Below are positions 1 through 64,000 of a stretch of DNA of 64,000 bases, piece by piece. The stretch's first letter is position 1; every line of letters begins with the position of its first letter. The notes under the pieces were generated by a model. That model ran no database searches, was not told where the DNA came from, and saw nothing but the letters and a program-made list of their open reading frames with translations. The translations under genes were made by a program, and so were the position numbers. Source of the DNA: Planctomycetota bacterium (lineage in GTDB: Bacteria > Planctomycetota > Phycisphaerae > UBA1845); assembly GCA_016200265.1 (NCBI GenBank), contig JACQFE010000053.1:1-64000 (forward strand), given 5' to 3'.

Positions 1-1
1 C

Positions 2-127
2 GTGCTCGCGGCGGCCGGTTCCAACCTCCAAAAGCTCCTCCGGCGGCTTGCCGCTGCGCTGATCCAGCGGCTCGAACTTCTCCTCGCCAGCCACTCAACT
101 TCCGCTCGTCCGGCACTCTGTGGATAA
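2..127 (+). CDS. C-terminal tail of a transposase (IS5/IS1182-like), cut by window edge
   Basis: This frame is open from the first bases and stops with TAA at 125-127, giving 41 residues beginning VLAAAGSNLQKLLRRL. A short AAGxNLxKLLR helix followed by Leu/Arg-rich residues is how many IS5- and IS1182-type transposases end, so this is probably the 3' end of an insertion sequence whose body lies left of the window. The right terminal inverted repeat should lie shortly after the stop, but it cannot be delimited without the left end. Family assignment rests on this short tail alone. Confidence 0.5.
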   Translation: MLAAAGSNLQKLLRRLAAALIQRLELLLASHSTSARPALCG

Positions 128-215
128 AAGCGAGTTTTTCATGGACGACTCAATACGGTTTGGAGGCCGCGCGACAGAAACGCTGATTGATGCGGCTGAA
201 TTGCGAGGCCGGCCT

Positions 216-1193
216 TCATCCCGGGTCTGCCACCGAATCCACAATCTTCCATTTGCTGTCAGGATCAAATTCCGTCATTTCCGCCGCAATCTTGCTCGTC
301 CGACGCCCAAGGTCGCGCTCAAACAAAACGCCGTTTTGATTCACGATGAATGTCATGATCCCGGAGTTTCCATGTTCCGCAGGCCATGCCACCACGGCAA
401 AACCCCCGGTCATTCGACCACTCTCGACATAGTTTCGGGCGCCCCCCGCAGCGTCGGAGCCCTGCGATTTCAAGATCCTGAACTTGTACCCATGAAAAGG
501 ACGAGGTCCTTCGGATTCTCTCGATTGGAACGAATACCCTTCCTCTGACGCACCCACGACAAACGGGCCGAGAGGGCTTTGGGGATCACCCGTCCCAGCT
601 TCCCAATACAAGCCGTTGTGTTTGTCAGGGTCACTCATGAACTTCTGAGCGTATTCCCTGACGCCGTCTCCATTCCGATCCATCGACTCGAATTCTCGCT
701 GCGCGTCCACAACGGCAAGGCAAACCTGCATCACTGAAAGTTCATTGCGACCAATCCGACGGTTGAGAATCTCATCTTTCCCGCGAAGTGTGTCGAATCT
801 CCAGGCATTCCGCTTCCCGACAATCGGAATCGGCATGGGCCAATCGCCGGAGCCAACCTGAAGGGTCATGCTTCCGTCAGGATCCGCAACGACAGAGTGC
901 TTTTCGTCGTAGGCGCTCAGGAACTTTTCTCTCGCGTGCCGATCCGCAACCTCGTCTCCGGAAGACACGACATCGTCCGCACCTCGACCGAGAATTCTCT
1001 TGACCTCGTCACGTTGTTCGGCCTTGGATGCGTGGATCAGTGCGTCGGCGGCTTCTTCAGGTGACGAGAACCGCTTCTGCGAAGAGCCACACCCAGCGAC
1101 AACAAAAAGTGCAGCGACGACGGCTCGCATAGCGGAATGGAAAAATGTTCCCATTAGTCTTGGATTCAATTGGACTGAACGCATGATTTTCAC
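216..1193 (-). CDS. DUF2950 family lipoprotein
   Basis: This is a predicted exported lipoprotein of about 310-325 residues. The N-terminus has a hydrophobic stretch ending VVAGC, a plausible lipobox, followed by a Ser/Gln linker. The body carries features of DUF2950: NELSVMQVCLAVVDAQREF, MDRNGDGVREYAQKF, GLYWE and SPLGPFV. The function of DUF2950 is unknown. Its neighbour at 1259 is a DUF3300 protein, and these two families are often adjacent, which supports both calls. The start is uncertain: a GTG at 1193, an ATG at 1184, or ATGs at 1154 and 1130 that place the lipobox closer to the N-terminus. No clear ribosome binding site decides between them. Confidence 0.85.
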   Translation of the reverse strand: MKIMRSVQLNPRLMGTFFHSAMRAVVAALFVVAGCGSSQKRFSSPEEAADALIHASKAEQRDEVKRILGRGADDVVSSGDEVADRHAREKFLSAYDEKHSVVADPDGSMTLQVGSGDWPMPIPIVGKRNAWRFDTLRGKDEILNRRIGRNELSVMQVCLAVVDAQREFESMDRNGDGVREYAQKFMSDPDKHNGLYWEAGTGDPQSPLGPFVVGASEEGYSFQSRESEGPRPFHGYKFRILKSQGSDAAGGARNYVESGRMTGGFAVVAWPAEHGNSGIMTFIVNQNGVLFERDLGRRTSKIAAEMTEFDPDSKWKIVDSVADPG

Positions 1194-1258
1194 TCAGAAT
1201 GATTCACGAAAATAATTCCCTACATTCGCCTTCAAACACGACATATCCGTTTTCGCTC

Positions 1259-2671
1259 TTAACGTCTGCCTCCGCCACGACCCCCGCCTCCACGACCGCC
1301 ACCTCTGCCCATTCCGCCACGGGAACCCCCTCCTGAGGCGCCGCGAAATGAACTGCCTCCTCCTGAGCCCGCGCTACGTCCGGCGGAAGATGAACGACTC
1401 GCCTGGCCCCTCTGACTCTCACTTCGAGCCTGACTTCCACTGCCGACGCCATCAAACGCGCCGCCGCTCCGTTGCGTTTGCGCAGGACGGCTGGTTTGCG
1501 ATGGGCGGCTATGTGAAGGAGATGCGGAACGGTCGGCCGTCTGCGGTCGGTTGCCCTGTGAGCCACGATCCGGCGCCCCTGTTCCCGGTCGATCAGCGGT
1601 TTGCGGTCGGTTCCCCGCACCGCTTCGATTCTGTATGTCGCGCGTGCCGGCCGAAGGAGATTGTCCTCCCCTGATTTGATCGGCGCCACCCCGGGCGAGA
1701 TCCTGACGACCGGCATCCGCCCGTCCGCGGTATGTGTCGCGTGCACGGGCGGCATCGGCTGCCGAAGCGCCGCCGTATCGACCAGCAGCGCCCGCATCAC
1801 GGTAAGCTGCCCCACCCCGATGCGCCGCGTCGTGTTGCCATGTGTTGTTGCCTCCACGGTACAAATTGTTTTGGGAATAGTTAGAGCGATTGATTCGGGT
1901 GTTGAAATTATTTTGATTAAAATTCACGTTGACGTTGCCGTGACCCCAATTGCAGTGTCCCCATGCGTACCCCCATGCCGCACCACATGCCACACCAGCG
2001 CCGAACGAAACGGCCGCAACTCCAGCCACATATCCGGGCGGACGGTAATAGTACGGAGGATACGCGGGATAAGGCCAAGCACCGTAGACGACCGTGGGAT
2101 TGTACGTCGGCACATAGACCACTTGTGGACTCGGCGACTCGATCACGATTACCGGCGAAGGCGATTGATCCACTTGTTGCACGGTCACAGTCTGTTGCGG
2201 CGTTGTCTCAAGGTTGCCTTGAGATTTGGCTTTGGCCCGAAGCGCTTGCGTCGTGTCCATCACTTGCTTCTGCTGTGAAATAAAAGCGTCTCCGAGCTTC
2301 GTGATCCAATCAAGCTTTTCGCTCATCATGGACAGCACCTGGGGAAAATTTGCCAGAGACTTCACGCTGGGATCCCACGATTGTTTTTCCAGTGCGTCCG
2401 TAAGGGCGTCCCCTTGCAGTTTGGAGTTCTGTCTTACCCAGCGGTCCGCCTGCACCACTTCAAGCGGATACGTGGACGCCATCAAAATCTGGGATAGCAG
2501 TGAATCCGGATACAAGGCGATTGGGGCGAGCAGCTGGTCAAGCTCTTGCTGCGAAAATTGCGCCGAGGCACCGGGCACGTCCGGCTGCTGAGCCACTAAT
2601 ACCGAAGTCTGCGCCATACTCGGAATCAGAAACGCAATCACTCCTACATAAATTATTCGCGTCGATTTCAT
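1259..2671 (-). CDS. DUF3300 family exported protein with Gly/Arg-rich tail
   Basis: The start at 2671 gives MKSTRIIYVG..., a normal signal peptide ending near VLVAQQ; an AAGG motif lies about 9 bases upstream. The first 170 residues match DUF3300: LDQLLAPIALYPDSLLSQIL, STYPLEVVQADRWV and SWDPSVKSLANFPQVL. A Tyr/Pro-rich stretch (YPAYPPYYYRPPG) follows, then a glycine-rich hydrophobic segment, an Asn-rich part, and a long disordered Arg/Gly/Ser tail ending in repeated RGGG. The tail suggests binding to a polyanion or the cell envelope, but this is inference. It is probably cotranscribed with the downstream DUF2950 gene. The role of the pair is unknown. Confidence 0.88.
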   Translation of the reverse strand: MKSTRIIYVGVIAFLIPSMAQTSVLVAQQPDVPGASAQFSQQELDQLLAPIALYPDSLLSQILMASTYPLEVVQADRWVRQNSKLQGDALTDALEKQSWDPSVKSLANFPQVLSMMSEKLDWITKLGDAFISQQKQVMDTTQALRAKAKSQGNLETTPQQTVTVQQVDQSPSPVIVIESPSPQVVYVPTYNPTVVYGAWPYPAYPPYYYRPPGYVAGVAAVSFGAGVACGAAWGYAWGHCNWGHGNVNVNFNQNNFNTRINRSNYSQNNLYRGGNNTWQHDAAHRGGAAYRDAGAAGRYGGASAADAARARDTYRGRADAGRQDLARGGADQIRGGQSPSAGTRDIQNRSGAGNRPQTADRPGTGAPDRGSQGNRPQTADRSASPSHSRPSQTSRPAQTQRSGGAFDGVGSGSQARSESQRGQASRSSSAGRSAGSGGGSSFRGASGGGSRGGMGRGGGRGGGGRGGGRR

Positions 2672-2782
2672 GAAACGAACCTTATCGTAGAATTGCCAAA
2701 AGGGATGAATCATGAAAATATCTAAACACGCTTTACGCGCGGTGTCAACGCAGGTTCCAATCAGACCGCCGGCGCGTAGGAA

Positions 2783-5611
2783 TCAAGAACGTACTAGCGC
2801 CGTAGGAGCGCGATTCTTGGCGAAGTCCCCTGTCAATCCGTAAAGGGCAAGTATTGCAATCAATCCCACGCTCAAGATGGTAACATCCGCATACCATGAA
2901 TCGAGTGATGTCGTCAAAGGCGTCGTATTCAGCACCCCCGTGACGATCAATGCGACGACCACGGAAAGCAACCCGCACGTTGTCATCAGCCAAAGAAAAA
3001 TTCCGATCCCGCCGACGCCGAGGAAAAGCCACGACAACAGTCCATGCGCGCCGCGCGGAATGATGATTGGAACCAAGATGAAACCTGTAATCACCATCGC
3101 GGCTTTTGCGTTGCGCGTAAAAATCCGCAGCAGAACCAACAAGAGAAGGAACATCATCCCCAATGTCATGGCGTTGGAAGCACTTGCGACGGAACTCGCC
3201 ATCGCGTCACGAAGACCATAAACCTTTTCCGCAATTCGATCACCAAACAGGAACGGCAGCGGAGGCCATCCCATCCAATCCGCGATCATCCGCTCAGTGG
3301 CGGCCAGCAACGCCCACAAGCACCCAACAAAAACTCCCGCGGCCACGTGCCTTCGAACGTCGATGTCACCTAAATGGCACCGGATTGCTCGATTCCAGGT
3401 GATGAGAATGTCCGGCCAATATCGGCGGGCATAGAGATCAACGACCACGAAAAGAATCGCGACAGCCGCCGCCTCACCCAGCGCGCCGATGATCGCGGTC
3501 GCAAGCCGCGAGACTTCGCGCCCGAGTCCGCCGGAGTTTCCCAGTGTCAAAAAGAATGGCACGATGTTCAGCGTAAAGACCGCAAGCCCAAGACGGACCG
3601 CGCCGTCACGATCGATCCTGCCCGACCAGTATCCGCGCCACGCCCACGGGAATGCGGCCGCCATCACGGCCAGAAACAGCGCACTTTCGCCGATGGAGAC
3701 AACTTCTCTCCGCCGAATGAACGAAGTCCAGACTGACGGAGCGGATGAAGCATTGTAAGTGATCGTCGCAAAAACAATCGGTTGGTCATGCAATGCGATA
3801 CCAACCGCAGTCATCGGGATTTCATTCTCATTGGTCTTTGATTTTGTCCATCCAAATGCTTGGAATCCGGATTTTGCCGGATCAAGTCCCGAAGATTGCG
3901 GTGAACCCGCAGCTCCGTCAAATCCGGCAGCACGCACGAACGGTTGAAATTTCGGTAGCGGATTGGATTCCACGGTCGCTTCGCTCTGCACTATCGGCCG
4001 CGCAACAAATGCAATGAGCTTACCTTCAAGATCGTAAAACGAAGTCGAGGAACCCATCTCTGTTGGCGGATCGAACAGCGTCGCTCGACCATTATTGAAA
4101 ATTACATTGCTCACGTTTTGTGGCAAAAATGGATTCATCCCTTCGCGATACCAAAAGACGGGACCTCGTCCTTCGCCCAGCGTCAATTCGTTCGTCTCGC
4201 TGAACGGTGGATACCTGCCAACAAATTCTTCCGTCTCGTGCCGATCGCAGTATCCAAACGCGTCAAAGAGTTGTGCTCGTTCGGGCACAAGCGACTCCTG
4301 CGTGGTCCGGGCCCGCTCTCGCATCACTCGCGGCGATTTTTCACCGAGATGATCCCAGGAATTTATTGTTTTGGATCGAAACCACCACGTCGTTAGCGAT
4401 AACAAGGCTGCCAATCCAACCATTACAACCCCGGACATTGTCGGCGCCGAAACTCGCGAGACGGCCACCATCGACGGCGAAGGCGTCAAATGTGCCGCAA
4501 GGACATCGCTGAGCACATTCGTACCCGGAAGCGATGCGGCCACGATCAATGCCGACGCAGGTCGGGCCGAAGGCTCCTTTTCAAGGCATTGAAGAATGAT
4601 CTGCTCAACGTCTCGCGGCATTTCCGGATTCATTTGAGACGGCGAAGGCGGTGCTGCATTCACGTGCAAATCGGCATATTCATCAATTGTTTCGGCCTGA
4701 AAGGCCCGTCGTCCCGTGAAGAGCTCAAACATCACCAGCCCGAGAGAATAGATATCGCTCTGAATGGATACACCTCGTCCGGTGATTTGCTCCGGCGCCA
4801 TGTAGGCCGCGGTGCCCGTGCGAATTTCCGACGGTTGAATTTCACCCGCCAGAGCCGCAATTCCGAAATCCGTGATCCGCACATTGCCGTTCCCGTCGAG
4901 CATGATGTTTTGCGGCTTCAGATCACGGTGGATGACATTGTGCTGATGAGCGACGGCCAACCCAAGGCAAATCTGCCGACTTACCGCGATCGCCCGTTCG
5001 ATCGGCAGTCGCCCGATCCTCCGATAGAGCGCTGCGAGGTCTTCCCCCTCGACATATTCCATGCTTAGAAAGCACTCACCGCCGCTCTCCACGAGGTCAA
5101 AGATTCGACAAACATTGGGGTGCGTCACGGTCCGCGCCAGACGCGCTTCTTGTCGAAAGCGCGCGATCCATGCCGGACTCTTTGCAAATGCGAGGGGAAG
5201 AAATTTCAATGCCACGGTCTGATTGAGCGTCGTATCTTCGGCACGGAAGACTTCCCCCATGCCCCCTTCGCCGAGCCGATCCACAATGCGATATCGATCG
5301 GCGATCAAAGTCCCCGCGCTGTATTGACGGCGGCTCTCATTGATGATCGGAGTTTGAGCGGCGGTCTTGGCCGCTGGATTCGCGCCGGCGGTTTTCAGAG
5401 AAGCGGGGATTTGATCGCCGGTTCCAATCGAGCGAATGACTGCGTCGGTCTCAACCGTAGGAACATAAGCCGCTAAGAGGTCTTGAATTTCCTTCTGAAG
5501 TGCCGGGTCGCCGGCGCATCGATCGGCGACGAATTTCGAGCGATCAGCTTCTGGAAGCTCGAGCGCCTCCAGAAAAAGCGCCCTCGCGCGTCCGAATTGC
5601 TCGGACATCAT
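2783..5611 (-). CDS. Membrane-bound serine/threonine protein kinase with polytopic C-terminal domain
   Basis: The start at 5611 (or 5608) overlaps the stop of the sigma-factor gene as ATGA, indicating translational coupling. Counting from 5611, the Gly-rich loop GEGGMGEV is near residue 114, the ATP lysine (ALKF) near 136, the catalytic loop HRDLKPQN near 228, DFG near 248 and APEQ near 272, so the kinase should be active. A first membrane helix follows near residue 395. After it comes a segment of about 230 residues that probably lies outside the cytoplasm, then about eight to ten hydrophobic helices with short Arg-rich loops. This exceeds the single-helix layout of typical bacterial Hanks kinases. 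The outer segment may sense a signal; no known sensor domain is recognisable. Confidence 0.93.
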   Translation of the reverse strand: MMSEQFGRARALFLEALELPEADRSKFVADRCAGDPALQKEIQDLLAAYVPTVETDAVIRSIGTGDQIPASLKTAGANPAAKTAAQTPIINESRRQYSAGTLIADRYRIVDRLGEGGMGEVFRAEDTTLNQTVALKFLPLAFAKSPAWIARFRQEARLARTVTHPNVCRIFDLVESGGECFLSMEYVEGEDLAALYRRIGRLPIERAIAVSRQICLGLAVAHQHNVIHRDLKPQNIMLDGNGNVRITDFGIAALAGEIQPSEIRTGTAAYMAPEQITGRGVSIQSDIYSLGLVMFELFTGRRAFQAETIDEYADLHVNAAPPSPSQMNPEMPRDVEQIILQCLEKEPSARPASALIVAASLPGTNVLSDVLAAHLTPSPSMVAVSRVSAPTMSGVVMVGLAALLSLTTWWFRSKTINSWDHLGEKSPRVMRERARTTQESLVPERAQLFDAFGYCDRHETEEFVGRYPPFSETNELTLGEGRGPVFWYREGMNPFLPQNVSNVIFNNGRATLFDPPTEMGSSTSFYDLEGKLIAFVARPIVQSEATVESNPLPKFQPFVRAAGFDGAAGSPQSSGLDPAKSGFQAFGWTKSKTNENEIPMTAVGIALHDQPIVFATITYNASSAPSVWTSFIRRREVVSIGESALFLAVMAAAFPWAWRGYWSGRIDRDGAVRLGLAVFTLNIVPFFLTLGNSGGLGREVSRLATAIIGALGEAAAVAILFVVVDLYARRYWPDILITWNRAIRCHLGDIDVRRHVAAGVFVGCLWALLAATERMIADWMGWPPLPFLFGDRIAEKVYGLRDAMASSVASASNAMTLGMMFLLLLVLLRIFTRNAKAAMVITGFILVPIIIPRGAHGLLSWLFLGVGGIGIFLWLMTTCGLLSVVVALIVTGVLNTTPLTTSLDSWYADVTILSVGLIAILALYGLTGDFAKNRAPTALVRS

Positions 5612-6183
5612 GCTGCTTTCTCCCGGAGCCGATTTCGCAGCCAGGCCTTCGCATGAGTCCACTCGCCCTCGACCTTGCGTTTCGACACGCCGAGCACACT
5701 CGCGACTTCTTCCACGGACAATCCCGCGAAAAATCGTAACTCGACCACGCGGGCTTCTTCTGCATCAAGCGACGCAAGCGTGTCGATCGCGTCGCTCACG
5801 ACCTCCACGTCGACTTCTTCAGGCTTTTCAAAAACAAGGTTGTCCTCGAGCATCAGGCGCTTCCGATCGCCGCCTCGCTTCACCCGGCCGCGCTGCCGGG
5901 CATAATCCGTCAGAATGCGACGCATGATCGACGCGCTGATCGCAAGAAAGTGAGTCCTCCCTTGCCAGTTTACGCGATTCTGATCCACAAGACGCAAGTA
6001 CGCCTCGTTCACCAATGCCGTCGGTTGAAGCGTGTGAGATTTGCGTTCGCCGCGGAGCAGCCGCGCGGCCATCGCGTGAAGATCGTCATACACCAGCGGA
6101 GTGAGCTTCGCGGCGATTTCCTCAGGTCGGCCTGATCCGACATCGTTCAGGATTTGCGTCACGTCCTTCGATGATGCATCCAT
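5608..6183 (-). CDS. ECF-type RNA polymerase sigma factor
   Basis: This 191-residue protein has the layout of the extracytoplasmic-function sigma group often paired with Ser/Thr kinases in planctomycetes and acidobacteria (TIGR02999-like). Region 2 contains LRGERKSHTLQPTALVNEAY and the conserved HFLAISASIMRRIL segment. Region 4 contains EEARVVELRFFAGLSVEEVA followed by a helix-turn-helix at VLGVSKRKVEGEW. The stop codon overlaps the kinase start as ATGA. In this family the linked kinase is thought to control sigma activity directly or through a partner; that is inferred for this pair. No anti-sigma gene is adjacent. Confidence 0.93.
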   Translation of the reverse strand: MDASSKDVTQILNDVGSGRPEEIAAKLTPLVYDDLHAMAARLLRGERKSHTLQPTALVNEAYLRLVDQNRVNWQGRTHFLAISASIMRRILTDYARQRGRVKRGGDRKRLMLEDNLVFEKPEEVDVEVVSDAIDTLASLDAEEARVVELRFFAGLSVEEVASVLGVSKRKVEGEWTHAKAWLRNRLREKAA

Positions 6184-6498
6184 AGGGCTTTCCGAATTCG
6201 TTTCGCTACGACCGAAGTGTTACAATTACTTGCCATGCATACAAACTCGGAACTAATATAATTGTAATTCGATCTTACTGCCAGCAAATTTAATCGCGTC
6301 AATGAAAATGCTTGGCCTTGCTCCCTATTCAGGCTCTTTCAGAGTTATCATTGCAAATGGGGTCGCCTCTCGACGATTGAGAACGCCTGGGTTACAAGCT
6401 GATTCCGACGGTAATCTGCGTCCTGAGAGGAATGCTGATTGAAGATGTTACGCTTCAAACAATACAGTTTTCTCACCTGGACGGGCCCGGCTGGCACC

Positions 6499-7725
6499 AT
6501 GTCCTTTGACCCCGTTCGCGGCTCTATACTGCTCGGCACGATTTCGATCCCTTTGTTGGGAATGCTACTATCCAGTTGCAAACGAGTACCGTCGCCGCCT
6601 CCTCCTCCAATTCCGTCAGTCACGGTTGCGACTCCGATTCGCAAAGAAGTATTGGAATGGGACGATTACGCTGGTTATTTAGCCGCCGTGGATATGGTGG
6701 AAGTTCGCGCTCGAGTCAGTGGGATGATCAAGGCCACACCCTTTCATGAGGGAGCGATCGTTAACAAGGACGACGTGCTCGTGAAAATCGATGAAGCCCC
6801 CTTTCAAGCGGACCTGGACAGCAAGCTGGCGGACCAAGCGAGGGCGGCCGCACAAGTTGAACTGGCTGACATCGAATATCGTCGAGTGCAAAAGATTCCC
6901 ACCGAAGCGGTCATGAATGTCGAGCTGGATCGAGTCGCGGCTACCCTTCGACAGGAGCAGGCCGGTCTTGCGGCAGCCAAAGCGGCCGTTGAATCCTCGC
7001 AACTCAACCTGAGTTGGTGCAATGTGACCGCGCCGGTGTCAGGTCGTGTCAGCAGAAAGCTCGTGACCGCGGGCAATCTGATCACCGGCGGAACTGCGCA
7101 GGCAACGCTCTTGACGACGATCGCGTCCATTGACCCGATTTATTGTTACGTTGATGCCGACGAACGATCCGTTCTCAAGTACGAACGGCTGGCGCTCGAG
7201 GGAAAGCGTAAAAGCGCTCGCGATGTAAAGGTTCCATGTTATTTGCAGCTCGCCGATGAGACAGGTTTTCCACATGCAGGCGTGATTGACTTTGTCGACA
7301 ATCGTGTGGACCCTACCACTGGAACGATGCGCGGGCGCGGGATTTTTCCGAACCCTGATGGGCGTCTCGTGCCGGGATTCTATGCTCGAATTCGGTTGCC
7401 GGGCAGCGGAAAATATGAAGCGATGCTCGTTCCCGATTCCGCGCTCATCATCGACCAGAGCCAAAAGGCTCTTCTGGTTGTTGGAACGGACAACATCGTC
7501 GCCCAAAAATTCGTCAAGACCGGAGCGTTGTTTGGAGACTTGCGGGCGATTGAATCCGGCATCGAGTTGAGCGATCGGATCATTATTAACGGCTTGATGC
7601 TGGCGCGTTCCGGCGCCAAAGTGAACCCCAAAGAAACATCGCTCTCCGCTTCCCTTCCGGAGATGCCATCGGCAATGCCGACATCCGCTTCCATCGCACC
7701 GACGAACGGCTCGAGCAAACCATGA
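6499..7725 (+). CDS. RND efflux system periplasmic adaptor (membrane fusion protein)
   Basis: From ATG 6499 the protein starts with a lipoprotein signal whose lipobox LSSC places the acylated cysteine near residue 27. The same frame is open back to a TTG at 6439, with an ATG at 6445, so the start is uncertain. The body is AcrA/MexA-like: a biotinyl-lipoyl half (VRARVSGMIKATPFHEGAIV), an alpha-helical hairpin rich in Ala/Glu/Gln, the second lipoyl half (NVTAPVSGRVSRKLVTAGNLI), a beta-barrel (VDNRVDPTTGTMRGRGIFPN) and a C-terminal membrane-proximal domain. It links an inner-membrane pump to an outer-membrane channel. Its stop overlaps the pump start as ATGA. No TolC-type channel gene is in the window. 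Confidence 0.93.
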   Translation: MSFDPVRGSILLGTISIPLLGMLLSSCKRVPSPPPPPIPSVTVATPIRKEVLEWDDYAGYLAAVDMVEVRARVSGMIKATPFHEGAIVNKDDVLVKIDEAPFQADLDSKLADQARAAAQVELADIEYRRVQKIPTEAVMNVELDRVAATLRQEQAGLAAAKAAVESSQLNLSWCNVTAPVSGRVSRKLVTAGNLITGGTAQATLLTTIASIDPIYCYVDADERSVLKYERLALEGKRKSARDVKVPCYLQLADETGFPHAGVIDFVDNRVDPTTGTMRGRGIFPNPDGRLVPGFYARIRLPGSGKYEAMLVPDSALIIDQSQKALLVVGTDNIVAQKFVKTGALFGDLRAIESGIELSDRIIINGLMLARSGAKVNPKETSLSASLPEMPSAMPTSASIAPTNGSSKP

Positions 7726-10700
7726 AGTTCGCACATTTTTTCATTGATCGTCCGGTCTTCGCAGGCGTCCTGTCGATCGTCGCCGTCATTGCGGGGTTGA
7801 TTGCATTGTTGAATCTGCCCGTCGCACAGTATCCTGAAATCGTTCCGCCGACCGTGACCGTCAGCGCCACGTATCCCGGTGCCAGCGCCGAGGTCGTTTC
7901 CGATACCGTGGCGACGCCCATCGAAGAACAAATCAACGGTGTTGAGAACATGTTGTACCTGTCCAGCCAGTGCACCAGCACCGGCGGCTACACTCTCACC
8001 GTCACGTTCAAGCTGGGAACGAATCTCGATATCGCACAGGTCCAGACTCAGAATCGCGTCACGCTCGCCCAACCCCAGCTCCCCGAAGACGTTCGTCGCC
8101 TCGGTGTGACGGTCAAGAAGGCGTCGCCGGACATCACGCTCGCATTGGCCCTTTACTCTCCCGACAATCGTTTTGACACGCTCTACCTGAGCAATTACGC
8201 GACTTTGCAATTGCGCGACGAGCTCGCTCGACTTCCCGGAGTCGGCGACTTGTTCATCTTTGGGGCCCGCGATTATTCCATGCGCGTCTGGCTCAATCCC
8301 GACGAGCTGGCGGCCAGAAACCTCGGCGCCGGCGACGTTGTGGATGCCATTCGCGAACAGAATGTCCAAGTCGCCGCGGGAGTCGTCGGTGCGCCACCAA
8401 TCGCCAAAGGCACCACCAATTTCCAATACACAATCAACACCGAAGGACGGCTGATTCATCCCGAGCAGTTTGACGACATTGTCGTCAAGACAGGAACCGA
8501 TGGCCGTGTGACGCGGCTTCGCGATGTATCGCGTGTGGAATTGGGGGCCGCGGATTACAGCACGTCCATCGAATTCAACGGCAAGCCGGCCATTGGAATT
8601 CCCATCTTCCAACTTCCCGGAACCAATGCCGTCGCCACCGCCGACGCCATCTATGCCAAGATGCGCGAACTCAAGAAGAATTTTCCTCCCGGAATCGACT
8701 ACGCGATTCCCTATGACACGACGATCTTCGTTCGCAACAGCATTCGCGATGTCGTGACCACGTTGTTTGAGGCCATCGGACTTGTCGTACTGGTCATCCT
8801 TGTTTTCCTTCAAAGCTGGCGTGCTTCATTGGTCCCGCTGTTAGCGATTCCTGTCTCGCTCATCGGCACATTCGCCGTGATGGCCGCGGCAGGTTTCTCG
8901 ATCAATAACCTCTCACTTTTCGGAATCGTTCTTGCCATCGGCATCGTCGTCGATGACGCGATCGTGGTCGTCGAAAACATTGAGCGTTGGATGGATCGTG
9001 GACTGTCGCCTCGCGAAGCCGCATTCAAAGCCATGGACGAAGTCACCGGCGCGGTGATCGCCATTGCTTTCGGATTGTCGGCGGTATTCATTCCCGTCGC
9101 CTTCATGGGCGGCATCACCGGGCAGTTCTATCGCCAGTTTGCATTGACGATCTCCTTTTCCACACTCTTGTCGGCGTTCAATTCTCTCACGCTGAGTCCT
9201 GCACTCGGCGCGCTACTGTTGCGTCCGCGGCACGAGCGGAGTGATTGGCTGTCGCGCATCATTCAATTCCTTTTCGGATGGTTCTTTCGTCTCTTCAACA
9301 GAGTGCTCGAAGCGGGGACCGCGGCGTATTCCGCCGTGCTGGGCCGTGTCGTTCGATTGGCCGTCGTCGCGTGGTTGGTCTACATCGGGTTGTTGGGACT
9401 TGCGTATCTGGGTTTTCGCTCCGTTCCGACCGGCTTCATCCCGCTGCAGGATAAGGGCAACTTGTTCGTAAACGTGCAGCTGCCCGACGCCGCGAACGTC
9501 GGACGTACCGAGCAATTCATGCAGCGAATCGCCGAGATCGCTCGAAAGGACCCCGGCGTCAAGGAGACATTCGCGGTGGCCGGATTCTCTTTTCTGGCCC
9601 GCGCCAACCAGTCAAACACCGGCATCATGTTCCTTGAGTTGGAGGATTTTGAAAAACGCTCCGGGCATCCGGAGCTTTCCGCGCCCGCGATCCTCGGCCG
9701 ATTGATGAGGGAATACAGCAGCGTCGAAGAGGGATTCGCTCTTGTGCTGATGCCGCCGCCCGTCAACGGACTTGGAAATGCCGGCGGTTTCAAGCTGGAA
9801 GTCGAGGACCGATCCGGACGGATTTCGTCATCCCGACTTCAGGCGGTCACCGACAATTTGATCGCCGAAGCGAGGAAGAATCCGTTGCTTCAGTCCATGT
9901 TCACGACATTCCGCGCCAATGTCCCCCAACTCTACGCGAGCATCGACCGCACGAAAGCAAAAGCGGAAGATGTGCAGCTTACGGATTTGTTCGAGACATT
10001 GCAGGTGTATCTCGGAAGCCTCTATGTGAACGACTTCAATTTTCTTGGTCGAACGTACCGCGTGATCGCACAGGCCGCAGCGCCGTTTCGCGCCACGGCA
10101 GGTTCCATCGGGCACTCAAGACCCGCAACCGCGCAGGCGAAATGGTCCCATTGGGCGCCTTGGTCCATGTGAGCGACACCGTCGGTCCCGATCGCATCAG
10201 CCGCTACAACCTCTATCAGGCCGCGGACGTCAACGGCAGCGCCGCTTTCAACGTCAGCAGCGGCGAGGCCATTGCCGCCATGGAGGCGCTGGCGCACAAA
10301 ATTCTCCCGTCCGGACATGACCTGGAATGGACCGACCTTGCCTATCAGGAAAAAGACGCCGGCAGCACCGCACTGTTCATCTTTCCGCTGTGCATTCTCT
10401 TCGTCTGGCTCACACACTCGGCCGAATACGAGAGCTTTGCCTTGTCCACGGCCATCATTCTGATTGTGCCGATGTGCCTTCTGTGTGGCATCGCCGGCGT
10501 CTGGCTTCGCGGCATGGACAACAACATCTTCACGCAGATTGGCTTCGTGGTACTCGCGGGCTTGAGCGCGAAGAACGCCGTGCTCATTGTGGAATTTGCA
10601 AAGCAGCAGCAGGAACGAGGATTGGACAGTCGAGCGGCCGCCGTGGAAGCAGCTCGCCTGCGACTCCGGCCCATTCTCATGACGAGCTTCGCGTTCATTC

Positions 10701-10900
10701 TCGGCGTCGTGCCTTTGCTGCTTGCTCGAGGCGCCGGTGCGGAGATGCGCCAGGCACTCGGAACCGTGGTGTTCTTCGGCATGTTGGGAGTGACCAACTT
10801 CGGGATCTTTCTCACCCCCGTGTTCTTCGACACGATCCGCCGCGTGACCGGCCGCAGAGTTCTCACAAAGCATCTTGTCGCGAAGCCCGAACCTCAATGA
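7722..10900 (+). pseudogene. RND efflux permease (AcrB/HAE1 type) interrupted by one frameshift
   Basis: The first frame gives 797 residues of a clear AcrB-type pump: N-terminal FIDRPVFAGVLSI, the porter domain, and helix 4 with GIVVDDAIVVVENIERW including the paired proton-relay aspartates. At the GGG run at 10110-10112 the match leaves this frame, which then reads unrelated residues to a stop at 10172. The frame starting at 10112 continues exactly where expected (ALKTRNRAGEMVPLGALVHV) and ends at 10900, including helix 10 GLSAKNAVLIVEFA with its conserved lysine. One extra G in the run would restore a pump of about 1059 residues, the normal length. This is either a recent inactivating deletion or a sequencing error in a homopolymer. 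All other motifs are intact. Confidence 0.9.
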
Positions 10901-10934
10901 GGAAGGCTGATTACCCGTAAAGGAGCAGCGCCGA

Positions 10935-13900
10935 TCAAGGACAGGTGGCCGGCCCGGCAAACGGATACGCCAGATTCTTGAACGCGTCCACAATGCTGGC
11001 GATGTCCGCGATGTTCACCACGTTGTCAGGAATTCCGGGATTGACGTCGCTCCGAGCCACGATGAATGCAGCCAGCGTCTCTTTGAATTTATCCACGGCT
11101 GCCGAAATGTCCTGAATGTTCGGTTGCGTCAGCGGCACATTCCCCTGAACCTGAAACGGCCCGGCAATGTCGCCCCACCGCTGCGTGCTGATCGTCAATG
11201 GCAAAGAGACCTGTGCGCAGACTGCTTCGTTTCCTTTGCAGGACGAAGCAACCAGGCGAATTTCATACGTCGAGCTTGGAACGACCGCTTGCCCGGAAAC
11301 GTGCAACATCTGACCATTCAGGGCCGCATCCCAATTCAGATATAACGGAGCATGTTGTAGGCTTGCACACTTGAATGTCGTGACCGGCATGCTCGTTTCC
11401 TGACAGTCGGAGGGAGCGCCGACATACCGCAATTGCCCTTCCTGACTGGCAAAATTTGGAGCCGGAAATTGAGGCAGGTTCGGCGGATTCGGGTGCATCA
11501 GGCTGACAAGCCTGACCTGCAGTGCTGACGTTCCGTCGCCCGTGGTAACCGATGGAACCTGAAACGAGATGTAACGTGTTTTATCAATGCCCGCCAGTTC
11601 CGCGACGACTGAAGCAAGCTGACACTCATCCGGAATGCCGTTGCCGTCCGCGTCCGCGCTGAATCCGCTGAGAATGTCGCAGTTGTCGGGCACCATGTTG
11701 AAATTGCAGTCGCGAGCCGCGGGCATGAACGCGAATCCCGTCGTCGACCGCAACCCTGTGTCATCGCCAACAATAAACGATCGCATGTACTTTCCGCTAT
11801 GAATATCAAATTCCATGATTCGCGCCGTCGTGACGTGAAGTTCTTCGGGGTTCGTGAAGCTGTCAGCCTCTTCCGTAGCAGGCAAATCCCGCGTTGCGAA
11901 CACGTTTCCACTTGGGCCCAGGCGCAGCCCCCAGGGTCCCTGGAGAAACAATGCACTGGCCGTTCCTCCGCTGTTCCACTTCCCGATGAACGCGCCTGTC
12001 ATTCCGTTGTATTGGAGGATCGCATTCGTGTTATAGCTCGCAATTAACAGGTTGCCGTCCGGTTTGAAAAGCATCCCGCGCGCGGCGGAAAGACCGCCAT
12101 TTGCAGCGCCCACGAATAGACGGACAAATGCCCCGCTGCAGCCGTCATATTCGAGAACTCTGTTGCCGCCGCTTGTCACAAACAGATCGCCGTTCGGACC
12201 AAACGTCAGGCCAAAGGGAGCCGCCAATCCCCCTGATCCAGACGTCACAAACGCCCCCAGAAACACGCCCGTCGTTCCGTTGTATTGCAAGACGCTGTTC
12301 GTGTTCTGACTGCAGACGAACAGGTTCCCGTTCGGGCCGATGACCAGGCCGGTGGGATTCATCAAACCACCACTACCGGCAGGAATGAAATCGTTCAGAT
12401 ACGCGCCGGTGATTGCATCGTAGGCAACAACCTTGTTCCCGGTAGCGCTTGTTACGAGCACTCGATTCCCAGGCGCGATGATGAGGTCCTGCGCCGCGAC
12501 AATTCGACCCGTTGTGGAAATCTTCGCACGCACACCGCTGATCGGGTGGTATTGGCCTACGTAATCGAGAACGTCGCTCGCTACCCACGCATAACGAGAA
12601 CCCAACAACGCATCCAGATCGTTGATTCCGTCGCCGTCGCAATCCTGACATGAATCGAGAATCGCGTTCCGATCAATGTCTCGCGCCAAATTTGCCTGAA
12701 TCTGATCATAATCGGCAGTGTCATTGCCATCGCAATCCGCTTCGCATTCGTCTGGTATTCCATTCCCCCAAACGTCTGCGCTGACACCCAGCGCAATGTC
12801 GCGATCATCTGGCGAACCATTTCCATTGCAGTCAGGCTCACATTCGTCCGGATATCCGTTTCCATTGAGATCCGAACTCGTGCCCAGTGCTAGGTCCATC
12901 GGATCTAGCACGCCGTTCAAATTGCAATCCTCGCATTCGTCTGGAATTCCATTGCCGTTCACGTCAAAGCTGGTCCCGCCCGAAAGATCGATGGAATCAT
13001 CGACGCCGTTCTGATTGCAGTCATAAGCGACGCACAATGCGTCATTCTCCAGAAAGTCGCGCATGACCCGCTTCAATCTCGCGTGATACCAGAGGTCGGT
13101 CATCAAGTTGCCGCCGCTGACCGTCTGGCTGCAGTAACTCATCAAGGTGCCGCGCTGTGGCACAGTTGGCGGTGGATAGCACAAGTCGATAAACGGGCAG
13201 TAATCCGGTGTATGGCAGGCGTTGAAATTATGTCCCAGTTCGTGTGCCACGACGCCAAGATCGTAATCTCCGCTGTTGGGCCGCGTAGGATCCGGAAATC
13301 CGCTCAAGTATCCGCAGACGCAATAGGCGAATGATGTGCAAACAGCGCCGACGTAAGCGATCCCTCCATACGGCAAGTCGCGCCTTCCCGTGAGAAATGC
13401 GCCTGTATCGCGATGAACGGCCCCCATGTTCGCGTCCCAGAAATTGACATACCCATCTAGCGGATCAGGATCGTTCATAAACGGCGGCTCGGCCGCTGCG
13501 TTGTTGAATAGCCGCATGAACGCGATTTCAAATCGCGCATCCACGTCACGCATAAAGATCGCATTCGTTCGGGCGAAGAGCTCGATGATATAATCTGTCT
13601 CCGCGCTCAAATCGTTGAAATTCTGATACAGATCAAAGTCAGTCTCGATCGCGATCTCCACCACTTTCATTCGCTTGTTGTAAATCGCACTTGGCGGCGG
13701 CTCGGAGCAGCACCCGTCAGGCCGTGCAACGCCGCCGTTCAGGCCATGAAGCGAAGCCGATTCCACGCCGCACATCCTGACATCCGGCAGGTTGGCGGTT
13801 CTTCGAGCAACGGAACTTATCGCGATAAGATTAGAGCCAACCCCCTGCCCGATTCCATTTAACGAAGAAACTTTGAACTGGTGTTCTGTCGGACCAAGAT

Positions 13901-14351
13901 CAATGTGCCCAATGAGGCCGCGAGGCGACCAAAGAAGGGCGACGTTTGAGTCGGCGTACCCCTGTACTTTGCCTACCAACGAATTTACTTGGGACACGTC
14001 ATATTGAAATGGCGTTTCCGGCCCATTCGGACCAGCAACGACAATCCGGGTTTGGTTGCCCACCACGCGAATCGGCTCAACGTCGAGCACGACTGATCGC
14101 CCCGCCCCCAATGGCAGGCGGCCGAGCGCCACTTTTCCGCGATGTTGAAACGCAAATTGTAGCGCAGCTTCATTGACGAAGATCGGTCCCCCATCCAAAC
14201 TTGAGATCGGTTCAAATGCGTCTATCGCCGGCTGTTCGTTCTGAGCCTGAGAATCCCGACTCAAAGCGAGCAAGAACCCAATGATTGCAACTGCAAATAA
14301 ATAACGCCTACGAGAGACTCCCTCAACAAACTCAGTGCCACGCATCAACAT
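10935..14351 (-). CDS. Large secreted zinc metalloprotease with Ca-binding-like repeats, propeller repeats and dockerin-like C-terminus
   Basis: ATG 14351 is preceded by AAAGGAG at a spacing of about 11 bases and gives a signal peptide (YLFAVAIIGFLLALSRDSQA). The zinc site HELGHNFNACH, residues 370-380, is the HExxHxxxxxH signature of metzincins, closest to reprolysin-like (M12) peptidases. Next come about five Asp/Asn-rich units of the form DCNxNGVxDxxDLxxGxSxDxNGNGxPDEC, resembling calcium-binding thrombospondin type 3 repeats. An NHL-like propeller of about six units (GPNGNLFVxS, VLQYNGxTG) follows. The last 60 residues (NPGIPDNVVNIADIASIVDAF) look like a single dockerin-type calcium-binding motif. 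The protein is probably secreted or surface-bound; its substrate is unknown. The open frame extends to 14537, but that part does not look coding. Confidence 0.85.
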   Translation of the reverse strand: MLMRGTEFVEGVSRRRYLFAVAIIGFLLALSRDSQAQNEQPAIDAFEPISSLDGGPIFVNEAALQFAFQHRGKVALGRLPLGAGRSVVLDVEPIRVVGNQTRIVVAGPNGPETPFQYDVSQVNSLVGKVQGYADSNVALLWSPRGLIGHIDLGPTEHQFKVSSLNGIGQGVGSNLIAISSVARRTANLPDVRMCGVESASLHGLNGGVARPDGCCSEPPPSAIYNKRMKVVEIAIETDFDLYQNFNDLSAETDYIIELFARTNAIFMRDVDARFEIAFMRLFNNAAAEPPFMNDPDPLDGYVNFWDANMGAVHRDTGAFLTGRRDLPYGGIAYVGAVCTSFAYCVCGYLSGFPDPTRPNSGDYDLGVVAHELGHNFNACHTPDYCPFIDLCYPPPTVPQRGTLMSYCSQTVSGGNLMTDLWYHARLKRVMRDFLENDALCVAYDCNQNGVDDSIDLSGGTSFDVNGNGIPDECEDCNLNGVLDPMDLALGTSSDLNGNGYPDECEPDCNGNGSPDDRDIALGVSADVWGNGIPDECEADCDGNDTADYDQIQANLARDIDRNAILDSCQDCDGDGINDLDALLGSRYAWVASDVLDYVGQYHPISGVRAKISTTGRIVAAQDLIIAPGNRVLVTSATGNKVVAYDAITGAYLNDFIPAGSGGLMNPTGLVIGPNGNLFVCSQNTNSVLQYNGTTGVFLGAFVTSGSGGLAAPFGLTFGPNGDLFVTSGGNRVLEYDGCSGAFVRLFVGAANGGLSAARGMLFKPDGNLLIASYNTNAILQYNGMTGAFIGKWNSGGTASALFLQGPWGLRLGPSGNVFATRDLPATEEADSFTNPEELHVTTARIMEFDIHSGKYMRSFIVGDDTGLRSTTGFAFMPAARDCNFNMVPDNCDILSGFSADADGNGIPDECQLASVVAELAGIDKTRYISFQVPSVTTGDGTSALQVRLVSLMHPNPPNLPQFPAPNFASQEGQLRYVGAPSDCQETSMPVTTFKCASLQHAPLYLNWDAALNGQMLHVSGQAVVPSSTYEIRLVASSCKGNEAVCAQVSLPLTISTQRWGDIAGPFQVQGNVPLTQPNIQDISAAVDKFKETLAAFIVARSDVNPGIPDNVVNIADIASIVDAFKNLAYPFAGPATCP

Positions 14352-14573
14352 GGAATTTCCCACTCCTTTGTTCGGTTTTTCAGGCGGGGATTCAACTGGG
14401 TGCAGCTTCGCGCAGGTATTGTAGCAACTAACCAATCGCGCCTGCAAGGTGTTTTCAATGGGTTTGCGCTGATTCACCTTCCAGAAAACCGCTGGAATGG
14501 ATGATCTTGCATATCCGAATGACCAAGCAGCCGACACAGCCGCTGCTCTGGATTCGTACTTTCAATCGTTAAT

Positions 14574-14648
14574 TCGGGGCGACAGGATTCGAACCTGCGA
14601 CCTCTTGACCCCCAGTCAAGCGCGCTAACCAGGCTGCGCCACGCCCCG
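14574..14648 (-). tRNA. tRNA-Pro (anticodon GGG)
   Basis: Read on the minus strand this gives a complete cloverleaf. The 7-bp acceptor stem starts with C1-G72, typical of bacterial tRNA-Pro. It has a D-arm, an anticodon stem CTTGA/TCAAG with loop CTGGGGG (anticodon GGG), and a T-arm containing GGTTCGAATCC. The discriminator base is A. CCA is not encoded, so it must be added after transcription. Confidence 0.95.
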
Positions 14649-14782
14649 TGAATTCTAAGTCATTGGAAACAAACACCCTCCAACTGTCAAACACACCGCT
14701 CCCACGTCACTCACTTCACCGGTACCCGCCGAGCCATTGAGGCGCCTTCGGGCCAACAGCCAACTTCGGCTAAAATGCTTGA

Positions 14783-15205
14783 ATGCCGCCGACCCCAGAT
14801 CACAGTCGATCATGCACTCTTGAAATTCGAGTGCGCTATGCGGAATGCGACGCCATGGGCTATCTCCATCACTCACGCTACTGGGAGCATTTCGAGCACG
14901 TGCGCACCGAGCTCCTGCGCCGTAACGGCGTTCGATACCGCGACCTTGAGGCCGAAGGCGTGCTCTTCGTGGTTTACAAATGCGCGTGCAAGTACATCCT
15001 GCCGATTCGCTATGACGACTTGATCGAAGTGACCGCAAGAGTCGTGCGCGTCACACGCACGCGTGTAGACCACGTCTACGAAATTCATCGCGAGAAGCAG
15101 CTCATGTCCGAGGCCTCGAGCACGCTGGCGTGCGTCGGACGCGACGGCCGGCCCATCCTCATGCCCGATTCAATCTGGGGCGCGACAGCATCGCACCCAA
15201 GTTAG
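14783..15205 (+). CDS. Acyl-CoA thioesterase, YbgC/FadM-like hotdog fold
   Basis: This 140-residue protein is the usual size for a single hotdog domain of the 4HBT family. The motif VRYAECDAMGYLHHSRYWEH matches the active-site region (YxDxDxxGHxxxxxY), although Glu replaces the first Asp. It should hydrolyse the thioester of acyl-CoA or acyl-ACP substrates in the cytoplasm; the substrate cannot be read from sequence. It stands alone between the divergent tRNA gene and a convergent gene, so context does not help. Confidence 0.88.
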   Translation: MPPTPDHSRSCTLEIRVRYAECDAMGYLHHSRYWEHFEHVRTELLRRNGVRYRDLEAEGVLFVVYKCACKYILPIRYDDLIEVTARVVRVTRTRVDHVYEIHREKQLMSEASSTLACVGRDGRPILMPDSIWGATASHPS

Positions 15206-15286
15206 ATCCAAGATCGGGTGGCATGGCGAAGCGCATCGCAATCACCCTTCCGCATGATTGCCGTAACATCTCCCCGCCACAGAGTG

Positions 15287-16141
15287 TCATCGCGTCATGC
15301 CGGTCATCCGGCGGCACTTGATCGCGCAGCCGGTGATCAGCAACAATATTCCCAAAACAATTGCCGTCCATGTCGATACGGCAGGAATGGGAATGGCGGC
15401 ATCGCAGGTTTCAGTTCTCCCGCACCCACAGAGTAGAGGTTGCGTCATGTTGGGATCACTCGGACAAAAATCACCGCAACCGGCTTCCAGTCCATCACCG
15501 TCCGAATCGCCATCGCATGCGATTCCCGCGCCGAACGGCGTATGGCCGAAAATCGCGCAGGCGGGCGCAGGTAGCATTTCGCACGTTCCGTTGATGCAGC
15601 AAGCGCTTTGCTCGAACGCACACCATGACCAAGGTCCGAATTCGCTATAATTCACAAAAGTCAACTGTCCGAAATCGGTCATGTTGAAAACCCAGGTCCG
15701 TGAACAATCGCATCCATCGAAACAGTCGGTAAATCCATCTTCGATCGAATATTGCCAATCTGATCCGTTGCGGACGATGGTGATTTGATCGTCGGTGCCG
15801 AACACAAAATTCGGTTCGGCGTTGTCCACTTCCGGAAGGGTTCCATACAAGGTGGCGAGTGTGGGTGCGTAGATGTTGTCACAAAAGGTGAGCACGTGGA
15901 TGTTCAGGGTTTGCGAGATGACATGGTCTGAAACTACCTGGTAATATTGATTCAACGCTTGATATCCGTCCGTGGGCGCGCTGGGCACGAGTTGGACCAT
16001 GAGTTGACTCGGAACGAAGCTCGGATCGTCAATGACCGTCGCAAGCAATGAATTCGCCTGGCGAATGATCGCCAGATCGCGGACTATTCGATTGTATTCG
16101 GCGTCGGGTGCACGAAGCTCGCCGGTCAACTGCATCGCCAA
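15287..16141 (-). CDS. IPTL-CTERM sorting-signal protein, apparently lacking its N-terminus
   Basis: The C-terminus carries AIPAVSTW followed by a hydrophobic helix (IVLGILLLITG) and a basic end (KCRRMTGMTR), the tripartite signal recognised by exosortase XrtH. A Cys-rich region (SACCINGTCEMLPAPACAIFG) and an Asp-rich segment (DGDSDGDGLEAGCGDFCPSDPN) precede it, as in many planctomycete surface proteins. The only starts in frame are a TTG at 16141 and an ATG at 16135. The frame stays open to a TGA near 16185 and reads plausibly coding residues (FNYGPHRSDPKAELLA), yet no signal peptide is visible. Such substrates need Sec export, so the 5' end is probably lost by truncation or frameshift. The N-terminal half is of unknown fold. 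Confidence 0.7.
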   Translation of the reverse strand: MAMQLTGELRAPDAEYNRIVRDLAIIRQANSLLATVIDDPSFVPSQLMVQLVPSAPTDGYQALNQYYQVVSDHVISQTLNIHVLTFCDNIYAPTLATLYGTLPEVDNAEPNFVFGTDDQITIVRNGSDWQYSIEDGFTDCFDGCDCSRTWVFNMTDFGQLTFVNYSEFGPWSWCAFEQSACCINGTCEMLPAPACAIFGHTPFGAGIACDGDSDGDGLEAGCGDFCPSDPNMTQPLLCGCGRTETCDAAIPIPAVSTWTAIVLGILLLITGCAIKCRRMTGMTR

Positions 16142-16324
16142 CAGCTCGGCTTTCGGATCCGACCGATGCGGGCCGTAGTTGAAGTATCAAGGACCGCTTT
16201 GACAAGCAGCTCGCGCAGAAGGAAGCAAGGCGAGATACGATCCAATTATGATCTGCCCCGTCGTCACGCATGTTAACAAAGTGGGGAGCCTGACCGCGGT
16301 GGAATCTCGTCGACTGAAGAACAT

Positions 16325-16693
16325 TTGTTGGCCCCCGAAGATATTGAGTTGGCTGCTTCGTCGCTACGGAGTCGATTGTACCGATTCGAACAAAGGCGTT
16401 CAATACGGGTGTTTTTGCGAAGGGGCCCCATTGGCGCCGGTCCTGTTGTTTGGACCTTGCGATACTTGTGGCGAGCATGCGAGAATAGCCAACTCGTCGG
16501 CATTCTCGGTATGCCGGAGCTTGCTATCCCAAATCGGTGTCGCAACTGCAGAGCAATTTTCTCGCCAGGGCAGGCGACGCGCGCGGACACGCATTGTCGA
16601 AAATGGAGCTATGATCTGACGGGAAATGTTTCGGGCGTTTGTCCGGAATGCGACAGGAAGATCGAAGAGCGTGTGATGAAGATCGAAGGGTAG
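16325..16693 (+). pseudogene. Remnant of a zinc-ribbon protein (C-terminal module with a lost cysteine)
   Basis: The last 35 residues of this frame read HCRKWSYDLTGNVSGVCPEC followed by DRKIEERVMKIEG. This is the planctomycete zinc-ribbon signature CxxCxYDLTGNxSGxCPECG, but the second cysteine is Trp (TGG) and the final Gly is Asp. The upstream residues (MLAPEDIELAASSL... RCRNCRAIFSPG) match nothing recognisable. The two mutated positions and the poor upstream sequence suggest a decaying C-terminal fragment. It could still be expressed, so this is a tentative call. Confidence 0.4.
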
Positions 16694-16830
16694 AGGCAAT
16701 TTCAGATTTGAGATTTGAAATTTGAGAATCACTTCGTGATCTTCGTGGTCGACAAGAAGCTATATTGAACCACGAAGAGCGAGGAGGATACGAAGATAAG
16801 TGCAGGACGCGTTGCGAAGACGCGAAACTT
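16694..16830. repeat. Intergenic repeat cluster (TTTGAGATTTGAAATTTGAG and CACGAAG types)
   Basis: This gap holds two simple repetitive motifs. Around 16700-16730 a run alternates ATTTGAGATTTGAAATTTGA. Around 16733-16800 come ATCACTTCGTGATCTTCGTGG and inverted copies (CCACGAAGAG, ATACGAAGAT). Sequences of both kinds are common intergenic repeats in many environmental bacterial genomes. Nothing else is visible between 16694 and the gene start at 16878. Confidence 0.55.
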
Positions 16831-16877
16831 GGGATTCGATGAATTGATTTTGTCACTCTTGAAAGCTATGTATTGTT

Positions 16878-18047
16878 GTGCGATTCGGAATCCTGCTTAA
16901 CTTCGCTTACATGATCTGGTTGCCATTGACGGCGGGCGATGATCCATCGAGCGTGATGGGTTCTCATGGGTGGGTGCGGTCGACGGCGCATTTTGAGATC
17001 GTGAACGATGTTGCGGAGTGCGACTTACGGCCGCTGGTGGCGAGGCTGGAAGGAACGTACAACGCGATCCAGCGGTTTGCGAAGGCGGAGGGATTTGGAG
17101 TAGCAAGTGATCCCGCAAATCAACAAACCCCCCTTGATCCCCCCTTGGTAAGGGGGGAGGCGGCTCAGCGGCCCAAGTGGGGGGAGGCTAGATTGCCGCT
17201 CAAGATCATTCTCTTCAATTCTCAGGCGGATTTCGGGAAACAGTTGGCCACATTCCACATCGGAGCGAATTCGGTGGCGGGGTTTTATGATCAGGCGACG
17301 AATATGGCAGTCTTCTGTAACGCTCGCGACCATGATGATGTGCGGCGAATCAATGGAGAGATTGCGTCGTTACAGGAGAAATTCCGCGCGGTCGCAGGAC
17401 TAGGCGCGGGCGATGACGGAGACGTTCAGAGCGACGCGATCGAGAATGCGATCAATGCGTTGCGCCAGCAGCGTGAGGATGTGATCGAATCCTACAACCG
17501 CTTCACGATCCAACATGAGGCCGCCCATCAAGTGCTCTTCAATCTCGGCGTCCACGCTTTCGGCACGGGCAATCCGCCGTGGCTGGTGGAAGGGCTGGCA
17601 ACGCAATTCGAGGTTCCGCAGGCCAATCGCCAGGGAAACTTGAACAATGTCAATCAATACCGGCTTACCGATTTTCGAGAGGCCGTTGGTGCGGTCGCGC
17701 GGAATGAGCGAATCAGCGATGCCGAAATTGATGCACTATTTCGTGATGAACGGTTGATCTCATTTGATTCCTTGCTCACTGATCGGCTGTTCAATCGCAA
17801 CGATGGGGCCGTGAACTTGCGATATGCCGAAAGCTGGGCGCTGGTGTACTTTCTGGCGCACGAGCATTCCAAGGGGTTTCACGAGTATCTTCAAAAGGTT
17901 GTGACCGCTGCGAAGGATGATGGACCAGGGGCCGGGACGTCTTCCAAGCGAGATTTGGATTCGTTCCGGGCTTCATTTGGGCCTATCGATGAGGCGTTGC
18001 AGCGGCGATTCGTGCGGTTCATCCTGAAGCTTCCTGTCCGTAATTAG
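16878..18047 (+). CDS. DUF1570-type putative metallopeptidase, exported
   Basis: GTG 16878 gives a short hydrophobic N-terminus (ILLNFAYMIWLPLTAG), a likely signal peptide. HEAAH at residues 213-217, followed by WLVEGLATQFE, fits the gluzincin-like HExxH...E pattern of the DUF1570/peptidase MA group. The surrounding sequence (ESWALVYFLAHEH) is typical of DUF1570. Residues about 83-100 (QQTPLDPPLVRGEAAQRP) are the translation of a GC-rich repeat at 17126-17162 found elsewhere in the window outside genes. It is inserted in frame between the N-terminal part and RLPLKIILFNSQADF. Function is unknown beyond probable proteolysis at or outside the membrane. Confidence 0.8.
   Translation: MRFGILLNFAYMIWLPLTAGDDPSSVMGSHGWVRSTAHFEIVNDVAECDLRPLVARLEGTYNAIQRFAKAEGFGVASDPANQQTPLDPPLVRGEAAQRPKWGEARLPLKIILFNSQADFGKQLATFHIGANSVAGFYDQATNMAVFCNARDHDDVRRINGEIASLQEKFRAVAGLGAGDDGDVQSDAIENAINALRQQREDVIESYNRFTIQHEAAHQVLFNLGVHAFGTGNPPWLVEGLATQFEVPQANRQGNLNNVNQYRLTDFREAVGAVARNERISDAEIDALFRDERLISFDSLLTDRLFNRNDGAVNLRYAESWALVYFLAHEHSKGFHEYLQKVVTAAKDDGPGAGTSSKRDLDSFRASFGPIDEALQRRFVRFILKLPVRN
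17126..17162 (+). repeat. GC-rich palindromic repeat inside a coding sequence
   Basis: The core CCCCCCTTGGTAAGGGGGGA forms a hairpin with a short TGGTA loop and has a CCCCCCTTGAT arm before it. Related copies lie at 29148, 31579, 44431 and 47018. Here it is read through in frame as TPLDPPLVRGE within the DUF1570 protein. Confidence 0.85.
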
Positions 18048-18116
18048 GGTTCTCCAGCCACGTGCATTTTCGGACGATAGTCAGCCATCGCTGCGCGGTG
18101 ACCATGCGCGCAGAGA

Positions 18117-19598
18117 GTGGAGCTTTTTGTGAATGTTCTACTGATCAATCCGCCGTGGCTGACGAAGAACGGCAACATCTGGCACGGCGTGAAAAGCACA
18201 TCGCCGCCGCTGGGGCTGCTCTATGTGGCCGCGTATGCGGAGTCGCGCGGGGCTGCTGTCCGCGTGATGGATGTGAACGCCGAAGAGCTTCATTTCGAAA
18301 ACATCGAAGACGAGATCGCGAGAACGAAGCCGGATTTTATCGGATTCACTGCGGTCACGGCACAAATCATCAACACGCATCGCATCGCGGCGATCGCAAA
18401 ATCAGTGTCGCCGAAGAGCAGAATTGTGGTCGGCGGCGTTCATGCGACGGCGCTTCCTGACGATGTGATGCGCGATGCGAACATCGACTACGTCATTCGC
18501 GGCGAGGGCGAGCTTGCGTTCTGTTCGCTGATCAATGGCGAGCCGTTGAACACGATCGGCGGCCTCACGTATCGCGGAATGAATTTATTGCAGCCGATTG
18601 AGCACAATCCATTGGCTGAACCGATCGCCGATCTCGATTCGCTGCCGACGCCGGCGTACCACTTGACGAATTTCAGTCTTTATAGGCCCGCGATTGGAGC
18701 GTATCGGCGGCTGCCGGCCGTGAATATGACGATGACCCGTGGTTGTCCCGGAAAGTGCACGTTCTGCAATTCAGCTGAGACGGCGCTGCGGACGCGGTCG
18801 GCGGAGCATGTAGTCGATGAGATTGAACGGCTCCAGGCGCGATATCACATTCGCGAAGTCAGCTTTTATGATGACACGTTCACGATTTACAAGCAGCACG
18901 TGGTCCGCCTTTGCGATTTGATCGTCGAGCGCGGCCTGGATTTGACGTGGTCGTGCTTCGCCCGAACGGATTGCGTCAGCCCATCACTTCTGAAGAAGAT
19001 GCGTGCCGCAGGTTGTCACCAAATCTTGTTTGGAATTGAATCGGCGGACGAAAAAATTCTGGAGACGATTCGCAAGCCCATTGAGCTTGAGCAGACGCGA
19101 CGTGCCTGTCGAATGGTCCAGGAGGCGGGCATCGATGTGCGGGCCGCATTCATGTTCGGCAATCCCGGCGAAACAATCGAGAGCATGCGCCGCACCATCG
19201 ATTTTGCGAAAGAACTCGATCCCGACATCGCCCTGTTCAACATCACCACGCCGTATCCCGGCACGCAGATGTTCGAATGGGCCCGCAGGAACGGCCATCT
19301 GCGCACGCTCGATTGGAATTATTACGACCTCGCGAACCAGGTGCTCGAGTTGCCGACGGTCTCGCGCGATGAGGTCAATCAAATGTACCGAACGGCTTAT
19401 CGAGAATTCTATTTTCGTCCGCGATATTTGATCAAACGACTGATGAAGCTGCGTGGGTTGGAAGATTTCAAGGCCAACTTCCGGGCGTTTCAGTCGATTC
19501 TGTTCACCAAATCGACGGTGTCACAGGCCGAGCTTGATCAGCATGACACGTCTTTGCAAGACATTCCGTCGATCGCGGCCGCGGCGGCATGTGCATGA
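18117..19598 (+). CDS. B12-binding-domain radical SAM protein
   Basis: The N-terminal 140 residues (VLLINPPWL, SPPLGLLYVAAYAE, IDYVIRGEGE) are the cobalamin-binding-like domain of this large class. The radical SAM cluster is CPGKCTFC with cysteines at residues 210, 214 and 217. A typical barrel follows, with FYDDTFTIYK, CFARTDCVSP, ILFGIESADEKIL and AAFMFGNPGET. The C-terminal part (YRTAYREFYFRPRYLIKRL) is common in the subgroup that includes anaerobic cyclase-like and lipid or methyl-transfer enzymes; the substrate is not predictable. The start may be GTG 18117 or GTG 18132. The DegT aminotransferase starts 43 bases downstream, so the two probably form an operon, perhaps for a modified sugar or cofactor. 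Confidence 0.9.
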   Translation: MELFVNVLLINPPWLTKNGNIWHGVKSTSPPLGLLYVAAYAESRGAAVRVMDVNAEELHFENIEDEIARTKPDFIGFTAVTAQIINTHRIAAIAKSVSPKSRIVVGGVHATALPDDVMRDANIDYVIRGEGELAFCSLINGEPLNTIGGLTYRGMNLLQPIEHNPLAEPIADLDSLPTPAYHLTNFSLYRPAIGAYRRLPAVNMTMTRGCPGKCTFCNSAETALRTRSAEHVVDEIERLQARYHIREVSFYDDTFTIYKQHVVRLCDLIVERGLDLTWSCFARTDCVSPSLLKKMRAAGCHQILFGIESADEKILETIRKPIELEQTRRACRMVQEAGIDVRAAFMFGNPGETIESMRRTIDFAKELDPDIALFNITTPYPGTQMFEWARRNGHLRTLDWNYYDLANQVLELPTVSRDEVNQMYRTAYREFYFRPRYLIKRLMKLRGLEDFKANFRAFQSILFTKSTVSQAELDQHDTSLQDIPSIAAAAACA

Positions 19599-19641
19599 GA
19601 CGAGATGCGCTGGCCGATATCGTTGGCTGAGGAGTACGACA

Positions 19642-20778
19642 ATGACAATTCCGTTGGTCAATCTGAAGCGGCAGCATCAATCACTCGGCGCGGAAATTCG
19701 AAACGCCATCGAAAGCGTGATCGATCGGGGCGATTTTATTCTGGGTCGGGAGACGGCCGCGTTTGAAGAGGAGTTCGCCGCGTACTGTGGAGCGAAGCAC
19801 TGCATCGGCGTGGGCAATGGGCTCGACGCCCTTACTCTGGCACTGAAGGCACTCGGCATTGGTCCGGGCGATGAAGTCATTACGGTGGCGAACACGTTTG
19901 TGGCGACGGCCGTGGCGATCCAGCACACGGGGGCCACGCCGGTGCTGGTTGACCATGATCCGGACAACTACAATCTTGATCCTAAGCTTCTTCCCATCGC
20001 GTTGAGTCCGCGGACGCGTGCGATCGTTCCCGTCCACTTGTATGGTCGATGCGCGGACATGGATTCGATCAATGAATTCGCACGATCGCATAATCTCTAC
20101 GTGATCGAAGACGCGTGCCAGGCGCATGGAGCGACGTACAAGGGACGTCGTGCGGGGTCACTGGGTCATGCCGCCGCATTCAGTTTTTATCCGGGGAAAA
20201 ATCTCGGCGGGCTTGGCGACGGAGGGGCGGTGGTGACTTCCGATCTGGCGGTGGCGAATCATCTGCGGTCGGTGCGAAATTACGGCTCGACAGTCAAAAA
20301 TCACCATGCTGTTCGCGGGTACAACAGCCGTTTGGACAGCATTCAGGCCGCCGTCCTGCGGATCAAGTTGCGGCATCTTGAGGCGTGGAATTCTCGCCGC
20401 TGCCAATTGGCGAAACTCTATAGAAACGAGCTGTGCGACGCCCAATTGACGCTTCCGTCGGACGATGGCCATGAGGATCATGTCTATCACTTGTTCGTGG
20501 TGCGTGTGGCCAATCGCGATGCGGTCCTGGCGCGGCTGAAGGGGCAGGGGATCGAGTGCGGGATTCACTATCCGACGCCAGTTCATCAGCAGCCCGCGTT
20601 GGGTGAAGATTTCCGGCTGCCGCATTGTCCTGTTTATACGGAATCGTTCTGCCACGAAATCCTCTCACTGCCGATTTGTCCGTTTACCGAGGAATCCGAG
20701 GTGCAGGCGGTTGCGAGGGAACTCATTTCCGCGCTCGATGCCAGCGATGTCCGTGCAGCCGAACCGATGCTTTATTGA
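19642..20778 (+). CDS. DegT/DnrJ/EryC1/StrS-family PLP-dependent sugar aminotransferase
   Basis: ATG 19642 is preceded by TGAGGAG at 10 bases and gives MTIPLVNLKRQHQSLGAEI, the usual N-terminus of this family. Conserved parts include GNGLDALTLALKALGIGPGD, VPVHLYGRCADMD and EDACQAHGA. The PLP lysine lies in FSFYPGKNLGGLGDGG, followed by YNSRLDSIQAAVL. The length of 378 residues is normal. These enzymes put an amino group on a nucleotide-linked keto-sugar. The clustered radical SAM gene upstream suggests a shared small pathway, but no nucleotide-sugar gene is nearby. Confidence 0.93.
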   Translation: MTIPLVNLKRQHQSLGAEIRNAIESVIDRGDFILGRETAAFEEEFAAYCGAKHCIGVGNGLDALTLALKALGIGPGDEVITVANTFVATAVAIQHTGATPVLVDHDPDNYNLDPKLLPIALSPRTRAIVPVHLYGRCADMDSINEFARSHNLYVIEDACQAHGATYKGRRAGSLGHAAAFSFYPGKNLGGLGDGGAVVTSDLAVANHLRSVRNYGSTVKNHHAVRGYNSRLDSIQAAVLRIKLRHLEAWNSRRCQLAKLYRNELCDAQLTLPSDDGHEDHVYHLFVVRVANRDAVLARLKGQGIECGIHYPTPVHQQPALGEDFRLPHCPVYTESFCHEILSLPICPFTEESEVQAVARELISALDASDVRAAEPMLY

Positions 20779-20808
20779 TTGCGAATTGGTGATGCTGAGC
20801 GCTGGCGT

Positions 20809-20856
20809 TTCACCCTCACCCTGCCCTCCCCCTACGAGGAAGAGGGTTCCTCATCA
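20809..20856 (+). repeat. CCCTCACCCTGCCCTCCCCC-type repeat
   Basis: The sequence TTCACCCTCACCCTGCCCTC followed by CCCCTACGAGGAAGAGGG is a short GC-rich repeat of the PHPNPLP/LTLPSP kind seen between genes in many bacteria. It lies between the aminotransferase stop and the likely metallophosphoesterase start. The frame of the latter stays open across it, which artificially extends the open reading frame upstream. Confidence 0.6.
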
Positions 20857-20880
20857 ACCGATTTCCGATATAAAAGAACT

Positions 20881-21648
20881 GTGTCGAACAGCAGAGTCTT
20901 AGTTCGTCGAGAAGATGTCATGCTGGCGAATTGTCCTCCGGCGCTGGAGGGCATGCGCATCGCCCACGTCTCCGATCTGCACATGGGGCGGTGGAATGAG
21001 ATCCTCGCCGTCGCGCAGCAGGCACTTCTGACCACTGAATTCGATTTGCTATGTGTGACCGGCGATTTTGGGACGCGGAAGAAAATCTGGCCGCGTTCCG
21101 CGGAATTGGCCAAGCGATTTTTCACGCCGCTGGCGGAACGCCACGTCGTCTATGCCGTTCTCGGAAACCATGATCATCCGGGAATCGCGGAGCACACGGC
21201 CCCACCGATTACGTTTCTCCGCAATCGCGTGGTTGAGGTGTCGTTCAACGGTGGGAAATTATTGTTATTGGGTATCGAACCAACGAAGCCGTTCGACGGT
21301 CATCTCGCCGAAGTGATGCCCATGAACGGCGCTCCAAGGCCGGCAATCCTTCTTTCGCATTATCCTTCATCCGCAAATCGGATCCGCGAAAACACAATCG
21401 ATCTTGTGCTTTCAGGGCATACACATGGCGGGCAGGTTCGGTTTCCCGTGCTGGGGTGCGTTTGGGCTCACGATGACATTCCACGGCACATGGCCCGAGG
21501 TTTGCACCGTCTGAGGAACACGATGCTGCACGTGAGCGCGGGACTCGGCCGTTCGTATCCAATTCCGATTCGAATCAACTGCCCGCCTGAGATTTCGATT
21601 CTGACCTTGCGGCGATCGCCGCTTCCCAATCCTGCTTCGAAAAGCTGA
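20881..21648 (+). CDS. Calcineurin-like metallophosphoesterase (YaeI-like)
   Basis: The dimetal motifs are all present in order: SDLHMG, GDFG, GNHDH, SHYPSS and GHTHGGQ. The layout fits the YaeI-type branch, which hydrolyses phosphoesters near the membrane (in E. coli, a UDP-2,3-diacylglucosamine-type or generic phosphodiesterase; the substrate here is unknown). GTG 20881 (SNSRVLVRREDVMLANCPP) is preferred because the open frame upstream to TTG 20779 translates a repeat (LTLPSPYEEEG). The last 74 bases overlap the 3' end of the convergent exosortase accessory gene. Confidence 0.85.
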   Translation: MSNSRVLVRREDVMLANCPPALEGMRIAHVSDLHMGRWNEILAVAQQALLTTEFDLLCVTGDFGTRKKIWPRSAELAKRFFTPLAERHVVYAVLGNHDHPGIAEHTAPPITFLRNRVVEVSFNGGKLLLLGIEPTKPFDGHLAEVMPMNGAPRPAILLSHYPSSANRIRENTIDLVLSGHTHGGQVRFPVLGCVWAHDDIPRHMARGLHRLRNTMLHVSAGLGRSYPIPIRINCPPEISILTLRRSPLPNPASKS

Positions 21649-22183
21649 CCAGGAGCCAGACCAGGATGGCTATGATGTAGGTAAGGGCGGGCGAGTCGCA
21701 CGTTGCCAGGAGCAGTATTTCGGCGAACTTTGCCATTCTCTCACCCAGGTGAATCACGCCGCCGGCATACATCCCGTATCCAATTGCCACGGCAATGCGA
21801 ACAATGACGAAGAACTGGATCAGAACGAGTGAGGCGATCAGTGCTCGAAGACGATTTCTTCGACGACCTGGAATGGCAAGGACCAGGGTCAGCATTGCTG
21901 CTGTTGGAAGATAGCCAAAGGCTCGCGAACTGTATTCGCCGTGCCAGCGGTTGTTTGTAACGGGATTCCGCATTGACATTTGGATGTCCCAGTCGGCATG
22001 CTCTTCAGGCGGCGTATCAAGCGATACGTATTCCTTCAGGCCAACAACGCCGATCAGCGCGTTCGCGCTGCCGCGAAAGAATTTTGCGTAACCGGGCTTC
22101 AGCCCCGGCCAGGGGGCGATCAGGATTCCATAGACGATGACCAACCGCACCACAAACGCACGAAGCGTCTCACGGCGCAGCAT
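21575..22183 (-). CDS. Exosortase H-associated membrane protein (probable)
   Basis: This 202-residue protein has about four hydrophobic helices (VVRLVIVYGILIAPW, AAMLTLVLAIPG, LIASLVLIQFFVIVRIAVAIG, ALTYIIAILVWLLVSF). Between the first two is a larger loop (PEEHADWDIQMSMRNP) that probably lies outside the cytoplasm. The gene overlaps the 3' end of the XrtH exosortase gene by 14 bases in the same orientation, so the two are translationally linked. A small membrane partner of this size next to XrtH has been described as exosortase H-associated. Sequence identity to that family cannot be confirmed here, so the call rests mainly on position and topology. Confidence 0.65.
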   Translation of the reverse strand: MLRRETLRAFVVRLVIVYGILIAPWPGLKPGYAKFFRGSANALIGVVGLKEYVSLDTPPEEHADWDIQMSMRNPVTNNRWHGEYSSRAFGYLPTAAMLTLVLAIPGRRRNRLRALIASLVLIQFFVIVRIAVAIGYGMYAGGVIHLGERMAKFAEILLLATCDSPALTYIIAILVWLLVSFSKQDWEAAIAARSESKSQAGS

Positions 22184-22694
22184 TGGGATCCTCCGACGGC
22201 GGGCGTGCCACCGCCAAAGCCCATCCGATCCACATAATCAACGGCAGAAAGATGAATGCGGCCTGCCACACGTCGATGTGCAACAATTCAAAATAATTGG
22301 GAAAGTAGCAGCCGGAGTAAAACAACGTGATGATCCGCACCAGATTGAGGAGCAACAAGATCGCCGTGCCGAGGAAAATAGGCGTCAGGCGTTTGCGGAT
22401 CGGCACGTTGACGGGGCTTACGAGCATGGCGAATACGTAGAACGCGATCGGTTGGATCGCGTCACAACCGTGCTTGATCTCCAGGCCAAAGCGGCTGGAT
22501 GATAGATACTCTCTGCTGGAGGTGGCGCCTTCACCGAATAATCGAAGGAAAAACGCGCAGGCGCGGGCGTTCCAGGAGAGATACGACTCGAAGGGTCTGC
22601 TTTCGGCGATGAACAAGTAGAACGCGGCGTTGAACACAATGGTCAGGAGAGTCAGCAGGAATACGAAGCGTACGATGGGATGACGGAGTGACAT
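22170..22694 (-). CDS. xrtH: Exosortase H (IPTL-CTERM-specific), polytopic membrane transpeptidase/protease
   Basis: This 174-residue integral membrane protein carries the exosortase triad: Cys77 in FGLEIKHGCDAIQ, Arg120 in LLLNLVRIITLFYSG and His139 in YFELLHIDVWQA. The short length and the end FEllHxxxWQA...PLIMWIGWA fit XrtH, the class that recognises IPTLxxWG-type C-terminal signals. It should cleave such tails at the membrane and pass the protein on to the surface. Three proteins in this window (15287, 25352, 55878) have matching tails. The gene overlaps its accessory gene downstream and lies 161 bases after a thioredoxin-like gene on the same strand. Confidence 0.85.
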   Translation of the reverse strand: MSLRHPIVRFVFLLTLLTIVFNAAFYLFIAESRPFESYLSWNARACAFFLRLFGEGATSSREYLSSSRFGLEIKHGCDAIQPIAFYVFAMLVSPVNVPIRKRLTPIFLGTAILLLLNLVRIITLFYSGCYFPNYFELLHIDVWQAAFIFLPLIMWIGWALAVARPPSEDPNAAP

Positions 22695-22784
22695 CGGCTT
22701 GTCAGTTCTTTCGTTCGGACGCCACCACCACTTGAGGATGCGCGATCACTTCTGCCGCCTCTTCGAGGCTATTGTGCCGGTTCC

Positions 22785-22850
22785 GCCTGATTCCGGGGGG
22801 TTCGCTTCACCCCCGGCTACAGTCCTGCGCCCTTTCGGGGCTCAAGGGGT
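22785..22850 (+). repeat. GGTTCGCTTCACCCCCGGCT-type repeat
   Basis: CCGGGGGGTTCGCTTCACCC, then CGGCTACAGTCCTGCGCC and CTTTCGGGGCTCAA, is an imperfect palindromic repeat of a type frequent in planctomycete intergenic DNA. It sits directly downstream of the thioredoxin-like gene (minus strand) and could also act as an attenuating hairpin, though it lacks a T-tract. Confidence 0.55.
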
Positions 22851-22855
22851 GTACT

Positions 22856-23923
22856 TCACCCGCGAAGCTTCTTGCACTGCTGGTAATAAGCGAGCGTGGC
22901 CTTGAGCGGGTCCTTCTCGGCTTCGCCGCCAAGCGAAAGAGCTTCTTCCTGAATTTTGATGGCCTTGTCGAGGTCGCCGATTTGATACAAAGCGCGGGCG
23001 TAAATCTCGGCGGCCGAGCTTGCTCGCGGCTGCGTAGCATCGTAACACGCCTTGGCCGCTTCCAGTGCAAGGTCGGGCAGTCGCGTCGCGAAGTCGTCAT
23101 TCGTGCTCAAGCTCATCGCGAGCACGTGCATGGCCTTTGCGTTGCCGTGATTCGCATCGATGTCGGCGCGGACCCATTTTTTGTATCGGTCGGCGTACTT
23201 TGAATCTGTCGTATAAAGCCCGGCCAATAACTGCATGGCCGTCTCGTTCGCGGGATCCATCTTCAAGATTTCCTCGACACCCTTCCAGACCTCGTCCATT
23301 TTTCCCATCTGGTAGGCGACTTCGAGGGCCTGGAATTTCTCGTCCAACATCTGGTCTTTTGCAGCATTCGCTTTGGCGACTGCAAGATCATACTTGCCCG
23401 CAATAACCTGACCCAGAACAGAATCGAGCTCGGGATCGAGCGGGCTTCCTTGCCAGACGATCTTGTTTTCCTTATTGACGACGAAGGCATGTGGGATGCC
23501 GATGGCACCGGAACTGTTCATGTACGCGTCGGTCGTCTTGCCGTCATCATCCATGGCCACCGTGTAGGACATGTCCTTGCCTTGAGACTTTACGAAGTCG
23601 CGAATCTCGGTGGGGGAGTTGCGAAGCGGGTCAGGATCGGTGACGCCGATGATGACAAGGTCCTTCTTGTATTTCTCCTGATATTTGCTGAGCAAAGGGA
23701 TGCTCGCTTTACAGGGTCCGCACCAGGTGGCCCAGAATTCCACGATGTGAAGTTTTTGTGCGGCGTCCTTCTTGATGTTCACAGCATCGCCGCGAACCCA
23801 CTCCTTGATGGAAAGGGTTGGGGCCGGATCGCCGATGCCGAGCGTCGTGCCTTCGGCACGTGCCAAGCCGAGCATTGAAGGAATTGCCATAAGTACGCAG
23901 GCTGTGCGAATAACTATCTTCAT
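22856..23923 (-). CDS. TlpA-like thioredoxin-domain protein with TPR-like C-terminal half
   Basis: It has a signal peptide (VLMAIPSMLGLARA), then a redoxin domain (IGDPAPTLSIKEWV) with the active site FWATWCGPCKASIPLL and the cis-Pro loop GIPHAFVVNKENKI. From about residue 190 the protein is helical and repetitive (EKFQALEVAYQMGKMDEVWK, AMQLLAGLYTTD, AEIYARALYQIGDLDKAI), resembling tetratricopeptide repeats. It is probably an envelope thiol-disulfide reductase that also binds partners. It is upstream of xrtH on the same strand, and all three IPTL-tailed proteins here are Cys-rich, so a role in their folding is conceivable but unproven. Confidence 0.88.
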   Translation of the reverse strand: MKIVIRTACVLMAIPSMLGLARAEGTTLGIGDPAPTLSIKEWVRGDAVNIKKDAAQKLHIVEFWATWCGPCKASIPLLSKYQEKYKKDLVIIGVTDPDPLRNSPTEIRDFVKSQGKDMSYTVAMDDDGKTTDAYMNSSGAIGIPHAFVVNKENKIVWQGSPLDPELDSVLGQVIAGKYDLAVAKANAAKDQMLDEKFQALEVAYQMGKMDEVWKGVEEILKMDPANETAMQLLAGLYTTDSKYADRYKKWVRADIDANHGNAKAMHVLAMSLSTNDDFATRLPDLALEAAKACYDATQPRASSAAEIYARALYQIGDLDKAIKIQEEALSLGGEAEKDPLKATLAYYQQCKKLRG

Positions 23924-23956
23924 CGATGGTGTTTCCTGATTCTCTTAGAAATCACG

Positions 23957-25138
23957 TCAAACGGCGGCGGCGAGCGACTGTCGCGCCCCGAGCTTTCGCA
24001 GTCGGCGGCAAGCCTCTTCCAGATCACCCATTTTCTTGGCGAAGCAGAATCTCAACTGATTGTCGCCCAAGGTCGGGTCGCGATAGAACGCCGATCCCGG
24101 AACCGACGCGACGCCCACTTGATTGAGAATCGATTCGGTCGCCGCAGTGGCGGTGCCCCAACGCCCGTTCTCGAAGGCGGCCAGCATGTAATAGCTTCCA
24201 TCAGGCACAAACGGAGTGAAGCCGATGGAACGAAGCGTATCCGCCAAAAGCTGCCTCTTGGCCAAATAATCCGCTCGCATTTCAATGTAGTAGGACTCGG
24301 GCAGATTCATTCCGCCGACGGTTCCATATTGAAGCGGCGCGGGAGCGCAGATGTACAACAAGTCGTTGACCACGGCAACGCGATCGAGTGCTTCGGCCGG
24401 TCCAATGGTGTATCCGACGCGCCAGCCGGTGACGGCGTAAGTCTTCGACGCGCCGCTCATGGTGAACGTTCGTCCGCGGGCTTCCGGAAACCGCGCGATG
24501 CTGATGTGCTCTTTGCCATACGTGATGTATTCGTAAATTTCGTCGGTCGCGATCCACAGATCGTGTTTTTCAGCGACGCGGGCGATGCCGCGAAGTTCCT
24601 CTTCGGTGAAAACTTTTCCGCTCGGATTCGCGGGGGTGCAAAGCACGATCATGCGCGTCTTCGGCGTGATTGCGGCCTCAAGCTCGGCTTGCGTATACGA
24701 CCAGCTCGGCGGCTTGAGATCAACGAATCGCGCCGTGATGCCGAAGAGTTTCAGCAGGTTCACGTGATAGCCGTAGAACGGCGAGAACACGATCACTTCA
24801 TCGCTGGGATTCAAAGTGGAAAGGGCGACGCACGCAAATGAGCCGGCCGATCCAACGTTGACGCAGATTTCGGCTTCAGGATCGCACGTCACCTTGTTGA
24901 AGTCGCGCATTTTACGGGCGATGGCCTGACGGAGTTCGGTGATGCCACGGAGGTTGGTGTAACTGGCTCGATCTTCGTCGATGGCCCGTTTCGCGGCGTC
25001 CTTGACCGCATCCGGCGCCGGCTGGTCGCAGACCCCTTGGGAGAGGTTGACTCCGTTCATCGCGCCACAGATGGCCGAATAACGACGGATATCCGACTGC
25101 TTGATTGTCTTGACACGATCCGCAAACTGCCGATTCAT
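23957..25138 (-). CDS. PLP-dependent aminotransferase, class I fold (aspartate/kynurenine-type)
   Basis: The 393-residue protein starts at ATG 25138 with a strong AAGGAGGTG ribosome binding site. It shows the class I pattern: NLSQGVCDQPAP, SYTNLRGITELRQAIARKM, NVGSAGSFACVALSTLNPSD, LCTPANPSGKVFTEEEL, DEIYEYITYG, the PLP lysine in SGASKTYAVTGWRVGYTIG and the C-terminal arginine motif NQLRFCFAK. It is a cytoplasmic amino-acid aminotransferase. The closest type is aspartate or kynurenine/glutamine transaminase, which cannot be separated by eye. Confidence 0.92.
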   Translation of the reverse strand: MNRQFADRVKTIKQSDIRRYSAICGAMNGVNLSQGVCDQPAPDAVKDAAKRAIDEDRASYTNLRGITELRQAIARKMRDFNKVTCDPEAEICVNVGSAGSFACVALSTLNPSDEVIVFSPFYGYHVNLLKLFGITARFVDLKPPSWSYTQAELEAAITPKTRMIVLCTPANPSGKVFTEEELRGIARVAEKHDLWIATDEIYEYITYGKEHISIARFPEARGRTFTMSGASKTYAVTGWRVGYTIGPAEALDRVAVVNDLLYICAPAPLQYGTVGGMNLPESYYIEMRADYLAKRQLLADTLRSIGFTPFVPDGSYYMLAAFENGRWGTATAATESILNQVGVASVPGSAFYRDPTLGDNQLRFCFAKKMGDLEEACRRLRKLGARQSLAAAV

Positions 25139-25351
25139 CAGGCACCTCCTTCAACGCGTCGCCCGGGGCGACCGGGACTCCATTCCCATTCAACGAGCAT
25201 ACGGTATGCAGTATAAATGGGTTGTCTAGGAAAGCCAATGGATTCCGGGCTGCAAAGCTCGTTAGTTGTCAGATATCGTCCGATCCGACGCAAAAACGGC
25301 AGCGATTTCGAGTCTTGCTTTCGACATCGTGAGCTGCGGACTTGTTACGAT

Positions 25352-27847
25352 TTAGCGAAGCGATTCTGCGCGGCGGCGAAACGCCAACTTGGCTCCGTTG
25401 AGCATTAGCAGCACAAGGACTGCCAATCCCCACTGACTCACCGCGGGAATCGCGTTGGGCACGCATTGGCGCGCGGCCTCATTGCAGTGCTCATTGTTCG
25501 CGCCGCATGGCCGAATGCCCGCAACGCATCCGACTTGTGCATCACAAGTCTCCACGCCATTGCAGAATAGGCCATCATCGCAGTTGAGCGGCTGGCCCGA
25601 GCGGCAACCGGCATTCGGATCGCAGATTTCAGCGCCGTTGCAAGCGTTGCCGTCGCTGCACGCCGCGTTGTTGGGCGTGTGCGTGCACATGCCTTGTGGA
25701 TCGACGCAAGCATCCACGGTGCAAGCGACGTTGCCGTAACAATTGAGCGGCGTGCCGGCGAGACAGGTGTGGCTCGGACCGCAGGTCTCGACGCCGTTGC
25801 AGGCGTTGCCGTCATCGCACATACCACAACTTCCGCCACAGCCGTCATCGCCACAGGTCGCGCCGTTGCAATTGGGAATGCATGCGCACGGAATATCCGC
25901 GCATACAGCATTCTCCATCCACGTTTGCTCAGCCTGGCTACAGTTAATCTCCAGGACACCGTCGCGACAACCTCGGTCTATTCCATATGTGTCGCAGCAA
26001 GCGCCCGTCGCTCCAGTTCCTCGAATCCCCAGGCTTTGATATGCGCCTGCGGCTACGGCTACAAAGCCTGCATTGGGTTCGGGAACTTCGGCTTCGCCGA
26101 GACCGCTCCCTCCCCAGGCCACGATGTAGCCGTCCGCCTTGAGCCCCAGGCTGTGCCGCAGGCCTGCGGCGATGCCCACGAAACCTTCATTGGAGAGGGG
26201 AACGTTCGTTTGACCATAGTAGTTGTATCCCCAGGCCACGATGGATCCGTCAGCCTTCAGGCCCAGGCTGTGAAGAGCGCCTGCCGCCACGGCCACAAAG
26301 CCTGTATTGGGTGCAGGAACGTTGCATTGACCGTAGTCTTGATTGTAACCGGAGCAGCCCCACGCCACGACGGAGCCGTCGGCCTTGAGGCCCAAACTGT
26401 GCAACCAATGTGCGTCGATGGCGATGAAGCCTGTGTTGGGCGCGGGAATATCGGTTTGACCATATGAGTTGTCTCCCCAAGCCACGATGGAGCCGTCGGC
26501 CTTCAGCCCCAGGCTATATAAATGGCCTGCAGCGATCCCCACGAAGCCCGTATTGGGCGCGGGGACGTTACATTGACCATAGTCGTATGGACTTCCACAT
26601 CCCCAGGCCACGATGGAGCCGTCGGACTTGAGCCCGAGGCTGTCGTATCCGCCCGCGGCGATGGCGATGAAATCGGCATTGGGCGCAGGAACGCCCGTAT
26701 GACTATTGTAACTGTCTCCCCACTCGACTATCGATCCGTCGGCCTTGAGCCCGAGGGTGTGACTCCCAGCAGGATACAAGCCAGCCCCTGTTGTATCGAT
26801 GCGCACGAAGCCGGTATTGGGATCAGGGCCGTTCGTCTGACCATCGTAGGTGGCTCCCCACACGACGATCGATCCGTCGCCCTTCAGCCCCACACTGTGA
26901 AACTCGCCTCCGGCAACGCCCACGAAGCCCATATTGGACCCGGGGACGTTCGTCTGACCGTATTGGTTGTCTCCCCATGCGACGATCGATCCGTCGGCTT
27001 TCAGCCCTAGGTTGTGATAGAAGCCTGCGGCGACGCTAACGAAGCCCGTATTGGGCGCGGGGACATTGATCTCACCGTAGAAGTTCTCTCCCCACGCCAC
27101 GATCGATCCGTCGGCCTTGAGTCCCAGGCTGTGCCACCCGCCTGCGGCAACGGCCACAAATCCGTCGTTGGGTGCGGGAACATTAGTTTGACCATAGACG
27201 TTCCATCCCCAGGCCACAACCGAGCCGTCAGCCTTCAGGCCCAGACTGTGACGGTCACCTGCAGCCACGGCGATGAAGCCGCTATTGGGTAATGGAACAT
27301 TGCACTGACCGAAATTACCGTCGGGTGGAGCACATCCCCAAGCCTCTATGGAGCCGTCAGACCTTAGGCCCAGGCTATGAATCCCGCCGGCGGCAATGGC
27401 TACGAAGCCGCTATTGGGCAAGGGGACGTTCAACTGAAAGTAGCTGTTGTCTCCCCACTCGATGATCGATCCGTCGGCCATGAGCCCGAGGCTGTGACCC
27501 CCACTAGGAAAAGCGCTGTGATTCCCGCCAGCGGCAACGCTCACGAAGCCTGCGTTCGGCGCGGGGACGTTCGTCTGACCATAATAGTTGTCTCCCCAGG
27601 CGACGATCGATCCGTCGGCCTTGAGCCCCAAACTGTGATTCAAGCCTGCGGCGACTTGTGTGAAAGGTCCGGTCAGGTCTACCGCGAAAACATGCGAACC
27701 CCAACCAACGATCGAGCCTTGCGGCGGATCGGCGACGACAATGCCAGTGGGTGTCACGGCGAAACCAAGAAGCGCACAAACCAATCCTCTTTGGAGCAAG
27801 TGTTCCGAACGGATGAACTGCACAACGGATGAAATCGCTCGACGCAT
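25352..27847 (-). CDS. Secreted RCC1-repeat propeller protein with Cys-rich region and IPTL-CTERM sorting signal
   Basis: ATG 27847 follows GGAGGGGGTC and yields a signal peptide (GLVCALLGFAVTPTGIVVA). Residues about 60-590 are 13 near-identical units of about 39 residues (GLKADGSIVAWGDNYYGQTN, VPAPNTGFVAVAAG, HSL), the RCC1 type, probably folding as one or two seven-bladed propellers. Then comes a Cys-rich region (CGDDGCGGSCGMCDDGNACN and three similar units). The end AIPAVSQWGLAVLVLLMLNG with RRRAESLR is a textbook XrtH sorting signal. It is expected to be exported, processed and displayed on the surface. The repeats are also highly similar at DNA level, implying recent expansion or recombination. 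Confidence 0.9.
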   Translation of the reverse strand: MRRAISSVVQFIRSEHLLQRGLVCALLGFAVTPTGIVVADPPQGSIVGWGSHVFAVDLTGPFTQVAAGLNHSLGLKADGSIVAWGDNYYGQTNVPAPNAGFVSVAAGGNHSAFPSGGHSLGLMADGSIIEWGDNSYFQLNVPLPNSGFVAIAAGGIHSLGLRSDGSIEAWGCAPPDGNFGQCNVPLPNSGFIAVAAGDRHSLGLKADGSVVAWGWNVYGQTNVPAPNDGFVAVAAGGWHSLGLKADGSIVAWGENFYGEINVPAPNTGFVSVAAGFYHNLGLKADGSIVAWGDNQYGQTNVPGSNMGFVGVAGGEFHSVGLKGDGSIVVWGATYDGQTNGPDPNTGFVRIDTTGAGLYPAGSHTLGLKADGSIVEWGDSYNSHTGVPAPNADFIAIAAGGYDSLGLKSDGSIVAWGCGSPYDYGQCNVPAPNTGFVGIAAGHLYSLGLKADGSIVAWGDNSYGQTDIPAPNTGFIAIDAHWLHSLGLKADGSVVAWGCSGYNQDYGQCNVPAPNTGFVAVAAGALHSLGLKADGSIVAWGYNYYGQTNVPLSNEGFVGIAAGLRHSLGLKADGYIVAWGGSGLGEAEVPEPNAGFVAVAAGAYQSLGIRGTGATGACCDTYGIDRGCRDGVLEINCSQAEQTWMENAVCADIPCACIPNCNGATCGDDGCGGSCGMCDDGNACNGVETCGPSHTCLAGTPLNCYGNVACTVDACVDPQGMCTHTPNNAACSDGNACNGAEICDPNAGCRSGQPLNCDDGLFCNGVETCDAQVGCVAGIRPCGANNEHCNEAARQCVPNAIPAVSQWGLAVLVLLMLNGAKLAFRRRAESLR
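26090..27640 (-). repeat. Coding tandem repeats, about 13 units with a basic period of about 117 bp
   Basis: Each unit contains ATCGATCCGTCGGCCTTGAG (or a close variant) and GCCTGTATTGGGCGCGGGAA-like blocks when read on the plus strand. Unit length varies by multiples of 3 where short residue insertions occur (GCAPPDGNFGQC, GSPYDYGQC, SGYNQDYGQC), so the reading frame is kept. They encode the RCC1 blades of the surrounding gene. Confidence 0.9.
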
Positions 27848-27968
27848 GACCCCCTCCTTTCGAAATAATTCAGCGGTTCCGGCCTGGCGAATGATTCGTC
27901 TGTGATTCTACTGAATTCGAGAACGCGATGCTAGTGGATCGACACACCCATTATTGCGGGTTCCAACC

Positions 27969-27994
27969 ACCGCTTCCTTACGGGCGCGGCTCGG
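27969..27994 (+). repeat. GCGCGGCTCGG repeat, copy 1
   Basis: ACCGCTTCCTTACGGGCGCG followed by GCTCGG. The same element occurs at 44472-44497 (one base differs) and in inverted orientation at 45852-45876. It lies in the 190-base gap between the RCC1 protein and ada. Confidence 0.8.
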
Positions 27995-28039
27995 AAAAAA
28001 AGGATCGACCCCGCAGATTAGGTGGTGTCGAACCACTAG

Positions 28040-29272
28040 CTAAATAAAAAGCGCACTGGATTTTTGTTCCAAATCCAGAAGAAATTTCTTTCGCCACACG
28101 CCGCCGCCATAGCCGCAAAGTGTTCCGTCGCTGCGCACCACGCGATGACACGGGATCACAATGGCGATGCGATTTTCTCCATTGGTCCGGCCAACCGCGC
28201 GCTGCGCGCCGGGTGCGCCGATTTGTCGCGCCAGCTCAGAATAGGACATCGTTTTGCCGTGTGGGACTCTTCGCAATTCATTCCAAACGCGAGTTTGAAA
28301 ATCATTGCCCGCGATCACCAGTGGTACGGTGAACTCCGTTCGCGAGCCGCTGAAGTATTCACGCAATTCCCGTTCAAGCTGATCGAGGTGTGCGTTGCGG
28401 CCCGGCACGCAGGCGGCCTTCAATCGAGATCGCAGCGTCGCGACTTGTTTTTGAAACGCGCGGCGATCGGCGAATTCGAGAAGACACACTCCTTCGGTCG
28501 TGGCGCCGGCCACGAGCGGCCCGATCGGTGAGTCGATTTTCTTGGTATAGATGCAATCGATGGAATCGCAATCGCCCGGCGTCGTGCCGAACACTCGTTT
28601 GAACGAGTCGCGAAAGCCGCTGAGCGATTCATAGCCCTGATCCACGGCCACTGCATCCGCTTCGTCGCCGCTGCGAAGTTGCCGAAGCGCCATGCCCATT
28701 CTGCGGGCCCGATGATAAGCCTGAAAGGTCATGTGAAGGTTCCTTGTGAAGTATCTGCGAATCCGAAACGGACTGAAGCCGAGTTCCGAAAGATTCGCGT
28801 CTGTATATCGCTCTCCGGGCGAGCGCTCGACAAGATTGATCAATTGCTCAAGCCAAGTGGCCGATTCCTTGTCGAGTGCCAATGGATGACACCGTTTGCA
28901 AGGTCGAAAGCCGCCGAGCAGGCAGTCGCGCACGCTGTGTAGAAAGACGACGTTCTTGAGTTTCGGTTTCCGCGCCGAGCACGAAGGCCTGCAGAAAATC
29001 CCTGTGGTCCGCACGCAAATGTAGAAAATGCCATCGTAGCTTGCGTCGCGGGCGTTCATGGCTCGTTCCATCTCGGAGGGCTTGGGTCGGTTTGCCGCCT
29101 CCGGTCGATCGGACGCCTTGCGCCGATTGGACCCATTCGCGCCGTCTGCCTCCCCCCTTGCTAAGGGGGGATTCAGGGGGGTTAGTCTTCCCGCTCCCTT
29201 CACTATGTTGGGCCGAGCTCGTTTTGTTTTTGTCGCATTCATGCCGGAACCATACCGCGCATCGCGTTTCAT
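28040..29272 (-). CDS. ada: Ada: DNA methylphosphotriester/O6-methylguanine repair protein and transcriptional regulator
   Basis: The domain order matches E. coli Ada. The zinc domain that accepts methyl groups from phosphotriesters contains GIFCRPSC and RPCKRC. An AraC-type helix-turn-helix follows (SPFRIRRYFTRNLHMTFQAY). The C-terminal methyltransferase has the catalytic cysteine in IVIPCHRVVRSDG. It repairs alkylated DNA by self-methylation and then activates repair genes. The start is unclear: ATG 29272 or 29242 would translate a GC-rich repeat (RLTPLNPPLARGE) into the N-terminus, whereas ATG 29071 or 29059 would remove it but leave a shorter lead than E. coli Ada. No alkylation-repair gene is adjacent. 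Confidence 0.92.
   Translation of the reverse strand: MKRDARYGSGMNATKTKRARPNIVKGAGRLTPLNPPLARGEADGANGSNRRKASDRPEAANRPKPSEMERAMNARDASYDGIFYICVRTTGIFCRPSCSARKPKLKNVVFLHSVRDCLLGGFRPCKRCHPLALDKESATWLEQLINLVERSPGERYTDANLSELGFSPFRIRRYFTRNLHMTFQAYHRARRMGMALRQLRSGDEADAVAVDQGYESLSGFRDSFKRVFGTTPGDCDSIDCIYTKKIDSPIGPLVAGATTEGVCLLEFADRRAFQKQVATLRSRLKAACVPGRNAHLDQLERELREYFSGSRTEFTVPLVIAGNDFQTRVWNELRRVPHGKTMSYSELARQIGAPGAQRAVGRTNGENRIAIVIPCHRVVRSDGTLCGYGGGVWRKKFLLDLEQKSSALFI
29148..29184 (+). repeat. GC-rich palindromic repeat at the 5' end of ada
   Basis: GCCTCCCCCCTTGCTAAGGG continues as GGGATTCAGGGGGGTT, the same family as at 17126, 31579, 44431 and 47018 but in the opposite orientation to 17126. If ada starts at 29242 or 29272 it is translated as LTPLNPPLARGEA. 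Confidence 0.85.
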
Positions 29273-29345
29273 GTTCTACCGATTTCTGAGCGCGGATGTG
29301 GGAATCTTGGCGCGATCAAGCTCGGAGTTTGCTGGCGGGCAAGAA

Positions 29346-29385
29346 ATGGTCTTTGTGGGACCGACTTTCCAGTCGGTCAAGCTGC
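29346..29385. repeat. TGGGACCGACTTTCCAGTCGG repeat arm
   Basis: GGGACCGACTTTCCAGTCGG is a perfect-stem hairpin. A related element (GGAAAATCGGTCCCACA, then ACCGGTTGGAAACCGGCGCC) lies at 44355-44400. It is followed directly by the rplT terminator hairpin, which shares the GGTCCCACA arm. Confidence 0.6.
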
Positions 29386-29391
29386 CCCCAA

Positions 29392-29420
29392 CAAAAAAGA
29401 GACCGGCAAGAAGGCCGGTC
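29392..29420 (-). terminator. Intrinsic terminator of the rpmI-rplT operon
   Basis: On the minus strand, GACCGGC and GCCGGTC form a 7-bp stem around a 6-base loop (CTTCTT), followed by TCTTTTTTGTT. It lies 32-60 bases past the rplT stop, the expected position for Rho-independent termination. Confidence 0.85.
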
Positions 29421-29451
29421 CCACATTGAGTATCGTACTTGAATCTTCAGT

Positions 29452-29826
29452 CTACGCCGCTTTGGCGGACTTAGGCTGATGCTTCTTGGCCATGTCCACG
29501 ATCTTGTCGAAATCACCGGGCGACGTGATGGCGATCTCGCTGAGGACTTTGCGGTTGAGCTCGATACCGGCGGCTAGCAGGCCAAAGATGAAGCGGCTGT
29601 AGGCAATACCGCGCATGCGGCATGCGGCCGTGAGGCGCGTGATCCACAAGGCACGATACAATCGCTTCTTACGATGCCGGTCGCGATAGGCGTTGACGCC
29701 GGCACGTACGATGGCCTCTTTGGCGAGACGCCACTGCTTGCCGGTTGCTCCGCGATAGCCGCGGACGCCTTTCATTACGCGACGCTTTTTCTTGTTCCTT
29801 GCCGCACCGTATGTGGATCGACTCAT
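29452..29826 (-). CDS. rplT: 50S ribosomal protein L20
   Basis: The 124-residue protein matches L20 over its length: RNKKKRRVMKGVRGYRGATG, DRHRKKRLYRALWITRLTAA and AYSRFIFGLLAAGIELNRKV, with a short Ala/Lys-rich C-terminal extension. L20 binds 23S rRNA early in 50S assembly and represses its own operon in E. coli. It follows rpmI by 138 bases, in the usual order. Its start ATG 29826 gives MSRSTYGAARNKKKRR. Confidence 0.98.
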   Translation of the reverse strand: MSRSTYGAARNKKKRRVMKGVRGYRGATGKQWRLAKEAIVRAGVNAYRDRHRKKRLYRALWITRLTAACRMRGIAYSRFIFGLLAAGIELNRKVLSEIAITSPGDFDKIVDMAKKHQPKSAKAA

Positions 29827-29869
29827 ATCAAACCTCGTATCTCTGGAAGCCTGTTACCAGTAACTCGTA

Positions 29870-29915
29870 TTCGGCGTTTTCAGTTACGAGTTACAAGTTA
29901 CGAATTACAGCTCTT
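29870..29915. repeat. TTACGAGTTACAAGTTACGAATTAC repeat between rpmI and rplT
   Basis: Repeats of (GTTACGA)(GTTACAA) type fill most of the gap between the two ribosomal genes: AACTCGTATTCGGCG, then AGTTACGAGTTACAAGTTAC. It shows no clear hairpin resembling an L20 autoregulatory site. The simple repeat may be mobile or replication-slippage derived. Confidence 0.5.
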
Positions 29916-29964
29916 CACTCGCCTGCCCCGCGCTTGCGCTTGGGGTTCGGATTTGAAACCGACA

Positions 29965-30171
29965 TTACGCCACGCCGTTGACGGCCAGCAGAATCGCATC
30001 GCGCACTTTGCCGACAAGTACGGCCGGCTTGCGGAGCTTTCGCTTCCGACGACCGCTCTTGCCGCTCATCAGGTGCCCGGAGTTGGGGTGCTTGAACTTA
30101 ATCTTCCCCCTGGCCGACACGCGGATGCGTTTTTTCAAACCTTTGTGACTCTTTTTCTTCACCGTGGGCAT
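29965..30171 (-). CDS. rpmI: 50S ribosomal protein L35
   Basis: The 68-residue, very basic protein matches L35 (MPTVKKKSHKGLKKRI, GHLMSGKSGRRKRKLRKPA). It normally sits between infC and rplT. Here rplT follows, but the upstream gene is a divergent small gene and no infC (initiation factor IF3) is present on either strand nearby. IF3 must therefore be encoded elsewhere. Confidence 0.97.
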   Translation of the reverse strand: MPTVKKKSHKGLKKRIRVSARGKIKFKHPNSGHLMSGKSGRRKRKLRKPAVLVGKVRDAILLAVNGVA

Positions 30172-30255
30172 TCAACCCGCCTTCCTTGTAAGTATTTCGC
30201 GGGAGACCTTGAAAGAATGCTCCCGAAAAGCCCCGCATTATAGCGAAGGGGGAGA

Positions 30256-30498
30256 ATGTCGCAAACCCGCGTTTTGGGTACAATAGTCGTTATGCAATCG
30301 CAGGGATGGCGGATGGACCGGACGGCCTTCAGCGTCGGCACGTTCGATGACGACGACAGAAGGAACTATTGGCTCAGCCGCACCCCTGCGGAGCGCTTGG
30401 CCGCGCTGGAATTCTTGAGGCAGGTCATCTATGGCTACGATCCAATTGCCGACCGAATTCAAAGAGTTCTTGAGTTTGCTGAACTCGAACGGAGTTAA
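30256..30498 (+). CDS. Small protein paired with a nucleotidyltransferase (possible antitoxin-like partner)
   Basis: ATG 30256 has an AGGGGGAG ribosome binding site; ATGs at 30292 and 30313 are alternatives. The conserved-looking core is YWLSRTPAERLAALEFLRQV followed by a helical RIQRVLEFAELERS. This type of about 70-residue protein, with the phrase RTPxERLxAxExLR, is commonly found just upstream of a nucleotidyltransferase-fold gene. The two genes overlap by 68 bases in different frames, which implies tight coupling. Antitoxin or adaptor function is inference from the arrangement. Confidence 0.75.
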   Translation: MSQTRVLGTIVVMQSQGWRMDRTAFSVGTFDDDDRRNYWLSRTPAERLAALEFLRQVIYGYDPIADRIQRVLEFAELERS

Positions 30499-30880
30499 CT
30501 ACCTCGTTGTGGGGGGCTATGCGGTCGCGTTGCACGGTCATCCTCGAACCACGGGCGACCTTGATGTTTGGATTGCAATTTCACCTGACAATATCACCCG
30601 GGTGAAGCAAGTATTGACGGGATTCGGATTCTCGAAGCAGGCAGTGGATTCCGCGCCGCTTCATCTTGAGGGGCAGGTCATTCGGATGGGAATGCCGCCA
30701 TTGAGAATTGAATTGCTGACCGGTATTTCAGGTGTTGTGTTCAATCAATGCTACGAAAGACGAAAGATCGAAATCATCGACAATATTGAGATTCCAGTTA
30801 TTTCTCGGGAAGACCTTATTGCAAACAAGCGTGCCGCGGGTAGACCGCAGGACATTGCCGACGCAAGAGAATTGCAGTGA
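30431..30880 (+). CDS. Nucleotidyltransferase-fold protein (DUF6036/AbiEii-like)
   Basis: ATG 30431 lies about 10 bases after TTGAGG. The 149-residue protein has the minimal polymerase-beta nucleotidyltransferase core: YLVVGGYAVALHGHPRTTGD with catalytic-type DLDVW, then a central strand with PPLRIELLTG and the C-terminal VISREDLIANKRAAGRPQDI. The last part is typical of the family that includes AbiEii-type toxins and small nucleotidyltransferases of unknown target. Transfer of NMP to RNA or protein is plausible but not shown. It overlaps its small upstream partner. Confidence 0.88.
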   Translation: MATIQLPTEFKEFLSLLNSNGVNYLVVGGYAVALHGHPRTTGDLDVWIAISPDNITRVKQVLTGFGFSKQAVDSAPLHLEGQVIRMGMPPLRIELLTGISGVVFNQCYERRKIEIIDNIEIPVISREDLIANKRAAGRPQDIADARELQ

Positions 30881-31038
30881 CGTTCTTCGGTCATATTGTC
30901 GAACCGCCACTCGTGCGACCTGATATTCTTTCGGTGCGGCCTGTATCCCAGCCGAAAACATCGTTGTCGTGAACGTACGTGATCTCCCCTTCGTGAATCG
31001 GCTGAGCCGTGTGTCGGATGGACAGTTACGGATGTTGA

Positions 31039-31404
31039 ATGGACGACCAAGGATCGAATGAGTGGACCGTGAGAGCGCTGGCCTGTGCTGTTACAGTTGC
31101 ATTATGTTGCGTTTTTCTAACCATTCTTTCGTGCACATTAATAGGGTCCCCTGCTGGACCACCCGACAAGCCGGACATGCTGATGATGATCCCAGGTCCT
31201 CAAGGACTGGGTGCTCTCGGCTTCGTAATAATACAGTTGCCCGTTACTGTCGTTGGTTTAGTGGTCGCATTGGTCGGCATGCAAATTCGGAGCGAATTTC
31301 CAGGATGGCGGGATAGCATTGTTCTATATGATTGGTTTGGGAGCAATAGTAGCAGTCATGTCAATTCGGGTTATTTGGCTCAAGTTGAATTAGAACGCCA
31401 TTGA
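31039..31404 (+). CDS. Small membrane protein of unknown function
   Basis: The 121-residue frame has two strong hydrophobic helices: residues about 12-35 (ALACAVTVALCCVFLTILSC) and 60-82 (GFVIIQLPVTVVGLVVALVG). They are joined by a Pro-rich loop (GSPAGPPDKPDMLMMIPGP). A soluble C-terminal tail of about 40 residues follows. No family is recognised. Reality is supported only by the coherent topology; there is no strong ribosome binding site, and its neighbours point in different directions. Confidence 0.5.
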   Translation: MDDQGSNEWTVRALACAVTVALCCVFLTILSCTLIGSPAGPPDKPDMLMMIPGPQGLGALGFVIIQLPVTVVGLVVALVGMQIRSEFPGWRDSIVLYDWFGSNSSSHVNSGYLAQVELERH

Positions 31405-31472
31405 TCGAAAGCACTCCTTGAAATTGATCGCACAGCGACGATCGACGTGCCCCAATTAAGTCAATGACTCGA

Positions 31473-33602
31473 CTATTGCACAGACTTGCGGTGCGGGCGG
31501 TAGCCCGGGCGGAGATAGCGTCGCTGCGAATGGACGTGGTCGCCGTCGGACGAGGACACAGGCGTGTCTATACGCTGATCCCCTTCTAATCCCCCCTTGG
31601 CAAGAGGGGAGGCAGCGCGGCGGGATTCTCTTGCCGCCTGAGCACGACGGGCGTCGATGGCCGCTTGGGGCGGGTGAGCGGGGATCAAACAGTCGCAGCC
31701 GGCGCCGATGAGTTCGGGGCGATTCGCTTCGAGCAAGGCCTTGCGCACGAGGAAGTAATTCTCCGGCTTGAAGAACTGCATCAGCGAACGCTGGAGCTTG
31801 CGATCGCGGAGGCCTTTGGCGACGGCCACCGGCTTTTTCGTCATCGGGTCCAGGCCCGTGTGATACATGCACGCGGCGATGTCGAACGGTGCGGGGATGA
31901 AGTCCTGCACCTGTTCGGGCTTGTAGCCGTTTCGCTTGAGGAAGACGGCCAGGTCGATCATGGCGTTCAAATCCGTGCCCGGGTGAGCGGAGATGAAATA
32001 GGGCACGAGATATTGCTTCTTGCCTGCTCGCTTTGATTCCTCGCGGAATTTCTTGTCGAAATCCTGGAACGTCTCCGGCGCGGGACGCTTCATGAGTGTC
32101 AACGTCGTGGCATCGGAATGCTCTTGAGCGACTTTCAGGTGGCCGCCGACGTGATGCGTGGTCAGCTCGTGCATGTATTCGGGCGAAAGCCTCGCGAGAT
32201 CCATGCGCACGCCGCTGGCGACGAAGACTTTGCGGATGCCCTTCTGCGATCGCGATTCGCGCATGACGTCGATGAGCGGGCCGTGATCGGTGCCAAGCAG
32301 CGGGCACACCTTCGGATGCACGCAGGAGAGCCGCCGGCAGATGGCCTCGATCTCCGGCCGCACACAACGCATCTCGTACATGTTGGCCGTCGGTCCGCCG
32401 ATGTCGCTGATCACGCCCTTGAATTCTTTCTGCGAGCCCATTTGAGCGACCTCGCCGACGATTGATTCTTTGCTCCGCGATTGGATGATCCGGCCCTGAT
32501 GCGTGGTGATCGAGCAATACGTGCATCCGCCGAAGCAGCCGCGCATGATGGTGACGGAATCCTTCACGACTTCGAACGCGGGGATCGGCTCTTTGTAGAT
32601 TGGGTGTGCCTTTCTCGTGTACGGTAGATCGTAAATGAAATCCATCGACTCGCGCGATTCCGGCAGCCGCGGCGGATTGCAAAGAACAGCCTGATCGCCG
32701 TGCCATTGAATCAGCGGGCGGGCGTTGTAGGGATTCGTTTCGAGATGGATCAGGCGAGTGGCCTCGGCAAAAGCGAGCTTATTTTCTCGCACCTCCTCGA
32801 ACGATGGCAGACGCACAGAGTCATCAAATTGTCGATTGGAGATTGTCAATTGTCGATTGGAGGAGGCGCCATCGCCTTGTTGTCTTGTCGCCTCGTTGCT
32901 TTGTTGCCACGCGCAAAGAGAATCTTTGCGCTCCCCGTCACTTTGAACTTCGATCTTCGATTTTTGAACGTTGCTCTCCGCAGCGCCGAGTGCATACGCC
33001 ACGCCGCGCATGTCCCGGAGATCATGGAGTAATTCACCTGCATCGAGGCGGCGGGCGATTTCCACGATCGCCGATTCACCCATGCCGAAGACGACGAGAT
33101 CGGCCTTGGCGTCGAGCAGGATCGACCGCTTCACCGTGTCGCTCCAATAATCATAATGAGCGAGGCGTCGCAGGCTGGCCTCGACGCCGCCGGCGATAAT
33201 GGGCACACCCTTGTAGGCCTCGCGAGTACGCTGGCAATAGGCGAGTGTGGCGCGGTCGGGCCGCAGGCCGATGCGACCGCCGGGCGAATAGGCGTCGTCA
33301 TTGCGGACTTTTTTGTTTGCTGTGTAGTGATTGATCATCGAATCCATGTTGCCGGCGGAAATGGCGAAGAAGAGTCGAGGCCTTCCGAATGTCTTCCACG
33401 GCTCGCAGGAATGCCAATCGGGTTGTGCGATGATGCCGACGCGAAATCCGCATGCTTCGAGCACGCGGCCAAGGATGGCCATCGCGAAGCTGGGATGATC
33501 GATGTACGCGTCGCCGGTGACGAAGACAATGTCGATTTCGTCCCAGCCGCGAGCGCGAGCTTCATGCATCGACATGGGTAGCGGAGCAAGACTGCAAGAC
33601 AC
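31473..33602 (-). CDS. YgiQ family radical SAM protein, interrupted by in-frame repeat-derived inserts
   Basis: GTG 33602 gives VSCSLAPLPMSMHEARARGW, matching the usual YgiQ N-terminus; ATG 33575 is an alternative. Conserved parts are VTGDAYIDHPSF, GGVEASLRRLAHYDYWSD, FGMGE, the radical SAM cluster CFGGCTYCSI and LMKRPAPETF. The reaction of YgiQ is unknown. Between GVAYALGAAE and VRLPSFEEVRENKLAFAEAT there is an extra block of about 55 low-complexity residues. It translates several short repeats (NRQLTISNRQF, RKDSLCAWQQ). A second insert near the C-terminus (SPLAKGGLEGDQ) translates the repeat at 31579. Both keep the frame, so the protein may remain functional. Confidence 0.9.
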   Translation of the reverse strand: MSCSLAPLPMSMHEARARGWDEIDIVFVTGDAYIDHPSFAMAILGRVLEACGFRVGIIAQPDWHSCEPWKTFGRPRLFFAISAGNMDSMINHYTANKKVRNDDAYSPGGRIGLRPDRATLAYCQRTREAYKGVPIIAGGVEASLRRLAHYDYWSDTVKRSILLDAKADLVVFGMGESAIVEIARRLDAGELLHDLRDMRGVAYALGAAESNVQKSKIEVQSDGERKDSLCAWQQSNEATRQQGDGASSNRQLTISNRQFDDSVRLPSFEEVRENKLAFAEATRLIHLETNPYNARPLIQWHGDQAVLCNPPRLPESRESMDFIYDLPYTRKAHPIYKEPIPAFEVVKDSVTIMRGCFGGCTYCSITTHQGRIIQSRSKESIVGEVAQMGSQKEFKGVISDIGGPTANMYEMRCVRPEIEAICRRLSCVHPKVCPLLGTDHGPLIDVMRESRSQKGIRKVFVASGVRMDLARLSPEYMHELTTHHVGGHLKVAQEHSDATTLTLMKRPAPETFQDFDKKFREESKRAGKKQYLVPYFISAHPGTDLNAMIDLAVFLKRNGYKPEQVQDFIPAPFDIAACMYHTGLDPMTKKPVAVAKGLRDRKLQRSLMQFFKPENYFLVRKALLEANRPELIGAGCDCLIPAHPPQAAIDARRAQAARESRRAASPLAKGGLEGDQRIDTPVSSSDGDHVHSQRRYLRPGYRPHRKSVQ
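31579..31614 (+). repeat. GC-rich palindromic repeat inside the ygiQ 3' end
   Basis: CCCCTTCTAATCCCCCCTTG followed by GCAAGAGGGGAGGC, same family as at 17126. On the coding strand it is read as ASPLAKGGLEGD in the C-terminal tail of the YgiQ protein. Confidence 0.85.
32825..32980 (-). repeat. Composite repeat insert within ygiQ
   Basis: The block joins a direct repeat TTGTCGATTGGAGATTGTCA / TTGTCGATTGGAGG (32829-32862), a TTGTTGTCTTGTCGCC-type run (32878-32910), and the palindromic GCGCAAAGAGAATCTTTGCG CTCCCC (32911-32936). The last is nearly identical to 47050-47075 inside the DUF1445 gene. An AACTTCGATCTTCGATTTTT run (32946-32966) follows. Its length keeps the ygiQ frame open. Confidence 0.75.
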
Positions 33603-33868
33603 CTTCGATCGCACGGGCGAGGACCGCGAGCTGATTGTCAATGGTACGAAGTCTGTGTTGTTAAATGCGCCTGGCTCGGCGCGCACGACGTTTCGATGGG
33701 CAACCATGATCTTCCTTTCGAGGCCAATTCCTCCGTCACATCGCCCGGGCTGAAACTTGCGGCTGACTCGCGAAAAGGCTCTTTGAAGCAGGAAGGCGTC
33801 AAATCGTTCCGATGGACGCCAAACCGCCTGTGTCGAACGGGAAATGATAACTTAGATTCGCGGCAAAC

Positions 33869-35281
33869 TCAATTCCTGCCATTCGCTGACTTCCACGCCG
33901 ATTCAAGTTGGGAAACGGTCATTCCGTCAAAACTCACGGCCAAAGCTTCTGACGCTTTACTCCCCTGTTTCAGGCACTTGATGAATTCCACGAAACGCGA
34001 ATGGTCGCGCGATTCGAGATATTCGACCAGGCTTTGGGCGAGGGCGTATTCGGATACTTCAATCGGGCCGCCGCGATCAATCAGGTTGCCGATGGGCCAA
34101 TCGAATCGCGCATATTCTCTGGCGAGAAGAGTGGCTTTCTCGGTGGTTTCGCTGCGATCGCCCAGCACGCGTTCGACCATCATTTCCGCAAAGCCTTCGT
34201 TTACCCAGCCAGGAATTAACCGCGTGCTGAACAAGCGGTGCATGAAGGCGTGCGTGCCTTCGTGGACGAGCGTACATGCGAAGCGGTCCGCATCAGCCGT
34301 GGAATTCCCCGGTCGAACCAGCACGAGATGCACATGGCCGGTGTTGGCGATGGAACGTGAATAGCCAACGGCATCGGCGGCGTCGTAACCGTCGAAATTA
34401 CGAGCAAACTTTAGGAACCGCGCGCGGTTTCGCCAGCAGAACACCGGACATTTGGCGAGGAACACTTGTTCGCCTTCGGGGACGTGCAATTCCTTGTTGA
34501 CGGCGGAGTACATCTGTTCGCACATCGTCGAAAGTCGAACGCGATCGCCTGCAGGCCAATCCGTCCAAATAAGGAAATGTTCCGATTCCACCAGTGCCAC
34601 ATCTAGACCAATCACCTCCCGCACTTTCTCGCCGAAGACGCGGTATTTTTCCATAACTTGTTCGCGCCGCTGAGGCGTAGATCCGTCGTTCAATACGGAC
34701 CAATCGATCGGGTTTGGATACGGCGGTTCCGAATCGCCAGACGCGTCAGCCACAGTCTCTTCTCGCGCAGGTAGTTCGTCCTCATGCCCATTCGCGCCGC
34801 CAAGAGGAGCTTCATGCGAGCGAGTCTTCGACTGCTTGCGAAATTCATCGTAGGCGCGGCGGACGTCTTTTTCGAATCCGCGCGAGCGACGAGTGGCCTC
34901 GTGGAATTCCTTTGAGGCAAGATCATTTCGACCAATCGAGAGCGCAAATTGTCCGAGATCGTAATATTCGCGAGCGGAGAAGTTCTCGACGCCGCCAACA
35001 TTTTTTGCGAGCATGGTTCGGTGGATTTCAATGGCGCATTCGGCCGTCATTTCCTTCCAGGCGAACACGAACGGCGTTTTTTCTCGCAAAATGACGACGG
35101 CATGATTGTTTGAATCGACGAGAACTCCGCGAAGTTCGCCGCCGGTCAGTAAGTGAATAACTACGATTGGTAAGTCTTCAGGAAGATTCGCCAGATTAAT
35201 CGTCTGTCCGCCTCCTCGGTGAGATGCAATTGCAGAGACGACTGCGAAAAGGAGAGCGCTTCGCTGAAGATTGATCTTCAA
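33869..35281 (-). CDS. DUF1570-like putative metallopeptidase, exported
   Basis: Translation appears to start at TTG 35281, overlapping the hflX stop as TTGA. It gives a signal peptide (RSALLFAVVSAIASHRGGG). The N-terminal domain (VVIHLLTGGELRGVLVDSNN, VVILREKTPFVFAWKEMTAE) resembles a small beta-barrel. The C-terminal half has HEGTH at residues 340-344 and WVNEGFAEMMVERV, the HExxH...E site of the DUF1570/MA-like peptidases, plus SLVEYLESRDHSRFVEFIKC. A charged linker lies between. It is likely an envelope peptidase. This is the second protein of this type in the window (see 16878), with no close resemblance outside the motif. Confidence 0.8.
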   Translation of the reverse strand: MKINLQRSALLFAVVSAIASHRGGGQTINLANLPEDLPIVVIHLLTGGELRGVLVDSNNHAVVILREKTPFVFAWKEMTAECAIEIHRTMLAKNVGGVENFSAREYYDLGQFALSIGRNDLASKEFHEATRRSRGFEKDVRRAYDEFRKQSKTRSHEAPLGGANGHEDELPAREETVADASGDSEPPYPNPIDWSVLNDGSTPQRREQVMEKYRVFGEKVREVIGLDVALVESEHFLIWTDWPAGDRVRLSTMCEQMYSAVNKELHVPEGEQVFLAKCPVFCWRNRARFLKFARNFDGYDAADAVGYSRSIANTGHVHLVLVRPGNSTADADRFACTLVHEGTHAFMHRLFSTRLIPGWVNEGFAEMMVERVLGDRSETTEKATLLAREYARFDWPIGNLIDRGGPIEVSEYALAQSLVEYLESRDHSRFVEFIKCLKQGSKASEALAVSFDGMTVSQLESAWKSANGRN

Positions 35282-36690
35282 GGCGAACCATTCTCCATGC
35301 TTTCGCCGTTTTCTATGATTTGCAGTGACGGATGACGCCCGCGAAGCTGAGCGAGCTGGTCGCGGTTCATCAGCAGATGGAGCTCGACGCCTTCGTCGTT
35401 GTATTCCCGCCGCGTGACGTCGGCCCAGCGGAGCACTTCGGTCAGCAATTTCCCTTCACTGTGCGGTATGAGAACGGTGGCTTCCACTGCGTTGCGACGC
35501 GCCCGCCGGGCAACTTCGTCAACGAGCTCGCTGACTCCATCGCCGTTCAATGCCGAGATTCGAAAGACATCGGCATGATGCCGAGCCATCATCTCCGCGA
35601 CGATCATATCGTTGGCCATGTCGATCTTGTTGAGCAAGAGGATTTGGGGCACTTCGTCACAGCCGAGGCTGTGCAGGACCTCGTCGACCGATTCCATCTG
35701 CTGCCAGGCCGACGGCGACGAGACATCGATCACGTGCAGCAGCAGATCGGCATGGATGGTTTCTTCCAGCGTGGCGCGGAACGACGCAACCAGATGGTGC
35801 GGCAAGTCGCGAATGAAGCCGATGGTGTCGGAAAGCAGCACGGTCTGCCCTTCGCCGAGTTCCCAGCGCGTGGTTTTCGTGTCGAGCGTGGCAAAGAGCA
35901 TGTCGGCCACAAACGCGCCGGCATCAGTCAATCGATTCATCAACGTACTTTTGCCGGAGTTCGTGTAACCCACCAGGGAAACCGTGTATTGCTCGGTGCG
36001 CGTGCGGACCTCGCGTTGCTTGCGGTGATCGATTTCGTCCAGCTCGCGGCGAAGAAATGAAATTCGATCGCGAACCACGCGGCGGTCAAGTTCAATCTGC
36101 CGCTCGCCGGGGCCTCGCGTTCCGACGCCTCCAACCGCGCCCGCGGCCGTTCCTCCGCCCGCGCCGGCGATGCGTTCGAGGTGGGTCCACATGCCGCGAA
36201 GTCGCGGGGCCGTGTATTGAAGTTGAGCAAGCTCGACCTGGAGCTGAGCCTCATGCGTTCGGGCGCGCGAAGCGAAAATGTCGAGAATCAATTCGCTTCG
36301 ATCGATGACTTTTCGTTGGACGGCTTCCTCCAGTCCGCGAATTTGTCGCGGGGCCAGGTCGTTGTCGAAGATCACAACGTCCGCGCCGGAGTCGGTCACT
36401 CGCTGGAGCAGCTCCTCGACCTTTCCCGTTCCCAGCGCGAAAGCGGCGTCCGGCTTCAATCGTTTTTGAATCATCTGGTCGGCGACTTCGACGCCCGCGG
36501 CGCCGGCCAACGCCGCCAATTCGCCCAGCGGATCGCGCAGATCAACTTTCGTGTGCGGCAAGAGCACAGCGACGAGTACCGCTTTTTCGCGCGTGCGGGT
36601 CTGAACGTCGCGCTTCGGCTCGCGCGGCGGCCGTGAGGAATCGCCCGAACGATTTCCGCCCGGTGTGTACGATCGAATCGAATGCCGCAT
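35278..36690 (-). CDS. hflX: GTPase HflX
   Basis: The start at ATG 36690 (MRHSIRSYTPGG) is preferred; an upstream ATG at 36741 would overlap the neighbouring gene. The N-terminal HflX domain is present (GELAALAGAAGVEVADQ, GTGKVEELLQ, VIFDNDLAPRQIRGLEE, LQVELAQLQYTAPRLRGMW with GGVGTRGPGERQIELDRR). The G domain follows, with GYTNSGKSTL, DTIGFIRDLPHHLVASF and LNKIDM. HflX splits or rescues stalled 70S ribosomes. The gene order PH-domain protein, hflX, DUF1570-like peptidase suggests an operon. Confidence 0.96.
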   Translation of the reverse strand: MRHSIRSYTPGGNRSGDSSRPPREPKRDVQTRTREKAVLVAVLLPHTKVDLRDPLGELAALAGAAGVEVADQMIQKRLKPDAAFALGTGKVEELLQRVTDSGADVVIFDNDLAPRQIRGLEEAVQRKVIDRSELILDIFASRARTHEAQLQVELAQLQYTAPRLRGMWTHLERIAGAGGGTAAGAVGGVGTRGPGERQIELDRRVVRDRISFLRRELDEIDHRKQREVRTRTEQYTVSLVGYTNSGKSTLMNRLTDAGAFVADMLFATLDTKTTRWELGEGQTVLLSDTIGFIRDLPHHLVASFRATLEETIHADLLLHVIDVSSPSAWQQMESVDEVLHSLGCDEVPQILLLNKIDMANDMIVAEMMARHHADVFRISALNGDGVSELVDEVARRARRNAVEATVLIPHSEGKLLTEVLRWADVTRREYNDEGVELHLLMNRDQLAQLRGRHPSLQIIENGESMENGSP

Positions 36691-36718
36691 CAATCTCCCG
36701 GTGAACTGCGAATTGCGA

Positions 36719-37393
36719 TTACGGGTTGAGATTTTCAACAAACACCGATCGTCCGCGCAGGTTCCGCATTCGCGCGCGAATCAATTCGGCCACGATATCC
36801 GGATTCGCAATACCTGCGAGGACCACACCGTGATCGGTGACATCAGTGGTCAGAAGATCGACCGTTCCCACGCCGAAAACGCGGTCCATGAATGATTTCT
36901 GCACGCGGATATCTTCGACGCGGGTGAGCTCCATTTGATCGGTCGTTGTCCCCAATAGGCCGCGCTCAATGAACAGGCGTTGAGATGTCAGTCGATAGCG
37001 TCGCCCAAGAATCATTCCAAACGCGCGAGACAGAATCAGAATCGAAGTTACCAATAAGGCGACCAAAACAATTGATAGATCAGCGGTCCAGCTTAACTTA
37101 CCCGATCCGCGAATCAGGTAGACCACGCCAATTAGAATCGCAATATTCACAATCAGCCAAACGGAGATCGATCCGGCAAAATGGCGAAAGCTGGTGCGTC
37201 CGGTCCATAGCTCTTGTTCGGGGCCGACCGGCGGCTGCGGCTGCGGCTGCAACATGGCGGCGGCCGGATCCTGCGGCATGGAGCTGGATTGCACCGGCGG
37301 AGAACCGATCATTGGTCCTCGGTGCGGCATTTTCCGTGCGTCCTCCTCCGGTTGATTTGGACTCTTTGGAAATGATTCTGGATTCGCGGTCAT
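36719..37393 (-). CDS. Membrane PH-domain protein (bPH2/YdbT-like)
   Basis: ATG 37393 follows AGAGGAG at about 10 bases. After a Pro/Gln-rich N-terminal 55 residues come two helices (ISVWLIVNIAILIGVVYLI and ADLSIVLVALLVTSILIL). A bacterial PH domain follows: YRLTSQRLFIERGLLGTTTD and ELTRVEDIRVQKSFMDRVFG, with VGTVDLLTTD. Such proteins are small membrane factors of mostly unknown function. It lies 29 bases upstream of hflX on the same strand. Confidence 0.9.
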   Translation of the reverse strand: MTANPESFPKSPNQPEEDARKMPHRGPMIGSPPVQSSSMPQDPAAAMLQPQPQPPVGPEQELWTGRTSFRHFAGSISVWLIVNIAILIGVVYLIRGSGKLSWTADLSIVLVALLVTSILILSRAFGMILGRRYRLTSQRLFIERGLLGTTTDQMELTRVEDIRVQKSFMDRVFGVGTVDLLTTDVTDHGVVLAGIANPDIVAELIRARMRNLRGRSVFVENLNP

Positions 37394-37627
37394 TGATCGT
37401 GGGCTCCTCTGATAGAGGAGTTATACCACGATCCGCCTCATTTGCAGCCTTTGACCCTTCATGAGGACATTCGCGCCATGAAAAAAGTCTTTGATTTTCC
37501 TCTTGACTCAACGGATTCGAGGAATAGACTCTGCCCGCTTTGCAAGACGCTCACAATTTGACTACAGATTGCATGAAAGGGAAAAATTGGAGCAGTTTTC
37601 AACCCTCAGAGACGGAGACGTACGACC

Positions 37628-38044
37628 ATGATGGGAAAAATGTGGGGTTCTGAATTGATACAAATGGGAAGCGGAATCCTCGAATCCAGCGAAATCGAAG
37701 CAGAAAAGAGCGCAGGCACGCTTTTTCGAAGTTCTGTTGGCATGGACTGTGGCTTTGGACTGGACAATTCGGCGATCCGATCGAGGCAACAAGTGCGTGA
37801 AAAGGATTTGGTCGTAAACATAGGATCTGAAATAGATTACATTTCTTCTGGCCCGTTTTACGAAACGTGGATGGATATTGAGAACGCCTGGGACGAAGAA
37901 GAAGAGGCCGAGGCGGCCGACGACGATGACGACGAAGAAGAAGAGGAGGAGGACGACGATTTCTACGGTGACGACGATGAAGAATTTGACGAGTTTGATG
38001 ACGACGATGACGATGATGACGACGATGAGGACGAGGAGGAATAG
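37628..38044 (+). CDS. Acidic-tail hypothetical protein
   Basis: A GGAG motif lies about 10 bases before ATG 37628. The first 80 residues are of mixed composition. From ATG 37871 (MDIENAWDEEEE) onward the protein is almost entirely Asp and Glu, with FYGDDDEEFDEF near the middle, ending in a run of Asp. Short proteins with MxIENAW followed by an acidic tail recur in planctomycetes, so 37871 may be the real start. The acidic stretch could bind basic proteins or calcium; this is inference. The GAC/GAT/GAA-rich DNA also opens long frames on the other strand, which are artefacts. Confidence 0.5.
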   Translation: MMGKMWGSELIQMGSGILESSEIEAEKSAGTLFRSSVGMDCGFGLDNSAIRSRQQVREKDLVVNIGSEIDYISSGPFYETWMDIENAWDEEEEAEAADDDDDEEEEEEDDDFYGDDDEEFDEFDDDDDDDDDDEDEEE

Positions 38045-38249
38045 CCGCACTTATTGCTGCAGAGGCTAACCGCAGGGTTCCCGATTCTCGGCGAGGATTC
38101 GTTAGCTTTCTTGAATCGGTACGTGAGACAGGACCGATTCCGAACGCCTGACCCCATAACACACGGCTTTCACGCCACAAAGCCAGTTTTCTACTTATCG
38201 GTGTCGCATACTCCCAAAGCCCGCACCGGCGGACGCCGATGTCTCATGC

Positions 38250-38921
38250 ATGACCGAAGGATATGCAGGCTCGGACCGTCGGGCCATTCAGCCTGAGCGA
38301 CGTGAGACCATTGTTGATCGACGATCTGGCCTTGACCTTGAAAAGAGTCCGGGACATTGGCGACCCGATTCCCGAAAATGTGCCGAAGACAACACGCTGG
38401 ACGGCGAGATGTTTGAGTTCATCGCCGCGATCGATGAGTATCGCACAATCAACAAGAAACCATTTCTGAGCTGGTCAGAAGTATTTGAAATCATCCAGTA
38501 CCTTGGTTATCGCCGCGTGGCGATAGCTACCAATTCCATATGCACGGCCGGATCGGCGGAACGGATGGGCGAGGTTACTTACTCAGGCCCGGAACGCAGG
38601 AAGCAAGACAGCGATCGCCGGAAGAGTGTCGCCGAGCGGCGAACGGGTATGGATCGGCGCAAGGGGCCCGGCCGACGCCGCGGTGAGGTTCGAAAATCCG
38701 CCGAAGAGGGCGAAATGGGCGGGGAACTATGGGAATTCATCACGGCCATCGATGACTATCGTCGCATCAACGAGAGGCCATACCCGAAGTGGTCGGAGAT
38801 ATTCGATTTCATCAACTGCCTGGGGTATCGACGCGTGGCTGCGAAAGCACAGCACATCAACACGGCAAGTTCTCCCGACGTTTTGGACGAATTCACCGCG
38901 CCGGTGGAATCACTCACCTGA
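38250..38921 (+). CDS. Small protein made of two tandem copies of a ~75-residue module
   Basis: Residues 7-110 and 118-212 each read ERRxxxxDRRxG, GHW/GRRR, RKxAEEG, then GExxEFIxAIDxYRxINxxP, WSExFxxIxxLGYRRVA. The second copy begins GPERRKQDSDRRKSVAERRT. The basic ERR/DRR part and the FIxAID...LGYRRV part form one module, seen singly in other planctomycete genes of unknown role; here it is doubled. The Arg/Lys-rich segment could bind nucleic acid, which is inference. Its end overlaps the convergent glycosyltransferase by 12 bases. Confidence 0.75.
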   Translation: MTEGYAGSDRRAIQPERRETIVDRRSGLDLEKSPGHWRPDSRKCAEDNTLDGEMFEFIAAIDEYRTINKKPFLSWSEVFEIIQYLGYRRVAIATNSICTAGSAERMGEVTYSGPERRKQDSDRRKSVAERRTGMDRRKGPGRRRGEVRKSAEEGEMGGELWEFITAIDDYRRINERPYPKWSEIFDFINCLGYRRVAAKAQHINTASSPDVLDEFTAPVESLT

Positions 38922-40097
38922 CAGCAAATCGCGCCGGCCGAAAATTGGTCTCGCGAAACAAGCGACGGGAGAGATTGCCTGTCGGAAATGGCCATCCGTG
39001 GCTTGGGTAAGTTCCGCGCATAAATCAGCAAGATCGCGATGAAATCTCGCGATTGAAAATCGCTCATCGGCGAGTCGCTTTCCCGCGCTGGCGAATTCGG
39101 CACGGCGCTCCGGGTTTTCGACGAGAGAACGCATGGCGTCGGCAATCGCGGCCGTGCTCCGCGGCGGAACCAAAAGCCCACTGACGCCATTGCTGACGAC
39201 TTCGGGGACTCCGCCTACGCTGGTGGCGATGACGGCAATCGAGCGAGCGAAGGCTTCCAAAACAGTGATCGGCATCCCCTCAAACCAACTCGGAAGCAAC
39301 AAGACATCGCATTGTTGAAAAAGCTGTTCTTTCAACTCACCTGTCGCGACTCCGACAAATCGTACAGAGTCATCCAATCCGAGTTTCTTGATTCTTTCAT
39401 TCAATGCGTTTGCATCACCAGCGGTTCCGCTCGGACCGGCAAGAGTGAGATGAAACGATATCCCTGAATCCGCAAGGAGACGGCATGCCTCAAGTGCATC
39501 GATGACGCCTTTGGATTCATCCATTTTCGCAAGCAGAAGAAAGTGGCAGACAGGACCGGCGCGATCAGCAGTTGAATGCGACGGAGCGTTTTCGACGGCA
39601 TTTTCGATGATGGAAACATCCGCATCGGGCGCGATGCGCAAAATGGCGCGCCTCCAGCGAGACGACAACGCAATCACACGGTCCGCAAGTTGCAGGCAAT
39701 GTCGGATCATGTAGCGGACCTGTCGGCCTGAAATTGAATGAAATTCCTCGAATTCTCCGCCGTGAACGTGCAACACCACCTGGCATCCCAACGCCCTCGC
39801 GACACACATATTGATCGACGTTCGCCAGAACGTGGTCCCGCTGCACGTATGGAAGTGAAGCACATGGACGTCGTTGCGGCCGATGGCGAGAATCAACTGA
39901 ACAGTATGCGCAACATGGCGCACAAGGGATCGAAAAAGCCCCGGCCTGTTCCCTAGCGGCAATGGAAGAAACGAAATTCGGATGCGCGGATCACGCAGCG
40001 AAAGATGGTTGCCGACCACTGTCGCCATCCCCCCAATGAGGTCGGGTGAAGGGCCGACAACAAGAATCGCATGCGAATTGGGAGTCGAATCGTTCAT
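38910..40097 (-). CDS. Glycosyltransferase family 4 (GT-B fold)
   Basis: The protein starts MNDSTPNSHAILVVGPSPDL with the Gly-rich N-terminal motif GGMATVVGNHLSL. The N-domain includes HVLHFHTCSGTTFWRTS and LHVHGGEFEEFHSISG. The C-domain has the GT4 pattern LLLAKMDESKGVIDALEACR, FVGVATGELKEQLFQQCDVL, LPSWFEGMPITVLEAFA with the E-x7-E-type motif, and GGVPEVVSNGVSGLLVPP. It should transfer a sugar from a nucleotide sugar to a lipid- or polymer-linked acceptor. It begins 3 bases after the neighbouring glycosyltransferase ends, so both are probably cotranscribed. Confidence 0.93.
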   Translation of the reverse strand: MNDSTPNSHAILVVGPSPDLIGGMATVVGNHLSLRDPRIRISFLPLPLGNRPGLFRSLVRHVAHTVQLILAIGRNDVHVLHFHTCSGTTFWRTSINMCVARALGCQVVLHVHGGEFEEFHSISGRQVRYMIRHCLQLADRVIALSSRWRRAILRIAPDADVSIIENAVENAPSHSTADRAGPVCHFLLLAKMDESKGVIDALEACRLLADSGISFHLTLAGPSGTAGDANALNERIKKLGLDDSVRFVGVATGELKEQLFQQCDVLLLPSWFEGMPITVLEAFARSIAVIATSVGGVPEVVSNGVSGLLVPPRSTAAIADAMRSLVENPERRAEFASAGKRLADERFSIARFHRDLADLCAELTQATDGHFRQAISPVACFARPIFGRRDLLSGE

Positions 40098-40100
40098 GAT

Positions 40101-41177
40101 TCAATTGAATTGTGCGGCCGGCATTTTGGAATGGTTGGTAGTCGTTGTTGATTCTGCCTGGCGGAGGATTTGAAATGCCGTTTGCTCGGCTGACGAATCC
40201 CGGTTTTCCAGGCCTGCATCCGTTTCGTGGTTTGCGGTTCGATGATTGTAGCCGGCACGTCGCGTCGACAGACTCTGGCCACGTCGATCGTGCGCCTTGC
40301 GAAAGACATCGATCAAAGCCTCCGTGGCGACGGAACGATCATGCAACCGGCACACGGCCTCTCGTCCGGCGAGGTTGTACCGGGCATCCTGACGAATCAA
40401 CCGCAGGGCGTCCGCGAATCCATCCACCGAGTCCGCATGGCAGAACAATTCATCCGTGTGCGTGCTGATGACGTGCCGGCCATGACTGAGCGCTTCAAGT
40501 GCGAGCCGCGATAGACCGGCATCGAGTCTCGGCTCGACCAGGACCGTGGATCGCTTGATCAACCTGCTGATATCTTCGACCGTGCCCACCGATTCGACAT
40601 TTCGATACATCGAATAATCTGTTTCCACATCTCCGAGAATCAAAAAGCGGACGGTCGGAAACCGCAGAATCAATCGGTCCACAATCGCTCCGCCGTAAAA
40701 CTCTCGCAGCGAGCCCGGCAAATAGCAAAGCGCGGAGAACGTTGCGGGCAGCGGAGTTGGTTCCATGACGCTGGAGAGGTTGAGGCTGAGAGCCGGAAGC
40801 GCCGTCGCGTCGATACCCAGTGGATTCAATGTGTCCGCGGTCATTTCCGATCGCGTGACATTGACCGCGCCGCGTCGAGACAACGAGCGTGCGAATTCAA
40901 GCGAAGTGGCGTCAAACTTGGCCCATAGCGCGCTGCGATTCGTCCAATAGCGCACGACAGGGATGCCCGCTGACATTGCAGCGGTCACGGTTTTCGCGAG
41001 CGGTTCACGATGGCCGCGACTGACCAAATGGATGACTCGATCCTGTGCATCACCTTTCCAGTTCGTCTGCGAATCGGAATCGAATCGAGTTTCGACGCCG
41101 GTGTCGGTCAACGCCTGCGCGTGGTGAGACGACACACTGATTCCGTTGTTCTCTTCGCCCAGGAACGAAACGCGCAT
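40101..41177 (-). CDS. Glycosyltransferase-like protein (GT-B, diverged)
   Basis: ATG 41177 gives MRVSFLGEENNGISVSSHHA, a GT-B-type start. The N-domain includes VIHLVSRGHREPLAK. The C-domain has CYLPGSLREFYGG, FLILGDVETDYSMYRNVES and VLVEPRLDAGLSRLALEALS with GRHVISTHTDE, the region where the donor-binding Glu of GT4 enzymes lies. The E-x7-E motif is less clear, so it may use an unusual donor or be non-catalytic. It is immediately upstream of the glycosyltransferase at 38910. The last 50 residues (ENRDSSAEQTAFQILRQAE) look like a flexible tail. Confidence 0.82.
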   Translation of the reverse strand: MRVSFLGEENNGISVSSHHAQALTDTGVETRFDSDSQTNWKGDAQDRVIHLVSRGHREPLAKTVTAAMSAGIPVVRYWTNRSALWAKFDATSLEFARSLSRRGAVNVTRSEMTADTLNPLGIDATALPALSLNLSSVMEPTPLPATFSALCYLPGSLREFYGGAIVDRLILRFPTVRFLILGDVETDYSMYRNVESVGTVEDISRLIKRSTVLVEPRLDAGLSRLALEALSHGRHVISTHTDELFCHADSVDGFADALRLIRQDARYNLAGREAVCRLHDRSVATEALIDVFRKAHDRRGQSLSTRRAGYNHRTANHETDAGLENRDSSAEQTAFQILRQAESTTTTNHSKMPAAQFN

Positions 41178-41292
41178 AGTCACCCGTACCGATCCGCGAT
41201 GGGGGCGCAGGCGTTGCGCGGAATCCCGCGGATGCAAGGTGTTTCGGCTTACCGGACTATTCGGTTTAGATGTGGGCGGGCCAACACACGTA

Positions 41293-42348
41293 TTAGTGAT
41301 GATGGCGCTCCGGAACCGGGGCCGGCTGCACAATGGGGCCTGGCACGGTCACGGACACGGCTCGGGATGCGGCATCCTTTTTCGTCGGATCAAGCGTCAC
41401 CGTAACAACATAATTGCCTGCTTTGGCAAAGGTGTGCACGGGCTCGGCAACTTGCGATTCATCACTGTCGCCAAAGTTCCATAGAAGTTGCGCCGGTTTC
41501 GCGCGCGATTCGACAGAGAATTGCACCCTGAGAGGTTCCGCCGGATCCGGAGCAATCACTTTGATCTGAATCCACGGAATATTTCCCAGCACCGTGCGAT
41601 AGAAAGCAATGCACCGCTGCGGGTCGGTTTGACTACCCAACCGAATGGTTTCCTTTCGCACGTCGGCCCCGTGGTGATGCAGCCATTCGTCCACACGTCG
41701 GCCATTCTCCTTGGTGAACTTGTCTGTTCCACCGCCATAGCAGAGGTACACCGGCTGGTTGGGATCGACCTGGCCGTGAAGTATTCCCAGTCCGGCCTCA
41801 TCGAATCTTGGTTGCACGATCGCGATCGCACGGAAAACTCGCGGATTGTGAAGACCTGTATAGATCGCTGCGTTCACACCCTTTCCGGTGCCGAACAGGA
41901 AAATTCGATCTTCGGAAATGTTGTGTGATCCGCGAACATGCCGCACGACGGAGAGAATCTCGCATTCGTTTGCGGTCAAAGCGTAGACGCGATCGCCGCT
42001 TCGCGACAGCATCGACGAGCTGCCGCGAAGCTTGGGAGCCGCAACGATGAAGCCTTCGGACTCCGCGAGCGTCGACCATTCGCCAATCTCGCGTTGCGGA
42101 GAGTCGAAAAATCCGCCGGCGCACGCGACAATGAGCGGATATTGATGATCGTGATCATAGTTGGAGGGTGTATAGAGAACGTAGTCATCCGCATTTTCGG
42201 GCTCCTGAAGATCGGCCGTCACGCCCGCACTCGAATGCCGAAACGCCTCCGAGCAACGGGGGAGCGATGTGATTGCGGCGAACGTCAAGAAAAGCGGCGT
42301 CATTAGTCGCTGCGCCGACGATTTTAGGATTCCCGTATGATCCATCAT
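41293..42348 (-). CDS. Exported alpha/beta-hydrolase-like esterase with C-terminal PKD domain
   Basis: The tandem ATGs at 42348 and 42345 follow GAGGAAATTT and give a signal peptide (LMTPLFLTFAAITSLPRCS). The middle part resembles PHB-depolymerase or esterase-type alpha/beta hydrolases: DYVLYTPSNYDHDHQYPLIV, CAGGFFDSPQ, IVAAPKLRG and RIFLFGTGKGVNAAIYTGLH. That last motif has GTGKG where GxSxG is usual, so the nucleophile serine seems replaced. The C-terminal 90 residues form a PKD domain (LLWNFGDSDESQVAEPVHTF, AGNYVVTVTLD). The protein may bind or act on polysaccharide or polymer. The glycosyltransferase genes follow on the same strand. Catalytic activity is doubtful because of the missing serine. 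Confidence 0.8.
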   Translation of the reverse strand: MMDHTGILKSSAQRLMTPLFLTFAAITSLPRCSEAFRHSSAGVTADLQEPENADDYVLYTPSNYDHDHQYPLIVACAGGFFDSPQREIGEWSTLAESEGFIVAAPKLRGSSSMLSRSGDRVYALTANECEILSVVRHVRGSHNISEDRIFLFGTGKGVNAAIYTGLHNPRVFRAIAIVQPRFDEAGLGILHGQVDPNQPVYLCYGGGTDKFTKENGRRVDEWLHHHGADVRKETIRLGSQTDPQRCIAFYRTVLGNIPWIQIKVIAPDPAEPLRVQFSVESRAKPAQLLWNFGDSDESQVAEPVHTFAKAGNYVVTVTLDPTKKDAASRAVSVTVPGPIVQPAPVPERHHH

Positions 42349-43010
42349 CAAATTTCCTCGAATGCCGATCCGCCAGATAATAGGCCGAATCAGGATTGAG
42401 GGGTAGTTCATGCGGTGCCCACGTTCTTTTGCACATGACCTTAGTGAAATAGAAGAGAAAGTTCGAAGAGCGAATGGGGAAGGTCGAAAACGGAGAGGCA
42501 ACGAGTCAATAGGCAGAAGGCAAATGTTTCGCTGGCCGCTTGAATAACATGCGCGGCGATCGGTGGAATGACGATTCTCGTAGAGCGCCGGCGTGGGCGC
42601 ATAGTCAGTGACACTTTTAAATGGGTTCGTTTGGAAAAGTATTTTTTCTCGAGTGTCATTGTGTGGCACTCATACGAAGACTGAAGCGGGAAGAGAGAAG
42701 ATAAAAAAAGTAGGGTAAAAAGGTTGTCGGACAAGATAATCCCATCGATATGATTGGCGTTTCGGCGTGCCGTAGCATTTCGCTTCTTCCGCCCGTTCCG
42801 GGGCTTTTTTGCTGAGGGCGGGCCATTTCTCAACTGCTCACGTCGTCGGCCACACCAGTTCCGCCGCTTCGCGGTTGCCTCTGCTTCGCGGCTGCCAAGG
42901 TCGCGCGTTCGGAGCGTGGCGGCTCCAGCAGGAATAACGTCCGAGGCGCTCGGGGAATTCTCTTGGTTCAGTAATCGGCGTGGTCTCCTGCGCTCGAGCG
43001 GACCCTCCGT
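42349..43010. other. Gene-poor gap
   Basis: No convincing gene is seen on either strand. The sequence has an AG-rich stretch (42440-42530) with GAAGAGCGAATGGGGAAGGT-type low complexity. A T-rich segment follows (42600-42730) with GTGACACTTTTAAATGGGTT and GTGTCATTGTGTGGCACTCA, then a GC-rich part with several GCTTCGCGG copies (42870-42900). The open frames here have composition unlike their neighbours. Confidence 0.5.
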
Positions 43011-44204
43011 CTAATCGTCCTTAATCCCTCGCCATCTATACGCACGTCGGAAACCAAGGGACTCAGCTTCTGCCACCGTTTCAACATAACACTCATCTTC
43101 GTAATCGATAAGTGTACGATCATATTGTTGATCAAAAGGCAAATGGTATATTCTCGTGCGGCCGCGTATGGAAACGTTGCACTTGATGATTGGATATCGC
43201 TTCAAGGGGCAGTTATCAATCAATTCGACCCCAAGTGCCGCCGCAAATTCCTGAGCCTTCGGCGAGGCCGGGCACGAAACGTAGAGACATGGGATCACAA
43301 TGGGATGATCGAAAAGTATCTTCTCCGCAGCAATCAGCTTCCGATATACTTCGGCCGTTCCGAACACTTGGCAGACGTGCTTTTCATGTATCGTTTTCGC
43401 CATGTTCCAATACTTGCACTGGACAACTCGGATTTCACCGCCCTTTGAACAAATTAGATCCCGACCGAGGTCTTCAATGCCAAATTCAATTCCATGATAC
43501 TCGACGTTGAATCCATCCCTCTCATGCACGAACCCGACATAGCGCTCATAATCACGACCTAGGCGCCATGGCGTCTTCTTAGATTGCCAATACCGATCCA
43601 GAGATCGCTGGAATTTCTCTGCTCGAGTAAGCTCGGTGGAATCACGCTCTGCTTGGGTTAGCCATTCTTTTGCGGGGTCTTCGCCCTCGTCGTCCCCCGC
43701 GTTCGCGTCCTTCGGTTCACTGACTTGACGAATGAGTTCGTCGAGTTCGTCGCCTTTGAAATCAATTAGCCAAGGAAATAGGGCCTCGTAGTAACGGTGA
43801 ACTTTTCGAAGGACCCTATTCTCGCGACGGAGGGCCGATTTTTCCCGTGCCAATGTGCGAACTTCCTCGGCAGCACGCCTCGCGGGGCGTTGTCTCGTCT
43901 CCAGGTCGTCCGCCAGCCTCAGCTCACATAGTATCTTGTAGTCACTATAAGCTTGTGCTAGCCATGGAAAACCCAGCGATTTTTCCTTATTGATCAGTTC
44001 TAAAGACGAGAACATTTCGTCTTTGATCGACTGAAGTCGATCACGGTCGCGCATGAGTTCACTATCTCGTTTAGCCAGCTCATTGCCTAACGATTCGAGC
44101 CGACTCTTTTCTTTCAGGTTCGCTCGAGCATTGCCTATGGCTGCAAGTAGGCCCATCAGAAAGGAGTACGCTACGAACGCTCCCAAAATGTACAGACCCC
44201 ACAT
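43011..44204 (-). CDS. Membrane-anchored Mrr-like restriction endonuclease-fold protein
   Basis: ATG 44204 follows GAAGGAAT. The first helix (residues 3-23, GLYILGAFVAYSFLMGLLA) anchors the protein. Residues 30-150 are strongly coiled-coil (RLESLGNELAKRDSELMRDR, ARREAEEVRTLAREKSALRR-like). Residues 213-300 form a nuclease core: GRDYERYVG with Glu220, DLGRDLICSKGG with Asp249 and VVQCKYWNMAK with Gln262-x-Lys264, the D...QxK pattern of Mrr-type PD-(D/E)XK enzymes. A Cys-rich C-terminal part (IPCLYVSCPAS, VELIDNCPLKRYPIIKCN) may hold a metal. Membrane-tethered nucleases of this kind occur in anti-phage defence, but no partner methylase or ATPase is next to it. Confidence 0.85.
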   Translation of the reverse strand: MWGLYILGAFVAYSFLMGLLAAIGNARANLKEKSRLESLGNELAKRDSELMRDRDRLQSIKDEMFSSLELINKEKSLGFPWLAQAYSDYKILCELRLADDLETRQRPARRAAEEVRTLAREKSALRRENRVLRKVHRYYEALFPWLIDFKGDELDELIRQVSEPKDANAGDDEGEDPAKEWLTQAERDSTELTRAEKFQRSLDRYWQSKKTPWRLGRDYERYVGFVHERDGFNVEYHGIEFGIEDLGRDLICSKGGEIRVVQCKYWNMAKTIHEKHVCQVFGTAEVYRKLIAAEKILFDHPIVIPCLYVSCPASPKAQEFAAALGVELIDNCPLKRYPIIKCNVSIRGRTRIYHLPFDQQYDRTLIDYEDECYVETVAEAESLGFRRAYRWRGIKDD

Positions 44205-44538
44205 ACCGGATTCCTTCTCATAGAATGGTAGTCATTGACCCCCGGCAGTAACACTCGAGTGCCGATTCCAGTCTATACCCATGCAGAAGTCCGTGAAATA
44301 CTCGTGGTCGAGGAGGATTTAGTTGCGATCCGGAGAGTACGAGGGGCCTACCGACTGGAAAATCGGTCCCACATTTTCACCGGTTGGAAACCGGCGCCAC
44401 ACAGATACTTCGCTTCGCTCAGAATACGGTGACCCGCCTTTGTCCCCCCTTGGTAAGGGAGGAGGCAAAGCACCGCTTCCTCACGGGCGCGGCTCGGTAA
44501 GACAAACCCGTCGCTCACGCTCTGGGCTCTGATGAGCG
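44205..44538. repeat. Mosaic of three repeat families upstream of the aspartokinase 3' end
   Basis: The gap holds in order: the ACCGACTGGAAAATCGGTCC / ACCGGTTGGAAACCGGCGCC hairpin pair (44355-44400, cf. 29346), the CCCCCCTTGGTAAGGGAGGA palindrome (44431-44466, cf. 17126), and the GCGCGGCTCGG element (44472-44497, cf. 27969). The 140 bases before them hold nothing recognisable. Open frames here are translations of the repeats. Confidence 0.75.
44472..44497 (+). repeat. GCGCGGCTCGG repeat, copy 2
   Basis: ACCGCTTCCTCACGGGCGCG followed by GCTCGG; one base differs from copy 1. It lies 42 bases past the aspartokinase stop. An inverted copy sits 81 bases before the aspartokinase start, so the gene is bracketed by inverted copies. 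Confidence 0.85.
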
Positions 44539-45771
44539 CTATTTGCCCGCCGCGACCTCATCCAGCTTGAACGCATCGTGGATGCATCGGAGCGCACGCG
44601 GGCCGTCTTCGCGGCGGACGATGCAACTGATCACGATTTCGCTCGTGGAAATGTTTTCGATGTTGATCTCGGCGTGTGACAAAGCCTCAAACATGGCCGC
44701 GGCCACGCCGGTGTGCGTGCGCATGCCGATGCCGACGGCGCTGACTTTCGAGACGCCTTCGTCGATCTCCACGCCGCCAATGCCGAGCGTCGTCGCAAGT
44801 CGCTCGCAAACGTGCCGCGTCTCGCGAGCTTCGCCCGCGCTCGTCGAGAAGCTGAGGTTCGCGTGCGAGCCGCCGTCGTAAATGTTCTGCACGATGTCAT
44901 CGACGATGATGTTATGCCGAGCGACTTCGGCGAAGATGCGAGCGGCCACGCCGGGCTTGTTCGGCACGGCGATGAGCGAGACCATGGCGAGATCTTCCTT
45001 GAGGGCCACGCCCTGCACGGCGATCGCTTCCATTCCAGCGGTTTCGGCCACGATCATGGTTCCTTTCGAGTCGGTCATCGAGCTGCGGACGTGCAGCGGG
45101 ACGCCGAATTTTTTGGCGAACTCAATGGCTCGCGAGTGCATCACGCCCGCGCCCGCGGCGGCCATCTCCAGCATCATATCGTAACTGATTTCCTCGATCT
45201 TGCGGGCCTTGGGCACGATTCGCGGATCGGCCGTGTAGACGCCGTCCACGTCGGTGTAGATTTCGCACACGTCGGCGCCGAGGACGGCTGCGAGTGCGGC
45301 GGCCGTGGTATCGGATGCGCCGCGGCCGAGCGTGGTGATTTCGCCGCCGGGGTCGATGCCCTGAAAGCCGGCGATGATGACGATTTTTCCGTTGGCGAGC
45401 TCGCGATCGATGCGCTCGCGGCTGATGGTTTGGATGCGGGCTCGAGTGTGCGAGCTGTCGGTGACGAGGCCGAGCTGCGCGCCGGTCAGGCTGATGGCTT
45501 CGTGTCCGGCGGCGTCGATGGCCATGGCCATCAGGGCGATCGAGACCTGCTCGCCGGTGGTGAGGAGCATGTCGAGCTCGCGCTTGGGCGGATCGCTGGA
45601 GATGGCCTTGGCGAGGGTGATTAATTCGTCGGTCGCGTGACCCATCGCGGAGACGACGAGGACGAGCTTTCGGCCTTCGAGCTTGGCGCGAATGGCTCGC
45701 CGCGCCGCGCGGTGAATTTTCTCGGCGTTGGCGAGACTCGTGCCGCCGAATTTTTGGACAAGAAGAGCCAT
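44539..45771 (-). CDS. lysC: Aspartate kinase
   Basis: The 410-residue protein is the length of the monofunctional class. The catalytic domain starts LVQKFGGTSLANAEKIHRAA, with ALAAVLGADVCEIYTDVDGV as the aspartate and ATP site. The C-terminal half has two ACT domains (MVSLIAVPNKPGVAARIFAE and VGIGMRTHTGVAAAMFEALS), with INIENISTSEIVISCIV. It phosphorylates aspartate as the first step towards lysine, methionine and threonine, with feedback control at the ACT domains. An internal start at the second catalytic-regulatory boundary, typical of the alpha2beta2 form, was not identified. No lysine riboswitch is evident upstream. Inverted copies of a 25-bp repeat flank the gene. Confidence 0.97.
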   Translation of the reverse strand: MALLVQKFGGTSLANAEKIHRAARRAIRAKLEGRKLVLVVSAMGHATDELITLAKAISSDPPKRELDMLLTTGEQVSIALMAMAIDAAGHEAISLTGAQLGLVTDSSHTRARIQTISRERIDRELANGKIVIIAGFQGIDPGGEITTLGRGASDTTAAALAAVLGADVCEIYTDVDGVYTADPRIVPKARKIEEISYDMMLEMAAAGAGVMHSRAIEFAKKFGVPLHVRSSMTDSKGTMIVAETAGMEAIAVQGVALKEDLAMVSLIAVPNKPGVAARIFAEVARHNIIVDDIVQNIYDGGSHANLSFSTSAGEARETRHVCERLATTLGIGGVEIDEGVSKVSAVGIGMRTHTGVAAAMFEALSHAEINIENISTSEIVISCIVRREDGPRALRCIHDAFKLDEVAAGK

Positions 45772-45851
45772 ACGAGCGATGCTATCGGGAATATTGAGGA
45801 TCGAAAAGTGATCGTTCGCAACAATGGTGCTGATCGGGTTCTCATGCTTTT

Positions 45852-45876
45852 CCGAGCCGCGCCCGTAAGGAAGCGG
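45852..45876 (-). repeat. GCGCGGCTCGG repeat, copy 3 (inverted)
   Basis: Read on the minus strand it matches CCGCTTCCTTACGGGCGCGG, then CTCGG, identical to copy 1 over 25 bases. It lies in the divergent promoter region between aspartokinase (start 45771) and the zinc-ribbon gene (start 45894), only 17 bases before the latter's ATG. Confidence 0.85.
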
Positions 45877-45893
45877 AACTGTTTCTCACGAAT

Positions 45894-46661
45894 ATGACTA
45901 GTCGAGAAGAACAGCCGCATTGGCAATTCGACGCCGATACCGAAGTGCCTGAGGACAGTCGGCCGCTGTGCAAGAAGTGCGGGTATTCGCTGCGCGGGCT
46001 GTCAGAGAATCGCTGTCCGGAATGCGGGCGCGAATTTGATCCAGAAGTTAGCATTTCCTTTACGACATCATCCGAACCCGCAAATTTCAAGCTACTTTGG
46101 TTTACACTTGGTCCGCCAGGAAAGTTTACATATATCGTCATGATGCTGTTTGTGGCAGGCATTTGGATCAGTTGTTCACTCCCCGGCGGATGGATGCCAA
46201 TATTCTTTGTGCTGTATCCATTGGCATTTGTTGTTTTTGGGCTTCTTGTGGGGACGATGCTCGCACTGGGATGGATGCTGATTCAACCTCAAGTGATTGG
46301 CCGTTGGCGGAAGATCAAGCGATGTCTCGGCGTACCAGCCATTCTAGTTCTCGGAATAGTCGTGGCATATTTCGAGATTCCTCTCTACACGACATTTTTC
46401 ATTTCATTGTGGGATATGGATAGTGTGGCTCAAAAGTGCGTGTCCTCATCGAAAGCTTCGCCAACCCCTCGTCGAATCGGCATTTACGGAGTGTCCCGAT
46501 TCGAGGTGTTTCCAGGCGGCATGCAGTTTGCTGTGAATGGAGCCGGATTCTTGGATCAGGAAGGATTTGCGTATTCTCCCAATGCTCCGCCAGTAAGCGT
46601 AAATGAAAGGATATACAGACATTTTTATGGCCCGTGGTATCGGTGGACGGAGTTCTTTTAA
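45894..46661 (+). CDS. Zinc-ribbon membrane protein of planctomycete type
   Basis: Residues 26-45 form a zinc ribbon (CKKCGYSLRGLSENRCPECG) near the N-terminus. Three hydrophobic helices follow (FTYIVMMLFVAGIWISCSLP, FFVLYPLAFVVFGLLVGTML, VPAILVLGIVVAYFEIPLYT). The last 80 residues are soluble (GIYGVSRFEVFPGGMQFAVN, NERIYRHFYGPWYRWTEFF), perhaps outside the cytoplasm. The ribbon-plus-helices layout is widespread in Phycisphaerae, always without known function. The ATG lies just after a copy of the GCGCGGCTCGG repeat. Similar ribbons occur at 47692 and as remnants at 16597 and 57890. Confidence 0.85.
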   Translation: MTSREEQPHWQFDADTEVPEDSRPLCKKCGYSLRGLSENRCPECGREFDPEVSISFTTSSEPANFKLLWFTLGPPGKFTYIVMMLFVAGIWISCSLPGGWMPIFFVLYPLAFVVFGLLVGTMLALGWMLIQPQVIGRWRKIKRCLGVPAILVLGIVVAYFEIPLYTTFFISLWDMDSVAQKCVSSSKASPTPRRIGIYGVSRFEVFPGGMQFAVNGAGFLDQEGFAYSPNAPPVSVNERIYRHFYGPWYRWTEFF

Positions 46662-46671
46662 ATTTGGATGT

Positions 46672-47634
46672 ATGGTCAGCAAAATGGACTACACACAAAT
46701 CACAGGCAGGGTCATTCGCGAACTAAGTCGCACAGGGGATTTCACTGGGCCGACGGCGGGAGTCGCGCGGGAGTATGCGCAGGCGAATCTGGTGATTCTG
46801 CCGCAGGCGTGGGCGGCGGATTTTGAGCGGTTTTGCAAGCTGAATCCGAAGCCGTGTCCATTGTTGGAGGTGACGCTGCCGGGGTGCTACGAAGCGAAGC
46901 GGATCGCGCCGGGATCGGATTTGCGGACGGACCTGCCGGCGTATCGTGTATATCGAAACGGAGAATTGGTCGAGCGATGCACCTCGATTGTGAAGTATTG
47001 GGCGGAAGGGAACGACCCCCCTTTGTCCCCCCTTATCAAGGGGGGAGGCGCGCAAAGAGATTCTTTGCGGTCCCCATCGGCACGAAGTGAAGTTCGCGGC
47101 TCGCTCGATGCAACGTCCGCTTCGGAGAGTCCGCGTGCCACAACATCCGCCGATACTGATCGACTTGTTGCGTTCCTTATCGGGTGTTCGTTTACGTTTG
47201 AGCAGGCGCTGTTGGATGCGGGGATTCCGGTGCGGCATATTGAAGAAAATCGCAACGTGCCGATGTTTCGCACGAATCGGGAGTGCGCGCCAGCGGGAGC
47301 ATTTTCCGGACCGCTGGTGGTGAGCATGAGGCCCATGACGCCTGCCCAGGCGGAAGTCGCCGCGCGAATCACGGAACGAATGCCGCAAGCTCACGGCGCG
47401 CCTGTGCATGTTGGTGATCCGATTGCACTTGGTATTCGCGATTTGAGTCGACCGGATTACGGCGATGCGGTGACGATTCGGCCCGGCGAAGTGCCGGTGT
47501 TTTGGGCCTGCGGAGTGACGCCGATGGAAGCGATCATGCGGGCCAAGCCGTCGCTGGCGATCACCCACGAACCGGGGCACATGTTTGTGACTGATTTGAA
47601 GTATCGCGAAATGTTGTTGGCGGTTTCCGGTTGA
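46672..47634 (+). CDS. DUF1445 family putative hydro-lyase with in-frame repeat insert
   Basis: ATG 46672 or 46684 is preferred. The conserved parts match UPF0317/DUF1445: AREYAQANLVILPQAWAADF, NPKPCPLLEVTLPG, LRTDLPAYRVYRNGELVER, VAFLIGCSFTFEQALL, GIPVRHIE, NVPMFRTNRECAPAGAFSGP, VVSMRPM and ITHEPGHMFVTDLK. Family members are annotated as hydro-lyases without a proven substrate. Between KYWAEGND and DRLVAFLIG lies an extra block of about 50 residues (PPLSPLIKGGGAQRDSLRSP and a Ser/Ala/Arg-rich part). Other family members have only a few residues here. It translates repeats at 47018-47105, as in ygiQ. The core motifs are intact. Confidence 0.9.
   Translation: MVSKMDYTQITGRVIRELSRTGDFTGPTAGVAREYAQANLVILPQAWAADFERFCKLNPKPCPLLEVTLPGCYEAKRIAPGSDLRTDLPAYRVYRNGELVERCTSIVKYWAEGNDPPLSPLIKGGGAQRDSLRSPSARSEVRGSLDATSASESPRATTSADTDRLVAFLIGCSFTFEQALLDAGIPVRHIEENRNVPMFRTNRECAPAGAFSGPLVVSMRPMTPAQAEVAARITERMPQAHGAPVHVGDPIALGIRDLSRPDYGDAVTIRPGEVPVFWACGVTPMEAIMRAKPSLAITHEPGHMFVTDLKYREMLLAVSG
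47018..47105 (+). repeat. Composite repeat insert within the DUF1445 gene
   Basis: The palindrome CCCCCCTTATCAAGGGGGGA (47026-47046, family of 17126) is followed at once by GCGCAAAGAGATTCTTTGCG (47050-47069) plus GTCCCC, nearly identical to 32911-32936 in ygiQ. Then comes ACGAAGTGAAGTTCGCGGCT (47082-47101), similar to 55475-55495. The whole block is read in frame. Confidence 0.8.
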
Positions 47635-47643
47635 AATGCGGAA

Positions 47644-47680
47644 AAAAATAACCGCAGATTACGCAGATTTCCGCAGATAG
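47644..47680 (+). repeat. ACCGCAGATTACGCAGATTT repeat
   Basis: AACCGCAGATTACGCAGATT followed by TCCGCAGATAG is a short direct repeat of CGCAGAT units, a type common between genes in many uncultured bacteria. It fills the gap between the DUF1445 gene and the next zinc-binding gene. Confidence 0.5.
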
Positions 47681-47691
47681 AGAGTAATTCG

Positions 47692-48168
47692 ATGGCTTGT
47701 TTCAATCACGGTGATCGTGAATCAGTTGGCGGTTGTGGCGCGTGCGGGCGTGCCCTTTGTCATGAGTGCATTGCGGAAGTTGGCAAGCGCATCGCGTGCA
47801 AGAATCGATGTGAAGATGATGTTCGAATGCTTGAGGCAATGCTCGCAAGTAACATTCGGAACACTCCTTATGTTGATGCTACACTCGAGACTTCGAGAAA
47901 AAGGCGATTCACTCTTCCGATAATATTTCTTGGTGGAGGCCTGGCGTGCACGCTCTTTGGAATTTACGAGTCGGTGGGTTCTCGGTCATTTGATACATTG
48001 ATCGCATATGGCGGATTCATGATGCTTCTTGGGCTCGTTTACCTTGTGAATGCCATGAGGTTGTCTCGCCGGGATCCGTTTCCGGCAGGGCATTGTCAGC
48101 GATGCGGATACAACCTGCGCGGTAACACTTCCGGTCAGTGTCCGGATTGTGGCAAGCCCGTGTTATAG
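47692..48168 (+). CDS. Membrane protein with N-terminal B-box-like and C-terminal zinc-ribbon modules
   Basis: The 158-residue protein starts ACFNHGDRESVGGCGACGRA with LCHECIAEVGKRIACKNRC, a Cys/His pattern like a B-box zinc finger. Two helices follow (LPIIFLGGGLACTLFGIYES and TLIAYGGFMMLLGLVYLVNA). The C-terminus is a second ribbon, CQRCGYNLRGNTSGQCPDCG. Both metal modules thus lie on the cytoplasmic side if the helices form a hairpin. N-terminal B-box-like modules with two helices are common in planctomycetes and myxobacteria. Function is unknown. Confidence 0.85.
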   Translation: MACFNHGDRESVGGCGACGRALCHECIAEVGKRIACKNRCEDDVRMLEAMLASNIRNTPYVDATLETSRKRRFTLPIIFLGGGLACTLFGIYESVGSRSFDTLIAYGGFMMLLGLVYLVNAMRLSRRDPFPAGHCQRCGYNLRGNTSGQCPDCGKPVL

Positions 48169-48219
48169 CTTGCCCGCGAAGAGAATCCGTTTGTTGCTAA
48201 GACTGCATTTGGAGGCCAG

Positions 48220-49533
48220 TTATTCGCTCCCTTTTCCGAGATCGAAGGCCATGATGTTCTTTCGGTCGCGCACGAAGAGAGTTGTCGATACAAGCGTCGG
48301 TAGTGTCCAGGAAGGGGATTCGGCGACAGTGGCGGCGGCGAGCACCTGTAAGCCTGATGGAGAGATTTTCGCGAGGACGAGCTTGCCCTCTTCATCGAGG
48401 AAGATGAGCTTGCCGTCGGCGTACAGGCTTTGTGCCTTGTGGTAACCGCGCTCGCGCCAGGCGATCTTTCCGGTTCGCCATTCAAATGCCGCCAGAAACG
48501 AAACGTTGTTGTCGCCGATCGAGCCGTAGATGTAGTCGCCGAGGCGAATCAGCGTCCAATGTGAAGCACGCATTTTTTTGTCGAACCAGCTTTGCTTCGC
48601 CCCGATCGAATTTGCGTTCTCGGACAATTCCAGAAGTCGCCCGCCCCCGGTCGGAAATTGACTGCCGGCCCATAGATGCGTGTCATCGCATTTGACGATC
48701 GGCGTCAGGTGATTGCCGTTATCGAATTCGATGGGCGATCGCCACAAAACGCCGCCCGTGGTCGGATCGAGTGCGGCGATTCCTTCCGGCTCGAAGTAGA
48801 TGAACTGGTCGCGTCCGGTGAGCGTCGTGAGGGTGGACGACGCGTAGCTGATGCCGCCGGCGGCGCTCTTCCAAACGACTTCACCCTTTTCCGGCTCGAA
48901 TGCGATGACGGCATGATCAGTTCCGCCGACCGGAACGATGATCATGTTTTTGTAGATCAACGGGCTATTGGAATAACCATATTCTTCGACGCGTTTTCGC
49001 CGGCCATATTCGGTGGGAAGATCGTGCTCCCAGAGCAGCTTTCCGGACGACAGATCAAGGCATCGAATGTGCGCGTCGATGCTGAGGGAGATAATCTTGC
49101 TTCCGATGATTGCGGGCGTCGCGTTTGGGCCACGACCGAAACCTTCTTCCATATCGGGAAATAGCTTCGCGCTGTAGCGATATTCCCAAATGGTCGAGCT
49201 TGTCTTCGCATCGAGGGCGACGACGGCACATTGATCGCCTTCGCGGTATTCAGTGAACAACTTGTCGCCTTTGCAGAGGATCGCGGAATATCCGTCGCCC
49301 AGCGGTCGCTTCCAAAGTTGTTTGGGTCCGGCTGCGGGCCACTTCTCCGCCAGACCGGAAGCGTCTACAGTGAAGTCGCCGTGAGGTCCGCCCCATTGAA
49401 GCCAGTCATCCGCGCGAGTGACGTTCGCAAGAATTTGACCGGAGATGAATATTGAGATTGCCTTCACAATGAACGCGGAACGAATGCGGAAAGAGGCGCA
49501 TTTCCCTCTAGACAACTGTAGAACGTGACTCAT
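48220..49533 (-). CDS. Exported PQQ-like beta-propeller protein
   Basis: ATG 49533 follows AGGAAGAG. The N-terminus (FIVKAISIFISGQILANVTRA) is a signal peptide. The rest is built of propeller blades with WxxxxxG and ALD-type motifs: WLQWGGPHGDFTVD, VVALDAKTSSTIWEYR, RCLDLSSGKLLWEHDL, VIAFEPEKGEVVWKSAAGG, IAALDPTTGGVLWRSP and FEWRTGKIAWRERG. The family (PQQ_2, related to BamB) includes exported binding proteins of planctomycetes. The PQQ cofactor residues are not recognisable, so it is probably not a dehydrogenase. It stands alone. Confidence 0.88.
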   Translation of the reverse strand: MSHVLQLSRGKCASFRIRSAFIVKAISIFISGQILANVTRADDWLQWGGPHGDFTVDASGLAEKWPAAGPKQLWKRPLGDGYSAILCKGDKLFTEYREGDQCAVVALDAKTSSTIWEYRYSAKLFPDMEEGFGRGPNATPAIIGSKIISLSIDAHIRCLDLSSGKLLWEHDLPTEYGRRKRVEEYGYSNSPLIYKNMIIVPVGGTDHAVIAFEPEKGEVVWKSAAGGISYASSTLTTLTGRDQFIYFEPEGIAALDPTTGGVLWRSPIEFDNGNHLTPIVKCDDTHLWAGSQFPTGGGRLLELSENANSIGAKQSWFDKKMRASHWTLIRLGDYIYGSIGDNNVSFLAAFEWRTGKIAWRERGYHKAQSLYADGKLIFLDEEGKLVLAKISPSGLQVLAAATVAESPSWTLPTLVSTTLFVRDRKNIMAFDLGKGSE

Positions 49534-49608
49534 CGGCTCTTCCTTTTTTGTAGAGTGTCTACCGAGAATGCTCGCGGGTGAATTGTAACCGCGCGGCGGC
49601 GGATAGTC

Positions 49609-50688
49609 TTATGACCTTGGATCGGTCATTGCGACTTGCGAATCGTTGATGAAGCTCACTTTCGTGCCGACGTGAACCATTTTGGCGAGGCGGAGGGCGT
49701 CCCAATTGGTCAGGCGGAAGCAGCCGTGTGATCCGGTCTTGCCGATGAGCTCGGGGTTGGGCGAACCGTGGATGCCGTAGCCGGGGAGTTTCAGGCCCAT
49801 CCAGCAGAGTCCGACGGGATTTCGCGGGCCGTGCGGGATCAGGATTTTCTGCTTCACGTCCTTCACTTCGGGCCACATTTTTGGATCGAAGAGGTAAGTG
49901 GGGTTTTCGCTGACCACGTCGATTTTCGTTTCGCCGCTGGGGAGCTTCTCCTTTTTCTTTGCGATCGAGCAATGGAATATGGCCGCGAGGCGGCGCTGAC
50001 TGTCGTAGACGCGGATGATCTTTTCACCGAGATCGATTTCAAGGTGTTGTGCGGCGTGTGCGGGCTCGCAGGAGATATTCGGCACGACGATGGATTCGCC
50101 GTCGCTCAACTTCGTTAGATTTCGGCCCGGATTCAAGCAGCGCAAGAGACCTCTCGAGCAGTGGAATTTTTCCGCGATTGCGGCCTCGACGGAATCGTAT
50201 CCGAGATATTTGAGCTTGCTTTTTTCGAGCCATTTTTCGGGAGATGGGCCGACTGCGGTTACGTCCGAAGTGGTCACGCGGTAGTCGGTCACCGAGTCGG
50301 AGGGATCGACGCGTAGCGCTTCGTTTGTGGCTGCATCGGGCGAGCCGGTTTCCGGCAAGTGATGCACGCGCTGGAACTCTGCGAGGGCGATTTTGGTCTT
50401 GCGACCGAGAGTTCCGTCGATGACTCCGGGGGAATAGCCGACACGCTCGAGGGCGATTTGGACGGCTAGAGCCTGCTTGAGTGATCCACCGGTCGCTCGT
50501 GGAGCGGCAATAGCGATTGCGGGGGGGAATAGTAATGCGAAGATTAACGGAAGGTGCGGGGTAAAGAACTTGCATGGCGGCGCTGCGCTTGGCCATGGCA
50601 CCCCCAGGAAGCGTCGCGGCGCTACGCTTGGCCATGGCACCCAGCGCAATCTGCCGAAGCTCGCAATTCGCCGAGAAATACCAAACAT
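49609..50688 (-). CDS. L,D-transpeptidase with peptidoglycan-binding domain
   Basis: A hydrophobic segment (LPLIFALLFPPAIAIAAP) acts as signal peptide or anchor. A PG_binding_1 domain follows (QIALERVGYSPGVIDGTLGR with TKIALAEFQRVHHLPETGSP), then a LysM-like stretch (CLNPGRNLTKLSDGESIVVP). The YkuD-type catalytic domain (LEIDLGEKIIRVYDSQRRLA) ends with HGSPNPELIGKTGSHGCFRL, containing the catalytic His and Cys. It forms 3-3 cross-links or attaches proteins to peptidoglycan. The N-terminal 40 residues before the signal translate two copies of a 25-bp repeat (VPWPS.AP), so the true start may be further in; no ATG in frame lies there. Confidence 0.88.
   Translation of the reverse strand: MFGISRRIASFGRLRWVPWPSVAPRRFLGVPWPSAAPPCKFFTPHLPLIFALLFPPAIAIAAPRATGGSLKQALAVQIALERVGYSPGVIDGTLGRKTKIALAEFQRVHHLPETGSPDAATNEALRVDPSDSVTDYRVTTSDVTAVGPSPEKWLEKSKLKYLGYDSVEAAIAEKFHCSRGLLRCLNPGRNLTKLSDGESIVVPNISCEPAHAAQHLEIDLGEKIIRVYDSQRRLAAIFHCSIAKKKEKLPSGETKIDVVSENPTYLFDPKMWPEVKDVKQKILIPHGPRNPVGLCWMGLKLPGYGIHGSPNPELIGKTGSHGCFRLTNWDALRLAKMVHVGTKVSFINDSQVAMTDPRS
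50578..50642 (-). repeat. Two copies of GGCGCTGCGCTTGGCCATGG repeat, 40 bp apart
   Basis: GGCGCTGCGCTTGGCCATGG then CACCC at 50578-50602, and again with one change (GGCGCTACGCTTGG) at 50618-50642. The L,D-transpeptidase frame stays open across both, reading GVPWPSAAP and WVPWPSVAP. The direct copies could promote deletion by recombination. Confidence 0.8.
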
Positions 50689-50862
50689 TACTACAGATAT
50701 CGGTTGACTACATGACCACGGGAGACGCGCGGATCCGGCGCGTGGTTGCGCGACTTACAACGATTGAGCGTACGATCATTTCAGCATTGAGAACGGCGGG
50801 GCGGTGGATGAAACGCAAAGTCAGCTCGCGGGTGAGCACAAATTGCGCCGAACATCATCCAG

Positions 50863-51375
50863 ATGCCTGACGATTCCGATATGACTGTGACCATGAGTAC
50901 GAATTCGCAGACAGAGAATGCCTATCTTCGCGATGCGATCCTGACCGCCGCGCCGGAGCAGCTTCAGTTGATGCTGTATGACGGTGCGATTCGCTTCTGC
51001 CTGCAGGCCCGCGACGCGATCGAGGGAAAGGACTATGAAGAGTCGTTCAACAAGCTGACGCGGGCCCAGAATATCATCCTGGAGATGCAGAACGGGCTGA
51101 ATTACGAGGTGAACCGCGAGTTGTGCGGGCGGGTGGCGTCGATTTACAACTACCTGTATCGCAGACTCGTTGACGCGAATCTTCATCGCGACGTGGCCGC
51201 CATTGATGAATCATTGAAGATTCTTCGCATTGAGCGCGAGACCTGGCAAATTCTGGTGGACAAGATTCGAGCGGTACGGGAATCAGGACAGGACATGACG
51301 TCTTTCGGCTCATCGGGGAACAATAAGTCGCCGCAAAATCCAACCGTAGCCCAAGGCATCTGCATCGAATGCTGA
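50863..51375 (+). CDS. fliS: Flagellar export chaperone FliS
   Basis: AYLRDAILTAAPEQLQLMLY with DGAIRFCLQARDAIEG matches the FliS four-helix bundle start, followed by LTRAQNIILEMQNGLNYEVN, the region that holds the flagellin C-terminus. An unusual C-terminal tail of about 30 residues (SSGNNKSPQNPTVAQGIC) is added. ATGs at 50863, 50881 and 50893 are all possible starts. FliS prevents premature flagellin assembly. It is normally next to fliD or fliC, but here no other flagellar gene is present, so the remaining genes must lie elsewhere. Confidence 0.88.
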   Translation: MPDDSDMTVTMSTNSQTENAYLRDAILTAAPEQLQLMLYDGAIRFCLQARDAIEGKDYEESFNKLTRAQNIILEMQNGLNYEVNRELCGRVASIYNYLYRRLVDANLHRDVAAIDESLKILRIERETWQILVDKIRAVRESGQDMTSFGSSGNNKSPQNPTVAQGICIEC

Positions 51376-51435
51376 CACCGAAATAGGGCCGGTTGCACTT
51401 GCGAGGGCGAGAGACGAGGCCTATAGTTCCCGCGC

Positions 51436-52431
51436 ATGGAATGTATGTTGCGGCGAGTCGTAGGGATGGATCGACACGTGTTCATTCGCTCTCAATTTTT
51501 TCCACGTTTCCTCATCCTTGGTTTCGTTTTCGCAGGAGTGTTTCACGCCTTCGCTCTCGCGCAAGCTCCAAATACGAAGCCGCTTTCCACGGCCGAGCAT
51601 ATTCAAAAAGCGATTGAACTTCTTGACAGCCTCGACAATCCGACGGAATCACAGGACACCAAGGCGATCTTCGATGAAATCAATCAACATGTAATCGCGG
51701 TGCAGACCGCGGAGCCTGCGAATCCGTGGATCTACTATCTGCTTGGACGGTCGTACGCGGCGCGGGGCCGATCGGGCGACGCGATTGATCAGTTGCGGAG
51801 GTTCGTCGAGACGCGCGAAGGCCGCAACGAGTGGAAGGCGTATTGCCTGCTGGGTGATCAATGTGTCGGAGAATTTCCCAACCTTGCAAAGCCGAATTAT
51901 GACAAGGCGGCGGCGCTCAAGAACAATGAGCCGTTGATCCTAATGGGGCTATCCAGGTGCGCACAAAAAATGGGGGATCTGGACGGCGCGCTAAACCTGG
52001 CAAAGGCGGCGGTGGAAGCGGACGGACACAAGAAGGCGATCTACGTCGCGAACCTGGCGAAAATGTATTCGGCCAAGAAGCAATGGGCCGATGCCGAGTC
52101 CGCGGGGCAAGAAGCGTATAAGATCGCCGACGCAGACGCTCGGCGCCATCCCCGCCTGCGTCCGGTGCTTGAGACGCTCGACTCCGAGGCCCAATTGTTG
52201 ATTGATATCCTGCGGCCGAGAATGGGGGAGTCGGGATGGAACGCGGAAGACGCGGTTCGATTGGTGGGCTACATGCGTCATCGAGCGGACACCAGCCGTC
52301 GGCTTTCGCTTTATGACGCATTTCAGGTTTTGGAGAAGGCAATCAAGCAGTTTCCCGATGCCCCACAAAAGCTCCTTGACGAATACAACGACGTGACGCG
52401 CGAACTTGACGCCGCCGCTGCATCCTCCTGA
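51436..52431 (+). CDS. Exported TPR-repeat protein
   Basis: The N-terminus has a signal peptide (FLILGFVFAGVFHAFALAQA). Starts at 51436, 51445 or 51466 are all possible. The middle has tetratricopeptide-like helices: PWIYYLLGRSYAARGRSGDA with IDQLRRFVE, LLGDQCVGEFPNLAKPNYDK, ALNLAKAAVEADGHKKAIYV and NLAKMYSAKKQWADAESAGQ. It probably serves as a periplasmic scaffold. No partner can be named. It is upstream of the tldD gene on the same strand, 97 bases apart. Confidence 0.8.
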   Translation: MECMLRRVVGMDRHVFIRSQFFPRFLILGFVFAGVFHAFALAQAPNTKPLSTAEHIQKAIELLDSLDNPTESQDTKAIFDEINQHVIAVQTAEPANPWIYYLLGRSYAARGRSGDAIDQLRRFVETREGRNEWKAYCLLGDQCVGEFPNLAKPNYDKAAALKNNEPLILMGLSRCAQKMGDLDGALNLAKAAVEADGHKKAIYVANLAKMYSAKKQWADAESAGQEAYKIADADARRHPRLRPVLETLDSEAQLLIDILRPRMGESGWNAEDAVRLVGYMRHRADTSRRLSLYDAFQVLEKAIKQFPDAPQKLLDEYNDVTRELDAAAASS

Positions 52432-52528
52432 CTCTTTTACACAGAACCCCATTGCAGGTCACTCGCAAGCGCGTTAGCCTCGCGCCAGATCTTGATCCTC
52501 GTACTTCGGCGAAATCGTGGAGTCAATT

Positions 52529-54121
52529 ATGTCCTCATCCAGTGATTGGAATCGTCGGGATTTTCTCTATGCCGCGGTTGGCGGCGCGGCGGGCATGTAT
52601 CTCGGCGGTTGCTCGCGTTCACTTTCGCGTCCATACAGTGACCTGCGCCCGACGGCGATGGGTCCGGCGCCGAAGAACCGCTGGCCTGAACTTGCACAGA
52701 TAGCAATGGATCGCGTTCGTCGCGGCGGCTGCGATTATGGCGACATTCGATTGATCGAAACGCGAACGCAGAATGTATCAGCTCGCGATCGGCGCATTGC
52801 GAACGTTGATGAGCGGCTTGATAGCGGTTACGGAATTCGGGTGTTGTATCGCGGGGCATGGGGGTTCGCGGCGAGTGCCGATTTTACCAATGATGAAGTT
52901 CGTCGAACGGCGGATCTGGCCGTCGAAATAGCGCGAGCGAGTCATACGCTGATGAAGGAGCCCGTGAGGCTCGCGGATGAGCCTGTTCACAATGACTCGG
53001 TGAAAACCGCATTTCAAATTGATCCGTTCACGATTTCACTCAATGAAAAGTGCAATTTGTTGACGGAGGTTTCCGAGGCGCTGCATCGCCAGAACGGCAT
53101 TATTCGTTCGAATGGGAATCTTTGGTGCCAGCGCGATGTCAAGCATTTTGCGTCGACCGAGGGCAGCGCCATCGACTTCAATTTGCTCGCGGTTGGGGCC
53201 GGGTTCGGCGCGACGGCCAAGGGCGATGATGGTGATTTTCAATCGCGAAGTTACGACGTAACGAACAAGCGCATCGGCTGGGAGCATATCGTCGCGGGCA
53301 ATTTGCTTGCGAATGCGCCGCGCGTCGCGGAACAGGCGGTGGAGAAGGTGAAAGCGCGGCAGCCGGAGCCGAAGAAATATGACCTTGTGCTGGATTCGGG
53401 CCATCTGGCGCTGACGATTCACGAAAGCTGCGGGCATCCGACGGAGCTGGATCGCGCCTTGGGGTACGAAGCCAATTACGCGGGCACGAGCTTCCTGACA
53501 CCTGAAAAGCTGAACAATTTTCGATATGCCTCGAAGCATGTCACCATCGTCGCCGACAACACGCGGCCGACGGCGCTGGCGAGCACGGGCTATGACGACG
53601 ACGGCGTGGCCGGTCAGCGGTGGCCGATCATCGAAGAGGGAATTTTGCGGGGCTACTCGACGAATCGCGAGGTGGCGCGTGCGATCGGCGAGAAGCGGTC
53701 GCGCGGGTCGTGTCGCGCGGATAGTTGGGCGGCGATTCCGATCGTGCGAATTTCCAATGTCGGGCTGGAGCCTGGTTCGGAGACGCTGGATTCGCTGTTC
53801 AACGGGGTCGATGACGGGATTTACATCGAGGGTCGCGGCAGCTTCAGCATCGATCAGCGGCGGTACAACCTGCAATTCGGCGGCGACGTATTTTGGGAGA
53901 TCAAGAACGGCAAGCGCGGGGCGATGCTCAAGAACGTGATCTACAACGGCATTACGCCGGAATTCTGGGGATCGTGCGACGGTGTCGGAAACAAGGAGAC
54001 ATGGCGCGAGCACGGGTTCACGAATTGCGGCAAGGGTCAGCCGGGTCAATCGGGCTGGATGACGCACGCCGCGAGCCCGGCGAGATTTCGGCAGATTAAT
54101 GTGATTAATCCGAAGGCGTAG
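52529..54121 (+). CDS. TldD-like metallopeptidase with Tat/lipoprotein signal
   Basis: From ATG 52529 the N-terminus is MSSSSDWNRRDFLYAAVGGA. The twin arginines in NRRDFLY and the following hydrophobic part ending LGGC form a Tat signal with a possible lipobox. The body is TldD/PmbA-like: YGDIRLIETRTQ, RDRRIANVDERLDSGYGIRV and the active site HESCGHPTELDRALGYEANY, with HExxxH at residues 298-303. YDDDGVAGQRWPIIEEGILR follows, then NVGLEPGSETLDSLF and FGGDVFWEIKNGKRGAMLKN. TldD/TldE cleaves unfolded or modified peptides. The partner gene starts 20 bases downstream. Export of TldD is unusual compared with cytoplasmic E. coli TldD. Confidence 0.9.
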   Translation: MSSSSDWNRRDFLYAAVGGAAGMYLGGCSRSLSRPYSDLRPTAMGPAPKNRWPELAQIAMDRVRRGGCDYGDIRLIETRTQNVSARDRRIANVDERLDSGYGIRVLYRGAWGFAASADFTNDEVRRTADLAVEIARASHTLMKEPVRLADEPVHNDSVKTAFQIDPFTISLNEKCNLLTEVSEALHRQNGIIRSNGNLWCQRDVKHFASTEGSAIDFNLLAVGAGFGATAKGDDGDFQSRSYDVTNKRIGWEHIVAGNLLANAPRVAEQAVEKVKARQPEPKKYDLVLDSGHLALTIHESCGHPTELDRALGYEANYAGTSFLTPEKLNNFRYASKHVTIVADNTRPTALASTGYDDDGVAGQRWPIIEEGILRGYSTNREVARAIGEKRSRGSCRADSWAAIPIVRISNVGLEPGSETLDSLFNGVDDGIYIEGRGSFSIDQRRYNLQFGGDVFWEIKNGKRGAMLKNVIYNGITPEFWGSCDGVGNKETWREHGFTNCGKGQPGQSGWMTHAASPARFRQINVINPKA

Positions 54122-54141
54122 TCGATAAGAGGTGACATGAG

Positions 54142-55407
54142 ATGACACTAAGTCTTGCTTCTGAGGCAACGTTTCGGCGGATTGCGGACACGGTTCTTTC
54201 CGCGTCGAAGGCCGATCACACGTCGGTCAACTTTAACGATTCCGAATCGTCCACGCTGCGATTCGCGAACGATCAGGTGACGCAGAATGTTTCGGTGCGG
54301 ACGCCGAACGTCACCGTGCGTGTGGCCTTTGGGCAAAAGCACGGCGCGGCCAGCACCAATCGGCTGGACAAGGATTCGCTGACGACGGTGGTTCGACAAG
54401 CCGAGACGATCGCGCGGCTCGCCCCGGATGATCCGGAATATCTTCCGCCGCTCGATCCGCAGAAATATCTCGACGTGCCTTCATTTCGCAAATCGACGGC
54501 GTCGGCCGGGCCGATGGACCTGGCGAAACTTGCACGTCCGGCAATCGAGCAATGCACGAAAAATGGTTTCACCGCCGCGGGGATCGTGTCGAATGGTTAT
54601 TCGTCGGAGGGTGTGGCCGCTTCGAGCGGGCTGTTCGGATACGAACAATCGACCGAATCGGAGTTTTCGCTGACGGCGACGGCCGACGACAGCTCCGGCT
54701 GGTGCAACAATTCGCACCGCGACATCGAGGCATTGGGGATTTCTTACGGCGTCGGTCGGGCCGTGGACAAGGCGAAGATGTCGAAGAACCCGCGCGAGCT
54801 CCCGGCGGGGCATTATCCCGCAATTCTCGAACCGTCCGCGGTCGCGGGCGTGCTGGGGGCGATGGGTTTCGCGTTCGATGCGAAGAGTTACTACAAGGGA
54901 AATAGCGCGTTGGCGGGCAAGCTCGGCTCGCAGATTCTGGATCCACGATTGAGCGTTCGCACCGATCCTCGACACCCCGATCTGCTCGGCGGCGCATTTG
55001 ACAACAGCGGTCTGGCGACGAGGCCCATGACGTGGATTGAGGACGGCGTGCTCAAGCAACTCTCGTATGATCGCTTCACGGCGAAGGAGCACAACGTCGA
55101 GCCGACGCCGTTTCCGCGGGCGATGATCGTCAGTCTGTCAGGCAGGAATGCATCGTCCATTGATGACCTGATCGCGAACACCAAGCGGGCGATCCTCATC
55201 ACCAACTTCTGGTACATCCGGCCCGTCGATCAAAAAGATTTGACGATCACGGGAATGACACGCGATGGCACGTTTCTTGTCGAAGACGGCAAGATCACCT
55301 GCGGCGTCAAGAATTTCCGCTTCCACGACAGCCCGCTGCGATGCTTCGCGATGCTTCCGGCGGTCCTGCTGCCGGATTTTCATCTTTCGAGCGTGACAAA
55401 GTTTTAG
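54142..55407 (+). CDS. TldE/PmbA-like subunit
   Basis: This 421-residue partner has the PmbA/TldE pattern: VNFNDSESSTLRFANDQVTQ, VRVAFGQKHGAASTNRLDKD, VVRQAETIARLAPDDPEYLP, GHYPAILEPSAVAGVLGAMG, LDPRLSVRTDPRHPDLLGG and KRAILITNFWYIRPVDQKDL. It lacks the HExxxH motif, as expected for the non-catalytic subunit. No signal peptide or Tat motif is visible, whereas TldD has one. Either the pair assembles before export, with TldE carried along by the Tat signal of TldD, or TldE acts in the cytoplasm. The tail of about 20 residues after NFRFHDSPLRCFAMLPAV is typical. Confidence 0.88.
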   Translation: MTLSLASEATFRRIADTVLSASKADHTSVNFNDSESSTLRFANDQVTQNVSVRTPNVTVRVAFGQKHGAASTNRLDKDSLTTVVRQAETIARLAPDDPEYLPPLDPQKYLDVPSFRKSTASAGPMDLAKLARPAIEQCTKNGFTAAGIVSNGYSSEGVAASSGLFGYEQSTESEFSLTATADDSSGWCNNSHRDIEALGISYGVGRAVDKAKMSKNPRELPAGHYPAILEPSAVAGVLGAMGFAFDAKSYYKGNSALAGKLGSQILDPRLSVRTDPRHPDLLGGAFDNSGLATRPMTWIEDGVLKQLSYDRFTAKEHNVEPTPFPRAMIVSLSGRNASSIDDLIANTKRAILITNFWYIRPVDQKDLTITGMTRDGTFLVEDGKITCGVKNFRFHDSPLRCFAMLPAVLLPDFHLSSVTKF

Positions 55408-55470
55408 CGCATCATGAAACGAATCGTAGCGTGTTGCTTTTTCCGAGAATCTCAAATGCAAGCGGTATGC

Positions 55471-55840
55471 CGCGCGAACTGAAGTTCTCGGCTCGCTAAG
55501 TTTGAATTGAGTCTGCTATAGAGCGGATTCCGATCGTTAGGAGATGTGCGGCACCAAGCAGAGATCAAGCTGCGAATGTGCCGTTGAGTCCCATCCAGGG
55601 CGGCCCATCGAAATCGCTCCGATGGAGCGACGGATTGTTGCCACGGGTGTAGCGAAGCGAAACCCGTGGAACGGATGACGTCTCAACCAATTGTGTTCTT
55701 ATGTTTCATCCGCCCCGATCGGGGCAGATGAAACATAAGAGAAATAGAATGAATTTTCACCCTCGCTTTCCACGGGTTCGTCCCGTTGCGCGGGCCTTCA
55801 CCCGTGGCAACAATCCGCGACCCCGTTCGGGGTCGTTACG
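55471..55840. repeat. Repeat-rich gap with CCACGGG...CCCGTGG hairpin and 41-nt palindrome
   Basis: In order: GAACTGAAGTTCTCGGCTCG (55475-55495, cf. 47082), CGCTCCGATGGAGCGACGGA (55615-55635), then CCACGGGTGTAGCGAAGCGA with AACCCGTGGAA (55641-55672). The palindrome 55699-55739 follows, and a second arm set (CCACGGGTTCGTCCCG, CACCCGTGGCAACAAT) at 55769-55815. The same order GCTCC..GGAGCG, CCACGGGTGTAGCGAAGCGA is seen at 57490-57555. No gene is visible between 55408 and 55877. Confidence 0.75.
55699..55739. repeat. 41-nt near-perfect palindrome
   Basis: Outer arms CTTATGTTTCATC and GATGAAACATAAG (13 bp) enclose GCCCCGATCGGGGC, a perfect 14-base palindrome, with a single C/A mismatch between. 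It could form a long hairpin or cruciform. It has no T-tract, so it is not a classical terminator. It lies inside the repeat block that follows the tldE gene. Confidence 0.9.
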
Positions 55841-55877
55841 TCGAGCAGGGTCTGGCGGAGCTTTCCTACCACCGAAA

Positions 55878-57281
55878 TCAAATTCGTATTCGGCGGGCAA
55901 AATAGACTTTGCCAGCGATGAGAAACGCAAGTGCGAGAATCGTCAGACCCCATTGATTGGCGGTTGGGATCGGTGTCGGTTCCTGACAATCGGGAATTCC
56001 GTTGTGGTTGGCGTCGTTGGGGTTTAGCGTTGGGCACGGATCAACGTCGCCGCAGATTCCATCGCCATCGATGTCATTGTCGGGGTCGTTGGGGCATAAG
56101 TCCCCGCACATGCCGTCGATGCCGTCGTGATCGGCATCGCCCTCGCAAACGCTGCTTGAGTTTGGCGTGCCGCCCGCCAGTGAGCAGCAGACGCCAGCCA
56201 GATTCTGACAGGAGCCACCGGCACCACAACAAGCTGAGGGTGCGGAACACATAGCGCGAGCGGCAAATGATCCCTGATCCCCAGCGCAATCGGCATCGTT
56301 TGAGTCAATGCAAGTGCCATTCGTTTGGCAGCAAGCGCCAGTTTGAACAAGTGTATATGTGACCGAGTTCGGTGATCCGCCCGTGGCGAAGGTGAAAGTC
56401 GTTGTGACGCCGAGTTGAAGCGGGCGATCGAGGACGATCTCAATCGTTTCTGGCGCACCATTGTCTTGACGTCGTGTCTTGACGATCTGCGGCGCTACAC
56501 CGCTGGATACCTGCACGTTGATTTCATCGACGTGGACGTAGTTTGGTTGATCAAACGTCACAGTGAACGAGCTGAAGATTGGATGCTGGCTTGCATCCAC
56601 GATTCCAGCAGGGGGACTTGAATCGACAACGGCCTCATCCGTGGTAATGCGTCCGTACCGAACATAGTCCCATTCGTTTGTCGAAGGAACGGAGATAGGG
56701 TGCCGCCCGCCGTCGCCACGAATTTCGAAAAACGAGCTATCAGTGCTCTCAATTTGGGAGAGGCAATAGAAAAGCTTGCCGTCAACGTAGAAACAGAAAT
56801 TCACATCGTCTGGTTTCTCGAAGCGATAGGTGCGGAATTCGCCCGGAGTTAACCCCAGCAATTCCTGATTACCGCTTGAAGATACCGCTGCATCAGAATA
56901 CATATAGAATAGCTCGTTGCTGCGACGATGTTGAACTTCAAAGCTCCCGCCCCCGAAACCGAAATTGACGTAGAGCTCATTGGTTCGAAAACGCCATTCC
57001 ATCCAGAAAGGAGCGGCGGGAATCGGCTCCGGCATGGGGCGAGCGTAGATCACAAATTGGCAACAGCCCGACCATTCATTGACGAAATGCCCATCTTCAA
57101 CGGATTCACTGCATGGTGGGATGCAGGGTTGAAAGATCAAAAAGCCGACATCTTGAGGTCTGGAATTTCCCTCATATTGAAAATCCAGCTCGTCGCCCAA
57201 AGATTTTGCCATTGTTCCACTGACAAAACCGACGGCAGCAACCATTAGGAAAAGTTCGGAGCGTCTGATTCCGTCTCGCAT
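55878..57281 (-). CDS. IPTL-CTERM surface protein with Cys-rich and Asp-rich segments
   Basis: It has a signal peptide (LFLMVAAVGFVSGTMA). The first 200 residues resemble a beta-sandwich (FWMEWRFRTNELYVNFGFGG, FEIRGDGGRHPI). A possible Ig-like part follows (FSSFTVTFDQPNYVHVDEIN). Then come Cys-rich units (GACCQTNGTCIDSNDADCAG, SACCGAGGSCQNLAGVCCS), seen in many planctomycete proteins, and an Asp-rich segment (DADHDGIDGMCGDLCPNDPD) of calcium-binding type. It ends PTPIPTANQWGLTILALAFL followed by ARRIRI, an XrtH signal. It should be exported and processed by the exosortase at 22170. Function is unknown. Confidence 0.85.
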   Translation of the reverse strand: MRDGIRRSELFLMVAAVGFVSGTMAKSLGDELDFQYEGNSRPQDVGFLIFQPCIPPCSESVEDGHFVNEWSGCCQFVIYARPMPEPIPAAPFWMEWRFRTNELYVNFGFGGGSFEVQHRRSNELFYMYSDAAVSSSGNQELLGLTPGEFRTYRFEKPDDVNFCFYVDGKLFYCLSQIESTDSSFFEIRGDGGRHPISVPSTNEWDYVRYGRITTDEAVVDSSPPAGIVDASQHPIFSSFTVTFDQPNYVHVDEINVQVSSGVAPQIVKTRRQDNGAPETIEIVLDRPLQLGVTTTFTFATGGSPNSVTYTLVQTGACCQTNGTCIDSNDADCAGDQGSFAARAMCSAPSACCGAGGSCQNLAGVCCSLAGGTPNSSSVCEGDADHDGIDGMCGDLCPNDPDNDIDGDGICGDVDPCPTLNPNDANHNGIPDCQEPTPIPTANQWGLTILALAFLIAGKVYFARRIRI

Positions 57282-57370
57282 ACCGACATCATAACCAAAT
57301 CGCCGTGGTCGGTGGTACTGTTTTCAGTGGGTTCTTTCGCAGTTTCCGTCGTGGAAAGATTGCCTTGCGG

Positions 57371-57610
57371 ATTTCAATCGCTCTAAAGGAGCGAAAGATT
57401 GTGGCCACGGGCTCGTAGGGCGGGTCTTACCCGCCTCCCATTGCAAATGTGTTGCGGCGGGCATAGCCGGCCCTACGCATCTGTCGAATCTCAATCGCTC
57501 CGGAGGAGCGAGAGACTGCGGCCACGGGTGTAGCGAAGCGAAACCCGTGGAATCGGATGGTGTCTCCACCAATCCCTTCGTTCTTTGGTTTCCTCCGCCC
57601 CGGATTGGAT
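57371..57610. repeat. Repeat-rich gap, second CCACGGG block
   Basis: AATCGCTCTAAAGGAGCGAAAG (57377-57398), then GTAGGGCGGGTCTTACCCGC (57415-57434) and GGCGGGCATAGCCGGCCCTA (57457-57476), and AATCGCTCCGGAGGAGCGAG (57492-57511). Then CCACGGGTGTAGCGAAGCGA, AACCCGTGGAA and GGATGGTGTCTCCACCAAT (57522-57572). The last block repeats 55641-55690 closely. These are imperfect hairpins with no gene in 57282-57700. Confidence 0.75.
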
Positions 57611-57713
57611 TGATTTGAGCATTCAGGTTCGAATGCCAACGACCGCGGCTACCGTAGGTGCGCCGACGGTTGCGGCGGCGAGGCCAAGGGCCGCTTGCTG
57701 GCAGGGATATTGA

Positions 57714-58049
57714 AGGCGGCTGGGCTTTGTGCCGGTTCGAAATCGAAGCCACAACAGGGCAAAAATCCGCCGATCGCTCCGCGCCGGAGAGTGCGCATCA
57801 CGGGGTGAATCTTCGCGCAGTGCATTTGATCGATTGTGCCACGCTTCGCCGCATTCGATTTCGTTACGGCGCCGTGCGCCCCTGGCGGAGCGGGCAAGAA
57901 TCGGTCGCTGCATAAAGTGCGAATACGATTTAAGCGCCAATGAGTCCGGCATTTGTCCAGAGTGCGGAACGCCGATTCCCGAAGCGTTCATTTCCGCTTG
58001 TACACATCCGTGCTCAGATACTTCAGACCCGAATCCACCATTAACGTGA
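57714..58049 (+). pseudogene. Remnant of a zinc-ribbon protein (C-terminal module)
   Basis: Positions about 57890-57980 encode RCIKCEYDLSANESGICPEC and GTPIP, a complete four-cysteine ribbon of the same planctomycete type as at 45894. The residues before it in this frame (SPHSISLRRRAPLAERARIG) look like the basic linker that follows the last membrane helix in such proteins, but the expected helices are absent. The last 60 bases overlap the convergent cysteine synthase gene. It is probably a 3' fragment of a decayed gene, though a short expressed protein cannot be excluded. Confidence 0.45.
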
Positions 58050-58950
58050 CGACTATTGAATTCGGGCCCAACCGCTTCGCGACTTGAATGGCCGCGAGGA
58101 GGTTTGCCCCGGATGACGTACCCGCGAACAGTGCTTCCTCTTTCGCGAGACGACGTGCCATTTCCTCGGCGTCATTTGTCTTAATGGAAATGATTTCATC
58201 GACGAGGCTTGGTTCCCACAGCGGCGGGGCAAAGCCGATGCCGATCCCTTCGATCCTGTGCGCACCGGGCGGCCCGCCTTGTAAAATCGCCGACTCCGCG
58301 GGCTCAACGGCGACAATTTTAGTCTTCGAGTTGTGTCGCTTCAGCACGGTGGCCACGCCTCGCGACGACGCGGACGTCCCAACGCATTGCACAAAAGCAT
58401 CGACGCGCCCGCCTGTCTGCGTCCAAATCTCCTCACCGAGCGGAAAATAGCCCGGAAAGCTGTCCATGTTGTTCAGTTGATCAGACCAGTAAGTATGCGG
58501 CGATTTGCCCAAGTCTTCCGCAACTTTGATCATCTGCAGAAAGAGCTTCTTCGTCGACAATCCGCCCTCGCTCGGCACAAGCGTGAGCTTCGCCCCCAGT
58601 GCGGCCATGTGATCGCGCTTTTCCTGACTGAACGCATCGGAGCTGACAAGGTGGATCGGAATCCCCTTGGCCGCACAAATGAACGCGAGTGAGGTGCCCG
58701 TGCTGCCGCCGGTGTATTCGACGACGGTGTCGCCAGGCCGCAGCCGCCCGTCGTCCATCGCGCGATCGATCATCGCCAGTGCCACCCGATCCTTCATGCT
58801 CCCCGTTGGATTCTCCCATTCCAGCTTGGCGTAGATCTTCCCGCATCCAGCCGGCACAACGCGTTGAAGTTGAACCAGCGAGGTGTTTCCAATCGCCTGC
58901 AAGATGTCTTTGGGTGTTTGCAAAGTTGACCTCACGATCGTATTGGACAC
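57988..58950 (-). CDS. Cysteine synthase family PLP enzyme
   Basis: This 320-residue protein shows the fold-type II pattern: AIGNTSLVQLQRVVP, the PLP lysine in WENPTGSMKDRVALAMIDRA, the phosphate loop TGGSTGTSLAFICAAKG, a substrate loop around FVQCVGTSASSRGVATVL, and LFAGTSSGANLLAAIQVAKR. It should use O-acetylserine or a related activated serine and sulfide to make cysteine; a cystathionine beta-synthase-like substrate preference cannot be excluded. No regulatory C-terminal domain is present. The gene is alone, and its 3' end overlaps the zinc-ribbon remnant on the other strand. Confidence 0.92.
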   Translation of the reverse strand: MSNTIVRSTLQTPKDILQAIGNTSLVQLQRVVPAGCGKIYAKLEWENPTGSMKDRVALAMIDRAMDDGRLRPGDTVVEYTGGSTGTSLAFICAAKGIPIHLVSSDAFSQEKRDHMAALGAKLTLVPSEGGLSTKKLFLQMIKVAEDLGKSPHTYWSDQLNNMDSFPGYFPLGEEIWTQTGGRVDAFVQCVGTSASSRGVATVLKRHNSKTKIVAVEPAESAILQGGPPGAHRIEGIGIGFAPPLWEPSLVDEIISIKTNDAEEMARRLAKEEALFAGTSSGANLLAAIQVAKRLGPNSIVVTLMVDSGLKYLSTDVYKRK

Positions 58951-58987
58951 GAAACAAGTCTAAATCGCAGCAATCAAAGGGGGACAA

Positions 58988-59062
58988 TCGTCATTCTGAG
59001 GTCGCCGCAGACGACCGAAGAATCTCGAAGACGAGATTCTTCGCTTGCGCTAAGCATGACGA
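58988..59062. repeat. GTCATTCTGAGG...AAGAATCTCG palindromic repeat
   Basis: CGTCATTCTGAGGTCGCCGC, GACCGAAGAATCTCGAAGAC, GAGATTCTTCGCTTGCGCTA and AGCATGACG make an imperfect palindrome. The outer arms are CGTCAT/ATGACG and the inner stem is CGAAGAATCTCG/CGAGATTCTTCG. This type is widespread in uncultured bacterial genomes. It lies upstream of the cysteine synthase start and downstream of the gene at 59115. Confidence 0.7.
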
Positions 59063-59114
59063 CCCGACGATCCGCAACATTGAATTCCGAATGGCTTCGC
59101 CCCGGAATTCTGAC

Positions 59115-60668
59115 CTAATTGTGAACTTTGATCACGCGCGGATAAATGATCTCAGAGTCCTGTGCGGGCAGGGCCTTGGGTGATGTTTGCGTCGCGGGTT
59201 GTAGATACGCGCGCACGACGATCGTCATCCATTCATTGCTCGGCACCTGATCCTGCGTGACCTCGAAGCAAAACGGCTCGCCGCGGCAATTACGCGAGAA
59301 CTTCACCTGCCACACGCTGCCGCGATCCGGATCATTCGGAATGTATTCATCCGCACTGCCGATCAGATCACGCATCACCACCGAATAAAACGCCGTCTGA
59401 TCAGAAATGCGCGTTACCGTGATGTTCACATATTCGGCCTGATTATCGAGTTCATAATTGATCCCCGCGACGATGATTGCATCCGGAGGGGGCCCAAGCT
59501 TTTCCACCGTTCCCAAATACGGCGTGTCGTGGCAATCGGCGAAGCACGGAATCATCTGCTGCAGGCACAAGTCGCCGTTCTCATGGACCGACGGCACGCC
59601 GATCTTCACATCCGTCATCAACACCGGAAAGCTCAATTGAATCGCCTGTACGAGATGGTTGAGCGTCGAACCATCCTCCGTCGCGCCGGTCCCCTGCAGA
59701 CGACGCGCGGGCAGCGGAAACGGCTGCAATGTGGGCCTCTTTTGTGGCCGGACGCGAAAGACATACCCTTCCGGATCATCCAACCAGGCACGAATCGGAG
59801 TACCGGGCGTCAGCGCATCCGGATTGGCGATGCGAATCAGGATATTGAACAAGTCGGCCTCATTTTCATAGCCGAGGAAAATCTTCGAAGTTAAACCGTC
59901 GGCTTCGAACCGCGGAAGCACCAGCGTGTTGATCATCGCATCGGGAAAACCGCTGCGAACGAGGGCCGCCCGAATCGCACGGTCAACGCCTTCATCCGTC
60001 GCCACAATCACCACGGTTTCCTTGCTAAACGAGTCTTCATCGCGCCCCGCGCTGGTATTCAGCACCAACTGGTTCAACGAATCGCCCAGGCTCGCATACG
60101 TCTCCACTCGGTCGTCATACGGCGGCGATCCGGTTGAGGTCGGATCAAAGCGGCTGAACACATATGGCGTGAAGGAATAATACGGCGACTGCGGCGGCGT
60201 CACGCCGATGAAAACAATGGCCTCATCCGGCTGGAAACGAAACATGCTTCGCAACTTCGGCGAGCCGGGGCCGATGTTCTGCGGATCAGGGTCAGGTTCA
60301 CCGTCACCGAGCGGCGTCAGAAAAAAGCCGTAGGGCGACGTGGGATTGTTGCTCCAGCAGTGCGGCAGCGTCGCGCAATCGGCGGCCTCGAAGATGACAA
60401 ATTCCCCTTGCGCTACGTTGAATCCGGCAGACACAAGTTGCTGGGGCACAACACGAACTCGTTCGCTCAGTGCGCTGCAGTCCTTTCGGCAATTGAGATA
60501 GTTCTCTCCCAATTTGTTTTCACAAACGCCGTTTCCGCAAATCCCATTTTGCGATCGAGAATTGCCGGGAATTGCGTTGCGCACGGATTGCACTGACCAT
60601 TGTGCGCGCGCCGCTATCGCAATCGTAGCCACCGCGACCGCAGCGCAAATTCGCTTGAAATGTGGCAT
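59115..60668 (-). CDS. Secreted protein of unknown function with N-terminal Cys-rich motif
   Basis: A signal peptide is clear (RICAAVAVATIAIAARAQWS). Soon after is NGICGNGVCENKLGENYLNC with RKDC, a five-cysteine motif (CGNGxCE...GENxxNCxxDC) seen in many secreted proteins of myxobacteria and planctomycetes. The rest, about 440 residues, is probably all beta with few cysteines (FVIFEAADCATLPHCWSNNP, FFLTPLGDGEPDPDPQNI, VHENGDLCLQQMIPCFADCH). The sequence DCATLPHCW and the late CLQQMIPCFADC may form disulfides. No domain family is recognised and no sorting signal is present, so it may be released. Confidence 0.8.
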   Translation of the reverse strand: MPHFKRICAAVAVATIAIAARAQWSVQSVRNAIPGNSRSQNGICGNGVCENKLGENYLNCRKDCSALSERVRVVPQQLVSAGFNVAQGEFVIFEAADCATLPHCWSNNPTSPYGFFLTPLGDGEPDPDPQNIGPGSPKLRSMFRFQPDEAIVFIGVTPPQSPYYSFTPYVFSRFDPTSTGSPPYDDRVETYASLGDSLNQLVLNTSAGRDEDSFSKETVVIVATDEGVDRAIRAALVRSGFPDAMINTLVLPRFEADGLTSKIFLGYENEADLFNILIRIANPDALTPGTPIRAWLDDPEGYVFRVRPQKRPTLQPFPLPARRLQGTGATEDGSTLNHLVQAIQLSFPVLMTDVKIGVPSVHENGDLCLQQMIPCFADCHDTPYLGTVEKLGPPPDAIIVAGINYELDNQAEYVNITVTRISDQTAFYSVVMRDLIGSADEYIPNDPDRGSVWQVKFSRNCRGEPFCFEVTQDQVPSNEWMTIVVRAYLQPATQTSPKALPAQDSEIIYPRVIKVHN

Positions 60669-60694
60669 GCAAGCCCCCGGTGCAAACCCTTCCT

Positions 60695-61630
60695 TTACCG
60701 CGTATTCATTCTACGGAGATTCTCGCGATTCGACGAGTCACAAGCTGGGAACAACCGTTCCTGGGTCACTGCGATCGCCTCCGGATTTATGTCGCAGCCG
60801 AGTATGCGTCGATTCAGTCGCTTCGCAACCGCCAAGGTCGTGCCGCTCCCGCAAAAAAAATCCGCCACAAGATCTCCTTCATTGGAAGCCGCCCGGATCA
60901 TCCGTTCGAGCAACGCCTCCGGCTTCTGGCACCGATAACCCGTCCGTTCACGTGAAACCGTGGAAAGAATCGGAAGATCCCACACATCCGTCAACGCCGG
61001 GCCGTCTGGATTGAAGTAGATTCGCCCGCGCCGCGTGGACTTGTAAGGACGACCGGCGTCATCGAAAAGCATGTCGCGCGTGCGATACGAGCCGCCGCGA
61101 ATTTGATTGAACGTGTGCGATCCCTTGGATTTCGCATAAACGAGAATCGTATCGTGCTTGCGCGCAAACCATCGGCCCAGGCGACTGCCGCCACGATAGC
61201 TCCAGATGATCTCATTGAGAAAAGCAGCTCGACCAAAAACCTCATCGAGCATCACCTTGACGTAATGCGCCGTCCGCCAATCCAGGTGCAAATACAATGA
61301 GCCTCGCGAACTCAGGATTCGACGCGTCTCTTCAAGCCGCGGGCGCATGAATTCGAGGAAGGGTTCGATGTCCACGAATGATCGCGGCTTGCCCCCGGCT
61401 TTGTTCCAATCGGATGAGCCGCGCTTGCGAGGTTGATCGAAGGGCGGATCAGCGTAAATCAGATCGCAATGTGCGTCCGGCAAGGTGCGCATGAACGCGA
61501 GGTTGTCCGCGCAAGCGATTTCAGGAGATCGTCTGAGCGTCGACGCCGCAGCAGGATTCGCTCTCGCGCAATTGCGAATCACGGTGCGCAGGCAACCGTG
61601 TGACAAACACCCGGACATCCGTCGATGCAT
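60695..61630 (-). CDS. Beta-class DNA methyltransferase (N6-adenine or N4-cytosine)
   Basis: The catalytic motif DLIYADPPFDQP comes first (near residue 57), followed by a presumed target-recognition region (IIWSYRGGSRLGRWFARKHD) and then the SAM motif LVADFFCGSGTTLAVAKRLN with GCDINPEAI. That order (IV, TRD, I) defines the beta class, as in many solitary and type II modification enzymes. DPPF is compatible with N6-adenine or N4-cytosine. No restriction endonuclease is adjacent, so it may be an orphan regulator or host-protective enzyme. Its 5' end overlaps the 3' end of the protease gene by up to 52 bases; ATG 61618 and starts further in are also possible. Confidence 0.9.
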   Translation of the reverse strand: MHRRMSGCLSHGCLRTVIRNCARANPAAASTLRRSPEIACADNLAFMRTLPDAHCDLIYADPPFDQPRKRGSSDWNKAGGKPRSFVDIEPFLEFMRPRLEETRRILSSRGSLYLHLDWRTAHYVKVMLDEVFGRAAFLNEIIWSYRGGSRLGRWFARKHDTILVYAKSKGSHTFNQIRGGSYRTRDMLFDDAGRPYKSTRRGRIYFNPDGPALTDVWDLPILSTVSRERTGYRCQKPEALLERMIRAASNEGDLVADFFCGSGTTLAVAKRLNRRILGCDINPEAIAVTQERLFPACDSSNRENLRRMNTR

Positions 61631-63528
61631 ACCCTATGAGAGTCGAAGGAAACATTCGTGAATGTGGCGCTCGCATGACCGCGACTATTGACCGTGCCCG
61701 ATTGCGTTGCCGCGTCGCCATCGAGCGAGAACGTGATTTCCGTACCCTCCGGATCGGTCGTCACAACACTTGCGCGAATCCTTCCGGAACCCGATCGGCA
61801 CGAAAGCTGCACGCGCTGAACGTCCTCGCAAACGCCCGGGCACGGAATGCTGTGCCGTGCAAACCCGGCGCAAATTTCCGCCTTATGCGGAGTGCCGTTG
61901 CTGAGGTCGGCGTCATCGTCATCGGCCGTAAGCACTTCAATCGCCGTTTTCGGCGTCGCGCTATTCGGCCCAAAGGGAATGCCAATCGTGATCTGGCTCC
62001 AATCCGTGAAAAGCTGGCGAGCCGCTTCAAGTCCGGCATCTTCACCGAGCGACGCAGCGAGCGCCTGCTTAATTTCCCACCAGCTCCCGCCAAGCACCTG
62101 GCCACACTCGTGAACCTCCCCCTTGCAAGGATACTGCTGATTCGCGGCTTCCACGTCGCGGACTGCAACGCCCCCTTGAAGAAAATCCCGGCCAATCACG
62201 TGATCATTGAAGATAAGAATGGACATGCAGTCGCCGAATCCTTCTCCGAACGCCTGCTGACGAAGATTGTGCCGGTTGACAATGAAGTGTCCGTATTCAT
62301 GCGTGATCACGGAGCTATACGCAGTGTTCACGCACCCTCCGGATTTTTCGAAGTTGAACGAAAGATCACTCGGGCTAAAGAAGGCATTGCACACAAGGTC
62401 CACATTCACCCGCGTAGGCATTTGTAGGTCGATCGCCGTGTACGAGGGCTGATATTTCTTGTAGAAGTCGTGTGCTGTATTGACGTAAATGAATGCGTTG
62501 ACCTGCGAAGTGGTGAACTCTGACGGAGCGTCATTGAACAGCATGCTCGCGTCGTTCAGTGGCGACACCGACTGATCGACGTGCAAATTGTCGCCCTGCT
62601 GATTCAGCACCTGCACCCACGGGCCGCTCAGATCCGCGCTCAGAGCAACTGATCCAATTCCGGCGTTGGTAAACGTGAAGTTTCCGCCTGCGTCCGTCAA
62701 TGCCGTGCTGCTGTGCGGGCCATTGACCTGAAGATTCGGCAGCGAAAGCGATGCGGGAGGATTGCTCGGCTCATCCGGCAGCACGCCGGGAGACCCCATT
62801 CCGGTCACAGTCCCTTGCACATCGCGGGAATAAACTTCACGGCGGGCATACGCAAGCTCACCGTTCGAAGCGTCGACAAAAAACGTGTAGGCGTCGAAAT
62901 CCGGTGTATTGACCGTCGAGCCGGTGAACTTCCACGCCCGGATTGCGACCGGCGGCGGATCGGATTCACCCGGATACACCACCATGCTCGGCGCTGACCA
63001 ATCCGACAAGTGACGATATTGCGACACGCCCTGAACCTTGGAAACGGCATCTGCGGCGCTGACGGAAATAGGCCTGAATCCGTTTTCCGGCTTGTTTGCC
63101 AGCCGGGCCGACGCATAAATTACCGATGCATCATTTGGGCCGCCACGAACGGCGATATGGGCGGTCCCATATTCCACGGGCAGCCCGTCAATGTATTGTT
63201 GGTATGAATAAACGATTGTGCTTCCAGAGCCGACCGCTGTCCGCTCGCGCAGGCGTAAATCGGGCTTCATGACGTCAAATGCGGAGCCGTTCGTGGAAAG
63301 CCAGGCCTGTATGGCGGAATCAGCCGTTGGCGCTGAATTCATCGCCCGGCCAAAATAGGTGACGGTTCCGATGGATTCGCGATGAACGCGCAATCCCGGA
63401 TAGGCGGCGACTAGGCGCTCATCGCCACGTCTGGCGTTGCGATCGGCCGCAAGACTCTTGTGCGAACCGAACGCGGAAATGACAAGTGTGCACAAGGTTG
63501 GAGTGACAAGCCGGTGAATTCTCGCCAT
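61579..63528 (-). CDS. Secreted thermolysin/fungalysin-like metalloprotease with propeptide
   Basis: A signal peptide (TLCTLVISAFGSHKSLAA) is followed by an FTP-like propeptide region (GRAMNSAPTADSAIQAWLST, IVYSYQQYIDGLPVEYGTAH). The catalytic region has HEYGHFIVNRHN with His410 and His414, and EGFGD a short way downstream as third-ligand region, the gluzincin pattern of M4/M36 peptidases. NAFIYVNTAHDFYKKY is the conserved stretch upstream of the zinc site in fungalysin-like enzymes. The C-terminal 90 residues, rich in paired cysteines (CPGVCEDVQRVQLSC, CIDGCPGVCHTVAC), may be a binding or targeting domain. It should be secreted as a zymogen. Confidence 0.85.
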   Translation of the reverse strand: MARIHRLVTPTLCTLVISAFGSHKSLAADRNARRGDERLVAAYPGLRVHRESIGTVTYFGRAMNSAPTADSAIQAWLSTNGSAFDVMKPDLRLRERTAVGSGSTIVYSYQQYIDGLPVEYGTAHIAVRGGPNDASVIYASARLANKPENGFRPISVSAADAVSKVQGVSQYRHLSDWSAPSMVVYPGESDPPPVAIRAWKFTGSTVNTPDFDAYTFFVDASNGELAYARREVYSRDVQGTVTGMGSPGVLPDEPSNPPASLSLPNLQVNGPHSSTALTDAGGNFTFTNAGIGSVALSADLSGPWVQVLNQQGDNLHVDQSVSPLNDASMLFNDAPSEFTTSQVNAFIYVNTAHDFYKKYQPSYTAIDLQMPTRVNVDLVCNAFFSPSDLSFNFEKSGGCVNTAYSSVITHEYGHFIVNRHNLRQQAFGEGFGDCMSILIFNDHVIGRDFLQGGVAVRDVEAANQQYPCKGEVHECGQVLGGSWWEIKQALAASLGEDAGLEAARQLFTDWSQITIGIPFGPNSATPKTAIEVLTADDDDADLSNGTPHKAEICAGFARHSIPCPGVCEDVQRVQLSCRSGSGRIRASVVTTDPEGTEITFSLDGDAATQSGTVNSRGHASATFTNVSFDSHRVCIDGCPGVCHTVACAP

Positions 63529-63598
63529 GTTTTCGGTATCCTTCCCCTTGATCGTATCTTGTCGAGCGTCGAATACCCTCGACTCCGGAGTGCGGATT

Positions 63599-64000
63599 GT
63601 GAAATGTAACGCATTTTCTCGCCATTGTCAACGAATTGCGGCCTTCGCGGTCGTCGCCTTGGCGCTTCCCGCCGCCGAAAGGGCGCGTGGAATTCAGGTC
63701 GAACTCCTCGGCATTGACGGAAAAACGGTTCGGGGTGAATGGGTCAGTGCCGAACCGCTTTCCATCAAAATGTCGAAGTCAGGTGCTGTTGCCGACTCGA
63801 CCGTCCACTTGCTGGAATCGCTTTCCAACGTTTCGTTTCTTGCCTATGAAAAGCCGGCCACCGGAAACCTCGCCTTCTTCCTCGCCGACGGCGGCCGGTT
63901 AAGCGGTGAGATCGTCAAAGGGGGTGCTGATCGAATCATCGTGAAGTCCTCGCTGGGAGAAGTGACCGTACCTTTCGCATCGCTGGCTGCAATTCGATTT
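63599..64000 (+). CDS. Exported protein, N-terminal part, cut by window edge
   Basis: GTG 63599 (or GTG 63590) opens a frame that runs to the window end. It starts VKCNAFSRHCQRIAAFAVVA with a short signal peptide (ALALPAAERARG). The following 100 residues contain two similar beta-rich units: VELLGIDGKTVRGEWVSAEP with LESLSNVSFL, and FFLADGGRLSGEIVKGGADR with VKSSLGEVTVPFASLAAIRF. Such small paired barrels (LxDGxxxxGExxxxxxxxxxVxxxxG) often precede a carbohydrate-binding NPCBM domain in planctomycete proteins, but the rest of the gene is outside the window. Confidence 0.75.
   Translation, partial: MKCNAFSRHCQRIAAFAVVALALPAAERARGIQVELLGIDGKTVRGEWVSAEPLSIKMSKSGAVADSTVHLLESLSNVSFLAYEKPATGNLAFFLADGGRLSGEIVKGGADRIIVKSSLGEVTVPFASLAAIRF

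Follow-up and report, generated by a model that had tools for sequence, protein, structure and literature searches.

Two genes of the PmbA/TldD family stand side by side on the forward strand of the window, the 64,000-nucleotide stretch of DNA that we analysed: tldD (52529..54121), encoding a 530-aa catalytic subunit with a predicted N-terminal Tat lipoprotein signal, and tldE (54142..55407), encoding a 421-aa partner subunit with neither a recognisable export signal nor the HExxxH motif. The gap between them is 20 bases long (54122..54141) and carries an AGAGG motif ahead of the tldE ATG; a Shine-Dalgarno-like GGAG (52519..52522) lies 6 bases 5' of the signal-bearing tldD ATG at 52529. Coordinates, gene identities and the 20-base spacing are all as a first-pass annotation of this DNA had given them, both by sequence and by Pfam, where TldD matches PF19289, PF01523 and PF19290 above the curated cut-offs and TldE exceeds those of PF19289 and PF01523, two of the three family profiles. 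The first 28 residues of TldD, MSSSSDWNRRDFLYAAVGGAAGMYLGGC, comprise a polar start, twin arginines (R9/R10, 52553-52558), a mildly hydrophobic stretch and a lipobox. Residues 1-27 (52529..52609) make up the predicted Tat signal peptide, C28 (52610..52612, in YLGGC) is the predicted lipobox cysteine, and residues 29-48 (52613..52672) are, from AlphaFold pLDDT, a linker between C28 and the folded domain. TldE begins MTLSLASEATFRRIADTVL and, in both sequence and model, runs directly into its fold. Also in the window, on the reverse strand, are an L,D-transpeptidase (YkuD) with a peptidoglycan-binding domain (49612-50688) and a 467-aa protein (55881-57281) whose C-terminal end, IPTANQWGLTILALAFLIAGKVYFARRIRI, resembles a C-terminal sorting signal and which gives a weak midcut-by-XrtH match (20.5 bits against a cut-off of 45).

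The AlphaFold model of TldD (pLDDT 90.5) has E. coli TldD (5njc_C, E 1.4e-40) as its best Foldseek match; segment 9-28 is modelled, at low confidence, as a single helix followed by a loose linker, pLDDT is below 50 at residues 20-44, and the first domain helix starts at residue 49. In the TldE model the first domain helix spans residues 8-21, and the Foldseek matches are PmbA/TldE structures. The HESCGH of TldD (53420..53437) is an HExxxH metal-site motif (H298, E299 and H303; role from the available part of PMC5810440), and C500 (54026..54028) falls in the alignment at E. coli C454, the third metal ligand. HExxxH is present in 29/29 of the TldDs with a Tat-like start (Tat-TldDs) that were read, and the third-ligand cysteine in all 14 planctomycete Tat-TldDs covering the region, one more being truncated; by alignment, the metal ligands of the window TldD are intact. 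HExxxH is absent from the window TldE, and one chance-like HESPLH occurs in L082. Against NF008006, the NCBIfam equivalog model for E. coli-type TldD, the window TldD scores 78.8 bits versus 513, which places it outside the E. coli subfamily: it belongs to the same superfamily as E. coli TldD and to a different subfamily. The window TldE is 421 aa long versus mostly 440 in its relatives, having lost 19 residues near the C-terminus by an in-frame deletion (approximate site 55345..55380) that is absent from the orthologues whose C-terminus was read; residues 409-421, its tail, have pLDDT below 50. The C-terminal loss may have altered or weakened this copy of TldE, or the deletion may be a local peculiarity.

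Profile models recognise the TldD signal by a narrow margin. The N-terminal 64 residues of the window TldD reach 17.0 bits in the NCBIfam Tat-signal model TIGR01409, 0.3 above its cut-off of 16.7; this cut-off was reached by 4 and missed by 6 of the 10 N-terminal pieces scored, and that of Pfam TAT_signal was reached by none of the 10. The sole Pfam match of the window piece was to another family's Tat-signal model, below its cut-off (18.6 vs 24). Conservation is stronger evidence for the predicted signal than the Tat profile score. We searched 197 genomes drawn from the phylum (117 with a match), 298 drawn from the class (51 with a match) and a named collection; the phylum and class sets, like those from the acidobacterial phylum and the phylum of an Oligoflexia MAG described below, are samples from larger groups. 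There are 16 distinct planctomycete TldD orthologues including that of the window (the others being L006, L035-L047 and L064, with L065 and L066 duplicating two of these), with 57-76% identity to the window TldD, and they span groups f1, f81 and f18 as well as one other MAG. RRxF is present in 16/16, within the start pattern [NST]RR[DEQA]F[ILV], and GC is likewise found in all 16, with the cysteine 18-19 residues past the first arginine (15/15 of the tree set, and L064); among the 15 Tat-TldDs of the tree set this spacing is 19 residues in 13 and 18 in 2. The window TldD thus combines a twin-arginine signal and mildly hydrophobic stretch, as expected of a Tat substrate, with a cysteine after that stretch, as expected of a lipoprotein (LGGC in the window, GC in 15/15). 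Read by eye, none of the 16 orthologues has Asp directly after this cysteine. In E. coli, the absence of Asp after the lipoprotein cysteine favours the outer membrane, a rule that may not hold for planctomycetes.

N-termini were read for 51 of the 59 planctomycete loci of the phylum and class searches (all but L055-L059 and L061-L063) and for 5/5 loci of the named collection, that is, for matches with a locus; the Tat scan was corrected by eye, removing L113, where the match lies inside the domain, and adding L092 (MLRREF). No Tat-like start was found on the 36 other planctomycete TldDs read. The first-pass annotation had proposed checking whether the signal is also found on further TldD orthologues from planctomycetes; among those read, it occurs in one clade only: the 15 signal-bearing planctomycete rows group together in a quick tree (SH-aLRT 100), which makes the signal one conserved trait and not 15 events. 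The gene itself is patchy, being present in 10/28 sampled genomes of its own family and in 1/5 genomes of the family of G122. A second, deep-branching TldD subfamily without a Tat-like start, at 31-33% identity to the window TldD, occurs in the same order (L060, in G413) and in the same class (L054, in G324). The motif NRRDFLY and the LGGC to which the first-pass annotation had drawn attention were strengthened by the conservation of the twin arginines and the cysteine, by the start-site evidence given below, and by the own genome, which encodes TatC as well as signal peptidase II. This genome is 94% complete and, by PF01523, shows no family members beyond TldD and TldE.

The partner subunit tracks TldD. 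Of the 19 genomes searched with TldE, the 15 with a Tat-TldD each hold a single TldE belonging to the same subfamily, which in G260 is split into two pieces of a single frame; among the other 4, G413 gave a weak match and G295, G391 and G473 gave none. The absence of an export signal from TldE, also noted at first pass, extends from the window to all 15 genomes: by reading and a simple scan, a recognisable export signal was found on 0/15 planctomycete TldEs, leaving the signal on one subunit only. RRx[FLIVM] occurs near the start in 3/15 planctomycete and 2/10 acidobacterial TldEs, and these candidates were rejected as Tat signals: in L070 and L071 the arginines sit in the first domain helix (RRx[IV]) with charged residues after them, FRRIA in the window TldE has a similar form and setting, and in L076, L093 and L109 the motif precedes the start codon. 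No TldE was found in 20 relatives sampled from the 247 genomes that gave no TldD match in the class search, with the same query that found TldE in the Tat-TldD genomes. The two genes adjoin in 10 of the 15 genomes, whereas in G419 some 0.5 kb separates them, and in 4 they are far apart (on separate contigs in G359, and separated by about 60 kb in G278, 0.67 Mb in G260 and 1.1 Mb in G407). In the sample, the TldD/TldE pair is kept or lost together, even without an operon.

Tat-like starts on TldD also occur outside the planctomycetes. In the acidobacterial phylum, 25/149 genomes matched (E up to 1e-40), and of 30 N-termini read among 34 listed matches, 14 have a Tat-like start (L090-L094, L097, L098, L101, L102, L107, L109 and L115-L117). 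None of these 14 has GC, AC or SC at the planctomycete spacing, the AC of L107 lying further along, and a recognisable signal was found on 0/10 distinct readable TldEs adjoining acidobacterial Tat-TldDs. Two acidobacterial genomes contain tldD-tldE-tldD triplets, G483 (L068/L090/L116) and G608 (L091/L115), in which both TldDs have Tat-like starts and TldE has no recognised signal. In the phylum of the Oligoflexia MAG, a Tat-like start was found on 0/18 TldDs (E up to 1e-60), and the TldDs of plasmid records are all below 60% identity. Placing the 29 Tat rows in one clade was rejected (p-AU 3e-5, with 44 N-terminal residues trimmed from 27/29 Tat rows, and with L020 and L023, which have an early in-frame stop, cut after it), so the signal has been gained or lost repeatedly: the tree shows 5 changes, and supported branches force at least 4 of these, with gain and loss indistinguishable. 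In sum, one planctomycete clade conserves the predicted Tat lipoprotein signal on TldD, and there are parallels elsewhere. The third metal ligand is Asp in 14/14 acidobacterial Tat-TldDs; in the acidobacterial TldDs without a Tat-like start it is Cys in 11, Asp in 4 and unreadable in 1. An Asp-for-Cys ligand swap is mentioned for Gemmatimonas in the available part of PMC5810440. We considered whether the Tat signal and the Asp ligand go together, avoiding a cysteine in an oxidising compartment, as the acidobacterial counts might suggest, and set the idea aside, as it would rest on 2-3 independent changes and the window clade keeps Cys.

We propose that TldD is synthesised with a twin-arginine lipoprotein signal and would fold and bind its metal in the cytoplasm, where the folded subunit would pair with the signal-less TldE. 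The folded heterodimer would then pass through the inner membrane via Tat, signal peptidase II would cleave just before C28, and TldD would be tethered to the membrane by its lipid and the roughly 20-residue linker, while TldE would be retained through TldD. On the outward side of the membrane, the pair would shorten unfolded or modified peptides from the N-terminal end, an activity that E. coli TldD/E has within the cytoplasm. The sequence itself shows the two genes and their pairing, the start site, the conserved arginines and cysteine, the intact metal ligands, and the genes for TatC and signal peptidase II; export as such, lipid attachment, the passage of TldE and the outward side of action are what we infer from it. 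We give this reading as a whole, a Tat-exported, probably lipid-anchored TldD carrying TldE as a folded heterodimer, a probability of roughly 0.6. Its parts differ in strength: export of TldD via Tat is very probable and, despite the narrow profile pass, well supported by the sequence; lipid anchoring of TldD is probable, if a little less so; and the joint export of TldE is moderately favoured by co-occurrence and E. coli biochemistry.

Each step of this proposal has a competitor. The downstream start envisaged at first pass, which would leave an ordinary cytoplasmic TldD, could draw on in-frame ATGs at tldD codons 23, 44 and 60, yet a Shine-Dalgarno-like motif stands at the first ATG and at none of these three. 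Across the orthologous genes, GGAG or GAGG lies upstream of the signal-bearing start in 14/16 (absent from L037 and L006) versus 3/40 later in-frame starts (Fisher p 1.2e-8, with start-motif and signal counts that are not independent, the genes sharing an ancestor), and the segment upstream of the later ATGs is conserved and signal-like in all 16; a downstream start is thus very unlikely. It is similarly improbable that Sec, not Tat, reads the signal, in which case TldD would cross unfolded and TldE could not ride with it. Many lipoproteins use the Sec route and the Tat profile pass is narrow, but the window does pass TIGR01409, and the arginine pair with F two residues on is invariant in 16/16. 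Somewhat less remote, though still quite unlikely, is that TldD is an inner-membrane protein in which the Tat-type segment serves as an uncleaved N-terminal anchor with no lipid. The low-confidence helix at 9-28 with its loose linker would suit such an anchor, as would the acidobacterial Tat-TldDs that have no cysteine at the planctomycete spacing; against it stand the GC cysteine, 18-19 residues past the first arginine in 15/15 planctomycete proteins of the set, and the signal peptidase II encoded in the genome.

The main competitor accepts export of TldD and denies that of TldE: TldD would leave alone and work outside as a homodimer, and TldE would stay in the cytoplasm with another job. Such an arrangement would fit the absence of a recognisable TldE signal from 15/15 genomes, the 4 genomes in which tldD and tldE are non-adjacent, and a Sulfolobus TldD homodimer reported active, as told in the available part of PMC5810440. 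However, TldD and TldE co-occur in 15/15 genomes versus 0/20 sampled, in the own genome no second TldD turned up with which a cytoplasmic TldE could pair, and, in the same part of that paper, E. coli activity requires both subunits, TldD being inactive without TldE and its homodimer unstable. We therefore regard export of TldD alone as unlikely, if less so than the other alternatives. Where two subunits depend on each other, a Tat signal on either one predicts joint export, and the physical dimensions agree: the width of the E. coli heterodimer is about 65 A (PMC5810440, in the part available), and Tat cargo is folded and 20-70 A in size, includes lipoproteins, and can carry signal-less partners (PMC4273604, in the part available). 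The hitchhiker export suggested in the first-pass annotation accordingly remains the most economical reading; in its favour are the single TldD and single TldE without a signal in each genome, their co-occurrence in the sample, the dependence seen in E. coli and the fit in size.

If TldD/E acts outside, its substrates must be periplasmic or surface peptides. The more particular suggestion made at first pass, surface peptides or the leader parts of exported peptides, gained nothing from the gene neighbourhood, where no neighbour besides tldE turned out to be widely shared and which implies no RiPP or export cluster around tldD/tldE. By ORF clustering over 19 stretches of 14 relatives together with L064 and the window, no other ORF family occurs in more than 4 stretches; ORFs were picked by a crude longest-first rule under which overlapping frames displaced TldD (L120, L133) and TldE (L135, L137), and several contigs are short, such that a common neighbour could be missed. 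Most of the remaining families in common come from three close relatives (G387, G399 and G403). TldD/E is said to be present in about 60% of bacterial genomes (PMC10885120, in the part available), and the jobs described for it in the accessible parts of the literature, leader removal from modified peptides and CcdA degradation, are both intracellular. Literature searches, which covered mostly titles and abstract openings, yielded no description of an exported TldD; the available main text of a P. aeruginosa Tat-substrate study names neither TldD nor PmbA (PMC6085387), and the part of a Vibrio study at hand lists TldD in an expression table without bearing on Tat (PMC12797937). The general role of TldD/E is poorly known, and an external version, if true, would narrow its possible purpose; it would also be a compartmentalised two-subunit peptidase beyond the cytoplasm, at the outer face of the inner membrane.

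The acidobacterial Tat-TldDs offer a close parallel, with a Tat-like start on TldD and none recognised on the 10 readable TldEs, although they differ in having no lipobox at the planctomycete spacing and Asp as third ligand, and they do not form one clade with the planctomycete set. One could envision that in several lineages, each on its own, the TldD/E "pencil sharpener" came to leave the cytoplasm, with Tat on TldD alone, lipid-anchored in the Phycisphaerae-like planctomycete clade and free or otherwise held in acidobacteria, a generalisation that to us has an even chance of being right. With E. coli TldD/TldE (PmbA; MEROPS M103; PDB 5NJ5 and kin), the window pair shares its fold, the HExxxH and remote Cys of TldD, and a partner without HExxxH, whereas the window TldD, when matched by structure, has 22-23% identity with E. 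coli TldD and adds a predicted Tat lipoprotein signal and linker ahead of the domain. In its proposed mode of export, the pair resembles the hitchhiker Tat complexes HybO/HybC (hydrogenase 2) and PaoABC, in which one subunit bears the signal, the partner has none (HybC riding on HybO), and the folded size is suitable (PMC4273604, in the part available). Those complexes are redox enzymes, whereas the window pair is a peptidase with a proposed co-export; if that proposal is right, a peptidase would join the hitchhiker Tat cargoes that redox enzymes exemplify in the available part of that paper.
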